From: Burkholderiales bacterium PBB6
Lineage (GTDB): Bacteria > Pseudomonadota > Gammaproteobacteria > Burkholderiales > Burkholderiaceae_C
Direction of reading: 5' to 3'
DNA: 64,000 bases
Assembly: GCA_002255925.1 (NCBI GenBank)
Contig: NKIH01000001.1
Location: 620,001-684,000 of the forward strand
Each line of letters starts with the position of its first letter. Position 1 is the stretch's first letter. Below are positions 1-64,000 of the stretch, in pieces. Below the pieces are notes generated by a model. The model ran no database searches. It saw only the letters and a program-made list of their open reading frames with translations, and was not told where the DNA came from. Position numbers and translations under genes: made by a program.

Positions 1-13
1 AGGGGCCGTGAGC

Positions 14-907
14 ATGGCGCGGCGGCAGCTTCGCGGTGAAAGGGCGGTGGCTGTGCTGACTGCCCTGTTCGCCTTGTGCTGCGCCTTGCTGCTTGCCGCG
101 CCCTCGGCACGCGCCATGGACACCCTCGACGACCGCTCGTTGTCGGGTGTGACGGGCCGCGACGGCGTGAACTTCAACCTGCACGGTTTTGCGCTGTCGG
201 GCACTGCGTCGCTGACCTACACCGCGCCGAACGGCCACAGCCTGCAGCTGTCGGACTTCGCGATCTCGCGCAGCGACGACATCGACCAACTCTTCACTGA
301 CCCCTACAGCCTGCAGGTGCGACAGCGCGCTGGCGGGGCTGACTTGATCGACATTGCCTTTCCCCTCAACGCCGCGGGCCTGGCGCGCTGGCAGTTCGCC
401 GCCGATGTCTTCACCACCGCCGATGGCCAGACCATCCAGGGCGGCGCGCTGGTGCTGCAGGACCTGGCGTTTTACAGCGGCGGCCTGCAGATCAGCACGC
501 CGGCGCAGGCCAACACCGAGGGCGTGGCCTTTGGCCTGGGGCTGAACCTGCAACTCGGCGCGCTGGCGCTGCGCCCCCAGGGCCGCAACAGCACCGCGGG
601 CGAGATGCGCCTCAGCGGCCTGAAGCTGGCCGGTGTGCGCGAAGACGGCAGCTGGTCCGGCCAACCCTGGGCGCTGGCTGATGTGCGCCAGCAACCCGGC
701 CTGCTGCACGCCATCACCGATGCCAAGGGCCCGGCGCTGCAGCTGCTGGTGGACTGGCCCACCGCGGGTGCCACGGCGCCCCTGGCCGGCTTGTCGATCG
801 ACAACGTGCGCTTCGGGGTGGATGCCTCGGCGGTGGACCTGGGCGGTGCCCGCATCGGTTCGATGCAGATCCAGTTTCTCGACGTGCGGCTGCGCCCGTC
901 GAACTGA
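14..907 (+). CDS. Secreted DUF6160/FilA-like protein with LDD...VTGRDG motif
   Basis: Exported protein of about 297 residues, function unknown. Residues 1-34 form a Sec signal peptide (Arg-rich start, long Leu/Ala core, ARA cleavage site). The motif LDDRSLSGVTGRDG follows directly at 38-51. The rest is Gly/Ala/Leu-rich with alternating polar and hydrophobic residues, suggesting beta structure. I chose ATG 14 because AGGGG at 1-5 is 8 nt upstream; GTG at 8 would be too close. The motif recalls DUF6160 and the proteins labelled 'putative pilus system protein FilA' in Acinetobacter; that link is from memory. It is followed 7 bp later by a smaller motif-bearing gene and then a C39 peptidase, so a shared processing or assembly pathway is plausible. 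The window starts just upstream, so a preceding operon member may exist. Confidence 0.75.
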   Translation: MARRQLRGERAVAVLTALFALCCALLLAAPSARAMDTLDDRSLSGVTGRDGVNFNLHGFALSGTASLTYTAPNGHSLQLSDFAISRSDDIDQLFTDPYSLQVRQRAGGADLIDIAFPLNAAGLARWQFAADVFTTADGQTIQGGALVLQDLAFYSGGLQISTPAQANTEGVAFGLGLNLQLGALALRPQGRNSTAGEMRLSGLKLAGVREDGSWSGQPWALADVRQQPGLLHAITDAKGPALQLLVDWPTAGATAPLAGLSIDNVRFGVDASAVDLGGARIGSMQIQFLDVRLRPSN

Positions 908-914
908 GGCGATC

Positions 915-1430
915 GTGGTCGGCGTGTCTGCGTTGTTCTTCGGTGCCCGGTTGCGTCGCCATGCCCTCGGCCTCGGCTTGGCGGCGCTGGGCTTGCTGGC
1001 GCTGCTCGCCGCCTGCCCGGCGTGTGCCGCCACGCAGGCGCTGGACGACGATGCGCTCGCTGGCGTGAGCGGTGCCGGCATCTCGCTCAGTGGCCACCTG
1101 GTGCTCAACGGCGGCCTGCTGGACGGCCAGCCGCTGCGCCCGAACCTGCAGGCCGGTTTCCAGAACGACGGCGTGACCACCTGGCTGGTGCTGCACGGCC
1201 TGGGCGGCGTGATGGACTGGCACACGCTGACGCTGAATGTGCGCACCCGCGCCAACGGCAGTGATTATCTCGACATCGGCCTGCCGCAGTGGGTGTCCTT
1301 CGATCAATTCGGTTTTCGGGCATTGGCTGCGCAGGCCGACCCGAACGCCCCGGTGGCTGCCCATTACGGCGGCCTGTTGTTGAACGGCACGCTGCAGATG
1401 CAGGGCCATGTCTATCTTTGGGCGCGTTGA
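915..1430 (+). CDS. Small secreted protein with LDDDALAGVSGAG motif
   Basis: Exported protein of about 171 residues, no known function. GTG 915 is taken as start because GAGG overlapping the previous stop lies 5 nt upstream; GTG 924 is the alternative. An ORF in this frame continues upstream inside the preceding gene but has no sensible N-terminus. Residues 1-39 look like a signal peptide with Ala/Leu core and CAA cleavage region. The motif LDDDALAGVSGAG (43-55) follows, matching the upstream gene in position and spacing. The remainder is short and beta-rich (LVLNGGLLDG, LLLNGTLQMQG). Paralogy to the preceding gene is inferred from architecture, since overall sequence similarity is weak. It sits 21 bp before the C39 peptidase gene, probably in one transcript. 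Confidence 0.65.
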   Translation: MVGVSALFFGARLRRHALGLGLAALGLLALLAACPACAATQALDDDALAGVSGAGISLSGHLVLNGGLLDGQPLRPNLQAGFQNDGVTTWLVLHGLGGVMDWHTLTLNVRTRANGSDYLDIGLPQWVSFDQFGFRALAAQADPNAPVAAHYGGLLLNGTLQMQGHVYLWAR

Positions 1431-1451
1431 GCGCAGGCCGGTCACCTGATC

Positions 1452-2219
1452 ATGTGGATGTTGTTTCTCGGCCCCCTGGCCACCTTGATCGCCGGCTCCG
1501 CCGTGGTCTCCCAGAACGAGCCGGTCGAGCAGCCGCCCGAGCAGCTGATGCTGCCGATGCAGGTGGTGGCGGGTGGCTCGGCCGGTGAGCCTGTGCGCAT
1601 CAAGCCGCTGTCGGAGTTCAAGTACCAGCACATCGTCCGCCAGGCCTATGACTACAGCTGCGGCTCGGCCGCGCTGACCACGGTGCTGCGCTATCACCTG
1701 GGTTATGACGTGACCGAGCAGCAGGCGATGGAAGGCATGCTGGCCTTTGGCGAGCGCGAGAAGATCGTCGAGCGCCGCGGCTTCTCGCTGCTCGACATGA
1801 AGCGTTACGCCGCCTCGCTGGGCAGCAACAGCGCGGGCTTCAAGGCCGAGATCAGTGACCTGCGCAAGCTTGACCAGCCGGCCATCGTGCCGATCGACTT
1901 CGCCGGCTTCAAGCATTTCGTGGTGTTTCGCGGCATTCGTGACGAGAAGGTCTTTCTCGCCGATCCGTCCGCCGGCCACATCGTGTTTTCTGTCAGCGAG
2001 TTCGAAGCCCTCTGGGATCGCAACACGCTGTTCCTCATCTATCCCGCCAAAGACCGCCCTCCGGTGGCGAGCCAGCTGGCGCTCTCCGACCGCGAACTGG
2101 GCGTGATCGACCCTGACCTGGTGCGCGAGCCTGCCCGGCTGCGCCCGCCCGAACGCAACGAGGCCCTGGAGCGCGCTGTCCAGACCGGCCTTGGCAACCT
2201 CTTCTTCCGACGTCCATGA
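1452..2219 (+). CDS. C39-family (bacteriocin-processing type) cysteine peptidase, stand-alone
   Basis: Papain-like C39 peptidase of 255 residues without an ABC transporter. C39 domains normally cleave leader peptides after double-glycine-type sites. The catalytic Cys is C70 in YDYSCGSAALTTVL; the His is H155 in FKHFVVFRG; the Asp is D171 in FLADPS. This order and spacing fit the family. Residues 1-20 are hydrophobic (signal peptide or anchor), so the domain probably works in the periplasm. That differs from C39 domains of bacteriocin exporters, which are cytoplasmic. After about residue 200 comes a Pro/Arg/Glu-rich tail. The stop overlaps the next start by 4 bp (ATGA), indicating translational coupling to the beta-barrel gene. 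The two upstream secreted proteins carry double-glycine-like motifs and are candidate substrates (inference). It resembles Acinetobacter peptidases annotated FilB. Confidence 0.85.
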   Translation: MWMLFLGPLATLIAGSAVVSQNEPVEQPPEQLMLPMQVVAGGSAGEPVRIKPLSEFKYQHIVRQAYDYSCGSAALTTVLRYHLGYDVTEQQAMEGMLAFGEREKIVERRGFSLLDMKRYAASLGSNSAGFKAEISDLRKLDQPAIVPIDFAGFKHFVVFRGIRDEKVFLADPSAGHIVFSVSEFEALWDRNTLFLIYPAKDRPPVASQLALSDRELGVIDPDLVREPARLRPPERNEALERAVQTGLGNLFFRRP

Positions 2220-3268
2220 CCATGACCACCACCCGCCACCCCGCCCGCCACCCCGCCCACAACACCGTTGTTCTGTCCCTCGGCCGCATCACCGTGGCCG
2301 CCCTGCTGGCCGCCGCCGCCGGCGCCGCGCATGCGCAATCAACCCCGGCACCCGACGCGGCCCGCGAAGCCCTGAAGGCCCGCGATGGCGACGTCAGCCA
2401 GGCCAGCCTGCTGAAGGAAACGCTGAGCCAGGCCGAGAAGCAGTACTCGCTGCTGAAGACCGGCAAGCTGTCGCTGAACTACGACCTCGGTTATGCGTAC
2501 GTTGGCACCGAGACGCTGAACGTGAAGTTCACCGACAGCACGCTGACGCTGTTCAACATCCAGAACACGCGCTCACACACCCTCACCAACACCATCTCGG
2601 CCGACTACGGCCTGCGCGACAACCTGACGGTGACGGGCAGCCTGCCGCTGATCAGCCGTTACTCGCAGTCCGACACCTTCGGCGGCCTGTCGCACGGCCT
2701 GGGTGACCTGGCCGTGGGCGCGCGGTATCAGCCCTTCGAGCTCTCACGCGATGGCGCCGCCATCACCACCACCGCCACGCTGCGCCTGCCCACCGGCCGC
2801 AGCCCGTTCAACACCATCGCCAGCCAGAACCTGGCCACCGGCTCCGGCTTCACCAGCCTGACGCTGGGCCTGAACGCCTCGAAGGTGCTGGACCCGGTCG
2901 CGCTCTTCGGCTCGGTCAACACCACGCTGGCGCTGCCGGCCAAGCATCTGAGCCAGGAGCGCGACGGCGTCACGCTGAGCGAGGTCCGCCCGGGCCCGAG
3001 CATCGGCTTCGGCCTGGGCTTTGCGTATGCGCTGTCGTACAGCGTGTCGACCACTATTTCGCTGCAGGAAACCATTTCCAGCCGCACCACGCTGCGCTTC
3101 AAGGACGGCACGTCGTCACGCACCGCCACCCAGACCTCGGCGAGCCTGAACATGGGCCTGGGCGTGCGTGTGTCTCCCAAGACCACGGTGAACCTGACGG
3201 CCGGCCTTGGCCTGACGTCCGACTCGCCGGACTTCACCCTGTCGATGAACATGCCGCTGGCGTTCTGA
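2216..3268 (+). CDS. Outer-membrane beta-barrel protein (transporter/phenol MetA-pathway-like)
   Basis: Predicted outer-membrane barrel of 350 residues. It has a long N-terminus with a signal peptide ending near AAGAAHAQ (residue ~41), then a short Ala/Glu/Lys-rich periplasmic helix, LLKETLSQAEKQYSLLKTGK. From about residue 82 it shows alternating amphipathic strands typical of a barrel (SLNYDLGYAYVG, ADYGLRDNLTVTGSLPL, LGDLAVGARY), ending in Phe (MNMPLAF), the usual C-terminal signature for BAM insertion. Strand style resembles the 'MetA-pathway of phenol degradation' barrel family, though substrate cannot be read from sequence. The start ATG overlaps the C39 peptidase stop by 4 bp; ATG 2222 is an alternative. 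It is followed 10 bp later by a FadL-type porin gene. Confidence 0.75.
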   Translation: MTMTTTRHPARHPAHNTVVLSLGRITVAALLAAAAGAAHAQSTPAPDAAREALKARDGDVSQASLLKETLSQAEKQYSLLKTGKLSLNYDLGYAYVGTETLNVKFTDSTLTLFNIQNTRSHTLTNTISADYGLRDNLTVTGSLPLISRYSQSDTFGGLSHGLGDLAVGARYQPFELSRDGAAITTTATLRLPTGRSPFNTIASQNLATGSGFTSLTLGLNASKVLDPVALFGSVNTTLALPAKHLSQERDGVTLSEVRPGPSIGFGLGFAYALSYSVSTTISLQETISSRTTLRFKDGTSSRTATQTSASLNMGLGVRVSPKTTVNLTAGLGLTSDSPDFTLSMNMPLAF

Positions 3269-3278
3269 CGAGGCTGTG

Positions 3279-4898
3279 ATGTTGCGACCCCTGCGTCCCC
3301 CGGGCGTGCTGCCGTGTGTGCTGTTGTGTGTACTCACGCTAGCCGCCTCCGCACCCGCCCAAGCCGCCTTGACCGACAACCTGGCCACCAGCCCGGTGGC
3401 CATGTCGCTGGGCAATGCGGTGACGGCCGATCCGTCGGGGCACGACGCCGTCCACTTCAACCCGGCCGGCCTGACGCGCCTGAGCGGCAAGGTGAAATCC
3501 GACACCTTCTTCGGCGCCAAGCTGCGGGTGTTCAGCACCTTCCACCAGCCCGACGGCTTCGACATCGGGGGCTTCAAGGAAGACCCGGTGAACGGTTTGA
3601 CGTCGAGTGGCAATGCCCAGTCGATCTTCCTGCCCATCGTCGGCTCGCCCAAGGCGCGGCTGCCGGTGGCAGTGGCGGCGGGCCTGGGCTTCTCGTTCAA
3701 CGAGCCCGGCTCGCCGTGGACCTTCGCCACATCCACCTACGTGCCGCAGGCTGTGGGCATCGACCGCACGCGTGATCCGGACGATCCGGCCCGTTTCCAG
3801 GGCCGCAAGGTGGTGATCCAGCGGCTGGTGTATGCCTCGCCGTCGGTGGCCTACAAGTTCTCCGACACGCTGAGCATCGGTGTGGGCGTGCCGATCGCGC
3901 ACCAGGGCTTTGCGCTGGACACCGACATGCGCTTCCCCAACCAGCTCATCGGCATCATGGGCGAGTTGCAGAACGCCTGGTGCGGCGACAACGGCAACCC
4001 GGTGGACACGTTTTTCCTCGGCCTCTGCGGTGGTGGCAAGGACGGGCGACTGAACCCCTTCAAGCGCGCCGGCAACATGAGCTTCGAGGCCACCGCGCCA
4101 GCCGACCCGACGCTGAACATCGGCGTGCTCTGGGAGCCCGCCGACTGGCTGGGCCTGGGCGCCGTGTACCAGGGCGGCTCGAAGACGGTGCTGACCGGCC
4201 GATACCACTTCCATGCCGATCCGATGTTCCGCAAGTTCGTCGAGGGCATGTACGCCTCGCTGCTGGGCCCGGTGGCAGGGGCCACCTTTGGTTTCCCGAC
4301 CGAGATTCCGGAGGACCAGGGCGGCAACATGACCATGGTGCTGCCGTTCCCTGCGCACGTGCAGCTGGGTGCCAAGATCAAGCCGCACCCGCGCGTGCAG
4401 CTGAATGTGGATGCGATGTGGACCGACTGGGGCCAGTGGAACCAGCTGACCTTCCAGTTCGACCAGAACGTCAAGCTGCTGGAAATGGCGCGGTTGTTCG
4501 GCCAGGCCGACCCGAGCAAGCTGGTGATTCCGCGCGGCTACAAAAGCCGCTGGCATTACGGCGTGGGCCTGCAGGTGGCGGTCACGCCCAAGCTCAAGCT
4601 GCGCATGGGTTATGAGCCGCGCAAGAGCTCGGTGCCCACCGACAAGATCGACCTGATCGCGCCGATGCCCGACCTGACCATCCGCAGCGTGGGCGCCAGC
4701 TACACCGCCGACAGCGGCACCCGCATCGACTTCGGTGCCAGCGTCACCAACGGCCACTACGACGTGCCGGCCAATACCAGCTGCAACCTCAACTGCACCA
4801 ACTTCTTCAACGTCATCTACAACCCGTACGCCGGGCTGGACGTCAGCGGCGGCATCCGCATCCGCTACGCCGGAGTGACGATCACCAAGCCTTTTTAG
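3279..4898 (+). CDS. OmpP1/FadL-family outer membrane protein
   Basis: Outer-membrane protein of 539 residues related to FadL/OmpP1 (hydrophobic-compound or fatty-acid channels). A signal peptide ends near APAQA (residue ~29). It is followed by the characteristic N-terminal segment with TSPVAMSLGNAVTADPSG and HFNPAGLTRL; the Asn-Pro-Ala-Gly element is a FadL hallmark. The body has alternating strands and large loops, one containing Cys pairs (WCGDNG...GLCGGG). It ends in ITKPF with terminal Phe. ATG 3279 is preferred over GTG 3276, which is immediately adjacent. Larger than E. coli FadL (about 446 residues) because of extended loops. Fil-like loci in other bacteria also carry OmpP1/FadL-type members, as I recall, so it may be a structural part of that system rather than a fatty-acid importer. 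Confidence 0.8.
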   Translation: MLRPLRPPGVLPCVLLCVLTLAASAPAQAALTDNLATSPVAMSLGNAVTADPSGHDAVHFNPAGLTRLSGKVKSDTFFGAKLRVFSTFHQPDGFDIGGFKEDPVNGLTSSGNAQSIFLPIVGSPKARLPVAVAAGLGFSFNEPGSPWTFATSTYVPQAVGIDRTRDPDDPARFQGRKVVIQRLVYASPSVAYKFSDTLSIGVGVPIAHQGFALDTDMRFPNQLIGIMGELQNAWCGDNGNPVDTFFLGLCGGGKDGRLNPFKRAGNMSFEATAPADPTLNIGVLWEPADWLGLGAVYQGGSKTVLTGRYHFHADPMFRKFVEGMYASLLGPVAGATFGFPTEIPEDQGGNMTMVLPFPAHVQLGAKIKPHPRVQLNVDAMWTDWGQWNQLTFQFDQNVKLLEMARLFGQADPSKLVIPRGYKSRWHYGVGLQVAVTPKLKLRMGYEPRKSSVPTDKIDLIAPMPDLTIRSVGASYTADSGTRIDFGASVTNGHYDVPANTSCNLNCTNFFNVIYNPYAGLDVSGGIRIRYAGVTITKPF

Positions 4899-4920
4899 AG
4901 CCTTCCTGAAGGACCTCGCC

Positions 4921-5532
4921 GTGCCCTTGTCTTTTCTCATTTCCCGCCTGGCCCCAACCCGTGGCCGCACGATCTTGGCGGTGGCCTGCTTGATGACGAG
5001 CACCTTGCTGCAGGCGCAAACCGCACCTGCAGCGCCGGCCCAGGCCGCCGTTGCGGCGGTGCCGCCCGCCAAGCAGGTACTGATCGACCGCATCCTGGCG
5101 CTGTGGCACCCCGAAGCGGTGGCCATGGTGATGGTGCAGCGCCCGGCGGCCGATGCCGTGCAGCAGGCGCGCATCGCGCTGCAGGGGCGGGTGTCGGCCG
5201 AGAAACGCGACGCCACCGTGAAGGACATCGCCGTGGACGCACAGCGCTATGTGGACGAGGCCACGCCGCTGGCGCAGGCGGCGGTGCGCCGGCAGTTGCC
5301 GCGCACCGTGGTTCCGATGTTGGCCGAGAACTTCTCTGAGGACGAGCTGCGCCAGCTGCTGGCGATGCTGGAATCCCCGGTCAAGCAGAAGTTCGAGCAA
5401 TGGGTGCCGAAGCTGGAGCGGGCGCTGGGTGAAAAGACCGCCGAAGATGCCGGCGCCACCATCCAGCCCAAGCTCGACACCATGAAGCAGGCGATTGCCG
5501 TGAAGCTGCGCGCTGCGTCGATGGTGCCCTGA
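4921..5532 (+). CDS. DUF2059 domain-containing secreted protein
   Basis: Exported protein of 203 residues starting at GTG 4921, with AAGGA 8 nt upstream. Residues 1-36 form a signal peptide (RTILAVACLMTSTLLQAQ) followed by an Ala/Pro-rich linker to about residue 45. The rest is helical: AKQVLIDRILAL, then YVDEATPLAQAAVRRQLPRTVVPMLAENFSEDELRQLLAMLESPVKQKF. The sequence (PxLAENFSxDELRQLxxxLESPxxxKF) is the diagnostic core of DUF2059, a helical periplasmic domain of unknown function. The gene is 22 bp after the FadL-like gene and ends 32 bp before a convergent gene, so it probably closes the operon. No catalytic residues are recognisable. Confidence 0.75.
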   Translation: MPLSFLISRLAPTRGRTILAVACLMTSTLLQAQTAPAAPAQAAVAAVPPAKQVLIDRILALWHPEAVAMVMVQRPAADAVQQARIALQGRVSAEKRDATVKDIAVDAQRYVDEATPLAQAAVRRQLPRTVVPMLAENFSEDELRQLLAMLESPVKQKFEQWVPKLERALGEKTAEDAGATIQPKLDTMKQAIAVKLRAASMVP

Positions 5533-5564
5533 GGCCTCAGGCCACCGTCATCCAGCGGCAGCGT

Positions 5565-6083
5565 TCAGCTCTTCTTGCCGGCGGATGGCGGCAGCGGCAG
5601 GCCGAACAAGGGCAGGCCGAGCACCGGCATGGCCAGCGGCAGCGCAGGCACGAACGCCAGGGTGGCCGCCAGCGTCACCGTGGCCGTCACGCTGGCCTGC
5701 ACGCCCTGCGTAGCGGCAAATCCGTGCAGGGCCAGCGCCTGGCGTTCCAGCCTTGCGGCCTCCTGGGCAGCGCGGGCGGGGTCATTCAGCAGGTCGGCCG
5801 TGTTGCTCCGCGCTGGAAGGCTCTCAAGGGTGTGCAGCGCCTGGCCTTGGGCCAGCGCGATGAGTGCGGCGGGGTCGAGGCCCGCGCCGCTGACCTGCGC
5901 CAATTCGAGGTCATTGAGGCGTTCCGCGCTACGGGCCGGTGGGCTGGCCAGCAGGCACGCGGCGGCGCCCAGCAGGGGCAGGCACCAGAGCAGGCGTGCG
6001 GAAGAGGGGGTCGGGGTAGATGCAAGCGCGGGCAGGGCGCTGGCCCGGCGCATGGCAGGGACGGAGCGGGAAGGGGTGGTCAT
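5565..6083 (-). CDS. Secreted protein with LNDLELAQVSGAG motif, unknown function
   Basis: Protein of 172 residues on the minus strand, convergent with the preceding operon. A long N-terminus (1-30, Ser/Pro/Ala/Arg-rich) precedes a hydrophobic core (LLWCLPLLGAAACLLA) and an ARSA cleavage site near residue 53. Directly after comes LNDLELAQVSGAG (56-68), the same post-signal motif as the two genes at the start of the window. It is closest of the three to the class II bacteriocin double-glycine leader pattern (Leu at -12, Glu at -8, Leu at -7, Val at -4, Gly-Ala at -2/-1). The middle is helical and Ala/Gln-rich. The C-terminus is hydrophobic (LAATLAFVPALPLAMPVLGLPLFGLPLPP), perhaps membrane-associating. 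No family recognised with certainty; the gene call rests on signal peptide, motif and locus context. Confidence 0.6.
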   Translation of the reverse strand: MTTPSRSVPAMRRASALPALASTPTPSSARLLWCLPLLGAAACLLASPPARSAERLNDLELAQVSGAGLDPAALIALAQGQALHTLESLPARSNTADLLNDPARAAQEAARLERQALALHGFAATQGVQASVTATVTLAATLAFVPALPLAMPVLGLPLFGLPLPPSAGKKS

Positions 6084-6550
6084 GGCAATGTCCTTGACGA
6101 GGTCGATGCCGCGCCCGGGTGGACGCCGCTGTCATCGATATCGGCCAGCCCTTGCTGCGACTGAAGGCACGCCCGTGCTCGCCCCTGTTGGCACGCCTGA
6201 GGCCGCGCACGTGGATAATCAGCCGCTGGCCCAGCATCCGGGCCTCCAACGCCGACCTGACATGTCCACCCGCATCCCGCTCCGCACCGTTGCCACCGCC
6301 TGCGCCCCGCGCCGGGCGCATGGGCGTGCGTCAGCCGGCTGGCCGGCCTGCCCGACGCTGTCCGGGCGATGGCGACCGTCGATCACGGGTTGAACCAGAC
6401 CGTGGCCCACCCACCGCCCGACCGGGGCGCCAGGGTGCCGGCAGCGGTGTCACGGGTGCGAGCCACGCACCGGAAATATCCAACGGGCCGCGGTGCCATG
6501 CTGTCTTCAGGCAGCCCCCGGCGGCCCCCTGCGCAAGAACGAGGTGTTCC
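6084..6550. other. 467-bp gene-free stretch before trpG
   Basis: I see no convincing gene here. The frame of trpG stays open back to 6119, but the upstream translation is Pro/Arg/Ala-rich without a recognisable fold, and the trpG family starts at 6551. A GATAAT box at 6214-6219 with TTGGCA at 6188-6193 resembles a plus-strand promoter, but the 20-bp spacer is too long for confidence. The stretch must hold the promoter for the divergent minus-strand gene, and probably one for trpG. No Trp-rich leader peptide or trpE remnant is visible. Confidence 0.4.
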
Positions 6551-7150
6551 ATGCTGTTGATGATCGACAACTACGATTCCTTCACTTTCAACCTGGTCCA
6601 GTACTTCTCTGAGCTGGGTGAAGAGGTGCGGGTGTTCCGCAACGACGAAATCACGCTGGAGGGCATTGCCGCGCTGCAGCCCGACCAGCTGGTGCTCTCT
6701 CCGGGGCCGTGCTCGCCCGCCGAAGCCGGCATCTGCGTGCCGGCCATCCAGGCCTTCACCGGCAAGCTGCCCATCCTCGGCGTGTGCCTGGGCCACCAGA
6801 GCATCGGCGCGGCCCTGGGTGGCAAGATCGTCCGGGCGCGCACCCAGATGCACGGCAAGACCAGCGAGATCCAGGCCGACGGGCAGGGCGTGTACGCCGG
6901 CCTGCCGGAACGCTTCACGGTGATCCGCTACCACTCGCTGGTGATCGAGGAGGCCACCATGCCCGACGTGCTGCAGGTCACCTCGCGCTCGGAAGACGGT
7001 GAAGTCATGGGCGTGCGCCACCGCGAACTGGCCGGCACCGCCACGCCGCTGGAGGGGGTGCAGTACCACCCGGAGTCGATCCTGAGTGAGCACGGCCATG
7101 CGCTGCTGCGCAACTTCCTGGCGATGAGCCGCGTGGGGGGGGCCGCATGA
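6551..7150 (+). CDS. trpG: Anthranilate synthase component II (glutamine amidotransferase)
   Basis: Glutaminase subunit that supplies ammonia to TrpE for anthranilate synthesis, the first committed step of tryptophan biosynthesis. It has 199 residues, usual for the family. Features: N-terminal [19 protein letters not shown]; oxyanion region [12 protein letters not shown]; nucleophile C79 in [10 protein letters not shown]; His173/Glu175 of the triad in VQYHPES. ATG 6551 is chosen because family members begin at this segment and AGGTG lies just upstream; the longer open frame is not conserved-looking. The stop overlaps the ltaE start (ATGA at 7147-7150). TrpG may also serve PabB for folate synthesis, as in other bacteria with a single trpG. 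trpE is not directly upstream. Confidence 0.95.
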
Positions 7151-8223
7151 CCATCGACCTGCGCAGCGATACCGTCACCCGCCCCACCGCGGCCATGCGC
7201 GAAGCCATGCTGCGCGCCGAGGTGGGCGACGACGTGTTTGGCGATGACCCCACGGTGAAGGCGCTGCAGACCCGCCTGGCGGAGGCGCTGGGCTTCGAGG
7301 CGGCACTCTTCATGCCGACCGGCACGCAGAGCAACCTGTGCGCCTTGCTGGCCCATTGCCAGCGTGGCGATGAATACATCGTTGGCCAGCTGGCCCACAC
7401 CTACCGCTATGAAGGCGGTGGTGCGGCGGTGCTGGGCAGCATCCAGCCGCAGCCGCTGGCCCAGGCCGCTGACGGCACTATGGCGCTGGCCGACATCGCT
7501 GCTGCCATCAAGCCCGACGACCCGCATTTCGCGCGTACCCGCCTGCTGTGCCTGGAGAACACCTGGAACGGCCACCCGATGCCGCAGGCCTGGCTGCTGG
7601 CCGCCACTGACCTGGCGCGCCAGCACGACCTGGCCGCGCATCTGGACGGCGCCCGGGTCTTCAACGCTGCGGCGCACCTGGCTGGCTCCGGCGGCGATGT
7701 GTGGGCGGCTGCCCGCGAGATCGTCCGGCCGTTTGACAGCGTGTCCGTCTGCCTGAGCAAAGGCCTGGGCGCACCCGTCGGCTCGGTGCTGTGCGGCTCG
7801 GCCGCGCTGATCAAGCAGGCACACCGGGTGCGCAAGATGGTGGGCGGCGGCATGCGGCAGGTGGGCGTGCTGGCTGCGGCCGGCTTGCATGCGCTCGACC
7901 ACCACGTGAACCGCCTGGCCGATGACCACGCGCTGGCCCAGCGCCTGGCCAGCGGCCTGCAGGGCGTGCCCGGCATCAGCGTGCGCTCGGCCCAGACCAA
8001 CATCGTGTTCGTTGACGTGGCCGACGGCCGTGGCGCTGATCTGCTGGCGTATCTGGCCGGGCAGGGCATCCTCGCCACCGGCCTGATCGGCCTGCGCTTC
8101 GTCACCCACCTGGATGTGGACGCCGCGGGCATCGACCGCACCGTGGCGGCTGTGCGCGAGTTCTTCGCTGCGCCGGCTTCAACTGCCCCCGCCGCCCCGG
8201 CCGTGTCGCGCGCCCCCTATTGA
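7147..8223 (+). CDS. ltaE: Low-specificity L-threonine aldolase
   Basis: PLP enzyme (fold type I, 358 residues) that cleaves L-threonine or L-allo-threonine to glycine and acetaldehyde; related enzymes act on phenylserine-type substrates. Visible signatures: [12 protein letters not shown] at the N-terminus; [36 protein letters not shown] with PLP-binding Asp167 and Arg170; Schiff-base Lys205 in [15 protein letters not shown]. The last 15 or so residues ([15 protein letters not shown]) are a variable tail. It overlaps trpG by 4 bp and is followed 19 bp later by trpD, so it is co-transcribed with the trp genes. That placement is unusual; glycine/acetaldehyde metabolism has no obvious link to tryptophan synthesis. 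Confidence 0.93.
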
Positions 8224-8242
8224 TTGCCCTGGAGACCTGGGA

Positions 8243-9280
8243 ATGACCATCAGCAATTCCGACGCCCTGACCCGCGTCATCGACCACCGCGAAATCTTCC
8301 ACGACGAGATGCTGGCCCTGATGCGCCGCATCATGAGCGGCGAGATGTCGCCGGTGATGATCGCCGCGCTGTCCATCGGCCTGCGGGTGAAGAAGGAATC
8401 GATCGGCGAGATTGCCGCCGCGGCCCAGGTAATGCGCGAGTTCGCGACGCCGGTGCCGGTGGCCGACCGCCGCGGCCTGGTCGACATCGTCGGCACTGGC
8501 GGTGACAGCTCGCACACCTTCAACATCTCCACCGCATCGACCTTCGTGGCCGCTGCGGCGGGCGCGCGTGTGGCCAAGCATGGTGGGCGCAGCGTGTCTT
8601 CCACCAGCGGCAGCGCCGACGTGATGGAAGCGCTGGGCGCCTACATCATGCTCACGCCCGAGCAGGTGGCCACGTGTCTGGAGCAGACCGGCATCGCCTT
8701 CATGTTCGCCCCGAACCACCACGCCTCGATGAAGCACGCGGCCCCGGTGCGCAAGGAGCTGGGTGTGCGCACGATCTTCAACATCCTCGGCCCGCTGACC
8801 AACCCGGCCGGCGCACCGAACCAGTTGATGGGCGTGTTCCACCCGGACCTCGTGGGCATCCAGGTTCGGGTGCTGCAGCGCCTGGGCTCGGAGCACGTCA
8901 TGGTGGTGCACGGCATGAACGGCATGGACGAGATCTCGCTGTCGGGCGAAACCTTGGTCGGTGAGCTGAAGGACGGCCAGGTCCAGGAATACATGGTCCA
9001 CCCGAGCGACTTCGGCCTGCCGGTGTACGACGCCCGCGTGCTGCGCGTGGCGAACCAGCAGGAATCGGTGCAGTGCATCCAGCGGGTGCTGGCCAATGAA
9101 GACGGCCCGGTGCGCGACATCGTGCTGCTGAATGCCGGCGCTGCGCTGTATTGCGCCGGCAATGCCGCCACGGTGACCGAGGGCGTGCGCCAGGCGCGTG
9201 AGGCCGTGGCCTCGGGCGCTGCGGCGGCCAAGCTCAGCCAGTTCGTGGCTGCGACCCAGCAATTCAATCCGGCTGCCTGA
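8243..9280 (+). CDS. trpD: Anthranilate phosphoribosyltransferase
   Basis: Transfers phosphoribose from PRPP to anthranilate, the second step of the tryptophan pathway. It has 345 residues. The helical N-terminal domain ([13 protein letters not shown], about 1-70) is followed by the PRPP-binding [14 protein letters not shown] loop (84-97) and [21 protein letters not shown] (112 on). The anthranilate-site segment [12 protein letters not shown] and [15 protein letters not shown] are also present. ATG 8243 fits the family N-terminus and has GGAGACCTGGG as a Shine-Dalgarno region; the frame is open further upstream inside ltaE without homology. This protein is TrpD alone and is not fused to TrpG. 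It is followed 4 bp later by trpC. Confidence 0.96.
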
Positions 9281-9284
9281 AACC

Positions 9285-10082
9285 ATGAGCACGACCCCCG
9301 ACATCCTCCAGCGCATCGTCGCCGTCAAGCACCAGGAAGTGGCGGCTGACCGCGTGGGCCGGCCGTTGCCAGCACTGCTGGCACAGGCTCAGGCGCAAAC
9401 GCCCACGCGCGGCTTCGAGGCCGCCTTGCGCGCCAAGGTGGCGGCAGGCCAGGCCGCGGTCATCGCCGAGATCAAGAAGGCCAGCCCGAGCAAGGGCGTG
9501 ATGCGTGACCCGTTTGTGCCGGCCGACATCGCGCGCAGCTACGCCGCCCACGGCGCCGCCTGCCTGAGCGTGCTGACGGACGAGCAGTTCTTTCAGGGCG
9601 CCACCGCCTACCTGCAGCAGGCACGTGCCGCCTGCACGCTGCCGGTGCTGCGCAAGGACTTCATGGTCGACGAGTACCAGGTGGTGGATGCCCGCGCCAT
9701 GGGCGCAGACTGCATCCTGCTGATCGCCGCCTGCCTGGACGACGCGCAGATGGCGCACCTGGAAGCCACCGCGTTGGAGATGGGCATGGACGTGCTGGTC
9801 GAGGTGCACGACGGCGAAGAGCTGGACCGCGCGCTGCGCCTGAAGACGCCACTGCTGGGCATCAACAACCGCAATCTGCGCACCTTTGACGTGACGCTGG
9901 ACACGACCCTTGGCCTGCTGAACCGGGTGCCGTCCAGCAAGCTGCTGGTCACCGAATCGGGCATCCTCGGTGCGGAAGACGTTCAGCGCATGCGTGCGGC
10001 GGATGTGCATGCCTTCCTCGTCGGTGAAGCGTTCATGCGCGCGCCGGACCCGGGCGTGGCGCTGGCTGGCCTGTTCGGCTGA
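9285..10082 (+). CDS. trpC: Indole-3-glycerol-phosphate synthase
   Basis: (beta/alpha)8-barrel enzyme of 265 residues that closes the indole ring from CdRP with loss of CO2 and water. Catalytic motifs are visible: E62 and K64 in [12 protein letters not shown]124 in [33 protein letters not shown] with phosphate-binding LVGEAFMRA near the C-terminus. It is monofunctional (no TrpF fusion), as usual outside enterics. The start ATG 9285 lies 4 bp after the trpD stop, implying coupling; the longer open frame inside trpD is a shadow. The next gene, ung, begins 12 bp downstream. Confidence 0.96.
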
Positions 10083-10094
10083 GCCCCACACGCG

Positions 10095-10853
10095 ATGGCT
10101 GATCTGTTCGGCGATGCGGCGCCAGCGCCCAACGCACTGACACTGCCATTGGCCGCCGTGCTTGATGAAGCGGCCGCCACCCTGGCAAGTGGCTGGCTGG
10201 ATGGGCTGCAAGCATGGCGCACCAGCCCGGAAGGCCAGCGCCTGCTGGCGCATGTGCAGCGCCGCCAGCAGGCCGGCGCGGTCATCTACCCGGCCCGCCC
10301 CCTGCGCGCGCTGGAACTGACGCCGCTTGCTGCGGTGCGGGTGGTCATCCTGGGCCAGGACCCGTACCACGGCCCGGGCCAGGCCGAAGGGCTCGCGTTC
10401 AGCGTGCCAAGCGGCGTGAAGGTGCCCCCCAGCCTGCGCAACATCTTTGTCGAGCTGCAGCGCGACCTGGGCCTCCATCCGCAGCGCAGCGGCAGCCTGC
10501 TGGCCTGGGCGCAGCAAGGCGTGCTGCTGCTGAATGCCAGCCTGACCGTGGAAGACGGCCAGGCGGCCAGCCATGCGGGCATGGGCTGGGAAGCCTTGAC
10601 CGATGCCGTGATCGAGACCGTGGCCCGGCGTGAGGGCGCGCCCGTGGTCTTCCTGCTGTGGGGTGCGCATGCGCAGGCCAAGGCGGCTTTGATCGAGGCG
10701 GCAGGTCAGGGGCGCCACGTGCTGCTGCGGGCCAATCACCCATCACCGCTGTCAGCCCGGCGCCCTCCGGCGCCCTTCATCGGCTGCGGCCACTTCAGTG
10801 CGGCCATGGCCCATGTGCCCGGGCTGGACTGGGGTGCCGCGCAAGAAAAATAA
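10095..10853 (+). CDS. ung: Uracil-DNA glycosylase (family 1)
   Basis: Removes uracil from DNA to start base-excision repair. It has 252 residues, slightly longer than E. coli Ung (229). The water-activating loop is GQDPYHGPGQAEGLAFSVP with catalytic D89. LLLNASLTVEDGQAASHAGMGWE contains the uracil-specificity Asn. The minor-groove loop is NHPSPLSA with H215, and GCGHFS lies near the end. ATG 10095 gives the family-typical N-terminal helix region. It is 12 bp after trpC and ends this transcription unit; a tRNA cluster with a likely promoter begins 73 bp later. Co-location of ung with trpGDC is common in Burkholderiales (from memory). Confidence 0.95.
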   Translation: MADLFGDAAPAPNALTLPLAAVLDEAAATLASGWLDGLQAWRTSPEGQRLLAHVQRRQQAGAVIYPARPLRALELTPLAAVRVVILGQDPYHGPGQAEGLAFSVPSGVKVPPSLRNIFVELQRDLGLHPQRSGSLLAWAQQGVLLLNASLTVEDGQAASHAGMGWEALTDAVIETVARREGAPVVFLLWGAHAQAKAALIEAAGQGRHVLLRANHPSPLSARRPPAPFIGCGHFSAAMAHVPGLDWGAAQEK

Positions 10854-10883
10854 GGCTCGATATAAAAAATCGACGCCAATTAC

Positions 10884-10912
10884 TTCCACACCTAAAAAAG
10901 CTCTGCTATAGT
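10884..10912 (+). promoter_or_regulatory. Candidate promoter of the tRNA-tuf transcript
   Basis: A TATAGT -10 box (10907-10912) follows a weak TTCCAC -35 (10884-10889) with 17-bp spacing, 15 bp before tRNA-Tyr. The AT-rich patch at 10858-10900 after ung fits an upstream element. The -35 is poor, so the call rests mainly on the -10 and the position. Confidence 0.4.
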
Positions 10913-10926
10913 CGAGGGCTCGCTAC

Positions 10927-11012
10927 GGAGGGGTGCCCGAGTGGCTAAAGGGGGCAGACTGTAAATCTGTTGGCTTACGCCTACGCTGGTTCGAATCCAG
11001 CCTCCTCCACCA
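10927..11012 (+). tRNA. tRNA-Tyr (anticodon GTA)
   Basis: Class II tRNA with a long variable arm, including encoded CCA. The acceptor GGAGGGG pairs with CTCCTCC (one G-U), discriminator A. The anticodon GTA is at 10961-10963 in loop CTGTAAA. The T-arm is CTGG-TTCGAAT-CCAG. It is the first of a Tyr-Gly-Thr series upstream of tuf, the classic arrangement that E. coli has at tufB. Confidence 0.97.
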
Positions 11013-11053
11013 ATAGCGAGCAATTTGTAGACAGGTCAAAGAGCGTCTCCCGA

Positions 11054-11127
11054 GCGGGAGTAGTTCAATGGTAGAACCTTAGCCTTCCAAGCTAATGACA
11101 CGGGTTCGATTCCCGTTTCCCGCTCCA
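11054..11127 (+). tRNA. tRNA-Gly (anticodon TCC)
   Basis: Acceptor GCGGGAG pairs with TTCCCGC (terminal G-U at position 7). Anticodon TCC is at 11086-11088 in loop CTTCCAA. The T-arm is CGGG-TTCGATT-CCCG. CCA is encoded. It lies 41 bp after tRNA-Tyr. Confidence 0.97.
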
Positions 11128-11161
11128 TTGAATGCTCTTTGTTTTGTTTAAGTTTTGAAGT

Positions 11162-11212
11162 CGGCACAGGATTGGGTGTCGTGTCACGAAAGTGGCTTCC
11201 AATCCTGTGTCG
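11162..11212 (+). repeat. Long inverted repeat in the tRNA-Gly/tRNA-Thr spacer
   Basis: Arms 11162-11175 (CGGCACAGGATTGG) and 11199-11212 (CCAATCCTGTGTCG) pair over 14 positions with one G-U. They enclose a 23-nt loop that itself contains CGTG-T-CACG. In RNA this would form a stable stem between two tRNAs of the same precursor. It ends 2 nt before tRNA-Thr, so it could present a processing site. There is no T-run, so it is not a typical terminator. Confidence 0.7.
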
Positions 11213-11214
11213 AT

Positions 11215-11289
<75 letters not shown>

Positions 11290-11352
11290 CTTCATTTCTC
11301 GGTTGTTTTTTTGAACTCGACCGCCAAATTGGTGATCGATCAGGAGCGCAAG

Positions 11353-12543
<1,191 letters not shown>

Positions 12544-12555
12544 GTAAGAAGCCAC

Positions 12556-12631
12556 AGGGGTATAGCTCAATTGGCAGAGCGTCGGTCTCCAAAACCGAAG
12601 GTTGTAGGTTCGATTCCTACTGCCCCTGCCA
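12556..12631 (+). tRNA. tRNA-Trp (anticodon CCA)
   Basis: Acceptor AGGGGTA pairs with TGCCCCT (one T-G), discriminator G and encoded CCA. Anticodon CCA is at 12589-12591 in loop CTCCAAA. The T-arm is GTAGG-TTCGATT-CCTAC. It starts 12 bp after the tuf stop, as in many proteobacteria. Confidence 0.97.
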
Positions 12632-12826
12632 ACCTTGGTGCTGGCATTTGAAGCTGGCGACAAGGTTTGATGTCAGCAACGCAATCTGACGAGATTGCCG
12701 AGCATCCCGACAGCCAGCCCGCAGGCGCGACAGCCCGGCGGGCTTTGCTGCTGGTGGGCTTGATCATTTTGTATCGTCGGTTGGGCCGCCTTGGCCAACC
12801 AACGTCCTGGTCCTGAAGTGAAAGCA

Positions 12827-13213
12827 ATGTCCTCTTCTACTCAAGTCGAAACCGTGTCCACCGGCGCTGACAAGGCCAAGCTGGCCGCGGCCGCCGTGCT
12901 GGTGCTGGCGTCGATCGTTGCTTTCTACCTGCTGGGCCAGCAGGCCATGTGGCTCCGCGTGATCGCCCTGCTGGTCGGTCTGGTGGCGGCCGTGGCTGTC
13001 TACTTCAGCTCGGAAAGCGGACGCCAGCTCATCGCCTACGGCCATGAGTCTGTGCGCGAGGTCAAGAAGGTGGTCTGGCCCGCTCCCAAGGAAGCCGGCC
13101 AGATGACGGCGTACGTGTTCGCGTTCGTCGTGCTGATGGCCCTGTTCCTGTGGACGACCGACAAGACCCTCGAATGGGTCCTGTACGACCTGATCCTCGG
13201 CTGGAAGCGCTGA
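12827..13213 (+). CDS. secE: Preprotein translocase subunit SecE
   Basis: Membrane subunit that clamps SecY in the SecYEG channel. It has 128 residues, the long (three-helix) form like E. coli SecE. Two hydrophobic helices (about 18-36 and 42-60) precede the conserved amphipathic segment [21 protein letters not shown] and a third helix (about 92-112). ATG 12827 is used; an in-frame GTG at 12818 would add three residues. The 195-bp spacer after tRNA-Trp contains a GC-rich hairpin (AGCCCGC at 12716-12722 with GCGGGCT at 12738-12744) and a weak TTGCTG/TTGTAT pair. Separate transcription from tuf is therefore possible. nusG follows 29 bp later. Confidence 0.96.
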
Positions 13214-13242
13214 CCCGAACAAACCAACAAAGGCTTCAGAAC

Positions 13243-13818
13243 ATGAGCGAATCCATGACCACCGACACCGGCACGCCGGCAGCCAGCAACCTGCGCTGGT
13301 ATGTGGTGCATGCCTATTCGGGCATGGAAAAGGCCGTCGAGCGCAACATCCGCGAGCGGATCGAGCGCGCCGGCATGCAAGACAAGTTTGGCCGCATCCT
13401 GGTTCCGACCGAGGAAGTGGTTGAGCTGAAGAACGGCAAGAAGTCGGTCACCGAGCGCCGTTTCTTCCCCGGCTACGTGCTGGTCGAAATGGTCATGGAC
13501 GATGAGTCCTGGCACTTGGTCAAGCACACCAGCAAGGTCACCGGTTTTGTCGGCGGCGCGCGCAATCGCCCGGCCCCGATCTCCGAAGCCGAAGTGATGA
13601 AGATCGTCAACCAGATGCAAGAAGGCATCGAGAAGCCACGGCCGAAGGTCGAGTGGATGGTGGGCGAGCTGGTGCGTGTCAAGGAAGGCCCGTTCACGGA
13701 CTTCAACGGCGCCATCGAGGAAGTGAACTACGAGAAGTCGAAGGTTCGCGTGTCGGTCACGATCTTTGGTCGTGCCACGCCGGTCGAGCTCGATTTCTCG
13801 CAGGTCGAGAAGGTCTGA
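13243..13818 (+). CDS. nusG: Transcription termination/antitermination protein NusG
   Basis: RNA polymerase-binding elongation factor that contacts Rho and S10, linking transcription to translation. It has 191 residues. The NGN domain (about 17-120) begins [20 protein letters not shown] and contains FPGYVLVEM. After a linker, the KOW domain (about 135-191) contains [21 protein letters not shown] and ends in [10 protein letters not shown]. The N-terminal 15 residues (Ser/Thr-rich) are slightly extended relative to E. coli. ATG 13243 follows AAAGG at a usable distance; the upstream open frame overlaps secE and is not used. Confidence 0.97.
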
Positions 13819-13830
13819 CGGTTCACCGTT

Positions 13831-13903
13831 CAGCCGGAAGTTTTCGGCTGGCAGCGCGCCCGACCCGGTGCTGTCAGTTGTGATTTGAACGGGTCGAACT
13901 GAC
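13831..13903 (+). promoter_or_regulatory. Structured rplK leader with alternative stems
   Basis: The nusG-rplK gap (13819-13959) contains a hairpin CAGCCG/CGGCTG (13831-13836 with 13845-13850). Two further perfect 7-bp stems have interleaved arms: CGACCCG (13861-13867) with CGGGTCG (13890-13896), and GTCAGTT (13873-13879) with AACTGAC (13897-13903). The latter two are adjacent and crossing, so they should exclude each other. In E. coli, L1 represses rplKA by binding this mRNA leader; a similar role here is inference. Confidence 0.5.
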
Positions 13904-13959
13904 GAGGAGCTCACCAGCCATCCGTGGTGGCGTGGGCGCTAGTACTCGAGGAGCCAATC

Positions 13960-14391
13960 ATGGCAAAGAAGATTGTCGGCTTTATCAAGCTGCAAATCCC
14001 GGCCGGCAAGGCCAACCCGTCGCCGCCCGTCGGCCCGGCACTGGGCCAGCGCGGCCTGAACATCATGGAGTTCTGCAAGGCGTTCAACGCCCAGACCTCC
14101 TCGATGGAACCTGGTCTGATGCTGCCGGTGGTGATCACCGCCTTCGCTGACAAGTCGTTCACCTTCGTGCTGAAGTCGCCGCCGGCGACCGTGCTGATCA
14201 AGAAGGCGATCGGTCTGGGCAAGGGTTCGGACAAGCCACACCTGAACAAGGTTGGCAAGATCACCCGCGCACAGCTGGAAGACATTGCCAAGCTGAAGCA
14301 AAAGGACCTGACGGCAGCCGACATGGATGCCGCAGTGAAGACCATCGCCGGTTCCGCCCGTTCGATGGGTGTCATCGTGGAGGGTGTGTGA
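13960..14391 (+). CDS. rplK: 50S ribosomal protein L11
   Basis: L11, 143 residues, part of the GTPase-associated centre on 23S rRNA, where thiopeptides bind and RelA is stimulated. The N-terminal domain has [37 protein letters not shown], with the Pro-rich thiostrepton-site helix. The C-terminal RNA-binding domain has [17 protein letters not shown] at the end. ATG 13960 follows GAGGAG closely; the longer open frame is a leader read-through. It is separated from rplA by a single base. Confidence 0.98.
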
Positions 14392-14392
14392 G

Positions 14393-15103
14393 ATGGCAAA
14401 GCTGACTAAGAAGGCCAAGGCCCTGCAAGGCAAGGTTGACAGCCTGAAGCTGTATCCGATCGCTGAAGCTCTGGTGCTCGTCAAGAGCTGCGCTACCGCC
14501 AAGTTCGATGAATCCATCGACGTGGCCGTGCAGCTGGGCATCGACCCGAAGAAGTCGGACCAAGTCGTCCGTGGCGCTGTCGTTCTGCCGAACGGCACCG
14601 GCAAGACCAAGCGTGTCGCCGTGTTCGCACAAGGCGCCAAGGCTGATGAAGCCAAGGCTGCCGGCGCTGACATCGTCGGCATGGAAGATCTGGCTGAGTC
14701 GATCAAGGCTGGCAACATCAACTTCGACGTGGTCATTGCCTCGCCGGACACGATGCGTATCGTCGGTACCCTGGGTCAAGTGCTGGGCCCGCGCGGCCTG
14801 ATGCCTAACCCGAAGGTCGGTACCGTGACCCCTGACGTTGCCACCGCTGTGCGCAACGCCAAGGCTGGTCAGGTGCAGTTCCGCGTCGACAAGGGCGGCA
14901 TCATCCACGGCACCATCGGCCGTCGCTCGTTCGACGACGACAAGCTGGTCGGTAACCTGGCCGCACTGCTGGACGCCCTGAACAAGGCCAAGCCGGCCTC
15001 GAGCAAGGGCATCTACCTGCGCAAGGTGGCTGTGTCTTCGACCATGGGTGTCGGCGCTCGCGTCGAAATCGCCTCGGTCGCGGCTGCCACCACGGCTGCC
15101 TGA
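14393..15103 (+). CDS. rplA: 50S ribosomal protein L1
   Basis: L1, 236 residues, forms the mobile L1 stalk that handles E-site tRNA. It is also the usual translational repressor of rplKA. Recognisable: [16 protein letters not shown] start, [51 protein letters not shown], and [14 protein letters not shown]. The ATG is one base after the rplK stop (TGAG-ATG), so translation is tightly coupled. After it comes a 325-bp untranslated stretch before rplJ. Confidence 0.98.
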
Positions 15104-15428
15104 TCGCCTGAAGGCTTTCCAGGCCTGTGCGGCCGTCTTGACGCACAGGCCTGACATATTGGTGGGTCCCTGAAGGAGCAATCCAGCAGGGAGCCATCCA
15201 AGACCGCTGGCGGCCGAAGAGGTTTTTACTTCCAGGCCTTAATCGCCCTTCTGCAGTCCGCTGCAGGGAGTGGCCAGCGCAGATGGCGTCCCCGCCGTGA
15301 AGATTGAAGATCCAGTGAAGCACGCAAGTGCACAACGGGAAACTCGCTCGCAACGGCAAGGTCGCTGAAACCCGGTGTGCCGGAGTGGTCGCAAGACTGC
15401 GAAGGCACGTATTTGTGAGGAGTAGACC
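15104..15428 (+). promoter_or_regulatory. rplJL leader region (L10-leader type), gene-free
   Basis: This 325-bp gap holds no gene. A perfect 11-bp hairpin with a 10-nt loop lies at 15121-15152 (AGGCCTGTGCG/CGCACAGGCCT). It has no T-run, so it may be a processing or pause element rather than a terminator. Further on, TCCCTG/CAGGGA pair near 15170-15190, and CTGCAG-TCCG-CTGCAG forms a tight hairpin at 15251-15266. Gammaproteobacteria and firmicutes have an L10(L12)4-binding leader here. Its size and position match, but I cannot verify the kink-turn by eye. Confidence 0.55.
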
Positions 15429-15962
15429 TTGAGTCTCAACCGCAACGAGAAGGCGGCCGTCATCGAGGAAGTGGCGGCGCAAGCTGCCAAGTCCCAGACG
15501 TTGGCCCTGGCCGAGTACCGTGGCCTCACCGTCGAGAACCTGAACAAGCTGCGCGTCGATGCGCGTGCCAAGGGTGTGTATCTTCACGTGCTGAAGAACT
15601 CCCTGGCCCGTCGCGCCGTCGCTGGCACCCCGTTCGAGGTTGCGTCGGAGAGCATGGTCGGCCCGCTGATCTACGGCTTTTCCGAAGACGCTGTCGCCGC
15701 GGCCAAAGTCATCGCTGACTTTGCCAAGGGCAACGACAAGCTGGTCATCAAGGGTGGCGCCTATGCAGGCAAGGCCCTGAACGTTGATGGCGTGAAGGCT
15801 TTGGCCTCCGTGCCGAGCCGCGAAGTGCTGCTGTCCCAGATCGCTGGGCTGCTGCTGTCGCCGGTGCAACGTATGGCCGCCGTCTTGGCTGCTTTGTCCG
15901 AACAGCGTGGTGGCGGTGAAACCGCTGCTGAAGCTCCGGCCGAAGAAGCCCCGGCTGCCTGA
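15429..15962 (+). CDS. rplJ: 50S ribosomal protein L10 (TTG start)
   Basis: L10, 177 residues, the base of the stalk that carries L7/L12 dimers. It begins [42 protein letters not shown], typical of betaproteobacterial L10. It ends in an Ala/Glu-rich C-terminal helix region for L12 binding. The start is TTG 15429, supported by GAGGAG at 15417-15422 and by the family N-terminus; no in-frame ATG or GTG lies near. The rare TTG start may lower initiation and help set L10:L12 stoichiometry (inference). rplL follows after 50 bp. Confidence 0.96.
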
Positions 15963-16012
15963 TCGGCACCGTACCCCCTATTCACTGAATCATTGATTTC
16001 GAGGAAAACAAA

Positions 16013-16387
16013 ATGGCATTCGATAAAGACGCCTTCCTGAGCGCCCTGGACACCATGTCCGTGATGGACCTGAACGACCTGGTCAAGGCAATTGAAGAGA
16101 AGTTCGGCGTGTCCGCTGCTTCGATGGCTGCTCCGGCTGCCGGTGGCGGCGCCGCTGCTGCTGCAGTGGAAGAGAAGACCGAATTCAACGTCGTGCTGGT
16201 CGAAGCTGGCGCACAGAAGGTCTCCGTCATCAAGGCCGTGCGCGAACTGACGGGCCTCGGCCTGAAGGAAGCCAAGGACCTGGTCGACGGCGCTCCGAAG
16301 AACGTCAAGGAAGCTGTGCCGAAGGCTGACGCCGAAGCCGCTGTCAAGAAGCTGGTTGAAGCCGGCGCCAAGGCTGAAGTCAAGTAA
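16013..16387 (+). CDS. rplL: 50S ribosomal protein L7/L12
   Basis: L7/L12, 124 residues, the multi-copy stalk protein that recruits translational GTPases. The N-terminal dimerisation helices (1-33: [20 protein letters not shown]...) are followed by a flexible Ala/Gly hinge (about 38-52). The globular C-terminal domain has [41 protein letters not shown] and the factor-binding helices. The codon choice is strongly biased, as expected for a top-expressed gene. GAGGAAAAC precedes the ATG. It is followed by an attenuator-like hairpin before rpoB. Confidence 0.98.
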
Positions 16388-16404
16388 TTTGACCTTCCGC
16401 GAGG

Positions 16405-16440
16405 AGGCTGGGAGTACCGAAAGGTCTCCCGGCCTTTTCT
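16405..16440 (+). terminator. Intrinsic terminator/attenuator between rplL and rpoB
   Basis: Stem AGGCTGGGAG (16405-16414) pairs with CTCCCGGCCT (16426-16435) with one G-U. It is topped by ACC/GGT and a GAAA tetraloop, and followed by TTTTCT. The position matches the rplL-rpoB attenuator of E. coli, which lowers rpoBC relative to ribosomal protein output. The short T-run suggests partial termination. Confidence 0.7.
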
Positions 16441-16691
16441 GCTTGGAGGGTTAAATCCCCCTTCGAGGCCACCTGGAAGATTCCCGCGCAATAATCGGGG
16501 GTTTTCCAAGTGTTCTCTGATCCGACTGCAGAAGAACAGGTTTGGTCGGGCTCCGGTGCAATGCCGGGGTTGTCCGCCAGCGGTTGGTAGTGGCCAACCA
16601 CCAAGCTTTCAGGTGCAAAGCCTGCATAAGCCAGTCGCCTTGCGAAGTTCACGCCAACGGCCCGGCGTGTTTCATCGCTACGGAGTGTTCA
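16441..16691 (+). other. rpoB leader, gene-free
   Basis: No coding sequence is recognised between the attenuator and rpoB. The frame of rpoB is open back to 16542 but lacks family similarity. A small stem CCCG/CGGG with GGTTTT after it lies near 16484-16507. No convincing promoter was found by eye. Confidence 0.4.
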
Positions 16692-20813
<4,122 letters not shown>

Positions 20814-20824
20814 TCAATGGCCCG

Positions 20825-20856
20825 GGCAGGGCGGCTGGATGAACCAGTCGCCTGCC
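20825..20856 (+). other. Hairpin in the rpoB-rpoC intergenic region
   Basis: GGCAG-(G bulge)-GCG-G-CTGG pairs with CCAG-T-CGC-CTGCC around a 5-nt loop (about 13 bp with one G-T). There is no T-run, so termination is unlikely. It may be an RNase III-type processing site or may insulate the rpoC start. Confidence 0.5.
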
Positions 20857-20908
20857 TTCCACTGATTAGCGATTTCGACTGCCTCAATACCAAACAAGGA
20901 GTAAAGCC

Positions 20909-23900
20909 ATGAAAGGCTTGCTGGACCTCTTCAAGCAGTTCACCCCGGATGAACACTTCGACGCGATCAAGATCGGGCTGGCTTCGCCCGAGAAGATCCG
21001 TTCGTGGTCTTTCGGCGAGGTGAAGAAGCCCGAGACGATCAACTACCGCACGTTCAAGCCTGAGCGTGATGGTCTGTTCTGCGCCAAGATCTTTGGCCCG
21101 ATCAAGGATTACGAATGCCTGTGCGGCAAGTACAAGCGCCTGAAGCACCGCGGTGTCATCTGCGAGAAGTGCGGCGTTGAAGTCACGCAGACCAAGGTTC
21201 GCCGTGACCGCATGGGTCACATCGACCTGGCTGCACCGTGCGCGCACATCTGGTTCCTGAAGTCGCTGCCGTCGCGTCTGGGCCTCGTGCTCGACATGAC
21301 CCTGCGCGACATCGAACGCGTGCTGTACTTTGAAGCCTACGTGGTGGTGGACCCGGGCATGACCCCGCTGAAGAAGTTCAGCATCATGTCCGAGGACGAC
21401 TACGAGGCCAAGCGCACCGAGTTCGGCGACGAATTCATCGCGCTGATGGGCGCCGAAGGCATCCAGAAGCTGCTGGCCGAGATGGATCTCGACGTCGAGA
21501 TCGACCGCCTGCGCAACGACATGACCGGCAGCGAGCTGAAGGTCAAGAAGAATTCCAAGCGCCTCAAGGTGATGGAAGCCTTCAAGAAGTCGGGCATCAA
21601 GCCGCACTGGATGGTGATGGACGTGCTGCCAGTGCTGCCGCCGGACCTGCGTCCGCTGGTGCCGCTGGACGGCGGTCGTTTCGCGACCTCCGACCTGAAC
21701 GACCTGTATCGCCGCGTCATCAACCGGAACAACCGTCTGGCGCGTCTGCTCGAGCTGAAGGCCCCTGAAATCATCGTGCGCAACGAAAAGCGCATGCTGC
21801 AGGAAGCCGTGGACTCGCTGCTGGACAACGGTCGTCGTGGCAAGGCCATGACGGGCGCGAACAAGCGGGCCCTGAAGTCGCTGGCCGACATGATCAAGGG
21901 CAAGAGCGGTCGTTTCCGTCAGAACTTGCTGGGCAAGCGCGTCGACTACTCGGGTCGTTCGGTGATTACCGTCGGCCCGACCCTGAAGCTGCACCAGTGC
22001 GGTCTGCCGAAGCTGATGGCGCTTGAGCTGTTCAAGCCGTTCATCTTCTCGCGCCTGGAAGCCATGGGCATCGCCACCACCATCAAGGCGGCGAAGAAGG
22101 AAGTTGAAAGCGGCACCCCGGTGGTCTGGGACATCCTTGAAGAAGTCATCAAGGAACACCCGGTCATGCTGAACCGTGCGCCTACGCTGCACCGACTCGG
22201 CATCCAGGCTTTCGAGCCGGTGCTGATCGAAGGCAAGGCCATCCAGCTGCACCCGCTGGTCTGCGCGGCCTTCAACGCCGACTTCGACGGTGACCAGATG
22301 GCCGTTCACGTGCCGCTGTCCATCGAAGCTCAGATGGAAGCCCGCGCCCTGATGCTGGCCTCGAACAACGTGCTCTTCCCGGCTTCGGGCGAGCCGTCGA
22401 TCGTGCCGTCTCAAGACGTGGTGCTGGGTCTCTACTACGCCACCCGTGAGCGCACCAACGCCAAGGGCGAAGGCATGATCTTCTCCGACACCGTCGAGCT
22501 GCAACGCGCGCTCGACAACGGTGCCGTGGAAATCACCGCCAAGATCAACGTCCGCCTGACCGAATACGTCAAGGACGCTGAGGGCGAGTTCCACCCGGAA
22601 ACCAAGCTGGTTGAAACGACCGTGGGCCGTGGCCTGCTGTCGGAGATCCTGCCGAAGGGTCTGCCGTTCTCGAACATCAACAAGGCGCTGAAGAAGAAGG
22701 AAATTTCGCGCCTGATCAATACCTCGTTCCGCAAGTGCGGTCTGAAGGAAACGGTCGTGTTCGCGGACAAGCTGCTGCAGTCGGGCTTCCGCCTGGCCAC
22801 GCGCGCCGGTATCTCGATCGCCATCGACGACATGCTGGTGCCGCCGCAGAAGCAAGGCCTGATCGAGCGTGCCGAGAAGGAAGTCAAGGAAATCGAGCAG
22901 CAGTACGTCTCGGGCCTGGTGACCGCCGGTGAGCGCTACAACAAGGTCGTGGACATCTGGGGCAAGACCGGCGACGAAGTCGGCAAGGTCATGATGAGTC
23001 AGCTCTCCAAGGAGAAGACCATCGACCGCCACGGCAACACCGTGGACCAGGAATCGTTCAACTCCATCTACATGATGGCCGACTCCGGCGCCCGTGGTTC
23101 TGCAGCGCAGATCCGCCAGCTGGCCGGTATGCGGGGCCTGATGGCCAAGCCAGACGGCTCGATCATTGAGACCCCCATCACGGCGAACTTCCGTGAAGGT
23201 CTGAATGTGTTGCAGTACTTCATCTCGACCCACGGCGCTCGTAAGGGCCTGGCCGACACGGCACTGAAGACCGCGAACTCGGGTTACCTGACCCGTCGTC
23301 TGGTCGACGTGACGCAGGATCTGGTCGTCATCGAAGAAGACTGCGGCACCGAGCACGGCTTTGCCATGCGCGCCCTGGTTGAAGGTGGTGAAGTCATCGA
23401 ATCGCTGCGCGACCGCATCCTGGGTCGTGTGGCTGCCGTTGAAATCACGCACCCTGAAACCCAGGAACTGCTGCTCCCGGCCGGCACCATGCTGGAAGAA
23501 GACCAGCTCGACATCCTCGAAGCCGCTGGCGTCGACGAAGTCAAGGTGCGTACGCCGCTGACCTGCGAGACCCGTTTCGGTCTGTGCGCCAAGTGCTATG
23601 GCCGCGATCTGGGCCGTGGTGGCATGGTCAACACCGGTGAGGCTGTGGGCGTGATCGCTGCACAGTCGATCGGTGAACCAGGCACCCAGCTGACCATGCG
23701 TACGTTCCACATCGGTGGTGCGGCATCGCGTGCGGCTGTGGCTTCGAGCGTGGATGCGAAGTCCGATGGTTTCATCGGCTTCAACGCCACGATGCGCTAC
23801 GTGACCAACGGCAAGGGCGAGTTGGTGGTGATTTCGCGTTCCGGCGAAATCGTCATCTCCGACCAGCACGGCCGCGAGCGTGAGCGTCACAAGGTGCCGT

Positions 23901-25132
23901 ACGGCGCGATCCTGAACATCAAGGCTGACCAGCAACTCAAGGCTGGCACGGTCCTGGCGAACTGGGATCCGCTGACCCGCCCGATCATCACCGAATTCGC
24001 CGGCAAGGCGCAGTTCGAGAATGTGGAAGAGGGCGTGACGGTGGCCAAGCAGCTGGACGAGGTCACTGGCCTGTCCACCCTGGTGGTGATCGACCCGAAG
24101 CGCCGCGGCGCTGCCAAGGTCATTCGCCCGCAGGTCAAGCTGCTCGACGCGCAAGGCCACGAAGTCAAGATTCCGGGTACCGATCACTCGGTGACCATCG
24201 GCTTCCAGGTCGGCTCGCTGATCCAGATCCGCGACGGCCAAGACCTCGCCCCGGGCGAAGTGCTGGCACGTATCCCGGTTGAAGGCCAGAAGACCCGTGA
24301 CATTACCGGCGGTCTGCCGCGAGTGGCCGAGCTGTTCGAAGCCCGTTCGCCGAAGGACGTCGGTACGCTGGCGGAAATCACCGGCACGATCTCGTTCGGC
24401 AAGGAGACCAAGGGCAAGGTTCGCCTGGAAATCACCGACCCCGAAGGCGGCAAGCACGAAGAGCTGGTGCCCAAGGAAAAGAACATCCTGGTGCACGAAG
24501 GCCAGGTGGTCAACAAGGGCGAACTGGTGGTGGACGGCGCAGCCGACCCGCAAGACATCCTGCGTCTGCTGGGTGTCGAAGAGCTGGCGCGCTACATCGT
24601 CGACGAAGTGCAGGACGTCTACCGTCTGCAGGGCGTGAAGATCAACGACAAGCACATCGAGGTGATCGTTCGCCAGATGCTGCGTCGTGTGCAGATCGTC
24701 AACTCGGGCGACTCCAGCTACATCGTTGGCGAGCAGGTCGAGCGTTCGGAGCTGTTCAACACGAACGAGCGTCTGCGTGCTGAAGACAAGGTGCCTGCCA
24801 CCTACGCTGACGTGCTGCTGGGCATCACCAAGGCTTCGCTGTCGACCGACTCCTTCATCTCGGCCGCTTCCTTCCAGGAAACGACCCGCGTGCTGACCGA
24901 GGCTGCCATCATGGGCAAGCGCGACGAGCTGCGCGGCTTGAAGGAAAACGTCATCGTCGGTCGTCTGATCCCTGCCGGTACCGGCATGGCCTTCCACCTG
25001 GCCCGCAAGGCCAAGGAAGAGATGGACGACACCGAGCGCCGTGCCATCGCCATGCAGGAAGCCGAGGAACTGGCTTCCGCGCAGCTGGCACAGCTGGACG
25101 CCGCAAGCGACAGCGACGCATCAGGCAACTGA
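20909..25132 (+). CDS. rpoC: RNA polymerase subunit beta-prime
   Basis: Largest RNA polymerase subunit, 1407 residues, same length as E. coli. The N-terminal zinc site is C70, C72, C85, C88 in [21 protein letters not shown]. The active-site motif NADFDGDQM has Mg-binding D458, D460 and D462. Bridge helix/trigger loop segments [21 protein letters not shown] and [29 protein letters not shown] are intact. The second zinc site uses Cys of DCGTEHG and [13 protein letters not shown]. The C-terminus ends in an acidic Ser/Asp tail. GGAGTAAAGCC precedes ATG 20909. A strong terminator follows. Confidence 0.99.
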
Positions 25133-25172
25133 ATCAGCGGCAGCCGTCGACGGGCGGCTGATCGTTGAATGC

Positions 25173-25204
25173 AAAAGGGCGCTCCTTGGAGCGCCCTTTT
25201 TTTT
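25173..25204 (+). terminator. Strong intrinsic terminator after rpoC
   Basis: AAAAGGGCGCTC pairs with GAGCGCCCTTTT around CTTG, followed by an uninterrupted run of eight T (25197-25204). On the other strand the A-run gives a T-run too, so it can stop the convergent PIN-domain gene as well. Confidence 0.93.
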
Positions 25205-25218
25205 GTGCCTGCTTTCCG

Positions 25219-25650
25219 TCAGATGTTTGCTGCCGGCAACGCCCACAGGCGCGGCGGCACGATGGCCAGGTTGTGCAGTCGCCTGGCCTTGCCGGCCAAT
25301 TTCAGCACCGCCTTGTCGCGGCTGACCAGCCACCGGCAGCCCCAGGCCACGCCCGCATCAAGAAACTTCTGATCGTCCCGGTCGGTGCACACGAGGCGGC
25401 CTGTTGCACCCGGTGCCGCAGGGGCCTCCAGCCAGCGAACGCGCGCGTCCATGGCCGCCAGCACGCCGGCGCCGTCGAGCCCGCGACCGGCCGGCAGACC
25501 GCGTGCCAGCACGTGCGCAAGCTCGCCTCGCATGCCTGTGCTGGCCACCCAATGCCATTGCCCGGCTGCGCGGGCAGCTTCCCAGTGCGCCGTCGTGGGG
25601 TCATTGAAGTACAGCCAGTCGAGCACGGCTTGGCTGTCAAGTATCGCCAT
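25219..25650 (-). CDS. PIN-domain protein (COG1569-like putative toxin), no antitoxin seen
   Basis: Protein of 143 residues with the PIN-domain nuclease pattern: D5 in MAILDSQAVLDWL, E43 in RGELAHVL, D93 and/or D98 in DRDDQKFLD, and D112 in LVSRDKAVLKL. PIN domains are Mg-dependent ribonucleases, often VapC-type toxins. COG1569 members are annotated 'putative toxin-antitoxin system toxin component, PIN family'. ATG 25650 is chosen; GTG 25680 would add 10 residues. No antitoxin-like ORF lies beside it: upstream is the divergent rpsL promoter, downstream the rpoC terminator. It may be a solitary housekeeping or decayed module. The function is not established. Confidence 0.75.
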   Translation of the reverse strand: MAILDSQAVLDWLYFNDPTTAHWEAARAAGQWHWVASTGMRGELAHVLARGLPAGRGLDGAGVLAAMDARVRWLEAPAAPGATGRLVCTDRDDQKFLDAGVAWGCRWLVSRDKAVLKLAGKARRLHNLAIVPPRLWALPAANI

Positions 25651-25728
25651 GTCTGCCGATTCGGAAGAGTGGGTGCTCACAATGAAAGTCGCGTCTGAAG
25701 GCTGCAGAGCCTCGCATTGTGCAGCGGC

Positions 25729-25757
25729 TTGCGGCATTCCTGCCCGGTGCATATAAT
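25729..25757 (+). promoter_or_regulatory. Promoter of the str operon (rpsL-rpsG-fusA-tuf)
   Basis: TTGCGG (25729-25734), 17-bp spacer, perfect TATAAT (25752-25757). It gives an rpsL leader of about 170 nt (25764-25933), which holds no gene. It lies just upstream of the divergent PIN-domain gene. Confidence 0.85.
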
Positions 25758-25933
25758 CATCGGCTCTTCGGCAAGTTCTGCCGTGCTGCTTGCTGCGCGA
25801 ATCTGCGCGGCACAAGGCGTTCGTCGTGTGGAGTGGGTCTCTTGGCATCAAGCTCAAGCAGCATCCAGACCCTGCGGCGGAGAAGAAAAAGAAGACCCTT
25901 TCAGTTGTAACTTCAAACGGGAACAAGTTACCC

Positions 25934-26311
25934 ATGCCAACCATCAACCAGCTCGTGCGCCAAGGCCGCAAGGTCGAGGTCACGAAGTCCAAGTCGCCTG
26001 CGATGCAAAACTGCCCGCAGCGCCGCGGTGTTTGCACCCGCGTCTACACCACGACCCCGAAGAAGCCTAACTCGGCACTTCGTAAGGTTGCCAAGGTGCG
26101 TTTGACCAACGGTTTCGAAGTCATTTCGTACATCGGCGGTGAAGGCCACAACCTGCAAGAGCACAGTGTCGTGCTCGTGCGCGGCGGCCGTGTCAAGGAC
26201 TTGCCAGGCGTTCGCTACCACATCGTGCGTGGCTCGCTTGACCTGCAAGGCGTCAAGGATCGCAAGCAATCTCGCTCCAAGTACGGCGCCAAGCGCCCGA
26301 AGAAGGCCTGA
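25934..26311 (+). CDS. rpsL: 30S ribosomal protein S12
   Basis: S12, 125 residues, contacts the decoding centre. It starts [22 protein letters not shown]. The streptomycin-relevant lysines are K43 ([12 protein letters not shown]) and K88 ([13 protein letters not shown]), both wild type, so a streptomycin-sensitive S12 is expected. Asp89 next to K88 is the residue often beta-methylthiolated. ATG 25934 is the family start; the open frame upstream is leader. It is first gene of the str operon. Confidence 0.98.
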
Positions 26312-26372
26312 TTGGTTCGTTGAGAAAAAAGAGTGTCACCACCGGCCTGCAAGGTCGCGTGTCTGGCAAATG

Positions 26373-26433
26373 CGGTTCAACCAACCGGTTGACCGAGTAA
26401 GTGAAAGACCCGCTGTTAGCTCGTGGTCTTTCA
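26373..26433 (+). promoter_or_regulatory. Two hairpins in the rpsL-rpsG intercistronic region (possible S7 target)
   Basis: The first hairpin (26373-26395) pairs CGGT-(T)-CAACC with GGTTGACCG around AACC. The second (26402-26433) has perfect 9-bp arms TGAAAGACC/GGTCTTTCA around a 14-nt loop. In E. coli S7 represses its own translation by binding the structured rpsL-rpsG spacer. The position (spacer 26312-26478) is the same, though sequence equivalence is not shown. Confidence 0.5.
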
Positions 26434-26478
26434 GGGTGTCGGGAAACCGATGCCAACTGAAGATGAAGGAAGAGAGAA

Positions 26479-26949
26479 ATGCCTCGTCGTCGCGAAGTAC
26501 CCAAGCGTGAAATCCTGCCGGACCCGAAGTTCGGTTCCGTTGACCTGTCCAAGTTCATGAACGTGATCATGGAATCGGGCAAGAAGGCTGTTGCAGAGCG
26601 CATCATCTACGGTGCCCTGGAACAAGTCGAAAAGAAGGCCGCCAAGGATCCGCTGGAAGTCTTCATGGTCGCGCTGAACAATGTGAAGCCGATGGTTGAA
26701 GTCAAGTCCCGCCGTGTCGGCGGTGCGAACTACCAAGTTCCCGTGGAAGTTCGCCCCGTCCGCCGGATGGCCCTGGCCATGCGTTGGTTGAAGGAATCTG
26801 CGCGCAAGCGTGGTGAGAAGTCGATGGCCGCTCGTCTGGCCAATGAACTGCTGGAGGCCTCGGAAGGCCGTGGCGGCGCCATGAAGAAGCGTGACGAAGT
26901 TCACCGCATGGCCGAAGCCAACAAGGCGTTCTCGCACTTCCGCTTCTAA
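26479..26949 (+). CDS. rpsG: 30S ribosomal protein S7
   Basis: S7, 156 residues, primary binder that nucleates the 30S head and touches E-site tRNA. It begins [20 protein letters not shown]. Conserved features are [40 protein letters not shown] (the beta-hairpin) and [13 protein letters not shown] at the C-terminus. AAGGAAGAGAG precedes ATG. A hairpin-bearing 66-bp spacer (CCGCC...GGCGG, 26965-26994) separates it from fusA. Confidence 0.98.
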
Positions 26950-27015
26950 ACCCCTGTTATCCGGCCGCCTAGGGTTGTCACCAACCCCTGGCGGTCTTCC
27001 TATTTGGAGTGACTC

Positions 27016-29118
<2,103 letters not shown>

Positions 29119-29123
29119 GTTCG

Positions 29124-29156
29124 AAAGCCGGACCCTGAAAGGGCGTCCGGCTTTTT
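29124..29156 (+). terminator. Intrinsic terminator between fusA and tuf
   Basis: AAAGCCGGAC (29124-29133) pairs with GTCCGGCTTT (29145-29154). Above it are CCT/GGG pairing and a GAAA tetraloop (29137-29140), and TTTTT ends the stem. It looks fully competent, so tuf must rely on read-through or an unrecognised promoter in 29157-29272. That gap also has a CCACG-CAAAA-CGTGG hairpin. Confidence 0.8.
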
Positions 29157-29272
29157 GCATATCGCAAATGGTCTTTGGCGCCACGCAAAACGTGGTTGGT
29201 CGGCTGCCCGTGGCAGGCCAGCGCTGGAGACCTTAAACAGGCACGGGCATTGTTCTTTCTCTGGAGATTGAA

Positions 29273-30463
<1,191 letters not shown>

Positions 30464-30529
30464 TTGCATGACTTGCCGGGACGGCAGAGACAGTCGCCCC
30501 GGCTTCATCGCTCTTTTTAAGGAACAGTC

Positions 30530-30841
30530 ATGCAAAAGCAAAAGATCCGCATCCGCCTGAAGGCCTTCGATTACAAGCTGATCGACCAATCGGCTCTGGA
30601 AATCGTTGACACCGCCAAGCGTACCGGTGCCATCGTCAAGGGCCCCGTGCCCCTGCCGACCCGCTTCGAGCGTTTCGACATCCTGCGTTCGCCGCACGTC
30701 AACAAGACCTCGCGCGACCAGTTCGAAATCCGCACGCACCAGCGTCTGATGGACATCGTCGACCCGACCGACAAGACGGTTGACGCCCTGATGAAGCTGG
30801 ACCTGCCGGCTGGCGTGGACGTCGAGATCAAGCTGCAGTAA
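30530..30841 (+). CDS. rpsJ: 30S ribosomal protein S10 / NusE
   Basis: S10, 103 residues, a 30S head protein that also partners NusB and NusG in antitermination. The sequence [30 protein letters not shown] and [35 protein letters not shown], with the extended loop, is unmistakable. AAGGAACAGTC precedes ATG. Here S10 sits at the end of the str-side transcript. It is cut off from the rest of the S10 operon by a hairpin and a promoter, unlike in E. coli where it leads the operon. Confidence 0.98.
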
Positions 30842-30855
30842 GGCTTGACCGGTAG

Positions 30856-30882
30856 CGGGCAAACCACTTGCGGGTTTGCCCG
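30856..30882 (+). terminator. Perfect 10-bp hairpin after rpsJ
   Basis: CGGGCAAACC (30856-30865) pairs with GGTTTGCCCG (30873-30882) around a 7-nt loop. The downstream sequence TTGCTGTTT is only moderately T-rich, so termination may be partial. The loop and right arm contain the -35 box of the next promoter. Confidence 0.6.
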
Positions 30883-30896
30883 TTGCTGTTTATACT
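30868..30896 (+). promoter_or_regulatory. Promoter for rplC and the S10 operon remainder
   Basis: TTGCGG (30868-30873), 17-bp spacer, TATACT (30891-30896). It has the same -35 and spacing as the rpsL promoter. It overlaps the preceding hairpin. The leader runs about 190 nt to rplC at 31096; no gene is seen in 30842-31095. Confidence 0.75.
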
Positions 30897-30914
30897 CAGC
30901 AGCTTTTCCGGCTT

Positions 30915-30938
30915 AAGGTGGCTTTCGGGCCGCCTTTT
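30915..30938 (+). promoter_or_regulatory. Leader hairpin with short T-run (possible attenuator)
   Basis: AAGGTGGC pairs with GCCGCCTT (one T-G) around TTTCGG. TTTT spans the end of the stem and the next two bases. It lies about 12 nt after the expected start of the rplC transcript. In E. coli, L4 controls the S10 operon by attenuation at a leader hairpin; a parallel role here is speculative. Confidence 0.45.
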
Positions 30939-31095
30939 GTCGTGTTCGCTGAGGCCTCAGGGCCGGGTTGTCGTTGCGCAAGCAATGCCAAGCTGGTTGT
31001 GCGGCCAAGGCAATTAGTCAGTTCGGCCAATCGTTGTCGAACTTGTGAAACCCAGCCCCTTGAAACTTAGGTGAGATAGGGGCGGAGAAGAAACC

Positions 31096-31767
31096 ATGAG
31101 TCTTAGCAATCGCCTCGGATTGCTGGGCCGCAAGGTGGGCATGATGCGTGTGTTCACGGATGAAGGCGATGCCATTCCCGTGACCGTGCTCGATGTGTCC
31201 AACAACCGCGTGGCTCAGGTCAAGACCGTTGAGACCGACGGCTATAGCGCCATTCAAGTGGCGTTCGGTACGCGCAAAGCATCGCGCGTCACCAAGCCGG
31301 AAGCCGGCCACCTCGCCAAGGCGGGTGTGGAAGCCGGTGAGGTCCTGAAGGAATTCCGTGTGGCGGCCGAAGTGGCTGCCGAATACAAGCCCGGTTCGAC
31401 CGTGCCCGTGACCCTGTTCGCCCTGGGCGAAAAGGTGGACGTGCAAGGTACCTCGATCGGTAAGGGCTTCACGGGCACCATCAAGCGTCACAACTTCGGA
31501 TCGCAGCGCGCATCGCACGGTAACAGCCGTTCGCACAACGTGCCTGGCTCGATCTCGATGGCGCAGGATCCGGGCCGCGTGTTCCCGGGCAAGAAGATGT
31601 CTGGCCACATGGGCGACGAAACCGTCACCACCCAGAACCTGGACATCATCCGTATCGACGAAGCGCGTCAGCTGCTGCTGGTTCGCGGCGCCGTGCCGGG
31701 CTCGAAGAACGGCCACGTGGTCGTGCGACCCGCCGTCAAGGTCAAGGTCAAGAAGGGAGCCAACTGA
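31096..31767 (+). CDS. rplC: 50S ribosomal protein L3
   Basis: L3, 223 residues (E. coli 209), early 50S assembly protein reaching toward the peptidyl-transferase centre. It begins [20 protein letters not shown]. The hallmark loop is [20 protein letters not shown] with [17 protein letters not shown], where the Gln after RVF...[11 protein letters not shown]-type region is methylated in some bacteria. GGGGCGGAGAAG lies upstream of ATG 31096. Its TGA overlaps the rplD ATG by one base. Confidence 0.98.
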
Positions 31768-32387
31768 TGCAACTCGAGCTCCTGAATGAACAAGGTCAGG
31801 CCACCTCCAAGGTGGACGCCCCTGACACCGTGTTCGCTCGCGACTACAACGAAGCTCTGGTGCACCAGATCGTCGTGGCTTATCAAGCCAACGCACGTCA
31901 AGGCACCCGCGCCCAGAAGAATCGTGAAGCCGTTCACCACTCGACCAAGAAGCCTTTCCGCCAGAAGGGTACCGGTCGCGCTCGTGCTGGTATGACGTCC
32001 TCGCCGCTGTGGCGCGGGGGTGGTCGCACCTTCCCGAACAGCCCGGACGAGAACTTCTCGCACAAGGTCAACAAGAAGATGTATCGCGCCGGCATGGCTG
32101 CGATCCTGTCCCAGCTGGCCCGTGATGGCCGTCTGGCAGTTGTTGACTCGCTGACCGTTGAAGCTCCGAAGACCAAGCTGCTTGCTGCCAAGTTCAAGGC
32201 CATGGGCCTGGAATCTGTGCTGGTGATCGCCGACAACGTCGACGACAACCTGGCGCTGGCTTCGCGCAACCTGGCCAACGTGCTGGTGATCGAGCCGCGT
32301 TACACCGATCCGCTGTCGCTGGTCTTCTACAAGAAGGTTCTGGTGACCAAGGCCGCGATCGAGCAGCTCAAGGAGATGTTCGCATGA
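31767..32387 (+). CDS. rplD: 50S ribosomal protein L4
   Basis: L4, 206 residues, lines the exit tunnel with a long loop. In enterics it is the autogenous regulator of the S10 operon and can bind RNase E. Visible: [51 protein letters not shown], containing the tunnel loop and the site where macrolide-resistance changes usually arise. The sequence there is standard. It overlaps rplC by 1 bp and rplW by 4 bp. Confidence 0.98.
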
Positions 32388-32695
32388 GCGCCAAGTTCAG
32401 TGAGGGCCGTCTGGCCCAAGTACTGCTGGCTCCGGTGGTGTCTGAAAAGGCCACCCAAGTCGCTGAAAAGCACAACCAGGTCCTGTTCAAGGTCCTGCGC
32501 GATGCGACCAAGCCCGAAATCAAGGCCGCCGTTGAACTGCTGTTCAAGGTCGAAGTTGAAGCCGTGGCCGTCGTGAACGTCAAGGGCAAGGTCAAGCGCT
32601 TTGGCAAGTCCATCGGTCGCCGCGACCACGTCAAGAAGGCGTACGTGTCGCTGAAGGCCGGACAAGAGCTGAACTTCTCCGGGGAGGCCGCGTAA
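32384..32695 (+). CDS. rplW: 50S ribosomal protein L23
   Basis: L23, 103 residues, at the tunnel exit, docking site for trigger factor and SRP. Conserved features: [45 protein letters not shown] and [25 protein letters not shown]. The trigger-factor contact Glu of the VSEKAT helix is present. It starts in an ATGA overlap with rplD and ends 3 bp before rplB. Confidence 0.98.
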
Positions 32696-32698
32696 ATC

Positions 32699-33523
32699 AT
32701 GGCAGTCGTCAAAGTCAAACCAACCTCCGCCGGCCGCCGCGCTGTCGTGAAGGTGGTGCACAAGCACCTGCACAAGGGCGCTCCTGAAGCGTCGCTGCTC
32801 GAGCCGCAAAAGCAGAAGTCTGGCCGTAACAACAACGGCCACATCACGATGCGCCATAAGGGCGGTGGTCACAAGCACCACTACCGTATGGTCGACTTCA
32901 AGCGCACCAAGGACGGCATCCCGGCAAAGGTCGAACGTATCGAATACGACCCGAACCGCACCGCCCACATTGCGCTGGTCTGCTACGCCGACGGCGAGCG
33001 TCGCTATGTGATCGCTCCGCGTGGCCTGGAAGTTGGTGCAACCATCCTGAGCGGCTCGGAAGCGCCGATCAAGGCTGGCAACACCCTGCCAATCCGCAAC
33101 ATCCCGGTGGGTTCGACCATCCATTGCGTTGAAATGCTGCCTGGCAAGGGCGCACAGATCGCCCGTTCGGCTGGCACTTCGGTGACGCTGATGGCGCGTG
33201 AAGGCACCTACGCTCAGCTGCGTCTGCGTTCGGGTGAAGTCCGCAAGATCCACATCGATTGCCGCGCCACCATTGGTGAAGTGAGCAACGAAGAGCACAA
33301 CCTGCGCCAGTACGGCAAGGCCGGTGCGATCCGCTGGAAGGGCATCCGTCCGACCGTTCGCGGTACCGCCATGAACCCGGTTGACCACCCGCACGGTGGC
33401 GGTGAAGGCCGCACGGGCGAGGGCCAGGCTCCGGTGTCTCCGTGGAACACGCTGACCAAGGGCTACCGTACTCGCAACAACAAGCGTACGCAGACGTTCA
33501 TCGTCTCGCGTCGCAAGAAGTAA
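32699..33523 (+). CDS. rplB: 50S ribosomal protein L2
   Basis: L2, 274 residues, the most conserved large-subunit protein, needed for subunit association and peptidyl-transferase activity. Signatures: [42 protein letters not shown], and the C-terminal [17 protein letters not shown] with the conserved His of the peptidyl-transferase-proximal loop. GGGGAGG sits in the end of rplW and serves as Shine-Dalgarno. It is followed by rpsS after 12 bp. Confidence 0.98.
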
Positions 33524-33535
33524 GGCGCGGACACC

Positions 33536-33811
33536 ATGTCACGTTCACTCAAGAAGGGTCCCTTCGTGGACCACCACCTTCTGGCCAAGGCTGAAAAAGC
33601 CGTCGCCGTGAAGGACAAGAAGCCGATCAAGACTTGGTCGCGTCGCTCGACGATCCTGCCTGACTTCATCGGCCTGACCATTGCTGTGCACAACGGCAAG
33701 CAGCACGTGCCTGTGTATGTGACCGACCAGATGGTTGGCCACAAGCTCGGCGAGTTCGCACTGACCCGTACGTTCAAGGGTCACCCTGCGGACAAGAAGG
33801 CCAAGAAGTAA
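33536..33811 (+). CDS. rpsS: 30S ribosomal protein S19
   Basis: S19, 91 residues, in the 30S head with S13 near the A-site finger bridge. The start [22 protein letters not shown] is diagnostic, as are [48 protein letters not shown] segments. It ends in a Lys-rich tail. AAGGCGCGGACACC precedes ATG. The coding length is one residue shorter than in E. coli. Confidence 0.98.
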
Positions 33812-33822
33812 AGGACACGACG

Positions 33823-34152
33823 ATGGAAACCAAAGCAATCGTTCGTGGCGTCCGTCTTTCCGCTGACAAGGGTCGCCTCGTGGCTGACCTGATCCGCGGC
33901 AAGAAGGTCGACCAAGCCTTGAACATCCTGGCATTCACGCAGAAGAAGGCCGCCGGTATCGTCAAGAAGGCGCTGGAAAGCGCCATCGCCAACGCCGAAC
34001 ACAATGACGGCGCTGACATTGACGACCTGAAGATCAAGTCGATCTACGTGGAGCAAGGCACCACGCTGAAGCGTTTCTCGGCCCGTGCAAAGGGTCGTGG
34101 CAATCGCATCAGCAAGGGTACTTGCCACATCTACGTGACCGTGGGGAACTAA
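33823..34152 (+). CDS. rplV: 50S ribosomal protein L22
   Basis: L22, 109 residues, whose beta-hairpin reaches the tunnel constriction with L4. It shows [30 protein letters not shown], then the hairpin [25 protein letters not shown]. No insertion of the type linked to macrolide resistance is seen. AAAGGACACGACG precedes ATG 33823. It ends 8 bp before rpsC. Confidence 0.98.
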
Positions 34153-34160
34153 GGAAGACC

Positions 34161-35003
34161 ATGGGACAAAAAATCCATCCGACCGGCTTCCGCCTGCCCG
34201 TCACCCGTGCCTGGGCGTCGCGCTGGTATGCGAACAACAAGAACTTCGCCACGATGCTGGCTGAAGATCTGGACGTTCGCGAGTTTCTGAAGGCGAAGCT
34301 GAAGAACGCTGCTGTCTCCCGCATCCTGATCGAGCGTCCTGCAAAGAACGCCCGCATCACGATTTACTCCGCCCGTCCGGGTGTGGTGATCGGCAAGAAG
34401 GGTGAAGACATCGAGAACCTGAAGGCCGAACTGACCAAGCGTCTGGGCGTGCCGGTGGCCGTGAACATCGAAGAAGTGCGCAAGCCTGAAGTCGATGCTC
34501 AGCTGATCGCCGACTCGATCACCCAGCAGCTGGAAAAGCGCATCATGTTCCGCCGCGCCATGAAGCGCGCGATGCAGAACGCGATGCGCCTGGGCGCCCA
34601 AGGCATCAAGATCATGTCTTCGGGTCGTCTGAACGGCATCGAAATCGCTCGTTGCGAGTGGTACCGCGAAGGTCGCGTGCCCCTTCACACCCTGAAGGCT
34701 GACATCGACTATGGCTTCTCCGAAGCCAAGACGACGTACGGCGTGATCGGCGTGAAGGTGTGGGTGTACCGTGGTGACCGTCTCGCCAATGGCGATGCTC
34801 CGGTGATCAACACCCCGGCTGGCGCAGAAGACGATCGTCGTCCGCGTCGCAACGCACGTCCTGGTGCTCCGGCTGGCCGCGGCCGTCCGGCAGGTGGTGA
34901 CCGTGCTGCCCGTCCGGCTGGCGACAAGCCTGCTGACGCTGGCGCGCCGGCTGCCAAGCGCGTCCGCAAGGTCGTCGCTGCTGGCGAAGGCAAAGGAGAA
35001 TAA
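34161..35003 (+). CDS. rpsC: 30S ribosomal protein S3 with long low-complexity tail
   Basis: S3, 280 residues, at the mRNA entry site and part of the ribosomal helicase. The KH domain is in [21 protein letters not shown] (GXXG as GKKG). The C-terminal domain includes [41 protein letters not shown]. Beyond residue ~212, where E. coli S3 soon ends (233), there is about 65 residues of Arg/Pro/Ala/Gly/Asp-rich tail. Extended S3 tails are seen in betaproteobacteria. ATG 34161 ([12 protein letters not shown]) is the family start. rplP begins 2 bp after. Confidence 0.97.
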
Positions 35004-35005
35004 GC

Positions 35006-35422
35006 ATGCTGCAACCAGCACGTCGCAAGTACCGCAAGGAACAGAAGGGCCGTAACACTGGCGTCGCCACTCGTGGCGCTGCCGTGTCGTTCGGTGATTT
35101 CGGTCTGAAGGCCACTGAACGTGGTCGTCTGACTGCTCGCCAGATCGAAGCAGCTCGTCGTGCCATTTCGCGCCATATCAAGCGCGGTGGCCGCATCTTC
35201 ATCCGTATCTTCCCGGACAAGCCGATCTCGCAAAAGCCGGCTGAAGTCCGTATGGGTAACGGTAAGGGCAACCCGGAGTACTACGTGGCTGAAATTCAGC
35301 CGGGCAAGGTGCTCTACGAAATCAATGGCGTTCCCGAAGCGCTGGCTCGTGAAGCGTTCACGCTGGCCGCTGCAAAGCTGCCGTTGCGTTGCACCTTCGT
35401 GGCCCGCCAGATCGGCGCCTGA
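35006..35422 (+). CDS. rplP: 50S ribosomal protein L16
   Basis: L16, 138 residues, near the A-site tRNA elbow, late assembly protein. It begins [24 protein letters not shown], with [47 protein letters not shown]. The arginine (PEVRMGKGKG-type loop, here [19 protein letters not shown]) hydroxylated in E. coli is in the conserved segment. GGAGAATAAGC from the rpsC end serves as the ribosome-binding site. Confidence 0.98.
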
Positions 35423-35436
35423 GGAAGGAAAGCATC

Positions 35437-35637
35437 ATGAAAGCAACTGAACTGCGAGCCAAGGATGTGGCTGCGCTCGAAAAGGAAGTCACTGACCTCC
35501 TGCGTGCGCACTTCAACCTGCGCATGCAAAAGGGCACCCAACAGCTGACGAACCACACTCAGCTGGGCAATGTCCGCCGCGACATCGCTCGCGCCAAGAC
35601 CATCCTGGCCGAGAAGAAGAAGGGGGCCGCGCAATGA
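35437..35637 (+). CDS. rpmC: 50S ribosomal protein L29
   Basis: L29, 66 residues, two long antiparallel helices near the tunnel exit beside L23. It begins [22 protein letters not shown]; the pattern [34 protein letters not shown] is typical. ATG 35437 follows GAGGAAGGAAAG; the open frame extending into rplP is a shadow. Its stop overlaps the rpsQ start by 4 bp. Confidence 0.97.
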
Positions 35638-35912
35638 CGCAAGCTCAAGAAGCCAAGACCACCAACACCCGGACTCTGGTTGGCCGCGTGGTCAGCGACA
35701 AGCGCTCCAAGACCGTCACGGTCCTGGTTGAGCGTCGCGTCAAGCACGAGCTCTACGGCAAGATCGTGGCGCGTTCGCGCAAGTACCACGCTCACGACGA
35801 AAACGGTGACTACCACATGGGTGACACCGTCGAAATCGCCGAGACCCGTCCGCTGTCGAAGACCAAGAACTGGGTCGTGACCCGTCTGGTCGAGAAGGCT
35901 CGCCTGGTCTGA
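35634..35912 (+). CDS. rpsQ: 30S ribosomal protein S17
   Basis: S17, 92 residues (E. coli 84), an OB-fold primary 16S rRNA binder. It has [44 protein letters not shown] and [27 protein letters not shown]. The first 10 residues ([10 protein letters not shown]) are an extra N-terminal tail. It is the last gene of this S10 unit and is followed by a terminator. Confidence 0.97.
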
Positions 35913-35958
35913 TCTCGTGCTGATCCCGGCAGGGTGAGCAACCCTGTGATCGGCCTGG

Positions 35959-35996
35959 AGCCGGAACGCTGGAATACTGGCGCTCCGGCTTTTTTC
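35959..35996 (+). terminator. Intrinsic terminator after rpsQ
   Basis: AGCCGGA (35959-35965) pairs with TCCGGCT (35984-35990). Inner pairs CGC/GCG across one mismatch extend the stem, and a run of T follows (35990-35995). It ends 24 bp before the peroxiredoxin start, so it also lies in that gene's leader. Confidence 0.8.
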
Positions 35997-36019
35997 GTTT
36001 TCAACGCGCAAACATCATC

Positions 36020-36529
36020 ATGATCAAGATTGGCGACAAGCTGCCTGCAGGTAGCCTCCACGAGTTCATCGAAGTTGAGGGTGAGGGCTGCAGCCTCGGG
36101 CCCAACGCCTTCGACATCGCAACCGCCACCGCGGGCAAGAAGATCGCCATCTTCGCGCTGCCTGGTGCGTTCACGCCGACCTGCTCGGCCCAGCATGTGC
36201 CGGGTTACGTGGCGCACGCTGAGGAGTTCAAGGCCGCCGGCGTGGACGAGATCTGGTGCGTGTCGGTGAACGACGCCTTCGTCATGGGCGCCTGGGGTCG
36301 CGATCAGCAAACGGCTAGCAAGGTCCGCATGATGGCCGACGGCTCGGCTGATTTCACTAAGGCCACCGGTCTGACGCTCGACCTGGTTGCTCGCGGCATG
36401 GGTGTGCGCTCGCAGCGCTATTCGATGCTGGTGGTGGACGGTGTCGTCCGCACGCTCAACATTGAGGCGCCAGGCAAGTTCGAAGTGAGCGACGCAGCCA
36501 CGCTGCTGGCGCAAGCCAGGGCGGCTTGA
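36020..36529 (+). CDS. Peroxiredoxin, Prx5-type thiol peroxidase
   Basis: Thioredoxin-fold peroxidase of 169 residues that reduces H2O2 or organic peroxides. It starts MIKIGDKLPAGSL. The peroxidatic Cys is C55 in PGAFTPTCSAQHVPGYV. C24 is the other Cys seen besides the non-conserved one in IWCVSV, so the resolving partner (glutathione/glutaredoxin or another Cys) is uncertain. DEIWCVSVNDAFVMGAW and QRYSMLVVDGVV fit the Prx5/AhpE-like redoxin family. It is inserted between rpsQ and rplN, so it splits the ribosomal cluster. No Shine-Dalgarno is visible before ATG 36020, and an intrinsic terminator precedes it by 24 bp. Confidence 0.92.
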   Translation: MIKIGDKLPAGSLHEFIEVEGEGCSLGPNAFDIATATAGKKIAIFALPGAFTPTCSAQHVPGYVAHAEEFKAAGVDEIWCVSVNDAFVMGAWGRDQQTASKVRMMADGSADFTKATGLTLDLVARGMGVRSQRYSMLVVDGVVRTLNIEAPGKFEVSDAATLLAQARAA

Positions 36530-36548
36530 GCGGCTGCTGAAAAAGTTG

Positions 36549-36584
36549 GCAGTAGGTTGTTGACATGAGCGCGACACCTACTGC
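36549..36584. repeat. Perfect 9-bp inverted repeat framing the spc promoter
   Basis: GCAGTAGGT (36549-36557) and ACCTACTGC (36576-36584) are exact reverse complements separated by 18 bp. The -35 box lies between the arms, and the right arm touches the -10. A protein dimer could bind both arms and control access of RNA polymerase (inference). Confidence 0.75.
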
Positions 36585-36589
36585 ATAAT
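36560..36589 (+). promoter_or_regulatory. Promoter of the spc operon
   Basis: Consensus TTGACA (36560-36565), 18-bp spacer, CATAAT (36584-36589). It lies 31 bp after the peroxiredoxin stop and gives an rplN leader of about 220 nt. Confidence 0.88.
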
Positions 36590-36818
36590 CGAAAGCTTCG
36601 CTGGACAGCGGTGCGTTTGCATTTGCCAAGAGTGTGTTTTCAGGCCAAAAAGCCTGACCTCGCGCCAACTTGGTGATACCTGAGCGCGGCGTTGTTCGGT
36701 TTCAGCCCAATCGGCTGGTTGCCTGCAAAGGTATTCCGGCAAGACGGGCCCAATACTGACCGTTGTACGCAGCACCAAGGGGGTGCAAGCGCGGCGGGAG
36801 CAAGTTGGGGACACAGAC
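36590..36818 (+). other. Leader of rplN, gene-free
   Basis: About 220 nt without a gene. A small hairpin TCAGGC-CAAAAA-GCCTGA lies at 36640-36657. Reading frames crossing it have no recognisable product. In E. coli, S8 controls this operon, but at the rplE junction rather than here. Confidence 0.45.
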
Positions 36819-37187
36819 ATGATCCAAATGCAATCGCGGCTTGACGTCGCGGACAACACTGGCGCGAAATCCGTCATGTGCATCAAGGTGCTGGGCGGCT
36901 CCAAGCGTCGCTATGCCGGTATCGGCGACATCATCAAGGTGAGCATCAAGGAAGCAGCCCCCCGTGGTCGCGTGAAGAAGGGCGAGGTCTACAGTGCCGT
37001 CGTCGTTCGCACCGCCAAGGGTGTGCGCCGCCAAGACGGCTCGCTCGTCAAGTTTGACGGCAACGCCGCCGTTCTGCTCAATGCCAAGCTGGAGCCGATC
37101 GGCACCCGCATCTTCGGCCCGGTGACGCGTGAACTGCGTTCCGAGCGTTTCATGAAGATCGTGTCGCTGGCGCCTGAGGTGCTCTGA
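36819..37187 (+). CDS. rplN: 50S ribosomal protein L14
   Basis: L14, 122 residues, at the subunit interface, contact site for the silencing factor RsfS. It starts [39 protein letters not shown] and has [19 protein letters not shown] and the C-terminal [17 protein letters not shown] 36819 is chosen; an open frame of 12 extra residues upstream does not match the family. It is first gene of the spc operon here. Confidence 0.98.
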
Positions 37188-37214
37188 GCGCCGCCACGAT
37201 ATAAAGGAAACGCG

Positions 37215-37532
37215 ATGAACAAGATTCGCAAAGGCGACCAAGTCGTGGTCCTGACGGGCCGTGACAAGGGTAAGCGCGGCACGGTGACCCTGCGCGTTGA
37301 CGAAGACCATGTCGTCGTCGATGGCGTGAACATGGTCAAGAAGCACGTCAAGCCGAACCCGATGAAGGGCACCACCGGTGGCGTGATCGACAAGACGATG
37401 CCGATTCACCAATCCAATATTGCCATCTGGAACGCGGCCGCCGGCAAGGGCGATCGCGTGGGCATCAAGACCCTGGCCGATGGCAAGAAGGTCCGCGTGT
37501 TCAAGTCCAGCGGTGACGAGATCAAGGCTTAA
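37215..37532 (+). CDS. rplX: 50S ribosomal protein L24
   Basis: L24, 105 residues, an assembly-initiator protein near the tunnel exit. The KOW motif is [22 protein letters not shown] (residues 3-24), followed by [51 protein letters not shown] precedes ATG. It is separated from rplN by 27 bp and from rplE by 15 bp. Confidence 0.98.
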
Positions 37533-37547
37533 GGCGGGGTATCCAGC

Positions 37548-38114
37548 ATGAGTCAACAAGAAAAAGCCGCAGTCGTCGCACGACTGCAGGCGTACTACCA
37601 GGAAAAGGTAGTCCCCGACATGGTTGCCAAGTTTGGCTACAAGTCGGTCATGGAAGTGCCGCGTCTGACCAAGATCACCCTGAACATGGGTGTGAGCGAA
37701 GCCGTCGCTGACAAGAAGGTCATGGATCACGCCGTTGGCGACCTGACCAAGATCGCAGGCCAGAAGCCCGTGGTGACCAAGTCGAAGAAGGCTATCGCGG
37801 GTTTCAAGATCCGTGACGGCGTGCCTATCGGCTGCATGGTGACCCTGCGCGGCGCCCGCATGTTCGAATTCCTGGACCGTTTCGTCACCGTGGCTCTGCC
37901 CCGCGTGCGTGACTTCCGTGGTATCTCGGGCCGTTCGTTCGATGGTCGTGGCAACTACAACATCGGCGTCAAGGAACAGATCATTTTCCCGGAAATCGAG
38001 TACGACAAGATCGACGCGATCCGTGGCATGAACATTTCCTTCACGACCACCGCGAAGACCGACGACGAGTGCAAGGCGCTGCTCGCTGCGTTCCGCTTCC
38101 CGTTCAAGAACTGA
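37548..38114 (+). CDS. rplE: 50S ribosomal protein L5
   Basis: L5, 188 residues, binds 5S rRNA and touches P-site tRNA. Sequence blocks: [78 protein letters not shown], and [32 protein letters not shown]. It is about nine residues longer at the N-terminus than E. coli L5. GGCGGGGTATCCAGC precedes ATG. rpsN begins 8 bp after its stop. Confidence 0.98.
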
Positions 38115-38122
38115 GGTGACCT

Positions 38123-38428
38123 GTGGCAAAACTTTCCCTCATTCAGCGCGAAGAAAAGCGCGAGAAGCTGGTCGCCAAGTACGCTCGCAAGCATGCTGAG
38201 CTGAAGGCCATCATCGACAACTCGAAGAAGTCCGAAGAAGAGCGCTACGCCGCTCGCCTCGAACTCCAGAAGCTGCCCCGCAACGCCAATCCGACCCGTC
38301 TGCGCAATCGTTGCGCTCTGACCGGCCGTCCGCGTGGCACGTTCCGCAAGTTTGGTCTGGCACGCAGCAAGATCCGTGATCTCGCTTTCAAGGGTGACAT
38401 CCCTGGCGTGATCAAGGCCAGCTGGTAA
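38123..38428 (+). CDS. rpsN: 30S ribosomal protein S14 (zinc-free type)
   Basis: S14, 101 residues, the long form without the CXXC zinc motifs (one Cys only, in [21 protein letters not shown]). It starts at GTG 38123 with GAGGTGACC just upstream. C-terminal [19 protein letters not shown] is diagnostic. Long S14 is usual in proteobacteria and avoids zinc dependence. Confidence 0.97.
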
Positions 38429-38452
38429 TTTAGGCGAACAGGAGAAAACACC

Positions 38453-38848
38453 ATGAGCATGAGTGATCCTATCGCCGACATGCTGACCCGCATCCGCAAT
38501 GCGCAGGCAGTTGAGAAGTCATCGGTGACGATGCCCGCTTCGAAGCTGAAAGTGGCCATTGCACAGGTGCTGAAGGATGAGGGCTATATCGATGCCTTCG
38601 CCATCAAGGGTGACAGCGGCAAGAACGAACTCGAAATTTCGTTGAAGTACTACGCCGGTCGTCCGGTCATCGAGCGCATTGAGCGCGTGAGCCGTCCTGG
38701 CCTGCGCATCTATCGCGGCCGTGACGCCATTCCTCAGGTCATGAACGGCCTGGGCGTTGCCATCGTCACCACCCCCAAGGGTGTGATGACCGATCGCAAG
38801 GCACGCGCAGCCGGTGTCGGCGGCGAAGTGCTTTGCTACGTCGCATAA
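38453..38848 (+). CDS. rpsH: 30S ribosomal protein S8
   Basis: S8, 131 residues, central 16S rRNA binder and, in E. coli, the spc operon repressor. It begins [33 protein letters not shown] and ends with [47 protein letters not shown] precedes ATG 38453; the second Met (38459) is an alternative that matches E. coli better. rplF follows after 18 bp. Confidence 0.98.
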
Positions 38849-38866
38849 CGGGAAGGAGCTGAGCAT

Positions 38867-39400
38867 ATGTCCCGCGTTGGTAAAATGCCCGTCGCCGTCC
38901 CGCAAGGTGTGGACGTCAAGATCGCGGCCGATCAAATCACCATCAAGGGCGCCAACGGCACCCTGGTGCGTGGCGCGAACGCCCTGGTCACCATCACGAA
39001 CGAAGGCGGCTTCCTGCAAGTTGCTCCGGCCAATGATTCGGCCGAAGCAAATGCAATGAGCGGCACCATGCGTGCGCTGTTGAACAACATGGTCAACGGC
39101 GTCAGCAAGGGCTTCGAAAAGAAGCTGACCCTGATTGGCGTGGGCTTCCGCGCCCAGGCTCAAGGTCAGAAGCTGAACCTGCAAATCGGTTTCTCGCATC
39201 CGGTCGTCAAGGAAATGCCTGCTGGCATCTCTGTGGCTACCGCCACCCCGACCGAAATTTTGATCAAGGGTGCCGACCGTCAAGTGGTTGGTCAACTCGC
39301 CGCAGAAGTCCGCGCGATCCGTCCGCCTGAGCCCTACAAGGGCAAGGGCATCCGGTACGCCGACGAGCGCGTGGTCATCAAAGAGACCAAGAAGAAGTAA
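38867..39400 (+). CDS. rplF: 50S ribosomal protein L6
   Basis: L6, 177 residues, same length as E. coli, located near the factor-binding site with duplicated RNA-binding folds. It begins [23 protein letters not shown] and shows [25 protein letters not shown] and the second-repeat end [43 protein letters not shown] precedes ATG. It is followed 11 bp later by rplR. Confidence 0.98.
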
Positions 39401-39411
39401 GGAGCGACACC

Positions 39412-39771
39412 ATGCTGAACAAGAAAGAACAGCGTCTGCGTCGTTCGCGCCAAACGCGCGAGCGCATCGCCAAGCAAGGCGTCGCTCGTCTGACGGTCTT
39501 CCGCTCGAACACGCACATCTACGCCTCCGTCATCTCCGACGACGGCACCAAGGTGCTGGCAGCTTCGTCCACCGCCGAGAAGGCAGTGCTCGAACAGCTG
39601 TCGGGCAACGGTGGCAACACCGCTGCAGCCGCCCTGGTTGGCAAGCTGGTCGCCGAAAAGGCGAAGGCAGCTGGCATCGAGAAGGTGGCTTTCGACCGTG
39701 CAGGTTTTGCGTACCACGGCCGCGTCAAGGCGCTGGCTGAGGCTGCTCGCGAAGCTGGCCTCCAGTTCTGA
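39412..39771 (+). CDS. rplR: 50S ribosomal protein L18
   Basis: L18, 119 residues, brings 5S rRNA to the 50S with L5. The Arg/Lys-rich N-terminus [22 protein letters not shown], then [29 protein letters not shown] and [28 protein letters not shown], are standard. AAGGAGCGACACC precedes ATG. rpsE follows 24 bp downstream. Confidence 0.98.
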
Positions 39772-39795
39772 TCGTCGCGCCAAAGGAATACAGAA

Positions 39796-40314
39796 ATGGC
39801 AAAGTTTCAACCTCGCGCTCAGGCCGAAGGCAATGACGACGGTCTGAAGGAAAAGATGATCGCGGTCAACCGCGTTACGAAGGTGGTCAAGGGTGGTCGC
39901 ACCCTCAGCTTCGCAGCGCTGACCGTGGTTGGTGACGGCGATGGCCGTGTTGGTATGGGCAAGGGCAAGGCCAAGGAAGTGCCGGTTTCGGTGCAGAAGG
40001 CCATGGAAGCTGCTCGTCGCAACATGATCAAGGTCAACCTGCGAAACGGCACCATTCACCACCAGGTGATCGGTGAGCACGGCGCGGCCCGCGTTCTGAT
40101 GATGCCGGCTCCGGCTGGTACCGGCATCATTGCCGGCGGCCCGATGCGTGCTGTCCTCGAAGTGCTGGGCGTGACCGACATCGTCGCCAAGAGCCACGGC
40201 ACCTCGAACGCCTACAACATGGTGCGCGCCACTTTGGACGCACTGAAGCGCTCGACCACGCCGGCGGAAGTTGCTGCCAAGCGCGGCAAGTCTGTTGAAG
40301 AAATCTTCAACTGA
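39796..40314 (+). CDS. rpsE: 30S ribosomal protein S5
   Basis: S5, 172 residues, part of the mRNA-entry helicase and a fidelity determinant. It has [47 protein letters not shown], including the loop where spectinomycin-resistance changes occur; the sequence there looks wild type. [37 protein letters not shown] follows. AAAGGAATACAGAA precedes ATG. Confidence 0.98.
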
Positions 40315-40333
40315 GCCGAGCAGGAGAACCTCA

Positions 40334-40519
40334 ATGACTGAAGCCAAGAAGACCGTCAAGGTCAAGCTGGTCAAGAGCCCGATCGGCTGCAAGCAGTCGC
40401 ACCGTGACACGGTGCGCGGCTTGGGCCTGCGTCGCCTCAACAGCGAATCCGTGCTGGAAGACACCCCTTCGGTGCGCGGCATGATCAACAAGATTTCCTA
40501 CCTGGTTCAGGTGCTGTAA
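40334..40519 (+). CDS. rpmD: 50S ribosomal protein L30
   Basis: L30, 61 residues. It begins [36 protein letters not shown] and ends [15 protein letters not shown], the normal short bacterial form. ATG 40334 has CAGGAGAACC upstream; the frame is open back into rpsE but that part is not L30. It ends 27 bp before rplO. Confidence 0.97.
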
Positions 40520-40546
40520 GCGCCCGGACGACAAAGGAAAAGCAAC

Positions 40547-40978
40547 ATGCAACTCAATACCATCAAGCCGGCCTCCGGTGCCAAGCATGCCAAGCGCCGT
40601 GTCGGCCGCGGCATCGGCTCGGGTCTGGGCAAGACGGCCGGTCGCGGTCACAAGGGCCAAAAGTCCCGTGCTGGCGGCTACCACAAGGTTGGCTTCGAAG
40701 GCGGTCAAATGCCGCTGCAGCGTCGTCTGCCGAAGCGCGGTTTCAAGTCGGCTCTGCTGAAGTACAACGGCGAGGTCACCCTGGGTGAACTGCAAGCGTT
40801 GGAAATGGTGGAAGTCAGCTTGGCAGCGCTGAAGGCTGCTGGCCTGGTCGGCCGTAACGTCAAGAACGTTAAGGTGATCAAGTCGGGCGAGCTGAGCAAG
40901 AAGGTGGCCCTGATTGGTATCGGCGCTACCGCCGGTGCCAAGGCTGCCATCGAAGCCGCTGGCGGTTCGCTGGCCTGA
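40547..40978 (+). CDS. rplO: 50S ribosomal protein L15
   Basis: L15, 143 residues, a late-assembly protein with a long extended N-terminal arm. [66 protein letters not shown] is the Gly/Arg/Lys-rich arm; the globular part ends in [25 protein letters not shown] precedes ATG. secY follows after 29 bp. Confidence 0.98.
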
Positions 40979-41007
40979 GACTGAACTCGTCAAGGACACC
41001 CACGCTC

Positions 41008-42318
41008 GTGGCAACCTCCCCGAATCAGCTGGCCAAGACTGGCAAGTTTGGTGACCTCCGTCGCCGACTGGTCTTTCTTCTGCTGGCGCTCGTGGTCTAC
41101 CGCATCGGTGCACATATTCCGGTGCCGGGCATCAATCCGCAGCAGCTGCAGGCCTTGTTCCAAGGTCAGCAGGGCGGCATCCTGAACTTGTTCAACATGT
41201 TCTCGGGTGGCGCGCTGTCGCGGTTCACGGTGTTCGCACTGGGGATCATGCCGTACATCTCGGCATCGATCATCATGCAGTTGATGGGGTATGTGGTGCC
41301 CAGTCTCGAAGCCTTGAAAAAGGAAGGCGAGTCTGGACGTCGCAAGATCACCCAGTACACCCGTTACGGCACGCTTCTGCTGGCCCTTTTCCAGTCCCTT
41401 GGCATTGCCATGGCGCTGGAGGGTTCGCAAGGCCTCGTGTTGTCGCCTGGTGTTGGCTTCCGCGTCACTGCGGTCGTCAGCCTGGTGGCCGGCACGATGT
41501 TCCTGATGTGGTTGGGTGAGCAGATCACCGAGCGTGGCTTGGGCAATGGCATCTCGATCCTGATCTTCGGCGGTATTGCGGCAGGTTTGCCCAACGCCAT
41601 CGGTGGTCTGTTTGAACTGGTCCGCACCGGTGCGATGAGCATCATTGCCTGCCTGTTCATCATTGCGATCGTGATCGCCGTGACGTTTGCTGTGGTGTTC
41701 GTTGAGCGCGGTCAACGGAAAATCCTCGTCAACTATGCGAAGCGTCAGGTGGGCAACAAGGTGTATGGCGGTCAATCGTCGCACCTGCCTCTGAAGCTGA
41801 ACATGTCTGGCGTGATTCCGCCGATCTTCGCCTCGTCGATCATTCTGCTGCCGGCAACGGTGGTGGGCTGGTTCGCCACGGGTGAAGGCATGCGCTGGCT
41901 GAAGGACATCTCTGGGGCGCTGTCTCCAGGGCAGCCGATCTACGTGATGCTTTATGCTGCGATGATCGTGTTCTTCTGCTTCTTCTACACCGCCCTGGTT
42001 TTCAATAGCCGGGAAACTGCGGACAACCTGAAGAAGAGCGGTGCATTCATTCCCGGGATTCGTCCTGGTGAACAGACGGCCAAGCACATCGACAAGATTC
42101 TGTCGCGGCTGACGCTGGCTGGTGCGATCTACATCACGCTGGTCTGCCTGCTGCCGGAATTCCTGGTTCTGAAGTACAACGTTCCCTTCTACTTCGGTGG
42201 CACCTCGCTGCTGATCATTGTGGTGGTGACGATGGACTTCTGGGCCCAGGTCCAGTCGTATGTGATGAGTCAGCAGTATGAATCGCTGCTGAAAAAGGCG
42301 AATTTCAAGGCAAGTTGA
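41008..42318 (+). CDS. secY: Preprotein translocase subunit SecY
   Basis: Channel-forming subunit, 436 residues, ten predicted membrane helices. It starts at GTG 41008. Helix 1 is [25 protein letters not shown], followed by the plug region [38 protein letters not shown]. The cytosolic loops that bind SecA/ribosome contain [17 protein letters not shown] and [31 protein letters not shown] precedes the start. The 149-bp gap to rpmJ contains no infA gene, which is often found here in other Burkholderiales. Confidence 0.98.
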
Positions 42319-42467
42319 GCTGTTGCAAGCTCAGCCTGAGTTGGACGAGGGTGGTGCGAGGTGGCCTGCTGATGCTAAGTGGCCGTCACGTATCAACCGA
42401 AAAATTTGAGTCGCGCTCGCAACGTGTTCGGGCGAGTTGAGCGTAAGAGAAGGTTTAGGAGAAGATC

Positions 42468-42581
42468 ATGAAAGTCGCAGCATCTGTGAAGAAGATGTGC
42501 CGCAATTGCAAGATCATCCGCCGCAACGGCGTGGTTCGCGTGATCTGCACCGACCCGCGCCACAAGCAGCGTCAGGGTTGA
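42468..42581 (+). CDS. rpmJ: 50S ribosomal protein L36 (zinc type)
   Basis: L36, 37 residues, a tiny zinc-binding 50S protein, too short for most ORF cut-offs. It reads [20 protein letters not shown] and then [17 protein letters not shown]. The zinc ligands C11, C14, C27 and H32 are all present, so this is the C+ form. TTTAGGAGAAGATC gives a good Shine-Dalgarno before ATG 42468. It leads into rpsM 34 bp later. Confidence 0.97.
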
Positions 42582-42615
42582 GCGCGAGCGCTGACAGCGA
42601 ATCGAAGGAAGCATA

Positions 42616-42981
42616 ATGGCACGTATTGCTGGTATCAACATTCCGCCGCAAAAGCACGCGGAAATTGGCCTGACCTACATCTACGGCATCGGCCGTACGA
42701 CGGCGCAGAAGATCTGCGAAACGGTCGGTATTCCCCTGTCCAAGAAGATCAAGGATCTGACGGACGGCGACCTGGAGAAGATCCGGGAAGAAGTGGGCAA
42801 GCTGACCATCGAGGGCGACCTGCGTCGCGAAACCTCGATGAACATCAAGCGCCTGATGGATCTGGGCTGCTATCGCGGTTTCCGCCATCGTCGCGGTCTG
42901 CCGATGCGTGGTCAGCGCACCCGTACCAATGCACGTACCCGCAAGGGTCCGCGCAAGGGTGCAGCAGCGCTGAAGAAGTAA
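42616..42981 (+). CDS. rpsM: 30S ribosomal protein S13
   Basis: S13, 121 residues, in the 30S head, contacting P-site tRNA through its basic tail and forming bridge B1. It begins [34 protein letters not shown]. The C-terminus [25 protein letters not shown] is the conserved tRNA-contact tail. GAAGGAAGCATA precedes ATG. It is followed by rpsK after 30 bp. Confidence 0.98.
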
Positions 42982-43011
42982 GCTCGCACCGCAACCTGAA
43001 GAGACCAAGTC

Positions 43012-43416
43012 ATGGCCAAGTCACCTGCCAACTCCGCCTCGCGCCGTGTGAGCAAGAAGGTCCGCAAGAACATTGCGGACGGTATCGCTCACGTGCACGC
43101 GTCGTTCAACAACACCATCATCACCATCACCGATCGTCAGGGCGGCGCGCTGTCCTGGGCTTCGTCGGGTGGTCAAGGTTTCAAGGGCTCACGCAAGTCC
43201 ACGCCTTTCGCAGCCCAGGTGGCCGCTGAAGTGGCTGGCCGCGCAGCTCAAGAGCAAGGTATCAAGAACCTCGACGTGCGGATCAAGGGCCCAGGCCCTG
43301 GCCGTGAGTCGTCGGTTCGTGCGCTGGCGTCGCTGGGTATCCGGATCAATTCGATCTCGGACATCACCCCGATCCCGCACAACGGCTGCCGCCCTCAAAA
43401 GCGTCGTCGTATCTGA
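43012..43416 (+). CDS. rpsK: 30S ribosomal protein S11
   Basis: S11, 134 residues, on the 30S platform next to the Shine-Dalgarno helix. Typical blocks are [55 protein letters not shown] and [21 protein letters not shown] (the Asn-Gly site that can form isoaspartate in E. coli is present). The first 12 residues are a variable Ser/Ala-rich tail. Confidence 0.98.
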
Positions 43417-43609
43417 TTGGGCGGGGCGCTTGCCGCCCTGCTACAATTGAGAGTTACCCAGACAGCCAGCTGTGATGATTCACCGCTGGCCGTTTTGACT
43501 CCAAGCCCACCGTCTGAGCGCCAGAACAACACTCGCCAGACTCGCGCATCTTTATCCCGCTCGCAAGAGCAGGAGTTCGTGCGTCAGATGACTGATCAAA
43601 GGAAACAAC

Positions 43610-44233
43610 GTGGCACGTTATCTCGGCCCCAAGGCCAAACTTTCCCGCCGTGAAGGCACCGACCTGTTCCTGAAGAGCGCACGCCGCGCCATCAGCGACA
43701 AGTGCAAGTTCGAATCGAAGCCTGGCCAGCACGGCCGTACTTCGGGTTCGCGCACGTCGGACTTCGGCCTGCAACTGCGTGAAAAGCAGAAGGTCAAGCG
43801 CATGTACGGCGTCCTCGAGCGTCAGTTCCGCCGCTACTTCGCTGAAGCCGACCGCCGCAAGGGCAGCACCGGTGCCAACCTGCTGGTTCTGCTGGAATCG
43901 CGCCTGGATAACGTCGTCTATCGCATGGGCTTCGGTTCGACCCGCGCTGAAGCGCGTCAGCTGGTCTCGCACAAGGCGCTGACCGTGAACGGTATCGTCG
44001 TGAACATTCCGTCGTACCAAGTTCAGGCTGGTGACGTCGTCGCCATCCGTGAAAAGGCCAAGAAGCAGCTGCGTGTTGCTGACTCGCTGAAGCTGGCTGA
44101 GTCGATCGGTATGCCGGCTTGGGTGTCGGTTGACGCCACCAAGCTCGAAGGCACCTTCAAGAAGGCTCCGGACCGTGATGAGTTCGGCGCTGAAATCAAC
44201 GAATCGCTGATCGTTGAGTTGTATTCGCGTTGA
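43610..44233 (+). CDS. rpsD: 30S ribosomal protein S4
   Basis: S4, 207 residues, 16S primary binder, fidelity protein and, in E. coli, repressor of the alpha operon. It begins with GTG 43610 ([21 protein letters not shown]) and AAAGGA upstream. The S4 RNA-binding domain contains [31 protein letters not shown]. No zinc-type Cys cluster (C- form). The 193-bp spacer after rpsK contains a TACAAT box (43442-43447) with a poor -35 (TTGGGC, 19-bp spacing), a weak promoter candidate; otherwise nothing is seen there. Confidence 0.98.
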
Positions 44234-44274
44234 TGAGATTGTCGAAGCCCCGCAGTGCGCGGCTTCGATGTCAC

Positions 44275-44310
44275 CCCGCTGCGGCATGCCGGTTCCGTGG
44301 CGGGTTTTTT
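44275..44310 (+). terminator. Possible terminator/attenuator between rpsD and rpoA
   Basis: CCCGC (44275-44279) pairs with GCGGG (44300-44304) above a T6 run (44305-44310). The enclosed part includes the palindrome CGGCATGCCG (44282-44291). A second stem CGAAGCC/GGCTTCG (44243-44267) lies just upstream. The main stem is short, so partial termination at best. Confidence 0.5.
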
Positions 44311-44379
44311 CGCTTCCGGCGTGGTCCGTCAGCCTTATCGGTGTAACGAGCCGAGGGTATTGAGAGGAACAGGACTTAA

Positions 44380-45369
44380 ATGCAAACCAATCTGCTGAAA
44401 CCCAAAGCCATCGTTGCTGAGCCGCTCGGCGGCCATCGTGCCAAGGTCACTCTCGAACCTTTTGAGCGCGGTTACGGTCATACGCTCGGCAACGCGCTGC
44501 GTCGCGTCCTGCTGTCGTCGATGGTGGGTTATGCACCGACCGAAGTCACCATCGCTGGCGTGCTCCATGAGTACTCGGCCATCGACGGCGTGGCTGAAGA
44601 CGTCGTGCACATCATGCTGAACTTGAAGGGCGTGGTCTTCCGCCTGCACAACCGTGACGAAGTCACGCTGGTGCTGCGCAAGGAAGGCGAGGGCCCTGTC
44701 ACCGCTGCCGACATCCAGACCCCGCACGACGTCGAAGTCGTGAACCCTGATCACGTCATTGCCCACCTGGCCCAAGGCGGCAAGCTGGACATGCAGATCA
44801 AGGTCGAAAAGGGCCGTGGTTATGTGCCGGGCACGATGCGCCGCTACGCTGACGAGCCGACCAAGTCGATCGGCCGCATCGTTCTGGACGCTTCGTTCTC
44901 GCCGGTCAAGCGCGTGAGCTATGCCGTCGAAAACGCCCGCGTCGAGCAGCGTACCGACCTGGACAAGCTGGTCATGGAAATCGAAACCAACGGCGCCATC
45001 TCGCCTGAGGAAGCGATCCGTGCTTCGGCCAAGATCCTGGTGGAGCAGCTGGCGGTCTTCGCTCAACTGGATGCTGGCGACATCGCCACCTTTGGTGAGC
45101 CGGCAGCCAAGAGCTCGGCCGTGTTTGATCCGATCCTGTTGCGTCCTGTGGATGAGCTCGAGTTGACGGTTCGTTCTGCGAACTGCCTGAAGGCCGAGAA
45201 CATCTACTACATCGGCGATCTGATCCAGCGCACCGAAACCGAGCTGCTGAAGACCCCGAATCTGGGTCGCAAGTCGCTGAACGAAATCAAGGAAGTCCTC
45301 GCCTCGCGTGGCCTGACCTTGGGCGCCCGTCTCGAAAACTGGCCGCCGCAAGGCCTGGACAAGCGCTGA
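44380..45369 (+). CDS. rpoA: RNA polymerase subunit alpha
   Basis: Alpha subunit, 329 residues, same length as E. coli. The N-terminal assembly domain (1-235) has [24 protein letters not shown]. The C-terminal domain (about 245-329) binds UP elements and activators; its key Arg265 ([14 protein letters not shown]) is encoded by CGT at 45172. [18 protein letters not shown] contains the helix-hairpin-helix. It lies between rpsD and rplQ as usual. The start context GAGAGGAACAGGACTTAA is a fair ribosome-binding site. Confidence 0.99.
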
Positions 45370-45468
45370 GCTTGAACTGTTGAAAAGGCGGGCGGCACAG
45401 CGCCGTCCGCAACGTGCAAGCCCCGGTACCTGATCCGGCCGGGGTTCTATAAAGAAAGGAAAAGCACC

Positions 45469-45867
45469 ATGCGTCACCGTAACGGTCTCCGTAAACTCAA
45501 TCGCACCAGCGAACACCGTGCAGCCATGCTGCGCAACATGTCGGTTTCGCTGCTGAAGCACGAAGCCATCAAGACCACGGTCCCCAAGGCCAAGGAACTG
45601 CGCCGCGTTGTTGAGCCCCTCATCACGCTGGCCAAGACCCCGACCCTGGCCAACCGTCGTCTGGCATTCGCTCGCCTGCGCGACCGCGATGTGGTCACCA
45701 AGCTGTTCAACGAACTGGGCCCGCGTTACAACGCTCGTCCGGGCGGCTACACCCGTATCCTGAAGATGGGCTTCCGCGTTGGCGACAATGCACCGATGGC
45801 TTTCGTCGAACTGGTGGATCGTCCTGACACTCAGGCCGCTGCTGCTGAAGAAGGCGCAGCCGAGTAA
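45469..45867 (+). CDS. rplQ: 50S ribosomal protein L17
   Basis: L17, 132 residues, close to the tunnel exit. It begins [52 protein letters not shown] and has [28 protein letters not shown] short Ala/Glu tail ends it. AAAGGAAAAGCACC precedes ATG 45469. A strong terminator follows, closing the ribosomal super-cluster. Confidence 0.98.
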
Positions 45868-45908
45868 TCGCTGCCGGGCCTTGGCCCTCGCCTGCAAGGC
45901 ACACCCTG

Positions 45909-45938
45909 AAAGGGCCGGTCAACACCGGCCCTTTTTTG
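45909..45938 (+). terminator. Intrinsic terminator after rplQ
   Basis: AAAGGGCCGGT (45909-45919) pairs with ACCGGCCCTTT (45924-45934) around CAAC, followed by TTT-G-TTTTT. It is a textbook terminator, with an A-run upstream. Confidence 0.93.
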
Positions 45939-45988
45939 TTTTTGGCTCTGCGCTGGAACTGCGCGAGCCGCAACGCGTCCCAGAGAAC

Positions 45989-47887
45989 ATGTTGCTGACA
46001 CACCAATCTCACCTGCGCTCGTTGCTCGCCGTCGCATTGATGGCCTTCACCGCGCTGTTCAGCTCCTTCGGCGTCGCCGCGGCCGATTTCCTGGAGCCGG
46101 AACAGGCGTTCAAGCTGTCGGGAGTGCCTGAGGGCGACAAGGCCGTGCGCCTGCGCTTCGACATCGCACCGGGCTACTACCTGTACCGTGACAAGTTCCA
46201 GTTTGCCGCTGCGGCAGGTACCTTGGGTGAAGCAGCCCTGCCCAAGGGCAGGGTGAAGTTCGACGCCAACTTCCAGAAGGAAGTGGAGACCTACCGAGAC
46301 TCGCTGGAGGTGGTGCTGCCTGTCACGCAGGCCGGGGCCAAGATCGACGTGGACGTCACGCTGCAAGGCTGCGCGGATGCCGGCCTCTGCTACCCACCGC
46401 TGACGCGAACGCTGGTGGTGTCGCTCGCAGGCTACGGCGGCAACCAGACGGTGGCGTCAAAAGCCGAAGGTGGCGAGAAGGCGGCAGATCAGTCGTCGAC
46501 CTCGTCGGCAGCGCCCGGCGGCATCTCCGGCGTGCTGGCCGGTGCAACGGGCGCGCAAAACGATGCGGGCGCCGCCGCGGGCTCGGGCTCGCTGAGCGAT
46601 GTGGAGCGCGTCTTGCGCTCAGGCTCGTGGTGGACCACGGTCGGCGCTTTCTGGGTCATGGGCTTGCTGCTGGCGTTCACGCCCTGCGTGCTGCCGATGT
46701 TGCCCATCCTCTCGTCCATCATTGCTGGCGGTGGCCCGGTGAGCCGCAAGCGCGGTTTTGCAATGGCCTTTGCCTATTCGCTGGGGATGTCGCTGGTCTA
46801 CACCGCGCTCGGCGTGGCTGCGGGCCTCGCCGGTGAGGGTCTGGCTGCCGCGCTGCAGAAGCCCGGCGTGCTGGCGGCATTCGGCCTTCTTCTGGTGCTG
46901 CTCTCGTTGTCGATGTTCGACGTCTATGAGCTTCGCCTGCCTAGTGGCCTGGCGACGCGCCTTGATGGCGCGTCACGGCGCCTGCCGGGCGGGCAGTGGC
47001 TGGGTGTGTTCCTGATGGGCGGCCTCTCCGCCTTGATCGTCAGCCCGTGTGTGACCGGCCCGCTGGCAGGTGCGCTGGTCTTCCTGAGTCAGACGCGAGA
47101 CGTCACGCTGGCCGGCAGCGCACTGTTTGCGCTCGCCTGGGGCATGAGCGTGCCACTGCTGCTGCTCGGCGCCTCCGCAGGTACGTTGCTGCCACGCAGC
47201 GGTGCCTGGATGCACGCCGTGAAGCGGTTCTTTGGCTTGCTCCTGCTGGCCGTGGCCTTGTGGATCGTTCAGCCGATTCTGCCCAGCGCTCTGGTGCTGA
47301 TGGGCTGGTCGGCCCTGCTGCTGGTCGTGGCGTTCATGCTGCGGCCCTTTGACGCGCACCCGCACAGCAGCACGCCCCGTCTGTGGCTGCAGCGCGCTGC
47401 GGGCGTGGCAGCCCTGACGATGGGCGTGTTGCAACTGGTGGGCGTCGCCTCGGGCGCCACCGACCCGTTGCAGCCGCTGCATCGCCTCGCCCGCGCCGGT
47501 GTCGACAGCGCCTCTGCCCACAGGGCCGGCTTGAAATTCCAGCCGGTCCGCAGCGTCGCTGAGCTCGATCAGGCGATTGCGGCCTCAGGCGGCAAGTCGG
47601 TCATGCTCGACTTCTACGCCGACTGGTGCGTGTCATGCAAGGAAATGGAACGGTTCACCTTCAGCGAGCCGGCCATCCAGGCGCGTTTGGCCTCGACCCT
47701 GCTGCTCAAGGCCGACGTCACCGCCAACTCCGATGATGACAAGGCGCTGCTGAAGCGCTTCCAGCTCTTCGGCCCGCCCGGTACGATCTTCTTCAATGGC
47801 AGCGGTGAGGAAGTTCGCTCTGCCAGGCTCGTCGGCTACCAGTCGCCGGAAGACTTTTCAGAAACTTTGAAGAAAGCTGGACTCTGA
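45989..47887 (+). CDS. dsbD: Thiol:disulfide interchange protein DsbD
   Basis: Inner-membrane reductant conduit, 632 residues, passing electrons from cytoplasmic thioredoxin to periplasmic DsbC/DsbG and c-type cytochrome maturation. A signal peptide (1-31) is followed by the alpha domain with the redox Cys pair in LQGCADAGLCYPP (near residue 127). The eight-helix membrane domain has its two redox Cys in TPCVLPMLPI and SPCVTGPLAG. The C-terminal thioredoxin-like domain has WCVSC (C547, C550). ATG 45989 begins a plausible signal sequence. It starts 50 bp after the rplQ terminator; no clear promoter is seen. It ends just before tRNA-fMet. Confidence 0.95.
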   Translation: MLLTHQSHLRSLLAVALMAFTALFSSFGVAAADFLEPEQAFKLSGVPEGDKAVRLRFDIAPGYYLYRDKFQFAAAAGTLGEAALPKGRVKFDANFQKEVETYRDSLEVVLPVTQAGAKIDVDVTLQGCADAGLCYPPLTRTLVVSLAGYGGNQTVASKAEGGEKAADQSSTSSAAPGGISGVLAGATGAQNDAGAAAGSGSLSDVERVLRSGSWWTTVGAFWVMGLLLAFTPCVLPMLPILSSIIAGGGPVSRKRGFAMAFAYSLGMSLVYTALGVAAGLAGEGLAAALQKPGVLAAFGLLLVLLSLSMFDVYELRLPSGLATRLDGASRRLPGGQWLGVFLMGGLSALIVSPCVTGPLAGALVFLSQTRDVTLAGSALFALAWGMSVPLLLLGASAGTLLPRSGAWMHAVKRFFGLLLLAVALWIVQPILPSALVLMGWSALLLVVAFMLRPFDAHPHSSTPRLWLQRAAGVAALTMGVLQLVGVASGATDPLQPLHRLARAGVDSASAHRAGLKFQPVRSVAELDQAIAASGGKSVMLDFYADWCVSCKEMERFTFSEPAIQARLASTLLLKADVTANSDDDKALLKRFQLFGPPGTIFFNGSGEEVRSARLVGYQSPEDFSETLKKAGL

Positions 47888-47907
47888 CGGCAAAACCGTG
47901 CCATAAT
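47878..47907 (+). promoter_or_regulatory. Candidate promoter for tRNA-fMet
   Basis: TGGACT (47878-47883), 18-bp spacer, CATAAT (47902-47907), 12 bp before the tRNA. The -35 overlaps the last codons of dsbD. Confidence 0.55.
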
Positions 47908-47919
47908 TGATTCTTCAGT

Positions 47920-47997
<78 letters not shown>

Positions 47998-48025
47998 GAA
48001 TACGTGGTGCCGCAAGGCGCCTAAC

Positions 48026-48048
48026 AAAGCCCGCCCCGTGCGGGCTTT
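48026..48048 (+). terminator. Terminator-like hairpin after tRNA-fMet
   Basis: AAAGCCCGC (48026-48034) pairs with GCGGGCTTT (48040-48048) around 5 nt. Only TTT follows within the stem, so strength is uncertain, but position and shape fit. Confidence 0.65.
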
Positions 48049-48280
48049 GGCGTTTCTGGGCCTCTCTGAGTCACCACGTCATCCATCCGCGCTCCATCAC
48101 GCACGGGCTGCCTGGCGCGGATTTCGCAAGTCGCAACCGTGCGGCCGGAACCTTGCAGCGCCCGGGTAATCCCTGCACGTTGCAGCGCTTGAAACCGCAG
48201 CCTCACGCCCCACCTACAATCGCGCCAACCTGCGTACGCACCTTGGGTGCGGCAGGGTCATTCCACAAGGATTTTCAGAC
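48049..48280 (+). other. Gene-free stretch before yajC
   Basis: No gene recognised. TACAAT (48215-48220) could be a -10 for yajC-secDF, but TTGAAA (48189-48194) is 20 bp away. AAGGA at 48266-48270 is the yajC ribosome-binding site. No tgt or queA precedes yajC here; the upstream neighbours are tRNA-fMet and dsbD. Confidence 0.4.
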
Positions 48281-48610
48281 GTGTTCATTTCCGACGCTTA
48301 CGCCCAAACCGCACCTGCAGCCGCTGCCGCTGGCGGTGCTTCCAGCCTGATGCAATTCCTGCCGCTGGTGCTGATGTTCGTGGTGCTGTACTTCATCATG
48401 ATCCGCCCGCAAATGAAGCGCCAGAAAGAGCACAAGGCCATGATCGATGCCTTGGCCAAGGGCGATGAAGTCGTGATCGGTGGCGGCATCCTGGGCCGCG
48501 TGTCCAAGATTTCTGACAGCCTGGTTCACGTCGAAGTGGCCAAGGACGTCGAGATTCAAGTGCAGCGCTCCTCCGTCGTGCAAGTGCTGCCCAAGGGCTC
48601 CCTGAAGTAA
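48281..48610 (+). CDS. yajC: Sec translocon accessory subunit YajC
   Basis: Single-span membrane protein, 109 residues, that associates with SecDF. It starts at GTG 48281. The N-terminus is Ala-rich and periplasmic. The helix is MQFLPLVLMFVVLYFIMIRPQMKRQKEH (about 24-51), with the RPQxKRxKEH cytosolic signature directly after. The C-terminal domain reads AKGDEVVIGGGILGRVSKI. It lies 78 bp before secD. Confidence 0.97.
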   Translation: MFISDAYAQTAPAAAAAGGASSLMQFLPLVLMFVVLYFIMIRPQMKRQKEHKAMIDALAKGDEVVIGGGILGRVSKISDSLVHVEVAKDVEIQVQRSSVVQVLPKGSLK

Positions 48611-48688
48611 ATCTGTTGCGAGCGGGCGGCCTCAACGCTGCTCGCCCTTCGTCACATGGCGCGGCCCAGCGGGGCAGCGAACATTCCC

Positions 48689-50578
48689 ATGAATCGTTAC
48701 CCCTTGTGGAAGTACGTTGTCCTGGCGCTTGCGCTGGTCATCGGCCTGATCTACACCCTGCCCAACTTCTTTGGCGAAGCGCCGGCCGTTCAGGTCTCCA
48801 GCGCCAAGGTCACGGTCAAGGTGGACGCCGCCTTTGCCGGCCGCGTTGAAGCCGCCTTGAAGGCCGCCAGCATCACTGCGGACTACGTCCAGTTCGAGGG
48901 CAATTCGGTCAAGGCGCGTCTCGCCGACACCGACGCCCAGATCAAGGCCAAGGACGTGCTGTCCCAGGCCCTGAACACCGACCCGACCGACCCGTCGTAC
49001 ATCGTGGCGCTGAACCTTGTGTCGCGCTCGCCGCAATGGCTGCGTAGCCTGCATGCCTTGCCGATGTACCTGGGCCTCGACCTGCGTGGTGGCGTGCACT
49101 TCCTGATGCAGGTCGACATGAAGTCGGCGCTGACCAAGAAGGCCGAAGCACTCACCGGCGACATCCGCACGTCCCTGCGTGACAAGAACATCCGCCACGC
49201 GGGCGTCACCCGCGACGGCAACACCGTCCTGGTCAATTTCCGTGATGCCGGCACCCGCACGGCGGCGCTGAACCTGCTGACCGACGCCCTGCCTGACGTG
49301 CAGTGGACGGAAGGCACCTCGCCCTCCGGCGATCTGAGCCTGAGTGGCAGCTTGAAGCCCCTTGCCGCCATCAAGGTGCAGGAAGCCGCGATCAAGCAGA
49401 ACATCACCACGCTGCACAACCGCGTGAACGAGCTTGGCGTCGCTGAGCCGGTGATCCAGCAGCAGGGCATCGACCGCGTGGTCGTTCAGCTGCCTGGCGT
49501 GCAGGACACCGCCAAGGCCAAGGACATCATCGGCCGCACCGCCACGCTGGAGCTGCGCATGGTCGACGACAGCGCCGAGGCGGCCGCTGCGGCCACCGGT
49601 GCTGCGCCCGTGCCGTTTGGTACCGAGCGTTATGTTGAGCGCAGCGGTGGTCCGCTGATCGTCAAGCGCCAGGTCATCCTCACGGGCGACAGCCTGGCCG
49701 ATGCCCAGCCGGGCTTTGATGACCACCAGCAGCCGGCCGTGCACCTGACGGTGGACGCCAACGGCGGCCGCATCATGCGCGACATCTCCCGCGAGAACGT
49801 CGGCAAGCGCATGGCCATCCTGCTGTTCGAGAAGGGCAAGGGCGAAGTCATCACGGCCCCGGTGATTCGTGGCGAGTTGGGCAACCGCTTCCAGATCTCC
49901 GGCCGCATGACCACCCAGGAAGCCAACGACACGGCCCTGCTGCTGCGCGCCGGCTCGCTGGCTGCGCCGATGGAAATCATCGAAGAGCGCACCATCGGCC
50001 CGAGCCTGGGTGCTGAAAACATCAGCATGGGCTTCCACAGCGTGGTGTACGGCTTCGCCGCCATCGCCGTGTTCATGTGCCTGTACTACGCGCTGTTCGG
50101 CATGTTCTCGACGCTGGCTTTGGCGTTCAACCTGCTGATGCTGCTGGCCATCCTGTCGATGCTGCAGGCGACGCTGTCGCTGCCCGGCATTGCCGCCATC
50201 GCGCTGGCGCTCGGCATGGCGATTGACGCCAACGTGCTGATCAACGAACGGGTGCGTGAGGAGTTGCGCTCCGGCGCTTCACCGCAGGCGGCCATCCATG
50301 CGGGCTATGAGCGCGCCTGGGCCACCATCCTCGACTCGAACGTCACGACGCTCATCGCAGGCCTGGCCTTGCTGGCCTTCGGTTCCGGCCCGATCCGCGG
50401 CTTTGCCGTGGTGCACTGCCTGGGCATCCTGACCTCGATGTTCTCGGCCGTGATGTTCTCGCGCGGCCTGGTGAACCTCTGGTACGGCCGCCAGAAGAAG
50501 CTCAAGTCGGTGTCGATTGGTCAGGTGTGGCGTCCCGATGGTGACGCTGCCGCCGCCCAATCCGCTGATCCGGTCTGA
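48689..50578 (+). CDS. secD: Protein translocase subunit SecD
   Basis: RND-type membrane protein, 629 residues, that uses proton flow to pull proteins from the Sec channel with SecF. The first helix is MNRYPLWKYVVLALALVIGL. A large periplasmic domain (about 30-440) contains LGLDLRGGVHFLMQVDM and NRVNELGVAEPVIQQQGIDRVVVQLPGV. Five C-terminal helices include GIAAIALALGMAIDANVLINERVREE with the proton-path Asp. ATG 48689 matches the family start; ATG 48656 would add 11 residues. Confidence 0.96.
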   Translation: MNRYPLWKYVVLALALVIGLIYTLPNFFGEAPAVQVSSAKVTVKVDAAFAGRVEAALKAASITADYVQFEGNSVKARLADTDAQIKAKDVLSQALNTDPTDPSYIVALNLVSRSPQWLRSLHALPMYLGLDLRGGVHFLMQVDMKSALTKKAEALTGDIRTSLRDKNIRHAGVTRDGNTVLVNFRDAGTRTAALNLLTDALPDVQWTEGTSPSGDLSLSGSLKPLAAIKVQEAAIKQNITTLHNRVNELGVAEPVIQQQGIDRVVVQLPGVQDTAKAKDIIGRTATLELRMVDDSAEAAAAATGAAPVPFGTERYVERSGGPLIVKRQVILTGDSLADAQPGFDDHQQPAVHLTVDANGGRIMRDISRENVGKRMAILLFEKGKGEVITAPVIRGELGNRFQISGRMTTQEANDTALLLRAGSLAAPMEIIEERTIGPSLGAENISMGFHSVVYGFAAIAVFMCLYYALFGMFSTLALAFNLLMLLAILSMLQATLSLPGIAAIALALGMAIDANVLINERVREELRSGASPQAAIHAGYERAWATILDSNVTTLIAGLALLAFGSGPIRGFAVVHCLGILTSMFSAVMFSRGLVNLWYGRQKKLKSVSIGQVWRPDGDAAAAQSADPV

Positions 50579-50614
50579 AGCTCGCTTCAGCCGTTACCTC
50601 TCAGGAGTTTCTCC

Positions 50615-51652
50615 ATGGAATTTTTCCGGATCCGGCGCGACATCCCGTTCATGCGGCATGCGCTGGTGTTCAACATCATCTCGGCGCTGACGTTCTTCGC
50701 AGCTGTCTTCTTCCTCGTCACCCGGGGCCTGCACCTCTCGATCGAATTCACCGGCGGTACGGTGGTCGAGGTCGAGTACGCACAGCCGGCCGACCTTGAG
50801 CGCACGCGCGCCGTGGTCGAGGCCATGAAGTTGGGCGAAGTGCAGGTGCAGAACTTCGGCACCTCGCGCGACGTGATGATCCGCCTGCCGGTGGATCGCA
50901 AGCTCAAGCAGTCGGAGCTCTCTGGCCGGGTTTTTGCCGAGCTGTGCAAGGCCGAGTCAGGTGTCGTCGAGCAACGTCAGGAAACCACGCCCAAGGGTGA
51001 GCAGCTCAGCCGCTCGGCCTGCGTGGCCAAGGGCGCCGAGCCGCTGAAGCTGTCGCGCACCGAGTTCGTCGGCCCGTCCGTGGGTGACGAACTCGCGCAA
51101 GACGGCGCCAAGGCCATGATCGTGGTGGTGCTGGGCATCATGGCTTACCTGGCCATGCGCTTCGAGTGGAAGTTCGCGGTTGCGGCCATCATCGCCAACC
51201 TGCACGACATCGTCATCATCCTGGGCTTCTTCGCCTTCTTCCAGTGGGAGTTTTCGCTCTCGGTGCTGGCGGCTGTGCTGGCGGTGCTGGGTTACTCGGT
51301 GAACGAGTCGGTGGTGATCTTCGACCGGATCCGCGAGGCCTTCCGGAAGTACCGCAAGCTGGATACGGCGGAAGTCATCGACCACGCGATCACCTCCACG
51401 ATGAGCCGCACGATCATCACCCACGGCTCGACCCAGATGATGGTCCTGTCGATGCTGCTGTTCGGGGGCCCGACCCTCAAGTTCTTTGCCGTGGCACTGA
51501 CCATCGGCATCTGCTTCGGCATCTATTCGTCGGTGTTCGTGGCTGCTGCAATTGCCATGTGGCTGGGCGTGAAACGTGAAGATCTCGTCAAGGCGGCACC
51601 TGTGCGCGAAGCCGGCGACCCGGACGATCCGAACTCCGGCGCCGTGGTGTAG
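50615..51652 (+). CDS. secF: Protein translocase subunit SecF
   Basis: Partner of SecD, 345 residues (E. coli 323). It begins MEFFRIRRDIPFMRHALVFNIIS and has LSIEFTGGTVVEVEYAQPADLE after the first helix. An insertion of about 20 residues in the periplasmic part carries two Cys (FAELCKAESG, RSACVAKG), possibly disulfide-bonded. The membrane domain has LGYSVNESVVIFDRIREAFRK and the final helices. CAGGAGTTTCTCC precedes ATG. It is co-transcribed with secD (36-bp gap). Confidence 0.96.
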   Translation: MEFFRIRRDIPFMRHALVFNIISALTFFAAVFFLVTRGLHLSIEFTGGTVVEVEYAQPADLERTRAVVEAMKLGEVQVQNFGTSRDVMIRLPVDRKLKQSELSGRVFAELCKAESGVVEQRQETTPKGEQLSRSACVAKGAEPLKLSRTEFVGPSVGDELAQDGAKAMIVVVLGIMAYLAMRFEWKFAVAAIIANLHDIVIILGFFAFFQWEFSLSVLAAVLAVLGYSVNESVVIFDRIREAFRKYRKLDTAEVIDHAITSTMSRTIITHGSTQMMVLSMLLFGGPTLKFFAVALTIGICFGIYSSVFVAAAIAMWLGVKREDLVKAAPVREAGDPDDPNSGAVV

Positions 51653-51700
51653 AGTCAGCGCTGATCTTCGCCCGCGTCGGGCTGCCACCTTTGCCTGTAC

Positions 51701-54364
51701 ATGCCTGAGAACGCCCCCAGCGACGGATTGATTGGACAAGCCCGGATGTTCTTTGCCGAACATCTGGTGCGCGACGTCCAAGCCTGGCTGGACCAGGCGA
51801 TACAGGCGGCCCAGGACGTGGCGGACAAGCCGGCAGAACGTGCCGTGGCACAGCAGCGCCGCGACATGCTGCAGGAGTTGATGCAGCGCGGCGCCGACTG
51901 GCCGATCCAGCTGACCGAACAGATCCGCGACCGCATGTCGCTGGTCTCTTCGCTGAACACGAGCACCGGTGCCTTGTTGTCCTCGCTGCAGGGCGACCGC
52001 GCGCTGGAACTGGTGGACGACGCCACCGTGCAGCGTGAGATCCTGAAGTCCCGGTTGTCGCTGGCCATCATGGACCGCTGCACCTGGGAGTACGCTGATC
52101 TGCGCGCCCGCGCCATCCAGATCACCGGCAAACCTGAACTCGACGACGATGACCTGCTGCGCCCCTTGAGCCTGGCGCGCTGCGTGATCCGCTCGTGGAC
52201 CGACGCCGGCCTGTCCCTCGACGCCTGGCAGGTGGTTCACGACGTGATGCAACCGGCAGTGGCCAAGCGCTGCGAAGAGGCCTATCACGAGACCAATCGC
52301 TGGCTGGTTGAGCGGGGCGTGATGCCCGAGGTCGACCTGCGCCAGTTCATTCGTCGCGCCGATGGCTCGCCCACGCAAGTGGCCGGCCTTGATTCCACCC
52401 GCGGTGCCGAAGCCACGATCCAGGCGTCCGGCGACGATGTGGCGGCCACCCATGCCAACGCTGGTTCGGCCCCCGTGTCCGTCAGCGCTGCCCTCAAGAG
52501 CGTGCTGCCTGACCTGGTGGTCCCTGCCGCCCAGGCGGCTGCTGCTCAGCAGCGTGCCTTGTCAATGCGCCCGGCCTTTGGTGGCGGTGGTAACGGCGCT
52601 GCCAATGGCGGCGGTGCAGCACAGGGCGGCGGCAACGCCGGTGGCCAAGCGGCTGCAGGCCCGGGCTGGCAAGGCACACAAGCCTCAGGCGCAGGTTTTG
52701 CCGGGGCTTACCACGCGAGCGAGCCGCAGGGTGCCCATGGTGTGAATGGCAACCATGGCACCAACGGCGACACCGGTGGACAAGCCTACTCATCGGGCGG
52801 CCCGATGTCGGGGCATGTTCACACCGGCATGAGCTTCGATGAAACCCGCATGATGACGCGCCAGGCGCCCAGCCTTGGCCAGCCGCACATCGTGCTGGAG
52901 CGATTCAGCGACATCATGGAGCGGCATGTGCCGGGCTTCCGTGATGTGGCCAATGCCCGGCCGGCTTCGGCGCAGCTGGCGCACGCGATGGCCCAGGCCC
53001 AGGAACGTCTGGTCGCCAAGGCTGAGGCCAGCGTGGTCGTCAATGCCTCGGGCTCGGTGCTCGACGGTGGGGTATCGCCGTCGGCGTTGATGCGCGAGCT
53101 GCGCGAACGCCAGGCCGCGCTCAAGCAGGCCGCCAGCACCCCTGCTGAGCGCGCCACCATCGAACTGGTGGCGCTGCTGTTCCAGTCGATCCTCACCGAA
53201 GACCGCATTCCGGCAGCGCTGCGCGTGTGGTTTGCGCGCCTGCAGATGCCCGTGTTGCGCGTGGCCATTGCCGAGCCGGACTTTTTCTCCAGCACCGATC
53301 ACCCGGCGCGTCGCCTGATCGACCGCATGGGCGCCTGCGTGATGGGCTTTGAGGGTGGCGCCGAAAGCATCGGCCCCGCGCTGGAAACCGAAATCAAGCG
53401 CGTGGTTCAGGTGGTCGAGGCTTTCCCCGACACCGGCCGCCGCGTGTTCCAGACCGTGCTCAACGAGTTCGAACGCTTCCTGGAAGGCTACTACCGCGAT
53501 CAGCACGAAGGTGCCAAGGTCGGTGTGTCGCTGGCGCAGCAGATCGAGCAGCGCGAAACCCTGGCCATCCAGTACACCATCGAGATGCGCAAGCTGCTCA
53601 GCGAGATGCCGGTGCAGGAAGGCGTTCGCGATTTCCTGTTCCACATCTGGGCTGATGTGCTGGCCACCACGGCCGTGCGCCATGGCCCGAACAGTGATGC
53701 CGTGCGTGTGGTTCGTGAAGCCGCTGCGGAGCTGATGTGGACCGCCAGCGCCAAGAGTTCCCGTGAAGAGCGGGCTGAAGTGATTCGCCGTCTGCCGCCC
53801 TTGCTGGCCACCCTGCGCCAGGGCATGAACACCGCCTCCATGGCGGCCGGCAAGCAGGAAGAGGCGATGAAGTCGCTGAACTTCGCCCTGACGGCAGCCT
53901 TCGGCGCCCGCGCCACGGTGATCTCGCCGAGCCAGCTGGAAGACTTGAAGAAGCGCCTCGAGACCATCGAGGAAATGCTGCCCGACGACGACTTCGAGAT
54001 CGACGAAACCTGGGTGCTGGACGACAGCCATCCGAACAGCGAGAACCTCGAAATCGTGGCTGATGGCGGCTCCATGCCGACCCCCGCGATGCTCACGGCC
54101 GCGACCGAGCTGTCGATCGGCACGGCGTTCCGCCTGGAATACCGTGGCCGCAGCGAGGTGGTGCGTCTGGCCTGGCAAGGCATGCACAAGCAGCTGTCGC
54201 TGTTTGCAGCGCCGCGTGGCCGTTGCGTGTTGTTCCAGAAGGCGCGTCTGGCGGCCTATCTGCAGGCCGGCTTGCTGGTGCCTGCACAAGACGAGACGCT
54301 CACCCTCGCGGCCACACGCCAAGCCATGAACCGGATCAATGCAGAGCCGGCGTTGCTGGACTGA
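51701..54364 (+). CDS. DUF1631 family protein
   Basis: Large protein of 887 residues belonging to the DUF1631 family of proteobacteria, biochemical role unknown to me. The N-terminal part (1-250) is helical (ARMFFAEHLVRDVQAWLDQAIQAA). Residues about 290-373 form a Gly/Ala/Asn/Gln/His-rich low-complexity linker. The C-terminal two thirds contain the conserved core (TIELVALLFQSILTEDRIPAALRVWFARLQMPVLRVAI), with FFSSTDHPARRLIDRMG and FRLEYRGRSEVVRLAWQGMHKQLSLFA near the end, the latter resembling a PilZ-like beta segment. No signal peptide or membrane span, so probably cytoplasmic. It is convergent with smg. Confidence 0.85.
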   Translation: MPENAPSDGLIGQARMFFAEHLVRDVQAWLDQAIQAAQDVADKPAERAVAQQRRDMLQELMQRGADWPIQLTEQIRDRMSLVSSLNTSTGALLSSLQGDRALELVDDATVQREILKSRLSLAIMDRCTWEYADLRARAIQITGKPELDDDDLLRPLSLARCVIRSWTDAGLSLDAWQVVHDVMQPAVAKRCEEAYHETNRWLVERGVMPEVDLRQFIRRADGSPTQVAGLDSTRGAEATIQASGDDVAATHANAGSAPVSVSAALKSVLPDLVVPAAQAAAAQQRALSMRPAFGGGGNGAANGGGAAQGGGNAGGQAAAGPGWQGTQASGAGFAGAYHASEPQGAHGVNGNHGTNGDTGGQAYSSGGPMSGHVHTGMSFDETRMMTRQAPSLGQPHIVLERFSDIMERHVPGFRDVANARPASAQLAHAMAQAQERLVAKAEASVVVNASGSVLDGGVSPSALMRELRERQAALKQAASTPAERATIELVALLFQSILTEDRIPAALRVWFARLQMPVLRVAIAEPDFFSSTDHPARRLIDRMGACVMGFEGGAESIGPALETEIKRVVQVVEAFPDTGRRVFQTVLNEFERFLEGYYRDQHEGAKVGVSLAQQIEQRETLAIQYTIEMRKLLSEMPVQEGVRDFLFHIWADVLATTAVRHGPNSDAVRVVREAAAELMWTASAKSSREERAEVIRRLPPLLATLRQGMNTASMAAGKQEEAMKSLNFALTAAFGARATVISPSQLEDLKKRLETIEEMLPDDDFEIDETWVLDDSHPNSENLEIVADGGSMPTPAMLTAATELSIGTAFRLEYRGRSEVVRLAWQGMHKQLSLFAAPRGRCVLFQKARLAAYLQAGLLVPAQDETLTLAATRQAMNRINAEPALLD

Positions 54365-54379
54365 AATGGGCTGATTCAA

Positions 54380-54411
54380 GACCGGGCACTGGCGCCGTGC
54401 GCCAGCCGGTC
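54380..54411. terminator. Hairpin between convergent DUF1631 gene and smg
   Basis: GACCGG-(GCA)-CTGGCGC pairs with GCGCCAG-CCGGTC around CGT, 13 bp with a 3-nt bulge. It is GC-rich and lies directly after both stop codons. No T-run on either strand, so factor-dependent or structural termination is more likely. Confidence 0.5.
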
Positions 54412-54415
54412 CTGG

Positions 54416-54868
54416 TCAGTGGATGAGGCGGTCTTCGGGGGCGACGAACAGCTCGTCGAGCACCAGCGCATCGGGCTCTTCGCCCAAGCTCCAGAACACC
54501 ATCAGGACGATGATCTTGAGCGCGTCCAGATCGATCGGCTCGCCGATGGCGGTGGCGCGGTCGATGACCAGCTCGCGCATCGGCGCGGGCAACACACCGG
54601 CCGATTCGAGGAAGGTGATGAAGCCGATCGACTCGTCACCCAGCAGTTCCATCTCGCTGGGCAGATAGATCCGCATGCTTTGCGGGCCAGAGCCCGTGCC
54701 GGTGCCCGATTCGGCACTTTCCGCCAGACCAGCCAGCCAGATCAGCGCATCCTGGATCTCGTCGGATTCGAAGCCGACGGCCGAGAGTTTGCGGGTCAGC
54801 TGCTCGGGATCCGGGCAGGCATCAGGCCGCCAATAGTTCTCGTAGACATAGACCAGCACATCAAACAT
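54416..54868 (-). CDS. smg: Smg family protein (DUF494)
   Basis: Small acidic protein of 150 residues, DUF494/Smg family, role unknown. It begins MFDVLVYVYENYWRPDACPDPEQLTRKLSAVGFESDEIQDALIWL. The C-terminus is IDLDALKIIVLMVFWSLGEEPDALVLDELF, both diagnostic. A Ser/Gly insert (ESAESGTGTGSGPQS) sits in the middle. It follows dprA on the same strand, as in many beta- and gammaproteobacteria; topA, often the next gene, is not here. Confidence 0.93.
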   Translation of the reverse strand: MFDVLVYVYENYWRPDACPDPEQLTRKLSAVGFESDEIQDALIWLAGLAESAESGTGTGSGPQSMRIYLPSEMELLGDESIGFITFLESAGVLPAPMRELVIDRATAIGEPIDLDALKIIVLMVFWSLGEEPDALVLDELFVAPEDRLIH

Positions 54869-54940
54869 GAACTGACTATAACCGAGGGGGCCGAACAGGG
54901 CTGCCCGAGAAAGCCGAGCAAGTCACGGTGTTTCCCCGCT

Positions 54941-56119
54941 TCATGCGGCCGTGCGCCGCTGCATCAATCCGCCTGGCAGGCGTTGCACGTGCCCGTCCAG
55001 TTCCAGGGTCAGCAGCTGGGCCTGCAACTGCGCCAGTGGCCACCCGGTTCGCGCTTCCAGGGCGTCCAATGACACCGGGTCGTGCCCCATGGCGCTCAGC
55101 AGCGGGTCTTCGAGCAGCGACTCCGCTGGCGGCGGATTGCCTGCATCAACGACACCGGTGGCCGCAGCCGGTCCGGGCTCGGCGCGCAGCTCTTCCAGAA
55201 TGTCCTGCGCCGTCTCGACGAGCTTGGCGCCGTTCTTGATCAGCCAGTGACAGCCCTTGGCCTGGGGTGCGTGGATGGAGCCGGGAATGGCAAACACCTC
55301 GCGGCCACATTCGCTGGCCAGCCGCGCCGTGATCAGCGAGCCCGACGCCATGGCAGCTTCAACCACCAGCGTCCCGCGCGTCAGCCCGGCAATGATGCGG
55401 TTGCGGCGTGGAAAGTGGTCACGCAGCGGGGGCGTGCCGGGCGCAAACTCGCTCAACATCAGGCCGGTGGCGGCAATCTCGCGAGCCAGAGCGTCGTGGC
55501 GTTTGGGGTAGTGGATGTCGAGGCCGGTGCCCACCACCGCAATGGTGCCGCCACGGCCCTGCAGCCCGCCCCGGTGTGCCGCACCGTCAATGCCCAGCGC
55601 CAGCCCCGAGACCACGCACCAGCCGGCTTCGCTCAGGTGCTTGGCGAAGGCGGCTGCATTGTCCACACCTTGCGGGGTGGCATGCCGGCTTCCCACGATC
55701 GCCAGGCTGGGCTGGTTCAGCAGTGCCAGGCGGCCTTCCGCGAACAACAGCGTGGGTGGGTCTGCCGTGTTCAGCAGGCTGGCCGGGTAGGCCGGGCAAC
55801 CCAGGCTCAGCACGTAGCGGTGGGGGCCGCCTCGCAGCCACTGCAGCGTCGCGCTCAAGCGCTCGGCCCCATGGGCGGGGGAGGGCTTGGACAGTGCCGT
55901 GGCCGCGCGCCCACCCGCCACACTGCGCCAGGCCGATGCTGACGCGGCCAACACGCTGGCGGGGCTGCCGAAGGCAGCCAGCAGTTGCCGGATGGCCGCA
56001 GCGCCCAGGCCATCACAGAAGACAAGCTGCAACCAGGCGGGCAGCTCGTCCTCGCTCAAGCCCGCGCCGGGCGGGTTGGCGTCGACCGGTTGGTCAGGGT
56101 TGGGTGAAGCGGTCGCCAC
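54941..56119 (-). CDS. dprA: DNA-processing protein DprA
   Basis: Loads RecA on incoming single-stranded DNA during natural transformation; 392 residues. An N-terminal SAM-like helical part (about 20-70) precedes the Rossmann-type domain with IVGSRHATPQG, SGLALGIDGAAH (171-182), VGTGLDIHYPKRH and SEFAPGTPPLRDHFPRRNRIIAGLTRGTLVVEA. A C-terminal winged-helix domain (DPVSLDALEARTGWPLAQLQAQLLTLELDG) ends it. The start is GTG 56119, overlapping the upstream LysM gene by 26 bp; a shorter start before LSEDELPAW is possible. Presence of dprA hints at competence but does not prove it. Confidence 0.95.
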   Translation of the reverse strand: MATASPNPDQPVDANPPGAGLSEDELPAWLQLVFCDGLGAAAIRQLLAAFGSPASVLAASASAWRSVAGGRAATALSKPSPAHGAERLSATLQWLRGGPHRYVLSLGCPAYPASLLNTADPPTLLFAEGRLALLNQPSLAIVGSRHATPQGVDNAAAFAKHLSEAGWCVVSGLALGIDGAAHRGGLQGRGGTIAVVGTGLDIHYPKRHDALAREIAATGLMLSEFAPGTPPLRDHFPRRNRIIAGLTRGTLVVEAAMASGSLITARLASECGREVFAIPGSIHAPQAKGCHWLIKNGAKLVETAQDILEELRAEPGPAAATGVVDAGNPPPAESLLEDPLLSAMGHDPVSLDALEARTGWPLAQLQAQLLTLELDGHVQRLPGGLMQRRTAA

Positions 56120-57251
56120 CTTGCACCGGTGCCTGCACTTGCAGGATCAAGGCGTAGGAGACCCGCTCAAAGACGCGGAACACAAACAACATGCCATGGC
56201 GCTCGTCGGGCAAGGTCATCAGCTGGCGGTCAGGCGCCGTCAGGTCAGGCCGTACGGTGCCTGAACGCCACAGCGCAAGCACGTGGCCGCGCTCCAGGCC
56301 GTCACGCTTGCCCTTGTTCAGGGCCACGATCTGGTTCTGGCCGGCATTCAGGCCGTCGCCATACACCGAGATGATGCGACCAGCGATGTTCTGGCCCGGG
56401 GGGTGCGGCGCAAACGCGTCTTGCTCGGACGGCGGCAGCGGCGCCAGGCGGTCACCCACATTGGCCTCTTCGCGCAGTTGGCTGACGGTGAAGGTGGACG
56501 GCACCACCGCGGCTTCGCTTTCGCTGCCCACGGTCTTCAGCTCGGCCGTGCCCACATGGCGGGCTTCGTAGCCCAGCACCTCGCCCGTGCCTGGGTCGAT
56601 CAGGGGCTTGGGCGAGCGGAACACCTGCCAGGTGCGGGCGGCAGACACATCGCCGCGCACATAGGCGGTTTCGCCGCGCGACAGCAGGACGCGACCTTCC
56701 TGGGTGGCCACGATGCGCGGCGCCACGGCCAGGCGGTCATCGTCGAACACCACGGCTTCGTTCAGGAACGGGCCGATCAGGTGCATCGGCACCGAGGCGA
56801 TGGCGCTGTTGTCCAGCAGCTCTTCGCGGATGCGGGGCGACAGCTTGCCGTTGCCGCCGCTCAGGCCGTCACCCTGCAGGGGGCGCCCCACCGACAGGCG
56901 GGCACGGCCGTTGGACTTGTCGAGGAACAGCACTTGCCCGGGATAAATCAGGTGCGGGTTGCGGATCTGGTCCAGGTTCATGCCCCAGAGCTCGGGCCAG
57001 CGCCACGGGCTCTTCAGGAACAGCTTGGAGATGTCCCAGAGCGTGTCGCCCTTCTTCACCGTGTAGCTGTCTGGCGCATCAGCCGCCAGCTCCGACAGCG
57101 GAACCCCGGCCTGCGACACCTGCTGTGCGGTGCTGCGCTGCGAGCTGGTGATGGGGAAGTCGGCAGCGGCCGCGGTGCCATTGGCCAGCGTCAAGGCCAG
57201 CAGCAAAGTGGTTGGAAACACGGCGCGAACGCCAGGAAATTTACGGCTCAT
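56094..57251 (-). CDS. LysM peptidoglycan-binding domain protein, secreted
   Basis: Exported protein of 385 residues. The signal peptide (1-30: FPTTLLLALTLANGTAAAA) is followed by a short linker and one LysM domain (about 62-111: SYTVKKGDTLWDISKLFL...NPHLIYPGQVLFL) that binds peptidoglycan. The remaining 270 residues form a beta-rich domain (LIGPFLNEAVVFDDDRLAVAPRIVATQEGRVLLSRGETAYVRG) common to the dprA-linked LysM proteins of betaproteobacteria, function unknown. ATG 57251 is chosen because it starts the signal peptide; the longer frame to 57407 is not needed. It is divergent from def. Confidence 0.9.
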   Translation of the reverse strand: MSRKFPGVRAVFPTTLLLALTLANGTAAAADFPITSSQRSTAQQVSQAGVPLSELAADAPDSYTVKKGDTLWDISKLFLKSPWRWPELWGMNLDQIRNPHLIYPGQVLFLDKSNGRARLSVGRPLQGDGLSGGNGKLSPRIREELLDNSAIASVPMHLIGPFLNEAVVFDDDRLAVAPRIVATQEGRVLLSRGETAYVRGDVSAARTWQVFRSPKPLIDPGTGEVLGYEARHVGTAELKTVGSESEAAVVPSTFTVSQLREEANVGDRLAPLPPSEQDAFAPHPPGQNIAGRIISVYGDGLNAGQNQIVALNKGKRDGLERGHVLALWRSGTVRPDLTAPDRQLMTLPDERHGMLFVFRVFERVSYALILQVQAPVQGGDRFTQP

Positions 57252-57516
57252 GGATGGACTCTCCCGGGCGACGAGCCGGAAATCTGGGACGGTGCAACAA
57301 TTCCGGGTAGCGACAAAAGGCGGACAGGCCACCAGATCGTCGGTGCTACCCGCCGGCAATGCTGAGAATTCTCCGCAAATTCTGCCCCTAAACCCTTGAT
57401 GTCGCAATGAAACTGGCCGAGCCGTGATCCCCCCGTTGTGGCGGAATCAGGCCCGGACGTTGCGTGCTTTCAACATCTGTGACGCCGTGTAAGGTGTCCT
57501 CATCGTTTTCCCAGCC
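57252..57516. other. Divergent intergenic region between the LysM gene and def
   Basis: It holds the 5' regions of both genes. I see no convincing -35/-10 pair on either strand and no stable long hairpin. Confidence 0.4.
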
Positions 57517-58032
57517 ATGGCCATGCTCCCGATCCTTCGCTTTCCTGACCCGCGTCTCCATACGGTGGCCGCCCCCGTGGCGGAAGTCGACGATGCCATG
57601 CGGCGCCTGATCGACGACATGTTCGAGACCATGTACGACGCTGAAGGCGTGGGCCTGGCCGCGACGCAGGTGGATGTGCACAAGCGCCTGATCGTGATGG
57701 ACACCTCGGAAAAGCGAGACCAGCCGGTGGTGCTGATCAACCCCGAGTTGGTGAAGACGAGCGACGAGATGTCGATGGGCGAAGAGGGCTGCCTCTCCGT
57801 GCCGACGATCTATGACGAGGTGCCTCGCCACGCCCGCGTCACGGTGCGTGCCCTGGACCGCAACGGCAAGGCCTTCGAGATGGACGCTGAGGGCCTGACG
57901 GCCGTGTGCGTGCAGCACGAGATGGACCACCTGATGGGCAAGGTGTTCGTGGAATATCTCAGCCCGCTGAAGCGCGAGCGCATCAAGACCAAGATGATCA
58001 AGAAGACCCGCGACGAGCAGAAGCGCCGCTGA
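57517..58032 (+). CDS. def: Peptide deformylase
   Basis: Metalloprotease, 171 residues, that removes the formyl group from nascent N-termini. All three signature motifs are intact: GVGLAATQ (44-51), EGCLSVP (90-96, metal-binding C92) and QHEMDH (133-138, with H134 and H138 as ligands and catalytic E135). ATG 57517 is used; ATG 57523 would shorten it by two. It ends 2 bp before fmt, with which it acts in sequence at the two ends of the formyl cycle. Confidence 0.97.
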
Positions 58033-58034
58033 GC

Positions 58035-59012
58035 ATGTCGGTGAACAAGCCTTTGCGCGTGGCCTTTGCGGGCACGCCCGAGTTTGCGGCCGTGGCCCTG
58101 CAGGCCCTGCTGGACGCCGGCATGACCGTGCCGCTGGTGCTGACCCAGCCGGACCGCCCCGCCGGCCGCGGCATGAAGCTGCTGCCATCGCCCGTGAAGG
58201 CGCTGGCGGTGTCGCACGGCATTCCGGTGGCGCAGCCACGCAGTCTGCGCCTGGACGGCAAGTTTCCCGAAGAAGCGGCGCAAGGTCTGGCAGCACTGCA
58301 AGCTGCCCGGATCGACGTGATGGTGGTGGCGGCCTACGGCCTGATCCTGCCGCAATGGGTGCTGGACCTGCCGCCGCTCGGGTGCCTGAACATCCACGGC
58401 TCGGTGCTGCCGCGCTGGCGCGGTGCGGCGCCTATTCATCGGGCGATCGAGGCCGGTGATGCCTTGACCGGCATCACGGTGATGCAGATGGACATCGGGC
58501 TGGACACCGGTGCGATGCTGGCCGTCGAGACCGAAGCCATTCTGCCGACCGATACGACGGCCGTGCTGCACGACCGCCTGGCCGCCTTGGGTGGCCGGAT
58601 GATGGTGGACGTGCTGCAGCGCACGGCACAGCAGGGCCGCTTGCCGAGCGAACCCCAGCCTCTTGAGGGCGTGACCTACGCCCACAAGATCGACAAGTCG
58701 GAAAGTGCCATCGACTGGCGCGAGCCGGCCTCGCTGATTGAGCGTCGCGTGCGTGCCTTCGACCCCTTCCCGGGCGCCAGCTTCCAGTGCGACGGCGAAG
58801 TGGTGAAGGTCTGGCAAGCCAGCGTGGTGCCCGGTGATGGCGCCGCGCCCGGCAGCGTGATCCATACGGACGGCGCGTTGGTGGTGGCTTGCGGTGAGGG
58901 CGCCCTGTCGCTGCAGCAACTGCAACGGCCTGGCGGCAAGCGCGGGCCCGTGAATGCCTTCCTGCAGGCGCGACCTGACTTGCTGGGCAAGAACCTGCTG
59001 GCCGTCGCCTGA
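58035..59012 (+). CDS. fmt: Methionyl-tRNA formyltransferase
   Basis: Formylates Met on initiator tRNA using 10-formyl-THF; 325 residues. N-terminal Rossmann-like domain: [23 protein letters not shown] and [19 protein letters not shown] (the initiator-tRNA recognition loop). The catalytic triad region [21 protein letters not shown] has N119 and H121, with D157 in [10 protein letters not shown]. The C-terminal OB-fold domain begins about residue 225. ATG 58035 is in the def-fmt junction; the longer frame overlaps def and is not real. Confidence 0.97.
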
Positions 59013-59090
59013 CTTGAACTTCCAGGCCCAGGCCGCATCTGAAGGCCTGGGGCATGTGCCCCGTGGCACCTGACTGAAAGGGTCGAGTCG

Positions 59091-59945
59091 ATGTTCAACC
59101 TGCTCAAGACCGCCGTGCTGATGGCGGCCATCACCGCGCTGTTCATGGCCGTGGGCAACGCCCTGGGTGGACAGGCCGGCATGATGCTGGCGCTGCTGGT
59201 GGCCGTGGGGATGAACTTCTTCAGCTACTGGTTCTCGGACAAGATGGTCCTGCGCATGTACAACGCGCAGGAGGTTGACGCGCAATCAGCGCCCCAGTTC
59301 TACCGCATGGTCCAGGAGTTGGCGCAGAAGGCCGACCTGCCCATGCCGCGGGTGTACCTCATCCAGGAAGATGCGCCCAACGCCTTCGCCACCGGCCGCA
59401 ACCCCGCCAACGCCGCCGTGGCGGCCACCACCGGCATCCTGCGGGTGCTGAGCGAACGGGAACTGCGTGGCGTCATGGCCCACGAGCTGGCGCATGTGAA
59501 GCACCGCGACATCCTGATCTCCACCATCAGCGCCACCATGGCCGGTGCCATCGGCATGCTGGCGAATTTCGGCATGCTGCTCGGCGGCCGCGACAGTGAG
59601 GGCCGTCCGGCGAACCCGCTGGTGGGTTTGATGGTGATGATCCTGGCGCCGATGGCCGCCGGCCTGATCCAGATGGCCATCAGCCGTGCCCGTGAATTTG
59701 AAGCCGATCGTGGCGGCGCCGAGATCTCGGGCGATCCTGAAGCGTTGGCTTCGGCCCTGCAGAAGATCCACCGCATCGCCCAGGGCCTGCCGCTGGAGGC
59801 CGCCGAGCGCCACCCGGAAACGGCCCAGATGATGATCATGAACCCGCTGTCCGGTGGTGGCCTGCGGGGCTTGTTCTCGACCCACCCTGCCACCGAAGAC
59901 CGGGTGGAGCGCCTGCTGGCGCTGGCCCAGCAGATGCGTCGCTGA
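59091..59945 (+). CDS. htpX: Membrane zinc metalloprotease HtpX
   Basis: M48-family protease, 284 residues, for quality control of membrane proteins. Two N-terminal helices (about 5-22 and 30-47) precede the zinc site HELAH (131-135). Two further hydrophobic segments (about 141-165, 177-197) are followed by the third ligand E202 in [12 protein letters not shown]. The C-terminus is [17 protein letters not shown]. In E. coli, htpX is under Cpx/heat control; no such site was checked here. A terminator follows. Confidence 0.96.
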
Positions 59946-59990
59946 GCCCCACGGCAGGCTCAAGTGCCTGCCGCCGCGGCCGATAAGAGG

Positions 59991-60019
59991 AGGACACCGT
60001 GTGGTGTCCTTTTCCTTTT
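59991..60019 (+). terminator. Intrinsic terminator after htpX, just before the lipoprotein gene
   Basis: AGGACACC (59991-59998) pairs with GGTGTCCT (60003-60010) around GTGT, then TTTCCTTTT. It ends 4 bp before the lipoprotein ATG (60024), so any transcript crossing into that gene must pass it. Confidence 0.75.
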
Positions 60020-60023
60020 GGCC

Positions 60024-60419
60024 ATGACCCTCTTCCGATCCACGACCCTGCCTGTTCTGGCGCTGGTGAGCCTGCTCGCCGGCTGCGACATGCTCGGCAT
60101 CGAGACGCCGGAGAAGCGCAGCGGCGAGGGCAAGGCCATCGGTGCTGCCTGCCGCCATGCCGGCCGGGCCATCGAAGACTGCTACACCCTGAACGCCAAG
60201 GGTGACAAGTCCGCCATCTACGCCGGTTGGCGCGAGATGGACGACTACATGCGCGAGAACAAGCTCGAGCCGGTCATCCCGGTCATCAAGCCGGAAGACC
60301 TCAAGCCCAAGCCCAAGGCCAAGCCGAAGCCCAAGCCTGAAGGCGAGGGCGAAGACAGCGGCGCCAAGGCAGACGCCGGCGCCGACGAGAAGCCGGCTAA
60401 GAAGTCTTCCGGACACTGA
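60024..60419 (+). CDS. Small lipoprotein with Lys-Pro-rich tail
   Basis: Predicted lipoprotein of 131 residues. The signal peptide MTLFRSTTLPVLALVSLLAGC ends in a lipobox (LAGC, lipidated C21). The mature part has a compact segment with two Cys (AACRHAGRAIEDCYTLN), then YAGWREMDDYMRENKLEPVIP. The C-terminal third is low complexity: Lys-Pro repeats (LKPKPKAKPKPKPEGEGED) then Ala/Asp/Lys. The tail could bridge toward peptidoglycan (inference). ATG 60024 gives a clean signal peptide, but no Shine-Dalgarno is visible and a terminator hairpin lies just upstream. A longer start at GTG 59964 would spoil the signal peptide. No known family recognised. Confidence 0.75.
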   Translation: MTLFRSTTLPVLALVSLLAGCDMLGIETPEKRSGEGKAIGAACRHAGRAIEDCYTLNAKGDKSAIYAGWREMDDYMRENKLEPVIPVIKPEDLKPKPKAKPKPKPEGEGEDSGAKADAGADEKPAKKSSGH

Positions 60420-60515
60420 CGCAGCGCAGGGCGCGGGCCTCGCCGCGCCCGGTCGGCCCGCTGCCCGTACCCGGTTCGGAATCGACGCACGGTGCCGGCA
60501 TAGGACAATGTCGGC

Positions 60516-61250
60516 ATGAGCTCCCCAGTGCCGCATTGGCAACACCCTGAATTCCGCCGCGGCGCGCGCGACATGGTGGGCATCGCCCTCGGCATCGGTG
60601 CCTGGGGTCTGGTGACCGGCATGGCGATGGTCAAGAGCGGATTGGGCCTGCCGCTGTCGCTGATGATGTCGATGCTGGTGTTTGCCGGCAGCGCACAACT
60701 CGCCGCGCTGCCCCTGATGGCCGCCGGCGCGCCGATCTGGGTGGTCTGGGCCACGGCCATCTGCGTGAACCTGCGGTTCGTCATCTTCAGTGCCGGCTGG
60801 CGTCCGTATTTCGGACATCTGCCCCGGCGTCAGCGGCTGGTGCTGTCGTACTTCACCGCCGACCTGAACTACGTCTGCTTCATGCGCCGCTTCCCCGAGC
60901 CTCGGCCTGAAGAGGGGCAACTGCCTTACTTCTGGGGCGGCGTGGCCGTGAACTGGACGGCCTGGCATGTGTTGTCGATCACCGGCATCTTCCTGGCCGA
61001 TGTCATTCCAAGCCAGTGGGGCCTGGGCTTTGCCGGCGTGCTGGCGCTGCTGGGCCTGACGGGCTCGCTGCTGTCTGACAAGGCCACCTGGGTGGCGGCG
61101 GTGGTGGCCGGTTGCGCGTCGGTGGCGGCTTATGCCATGCCGCTGAAGCTCAACATCGTGATCGCGATTGCTGCTGCGGTGGCCGTGGGCGTGATGATGG
61201 ACCACGCCAAGCAGGCCCTGGCCGGTCGCACCACCGGGGGCGCGCCATGA
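60516..61250 (+). CDS. azlC: AzlC family branched-chain amino acid exporter, large subunit
   Basis: Membrane protein of 244 residues, large subunit of an AzlCD/YgaZH-type exporter of branched-chain amino acids and analogues. Multiple hydrophobic helices with the family signatures PLSLMMSMLVFAGSAQLAALPLMAAGAP and AICVNLRFVIFSAGWRPYF, then SYFTADLNYVCFMRRFP. Helices continue to residue ~228. The start ATG 60516 precedes a soluble N-terminus of about 15 residues. It overlaps azlD by 4 bp (ATGA), so both subunits are coupled. Confidence 0.92.
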   Translation: MSSPVPHWQHPEFRRGARDMVGIALGIGAWGLVTGMAMVKSGLGLPLSLMMSMLVFAGSAQLAALPLMAAGAPIWVVWATAICVNLRFVIFSAGWRPYFGHLPRRQRLVLSYFTADLNYVCFMRRFPEPRPEEGQLPYFWGGVAVNWTAWHVLSITGIFLADVIPSQWGLGFAGVLALLGLTGSLLSDKATWVAAVVAGCASVAAYAMPLKLNIVIAIAAAVAVGVMMDHAKQALAGRTTGGAP

Positions 61251-61576
61251 CGACCTGGGAGGCTGCGCTGACGATTGCCGGGCTGGCGCTGATCACGGTG
61301 CTGACCCGCGGCTTTTTCCTGATCCCCGAGCGCGAGGTGCCCATTCCTGTCTGGCTGCGCGAGGCCCTGCGTTATGCGCCGCTGGCCGCGCTGGTGGCCG
61401 TGGTGGTGCCCGAGATCGTGCTGACCCAGGGGCAGCTCATCCACACCTGGCAGGATGCGCGCCTGTTTGCCGCCTTGACCGGGGGACTGTGGTTCTGGTG
61501 GCAGCGTGGCATTCTCGGCACCATCCTCAGCGGCACCGCGGTGATGCTGGTCCTGCGCATCGGCCTGGGCTGGTAG
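61247..61576 (+). CDS. azlD: AzlD family exporter, small subunit
   Basis: Small membrane partner of AzlC, 109 residues with about four helices. Conserved features: LALITVLTRGFFLIPEREVPIPVWLREALRYAPLAALVAVVVPEIVL, a family hallmark with Pro-Glu in the third helix, and GGLWFWWQRGILGTILSGTAVMLVLR. ATG 61247 is in the ATGA overlap; an upstream extension in frame lies inside azlC and is not real. It is followed by pgk 74 bp later. Confidence 0.92.
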   Translation: MTTWEAALTIAGLALITVLTRGFFLIPEREVPIPVWLREALRYAPLAALVAVVVPEIVLTQGQLIHTWQDARLFAALTGGLWFWWQRGILGTILSGTAVMLVLRIGLGW

Positions 61577-61650
61577 CCGCCGCGCATTGCACACCGTTTG
61601 CCGAGTGAGATTTCCTTTCCTTTCCAACCTTTCAGAGACAAGCCTTCATC

Positions 61651-62844
61651 ATGAACGTGATCCGCTTCACTGACCTCGTTGCCCAGGGCCGTGCCCAGGG
61701 CCAGCGCGTTTTCATCCGTGCTGACCTGAACGTGCCGCAGGACGACGCCGGCAACATCACCGAAGACACCCGCGTGCGCGCCTCGGTGCCCTGCATCGAG
61801 CTGGCGCTGAAGGCCGGCGCCGCCGTGATGGTGACGTCCCACCTGGGCCGCCCGACCGAAGGCGAGTTCAAGGCCGAGGATTCGCTGGCCCCGGTGGCCA
61901 AGCGCCTTGGCGAGCTGCTGGGCCGCGAAGTGCGCCTGGTGTCCAACTGGGTCGACGGTGTGACCGTGGCTGCTGGTGAGGTGGTGCTGCTGGAAAACTG
62001 CCGCGTCAACAAGGGCGAGAAGAAGAACAACGCCGAGCTGGCGAAGAAGATGGCCGCCCTGTGCGACATCTACGTCAACGACGCGTTCGGCACCGCCCAC
62101 CGCGCCGAAGCCACCACCTACGGCATCGCCGAATACGCCCCCGTTGCCTGCGCCGGCCCCTTGCTGGCCGCAGAAATTGACGCCATCACCAAGGCGCTGG
62201 CGCAACCGAAGCGCCCGCTGGTGGCCATCGTCGCCGGCTCCAAGGTGTCGACCAAGCTGACCATCCTGCAAAGCCTGTCGAACAACGTGGACGGACTGAT
62301 CGTGGGTGGCGGCATCGCCAACACCTTCATGCTGGCCGCCGGTCTGAACATCGGCAAGAGCCTGGCGGAAGTCGATCTGGTCGGTGAAGCCAAGGCCGTG
62401 ATCGAAGCGATGGCCGCTCGCGGCGCCGCTGTGCCGATCCCGGTGGACGTGGTGTGCGCCAAGACCTTCTCGGCCACCGCTGAAGCCACCGTGAAGGCCG
62501 CCACCGACGTGGCCGATGACGACCTGATCCTCGACATCGGACCGAAGACCGCCGCCATCCTGGCTGATCAACTCATGGCTGCCGGCACCATCGTCTGGAA
62601 CGGCCCGGTGGGCGTGTTCGAGTTCGACGCGTTCTCGCACGGCACCGAAGCCATCGCCCGCGCCGTGGCGGCCTCCGATGCGTTCAGCATCGCTGGTGGC
62701 GGCGACACGCTGGCGGCCATCGCCAAGTACGGCATCGAGCAGGACGTCGGCTACATCTCCACCGGCGGCGGCGCCTTCCTGGAAGTGCTGGAAGGCAAGA
62801 CCCTGCCGGCTTTCGAGATCCTGAGCCGTCGCGCCGCGGGTTGA
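61651..62844 (+). CDS. pgk: Phosphoglycerate kinase
   Basis: Glycolytic/gluconeogenic kinase interconverting 1,3-bisphosphoglycerate and 3-phosphoglycerate with ATP formation; 397 residues. N-domain substrate site: [29 protein letters not shown] and [10 protein letters not shown]. Hinge and C-domain: [30 protein letters not shown], and the nucleotide-site [11 protein letters not shown] and [15 protein letters not shown] at the end. ATG 61651 is standard, though only a weak GAGA lies upstream. A GC-rich hairpin follows the stop. Confidence 0.97.
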
Positions 62845-62852
62845 GTGCCTGA

Positions 62853-62872
62853 GCCCGGGCGCTCGCCCGGGC
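62853..62872 (+). terminator. GC-rich hairpin after pgk
   Basis: GCCCGGGC (62853-62860) pairs with GCCCGGGC (62865-62872) around GCTC, all G-C. No T-run, so termination is uncertain; it may stabilise the pgk mRNA end. Confidence 0.5.
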
Positions 62873-62882
62873 AACATCGCCC

Positions 62883-62899
62883 CATGCAAGTTTTGCATG
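62883..62899. promoter_or_regulatory. Palindrome upstream of the malic enzyme gene
   Basis: CATGCAA (62883-62889), GTT, TTGCATG (62893-62899): perfect 7-bp arms with a 3-bp spacer, about 80 bp before the malic enzyme start. The size and symmetry suit an operator for a dimeric regulator (inference). Confidence 0.5.
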
Positions 62900-62977
62900 A
62901 TGTGGCGATTGCGGACGAGGGGCAGTGGTGGGGCGGGCTAAATTGCCAATTCCCCCCGCTGAAACCCCCTTCCGCCG

Positions 62978-64000
62978 ATGACCAAGCCTTCACTGTCCCC
63001 AGCCGAACAAGCTCTGCGTGACGCTGCCCTGGAATACCACCGCAGCCCGACGCGCGGCAAGATCGCCGTCACGCCCACCAAGCCGCTGTCGAATCAGCGC
63101 GACCTGAGTCTGGCGTACTCGCCCGGTGTGGCCTATGCCTGCCTGGCCATCGAGGAAGAGCCGACGCTGGCCGCTGACTACACCTCGCGCGCCAACCTGG
63201 TCGGTGTGATCACCAACGGCACCGCCGTGCTCGGCCTCGGCAACATCGGCCCGCTGGCGAGCAAGCCGGTGATGGAAGGCAAGGGCTGCCTGTTCAAGAA
63301 GTTCGCCGGCATCGATGTGTTTGACATCGAGCTGGCTGAAAACGACCCCGACAAGCTGGTCGAGATCATTGCCGCGATGGAGCCCACGCTCGGCGGCATC
63401 AACCTCGAAGACATCAAGGCGCCCGAGTGCTTCTACGTCGAGAAGAAGCTGCGTGAACGCCTGAGCATTCCGGTGTTCCATGACGACCAGCACGGCACGG
63501 CCATCATCTCTGGCGCGGCCCTGCTGAACGGCCTGGAACTGGTCGGCAAGCGCATCGATGAGGTCAAGCTGGCCGTGTCGGGCGCCGGCGCCGCCGCCAT
63601 CGCCTGCCTGGACTTGATGGTGGGCCTGGGCGTGAAGCCGGCCAACATCTTCGTGTGCGATTCCAAGGGCGTGATCCGCGCCGGCCGTGGCGACAAGCTC
63701 GACGAATCGAAGCAGCGTTATTGCCAGCAGACCGAGCACAGCACCTTGGCTGACGTGGTCAATGGCGCGGACGTGTTCCTGGGTTGCTCCGCGGCCGGCG
63801 TGCTGACGGCCGAGATGGTGAAGACCATGGCGGCCCAGCCCATCATCCTGGCGCTCGCCAACCCCGAGCCAGAAATTCGCCCGGAGCTGGCCAAGGCCGC
63901 ACGGCCGGATTGCATCATCGCCACCGGCCGCTCGGACTACCCGAACCAGGTCAACAACGTCCTGTGCTTCCCGTACATCTTCCGCGGCGCGCTCGACTGC
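62978..64000 (+). CDS. maeB: NADP-dependent malic enzyme, 5' part (runs off the window)
   Basis: First 341 codons; the frame is open at base 64000, so the gene is truncated by the window, not broken. It converts malate to pyruvate and CO2 with NADP+. N-terminal malic domain: [37 protein letters not shown] and [41 protein letters not shown], with metal-site Glu/Asp in [22 protein letters not shown]. The NAD(P)-domain is [19 protein letters not shown]. The sequence matches the long MaeB type, which usually carries a C-terminal phosphotransacetylase-like domain beyond this end. ATG 62978 begins [21 protein letters not shown]; no strong Shine-Dalgarno is evident. Confidence 0.93.

Follow-up and report, generated by a model that had tools for sequence, protein, structure and literature searches.

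Five proteins that combine a signal peptide with a common short motif are encoded at the locus described here, three of them in the window (the whole stretch of 64,000 nucleotides that was analysed) and two directly upstream. The window starts within an operon, and the surrounding contig places the genes for A1 and A2 ahead of the gene for A3 (Table 1). The best NCBIfam matches of the locus proteins are FilA, FilB, FilC and FilD ("putative pilus system"), and the homologues of FilB, FilC and FilD are adjacent genes on the same strand (E 2e-68, 7e-82 and 8e-125). All four matches lie under the curated cut-offs that NCBI sets for these "exception" models (FilB 230.7 of 475 bits, FilC 275.8 of 630, FilD 417.2 of 970, and FilA, matched by A3, 28.8 of 220), so the locus is called Fil-like and is not given the Fil names; below, FilB, FilC and FilD stand for the homologues. 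In Pfam, A3 matches PF19657 (DUF6160) above the cut-off of 27 bits, over a portion that includes the motif, A4 matches it weakly (15.5 bits) and A5 has no match. An NCBIfam scan of the seven window proteins gave no match to the amyloid repeat subunits FapB and FapC.

Table 1. Genes and sequence features of the Fil-like locus. Positions are those of the window, except for A1 and A2 (L003 coordinate = window + 8000).
Feature	Position	Strand	Basis or remark
A1, motif protein	L003:6404-7036		Outside the window, just upstream
A2, motif protein	L003:7085-8011		Outside the window, just upstream
A3, signal-peptide protein with motif, 297 aa	14..907	+	DUF6160 33.2 bits; predicted all-beta mature domain (AF2)
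A3 leader motif LDDRSLSGVTGR	125..160, residues 38-49	+	Predicted cut before D50
A4, signal-peptide protein with motif, 171 aa	915..1430	+	Translation and motif
A4 leader motif LDDDALAGVSGA	1041..1076, residues 43-54	+	Window translation
FilB-like C39 peptidase, free-standing, with a signal or anchor at its N-terminus	1452..2219	+	NF050078 230.7 bits, E 2e-68
FilB C-terminal leader-like segment LSDRELGVIDPD, proposed pseudo-leader	2082..2117	+	No Gly at -2/-1
FilC-like outer-membrane channel, relative of the amyloid pore FapF	2216..3268	+	NF050079 275.8 bits; NF058560 (FapF) 73.7 bits
FilD-like barrel of the FadL/OmpP1 family	3276..4898	+	NF050080 417.2 bits; PF03349 152.5 bits
DUF2059-like protein	4921..5532	+	PF09832 23.4 bits, slightly below the cut-off of 23.6
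A5, convergent motif protein, 172 aa	5565..6083	-	Motif profile E 0.014
A5 leader motif LNDLELAQVSGA	5883..5918, residues 56-67	-	Window translation

The FilB-like peptidase is a free-standing protein of 255 aa with no fused ABC transporter, and it matches the C39 family PF03412 at 74.4 bits (cut-off 22). Its residues C70, H155 and D171, reported as intact in a preliminary description of this DNA, are invariant together with Q64 in 51 aligned FilB proteins, namely the window protein and 50 of the 78 picked out by a strict pattern in which the Cys is itself required; motifs for Q, Cys, His and Asp were all present at the loci that this pattern had missed (30/30). The AF2 model of FilB, compared with the PDB, has a predicted C39 fold with the catalytic residues present. 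Against the FapD equivalog model the protein scores 124.7 bits, under the cut-off of 330. The genome holds one other PF03412 match (L001, an 806-aa frame), 356 kb distant. A bacteriocin or type I secretion system was rejected because of the Sec-type signals on the motif proteins, the free-standing nature of the peptidase and the distance to the only other PF03412 match.

All five A proteins carry [LI]-[DN]-D-x2-L-x2-V-x-G-[QRA] soon after a signal-peptide-like stretch (IDDSTLSTVSGQ in A1 and LDDAALAGVWGQ in A2, both upstream of the window); signal peptides and Sec sites were hydrophobic stretches judged by eye. The preliminary description had placed the motif behind such stretches in three proteins, as the window translation confirms, and had likened it to the double-glycine leaders of bacteriocins. 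These leaders have the frame -12/-7/-4/-2, and characterised C39 enzymes want Gly, Ala or Ser at -1. The frame holds for the motif and the residue label does not, the commonest residues at -1 being Gln and Arg. Among 122 unique motifs from fil loci, collected with a pattern that demanded Gly at -2, position -1 is Q in 62, R in 34, G in 12, A in 9, S in 3 and another residue in 2, so that 96 have Q or R and 24 have G, A or S. The motif of A3 relatives ends in R, G, S or Q, with Ala at -2 in a few (VHAR). A4-type proteins end it in VSGG, VSGR, VSGA or VSGQ, with VSGG ahead of the predicted cut in relatives from Rugamonas, Duganella and others. Conservation runs beyond the predicted cut: "DG" is common at +1/+2, and D50 and G51 are invariant across 30 aligned A3 relatives. 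Judged from these sequences, the leader frame is of the double-glycine type, but the cut would often come after Gln or Arg. The boundary between -1 and +1 was taken from the frame of the preliminary description, set before PDB entry 9xfv was known to match A1.

The motif recurs at FilB loci well beyond its chance level. It was sought in the first 60 residues past the signal of crude six-frame, signal-peptide-like ORFs at the best 80 of 577 confirmed FilB loci, taken from named genomes (Ideonella, Roseateles, Massilia, Duganella, Rugamonas, Pseudomonas, Marinobacter and other genera). The pattern was found in 179 of 3,086 ORFs and at 57 of the 80 loci, against a mean of 5.3 and a maximum of 14 ORFs in 200 shuffles and 2 in reversed sequences. 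With a relaxed pattern, the fetched flanks of 13 of the 80 loci yielded no motif protein, and 11 of 91 DUF6160 loci had no pattern match. Pure chance as the origin of the motif is ruled out by the shuffles, the reversal and the co-occurrence described next.

Whole genomes were searched for FilB with NF050078 and for the motif family with DUF6160 (PF19657). The distribution of FilB scores has two modes; the gap that splits FilB from FapD-like C39 proteins lies between 223 and 133 bits in Burkholderiales, 211 and 137 in a sample of the class Gammaproteobacteria, and 161 and 123 in Pseudomonadales. FilB was found in 5/399 Burkholderiales genomes, with DUF6160 above the cut-off in those five and in G159; at E 0.01, two further weak single matches appeared, in G063 and G213. 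The class sample had FilB in 6/369 genomes and DUF6160 in those six only, and Pseudomonadales had FilB in 23/194 and DUF6160 in those 23 as well as in G765 and G818. Every FilB-positive genome thus has the motif family, which also occurs in three FilB-negative Burkholderiales genomes, none in the class sample and two in Pseudomonadales. Fisher tests of this co-occurrence take no account of phylogeny, but FilB positives span several families in each wide sample; the samples overlap, with the window's genome and G405 in common and perhaps others. G159, a draft of 680 contigs, has six motif matches and gave no FilB match in a direct search even at E 1, G765 (75% complete) has three motif-family matches and a FilB fragment of only 26 bits, and in G905 (65% complete) the FilB match, at 87.7 bits, is cut off and DUF6160 is absent. 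G818 has one weak motif-family match, and a direct search of it found no FilB.

The association also holds within genera. A profile of 40 signal-plus-motif N-termini found matches (E < 1e-3) in 6/6 FilB-positive and 0/10 FilB-negative genomes among the 16 of the window's genus; weaker matches in the ten negatives mainly span the signal-peptide part. In this search of 34 genomes, the distant G007 matched at 7.7e-4 over positions 2-25 only, which is the signal part. Two other genera each have a genome lacking both FilB and the motif beside at least one with both. The co-occurrence of motif and stand-alone C39 gene, put forward as a test in the preliminary description, is near perfect in four genome sets. 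The VxG motif is not a property of every free-standing C39 peptidase, since genomes with FapD-like enzymes lack DUF6160 (one weak match, in G063).

Motif proteins are not confined to the neighbourhood of filB. In G535 and G647, none of the 26 scored DUF6160 matches is within 37 kb of filB, each being either on a different contig or farther away, and 21/26 align with the model over signal and motif alone. All five motif proteins detected in the window's own genome lie at the filament locus. Several scattered substrates served by one peptidase would resemble, by analogy, sortase or PEP-CTERM systems.

The control set of 49 FapD-like C39 loci (422 ORFs) has the FilB-type motif in only 2/422 ORFs (shuffled mean 0.6). 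An equally spaced sister motif, [VIL]-x-[DE and others]-x2-L-x3-R-G-[GRK and others], was found in 38/422 of their ORFs, at 34/49 loci (shuffles: mean 0.5, maximum 3; reversed sequences: 0); a looser pattern reaches 39/49 loci and also admits chance matches. Motifs of the RG type also exceed chance at FilB loci (36/3,086 ORFs at 29/80 loci, against a mean of 6.1 and a maximum of 13 in shuffles), and V-R-G motifs there fit both patterns. The split between the two types is thus not absolute. Locus L276 is a genuine fap operon (FapD 441 bits, cut-off 330; FapE 346, cut-off 250; FapA 190, cut-off 110), and its FapE carries the sister motif IELKDQELATLRGR directly after the signal and followed by YVMPG. 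In the available text of the Pseudomonas study, FapD is a periplasmic C39 peptidase required for fibre export whose catalysis is essential and whose target is unclear, and no peptides were recovered from the first ~70 residues of FapE (Rouse et al., 2017, PMC5557850). A 2025 review, in the portion available, states that FapD is "thought to" process the N-terminus of FapE (PMC12822426). The sister motif in FapE fits this suspected processing and likely gives the place of the cut.

Structural data are available for one subunit. A1 is identical to the chain of PDB entry 9xfv over 173/173 residues (100%), a "bacteria pilus (like)" assembly of 25 chains released on 2026-02-18 and titled "Pilus-like-alpha, a bacteria pilus-like structure obtained from a Karst cave". 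The chain spans residues 38 to 210 of the A1 precursor, from D38, directly behind IDDSTLSTVSGQ (VSGQ/DGV), to the C-terminal His210; the likely signal-peptidase site, SASA/MTAIDD by eye, lies 15 residues ahead of this start. The sole subunit with a solved structure thus starts right after the motif and not at the likely Sec site, as the preliminary description had expected of mature proteins, and its guess that the products feed an envelope structure agrees with the pilus-like assembly. The sequence length and residue range of 9xfv suggest a deposit of the modelled part only. A FilA-family profile found no further convincing PDB entry, and no paper on 9xfv was found in open-licence PMC. In the AF2 model of A3 (mean pLDDT 85.5), the blocks covering residues 31-50, the motif region, score 57-59 and later blocks 78-97, with an all-beta domain from residue 52, directly past the motif; the model agrees with a folded subunit preceded by a leader.

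A leader-like segment is also present in FilB, near the C-terminus (Table 1). This tail is the best-scoring motif window of the protein in 47/51 FilB, and its pattern is present in 30 further FilB. Scores exceed the shuffled 99th percentile in 34/51 (shuffle maximum 13.0), the 51 being related and not independent sequences. In the AF2 model the tail is of only moderate confidence (70 for block 211-220, 55 after it), and the segment itself forms no helix. When FapD tails are scored with the FapD motif profile, only 2/55 rise above the shuffled 99th percentile, and the proposal of a leader-like tail is accordingly limited to FilB. The FilB tail is possibly autoinhibitory.

These observations suggest a two-step maturation. 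Sec would export the subunit precursors and signal peptidase would take off the signal, so that a short second leader, [LIM]-x-D-x2-L-x2-V-x-G-[QRAGS], would become the new N-terminus. FilB, periplasmic and related to FapD, would then read the hydrophobic residues at -12/-7/-4 with Gly at -2 and cut after -1. The trimmed subunits would cross the outer membrane, probably via the FapF-like FilC barrel, and A1 would polymerise into the pilus-like structure; the roles of FilC and FilD and the order of the steps are as we infer them. Trimming of Fil-like subunits at the motif after Sec export, with FilB as the cutter, is probable, on the basis of the motif, the co-inheritance with FilB, the intact C39 residues, the predicted C39 fold and the start of 9xfv at the predicted cut. 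The two-step scheme of the preliminary description is largely supported by the motif, the co-occurrence and the 9xfv start, and that FilB rather than another protease makes the cut is what we infer from them.

The main alternative for the 9xfv start is a leader that is retained and merely unmodelled, the motif then acting as a tag that docks or targets the protein at the FilC pore, at a chaperone or at FilB as a non-cutting receptor. A deposit that seems to hold the modelled part only could lack a flexible leader, Gln or Arg at -1 is atypical for C39 enzymes, and conserved residues also follow the cut (D at +1, G at +2). The leader-like tail of FilB would likewise suit a shared docking signal, and some C39-like domains work without catalysis, according to the available text of PMC5557850. 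We nevertheless consider a retained tag unlikely, given that the catalytic residues are kept in the 51 aligned FilB and the 30 others, that 9xfv starts exactly at +1, that the ordered domain of the A3 model begins right past the motif, and that FapD needs its active-site Cys (PMC5557850, available text).

Slightly less probable still is that another periplasmic or surface protease cuts the motif while FilB processes something else, such as FilC. The linker of FapF has also been suggested as a FapD target (PMC5557850, available text), and G159 has motif proteins without a detected FilB; against this stand the near-perfect co-inheritance with FilB, within-genus absences included, a motif frame that is the C39 leader frame, and a prevailing motif that follows the C39 subfamily (VxG[QR] with FilB, RG[GRK] with FapD-like enzymes). 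Very improbable is a motif without function, the shared N-terminus of a homologous DUF6160 family riding in one operon. A1-A4 are indeed partly homologous via PF19657, and single-operon inheritance would yield co-occurrence. Yet the motif proteins of G535 and G647 lie on many contigs and mostly match DUF6160 only over signal and motif, A5 has no DUF6160 match, and a sister motif of the same spacing accompanies the FapD-like C39.

The preliminary description knew of no demonstrated processing of this kind; with FapD, a periplasmic C39 peptidase for fibre export, already described, the present case is not the first (PMC5557850, available text). C39 leader processing in the periplasm is known in outline from FapD. 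Proposed as new are the recognition signature, the exact N-terminus of one subunit (from 9xfv) and the scattered substrate set; no description in print of the leader processing proposed here was found in open-licence PMC papers. In a more general reading, to which we give slightly better than even confidence with its parts taken jointly, free-standing periplasmic C39 peptidases would form a general post-Sec route of sorting and maturation, in which removal of a second, bacteriocin-style leader licenses outer-membrane export or assembly. There would be at least two cognate pairs, FilB with L-x-D-x2-L-x2-V-x-G-[QR] and FapD with [VL]-x-D-x2-L-x3-R-G-[GRK]; FapE would be the long-sought FapD substrate; one FilB would, in some genomes, serve at least a dozen scattered substrates, like a sortase or exosortase; and FilB would be restrained by a C-terminal leader mimic without a scissile Gly. 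With signatures put forward for the leaders of both C39 branches, and with the first residue of one subunit marked by 9xfv, the recognition rule, the enzyme and the scattered substrates become directly testable, and surface-filament and biofilm proteins could be listed in genomes from the motif.

Several known systems share parts of this arrangement. Peptidase-containing ABC transporters and double-glycine leaders (PCAT1, ComA, LahT) have the same C39 fold, catalytic residues and leader frame, whereas FilB has no fused transporter, is proposed to act after Sec and faces mostly Q or R at -1. The Fap system of Pseudomonas (FapA-F) also pairs an exported C39 peptidase with a neighbouring FapF-like pore, with a sister motif behind the signal of FapE; the motif type differs, the window lacks FapB and FapC matches, and FilB stays under the FapD cut-off. 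The PEP-CTERM signal of exosortase systems is also short, scattered over the genome and tracks one protein family, whereas the Fil-like motif is N-terminal rather than C-terminal, its enzyme is unrelated and the signal includes no membrane anchor (PMC1569441, available text). With the Fil "pilus" system of Acinetobacter (NF050077-NF050080: FilA, the C39 protein FilB, FilC and FilD) the locus shares FilB, FilC and FilD homologues adjacent behind FilA-like proteins; the locus differs in scores far below the curated cut-offs and in several extra motif proteins. The Edman identification of FilA from Acinetobacter sp. Tol 5 probably goes back to Hori et al. in 2011. The available portion of PMC3498257 describes no leader or processing; it presents FilA as a fimbrial component of this strain, identified by Edman in earlier work (supplementary legend). 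A1, identical in sequence to the subunit of the 25-chain pilus-like 9xfv, is a candidate surface-filament subunit.

Over 173/173 residues, the signal-peptide protein A1, which carries the leader motif, is identical in sequence (100%) to the subunit in PDB entry 9xfv, whose pilus-like structure originates from a karst cave; the source of 9xfv is therefore likely the PBB6 genome or a close relative. A1 ends in FWMWAH, and a FilA-like protein of Pseudomonas ends in VKVWGH. By pattern search, an aromatic-x-His at the extreme C-terminus was found in 111 of 281 unique motif proteins, a count that also accepts I or V and one extra residue. This ending is perhaps an assembly or outer-membrane signal.

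The C-terminal tail of FilB, the free-standing C39 peptidase of the Fil-like locus, mimics the substrate leader with the glycine missing, and this leader-like tail is kept across FilB proteins. No leader mimic was seen in the C-terminal tails of the FapD-like C39 peptidases. A sister leader motif, ...L-x3-R-G-[GRK], in many cases with F or Y after it, occurs in FapE and in many small secreted proteins that neighbor FapD-like C39; this motif is a candidate FapD recognition site. One FapD-like operon is tandemly duplicated, and its copies are very similar.

Coordinates of the features discussed
Feature	Location	Basis or content
A1	L003:6404-7036 (G000:C24), a short way upstream of the window	sequence match to PDB 9xfv
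trpE, one flank of the Fil-like locus	L003:3438-4913	sequence reading only
AraC-type regulator gene accompanying the Fil-like locus	L003:5097-6152	sequence reading only
trpG, threonine-aldolase-like, trpD, trpC run, other flank	window ~6566-10082	sequence reading only
Leader mimic in FilB tail	window 2082-2117	
Genes and loci with the sister leader motif	L276:3137-3904; FapD-like loci L015-L039, L073-L096	
Duplicated FapD-like operon	L278:2488-7870	asparagine-rich secreted protein, small motif protein, C39, RGG-motif protein
Second C39 domain of PBB6	L001 (G000:C24:265639-266025)	within an 806-aa frame

The Fil-like locus, together with an AraC-type regulator gene, appears to be flanked by trp genes on both sides. 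The PBB6 genome holds a second C39 domain, in a frame that probably encodes a peptidase-containing ABC transporter.
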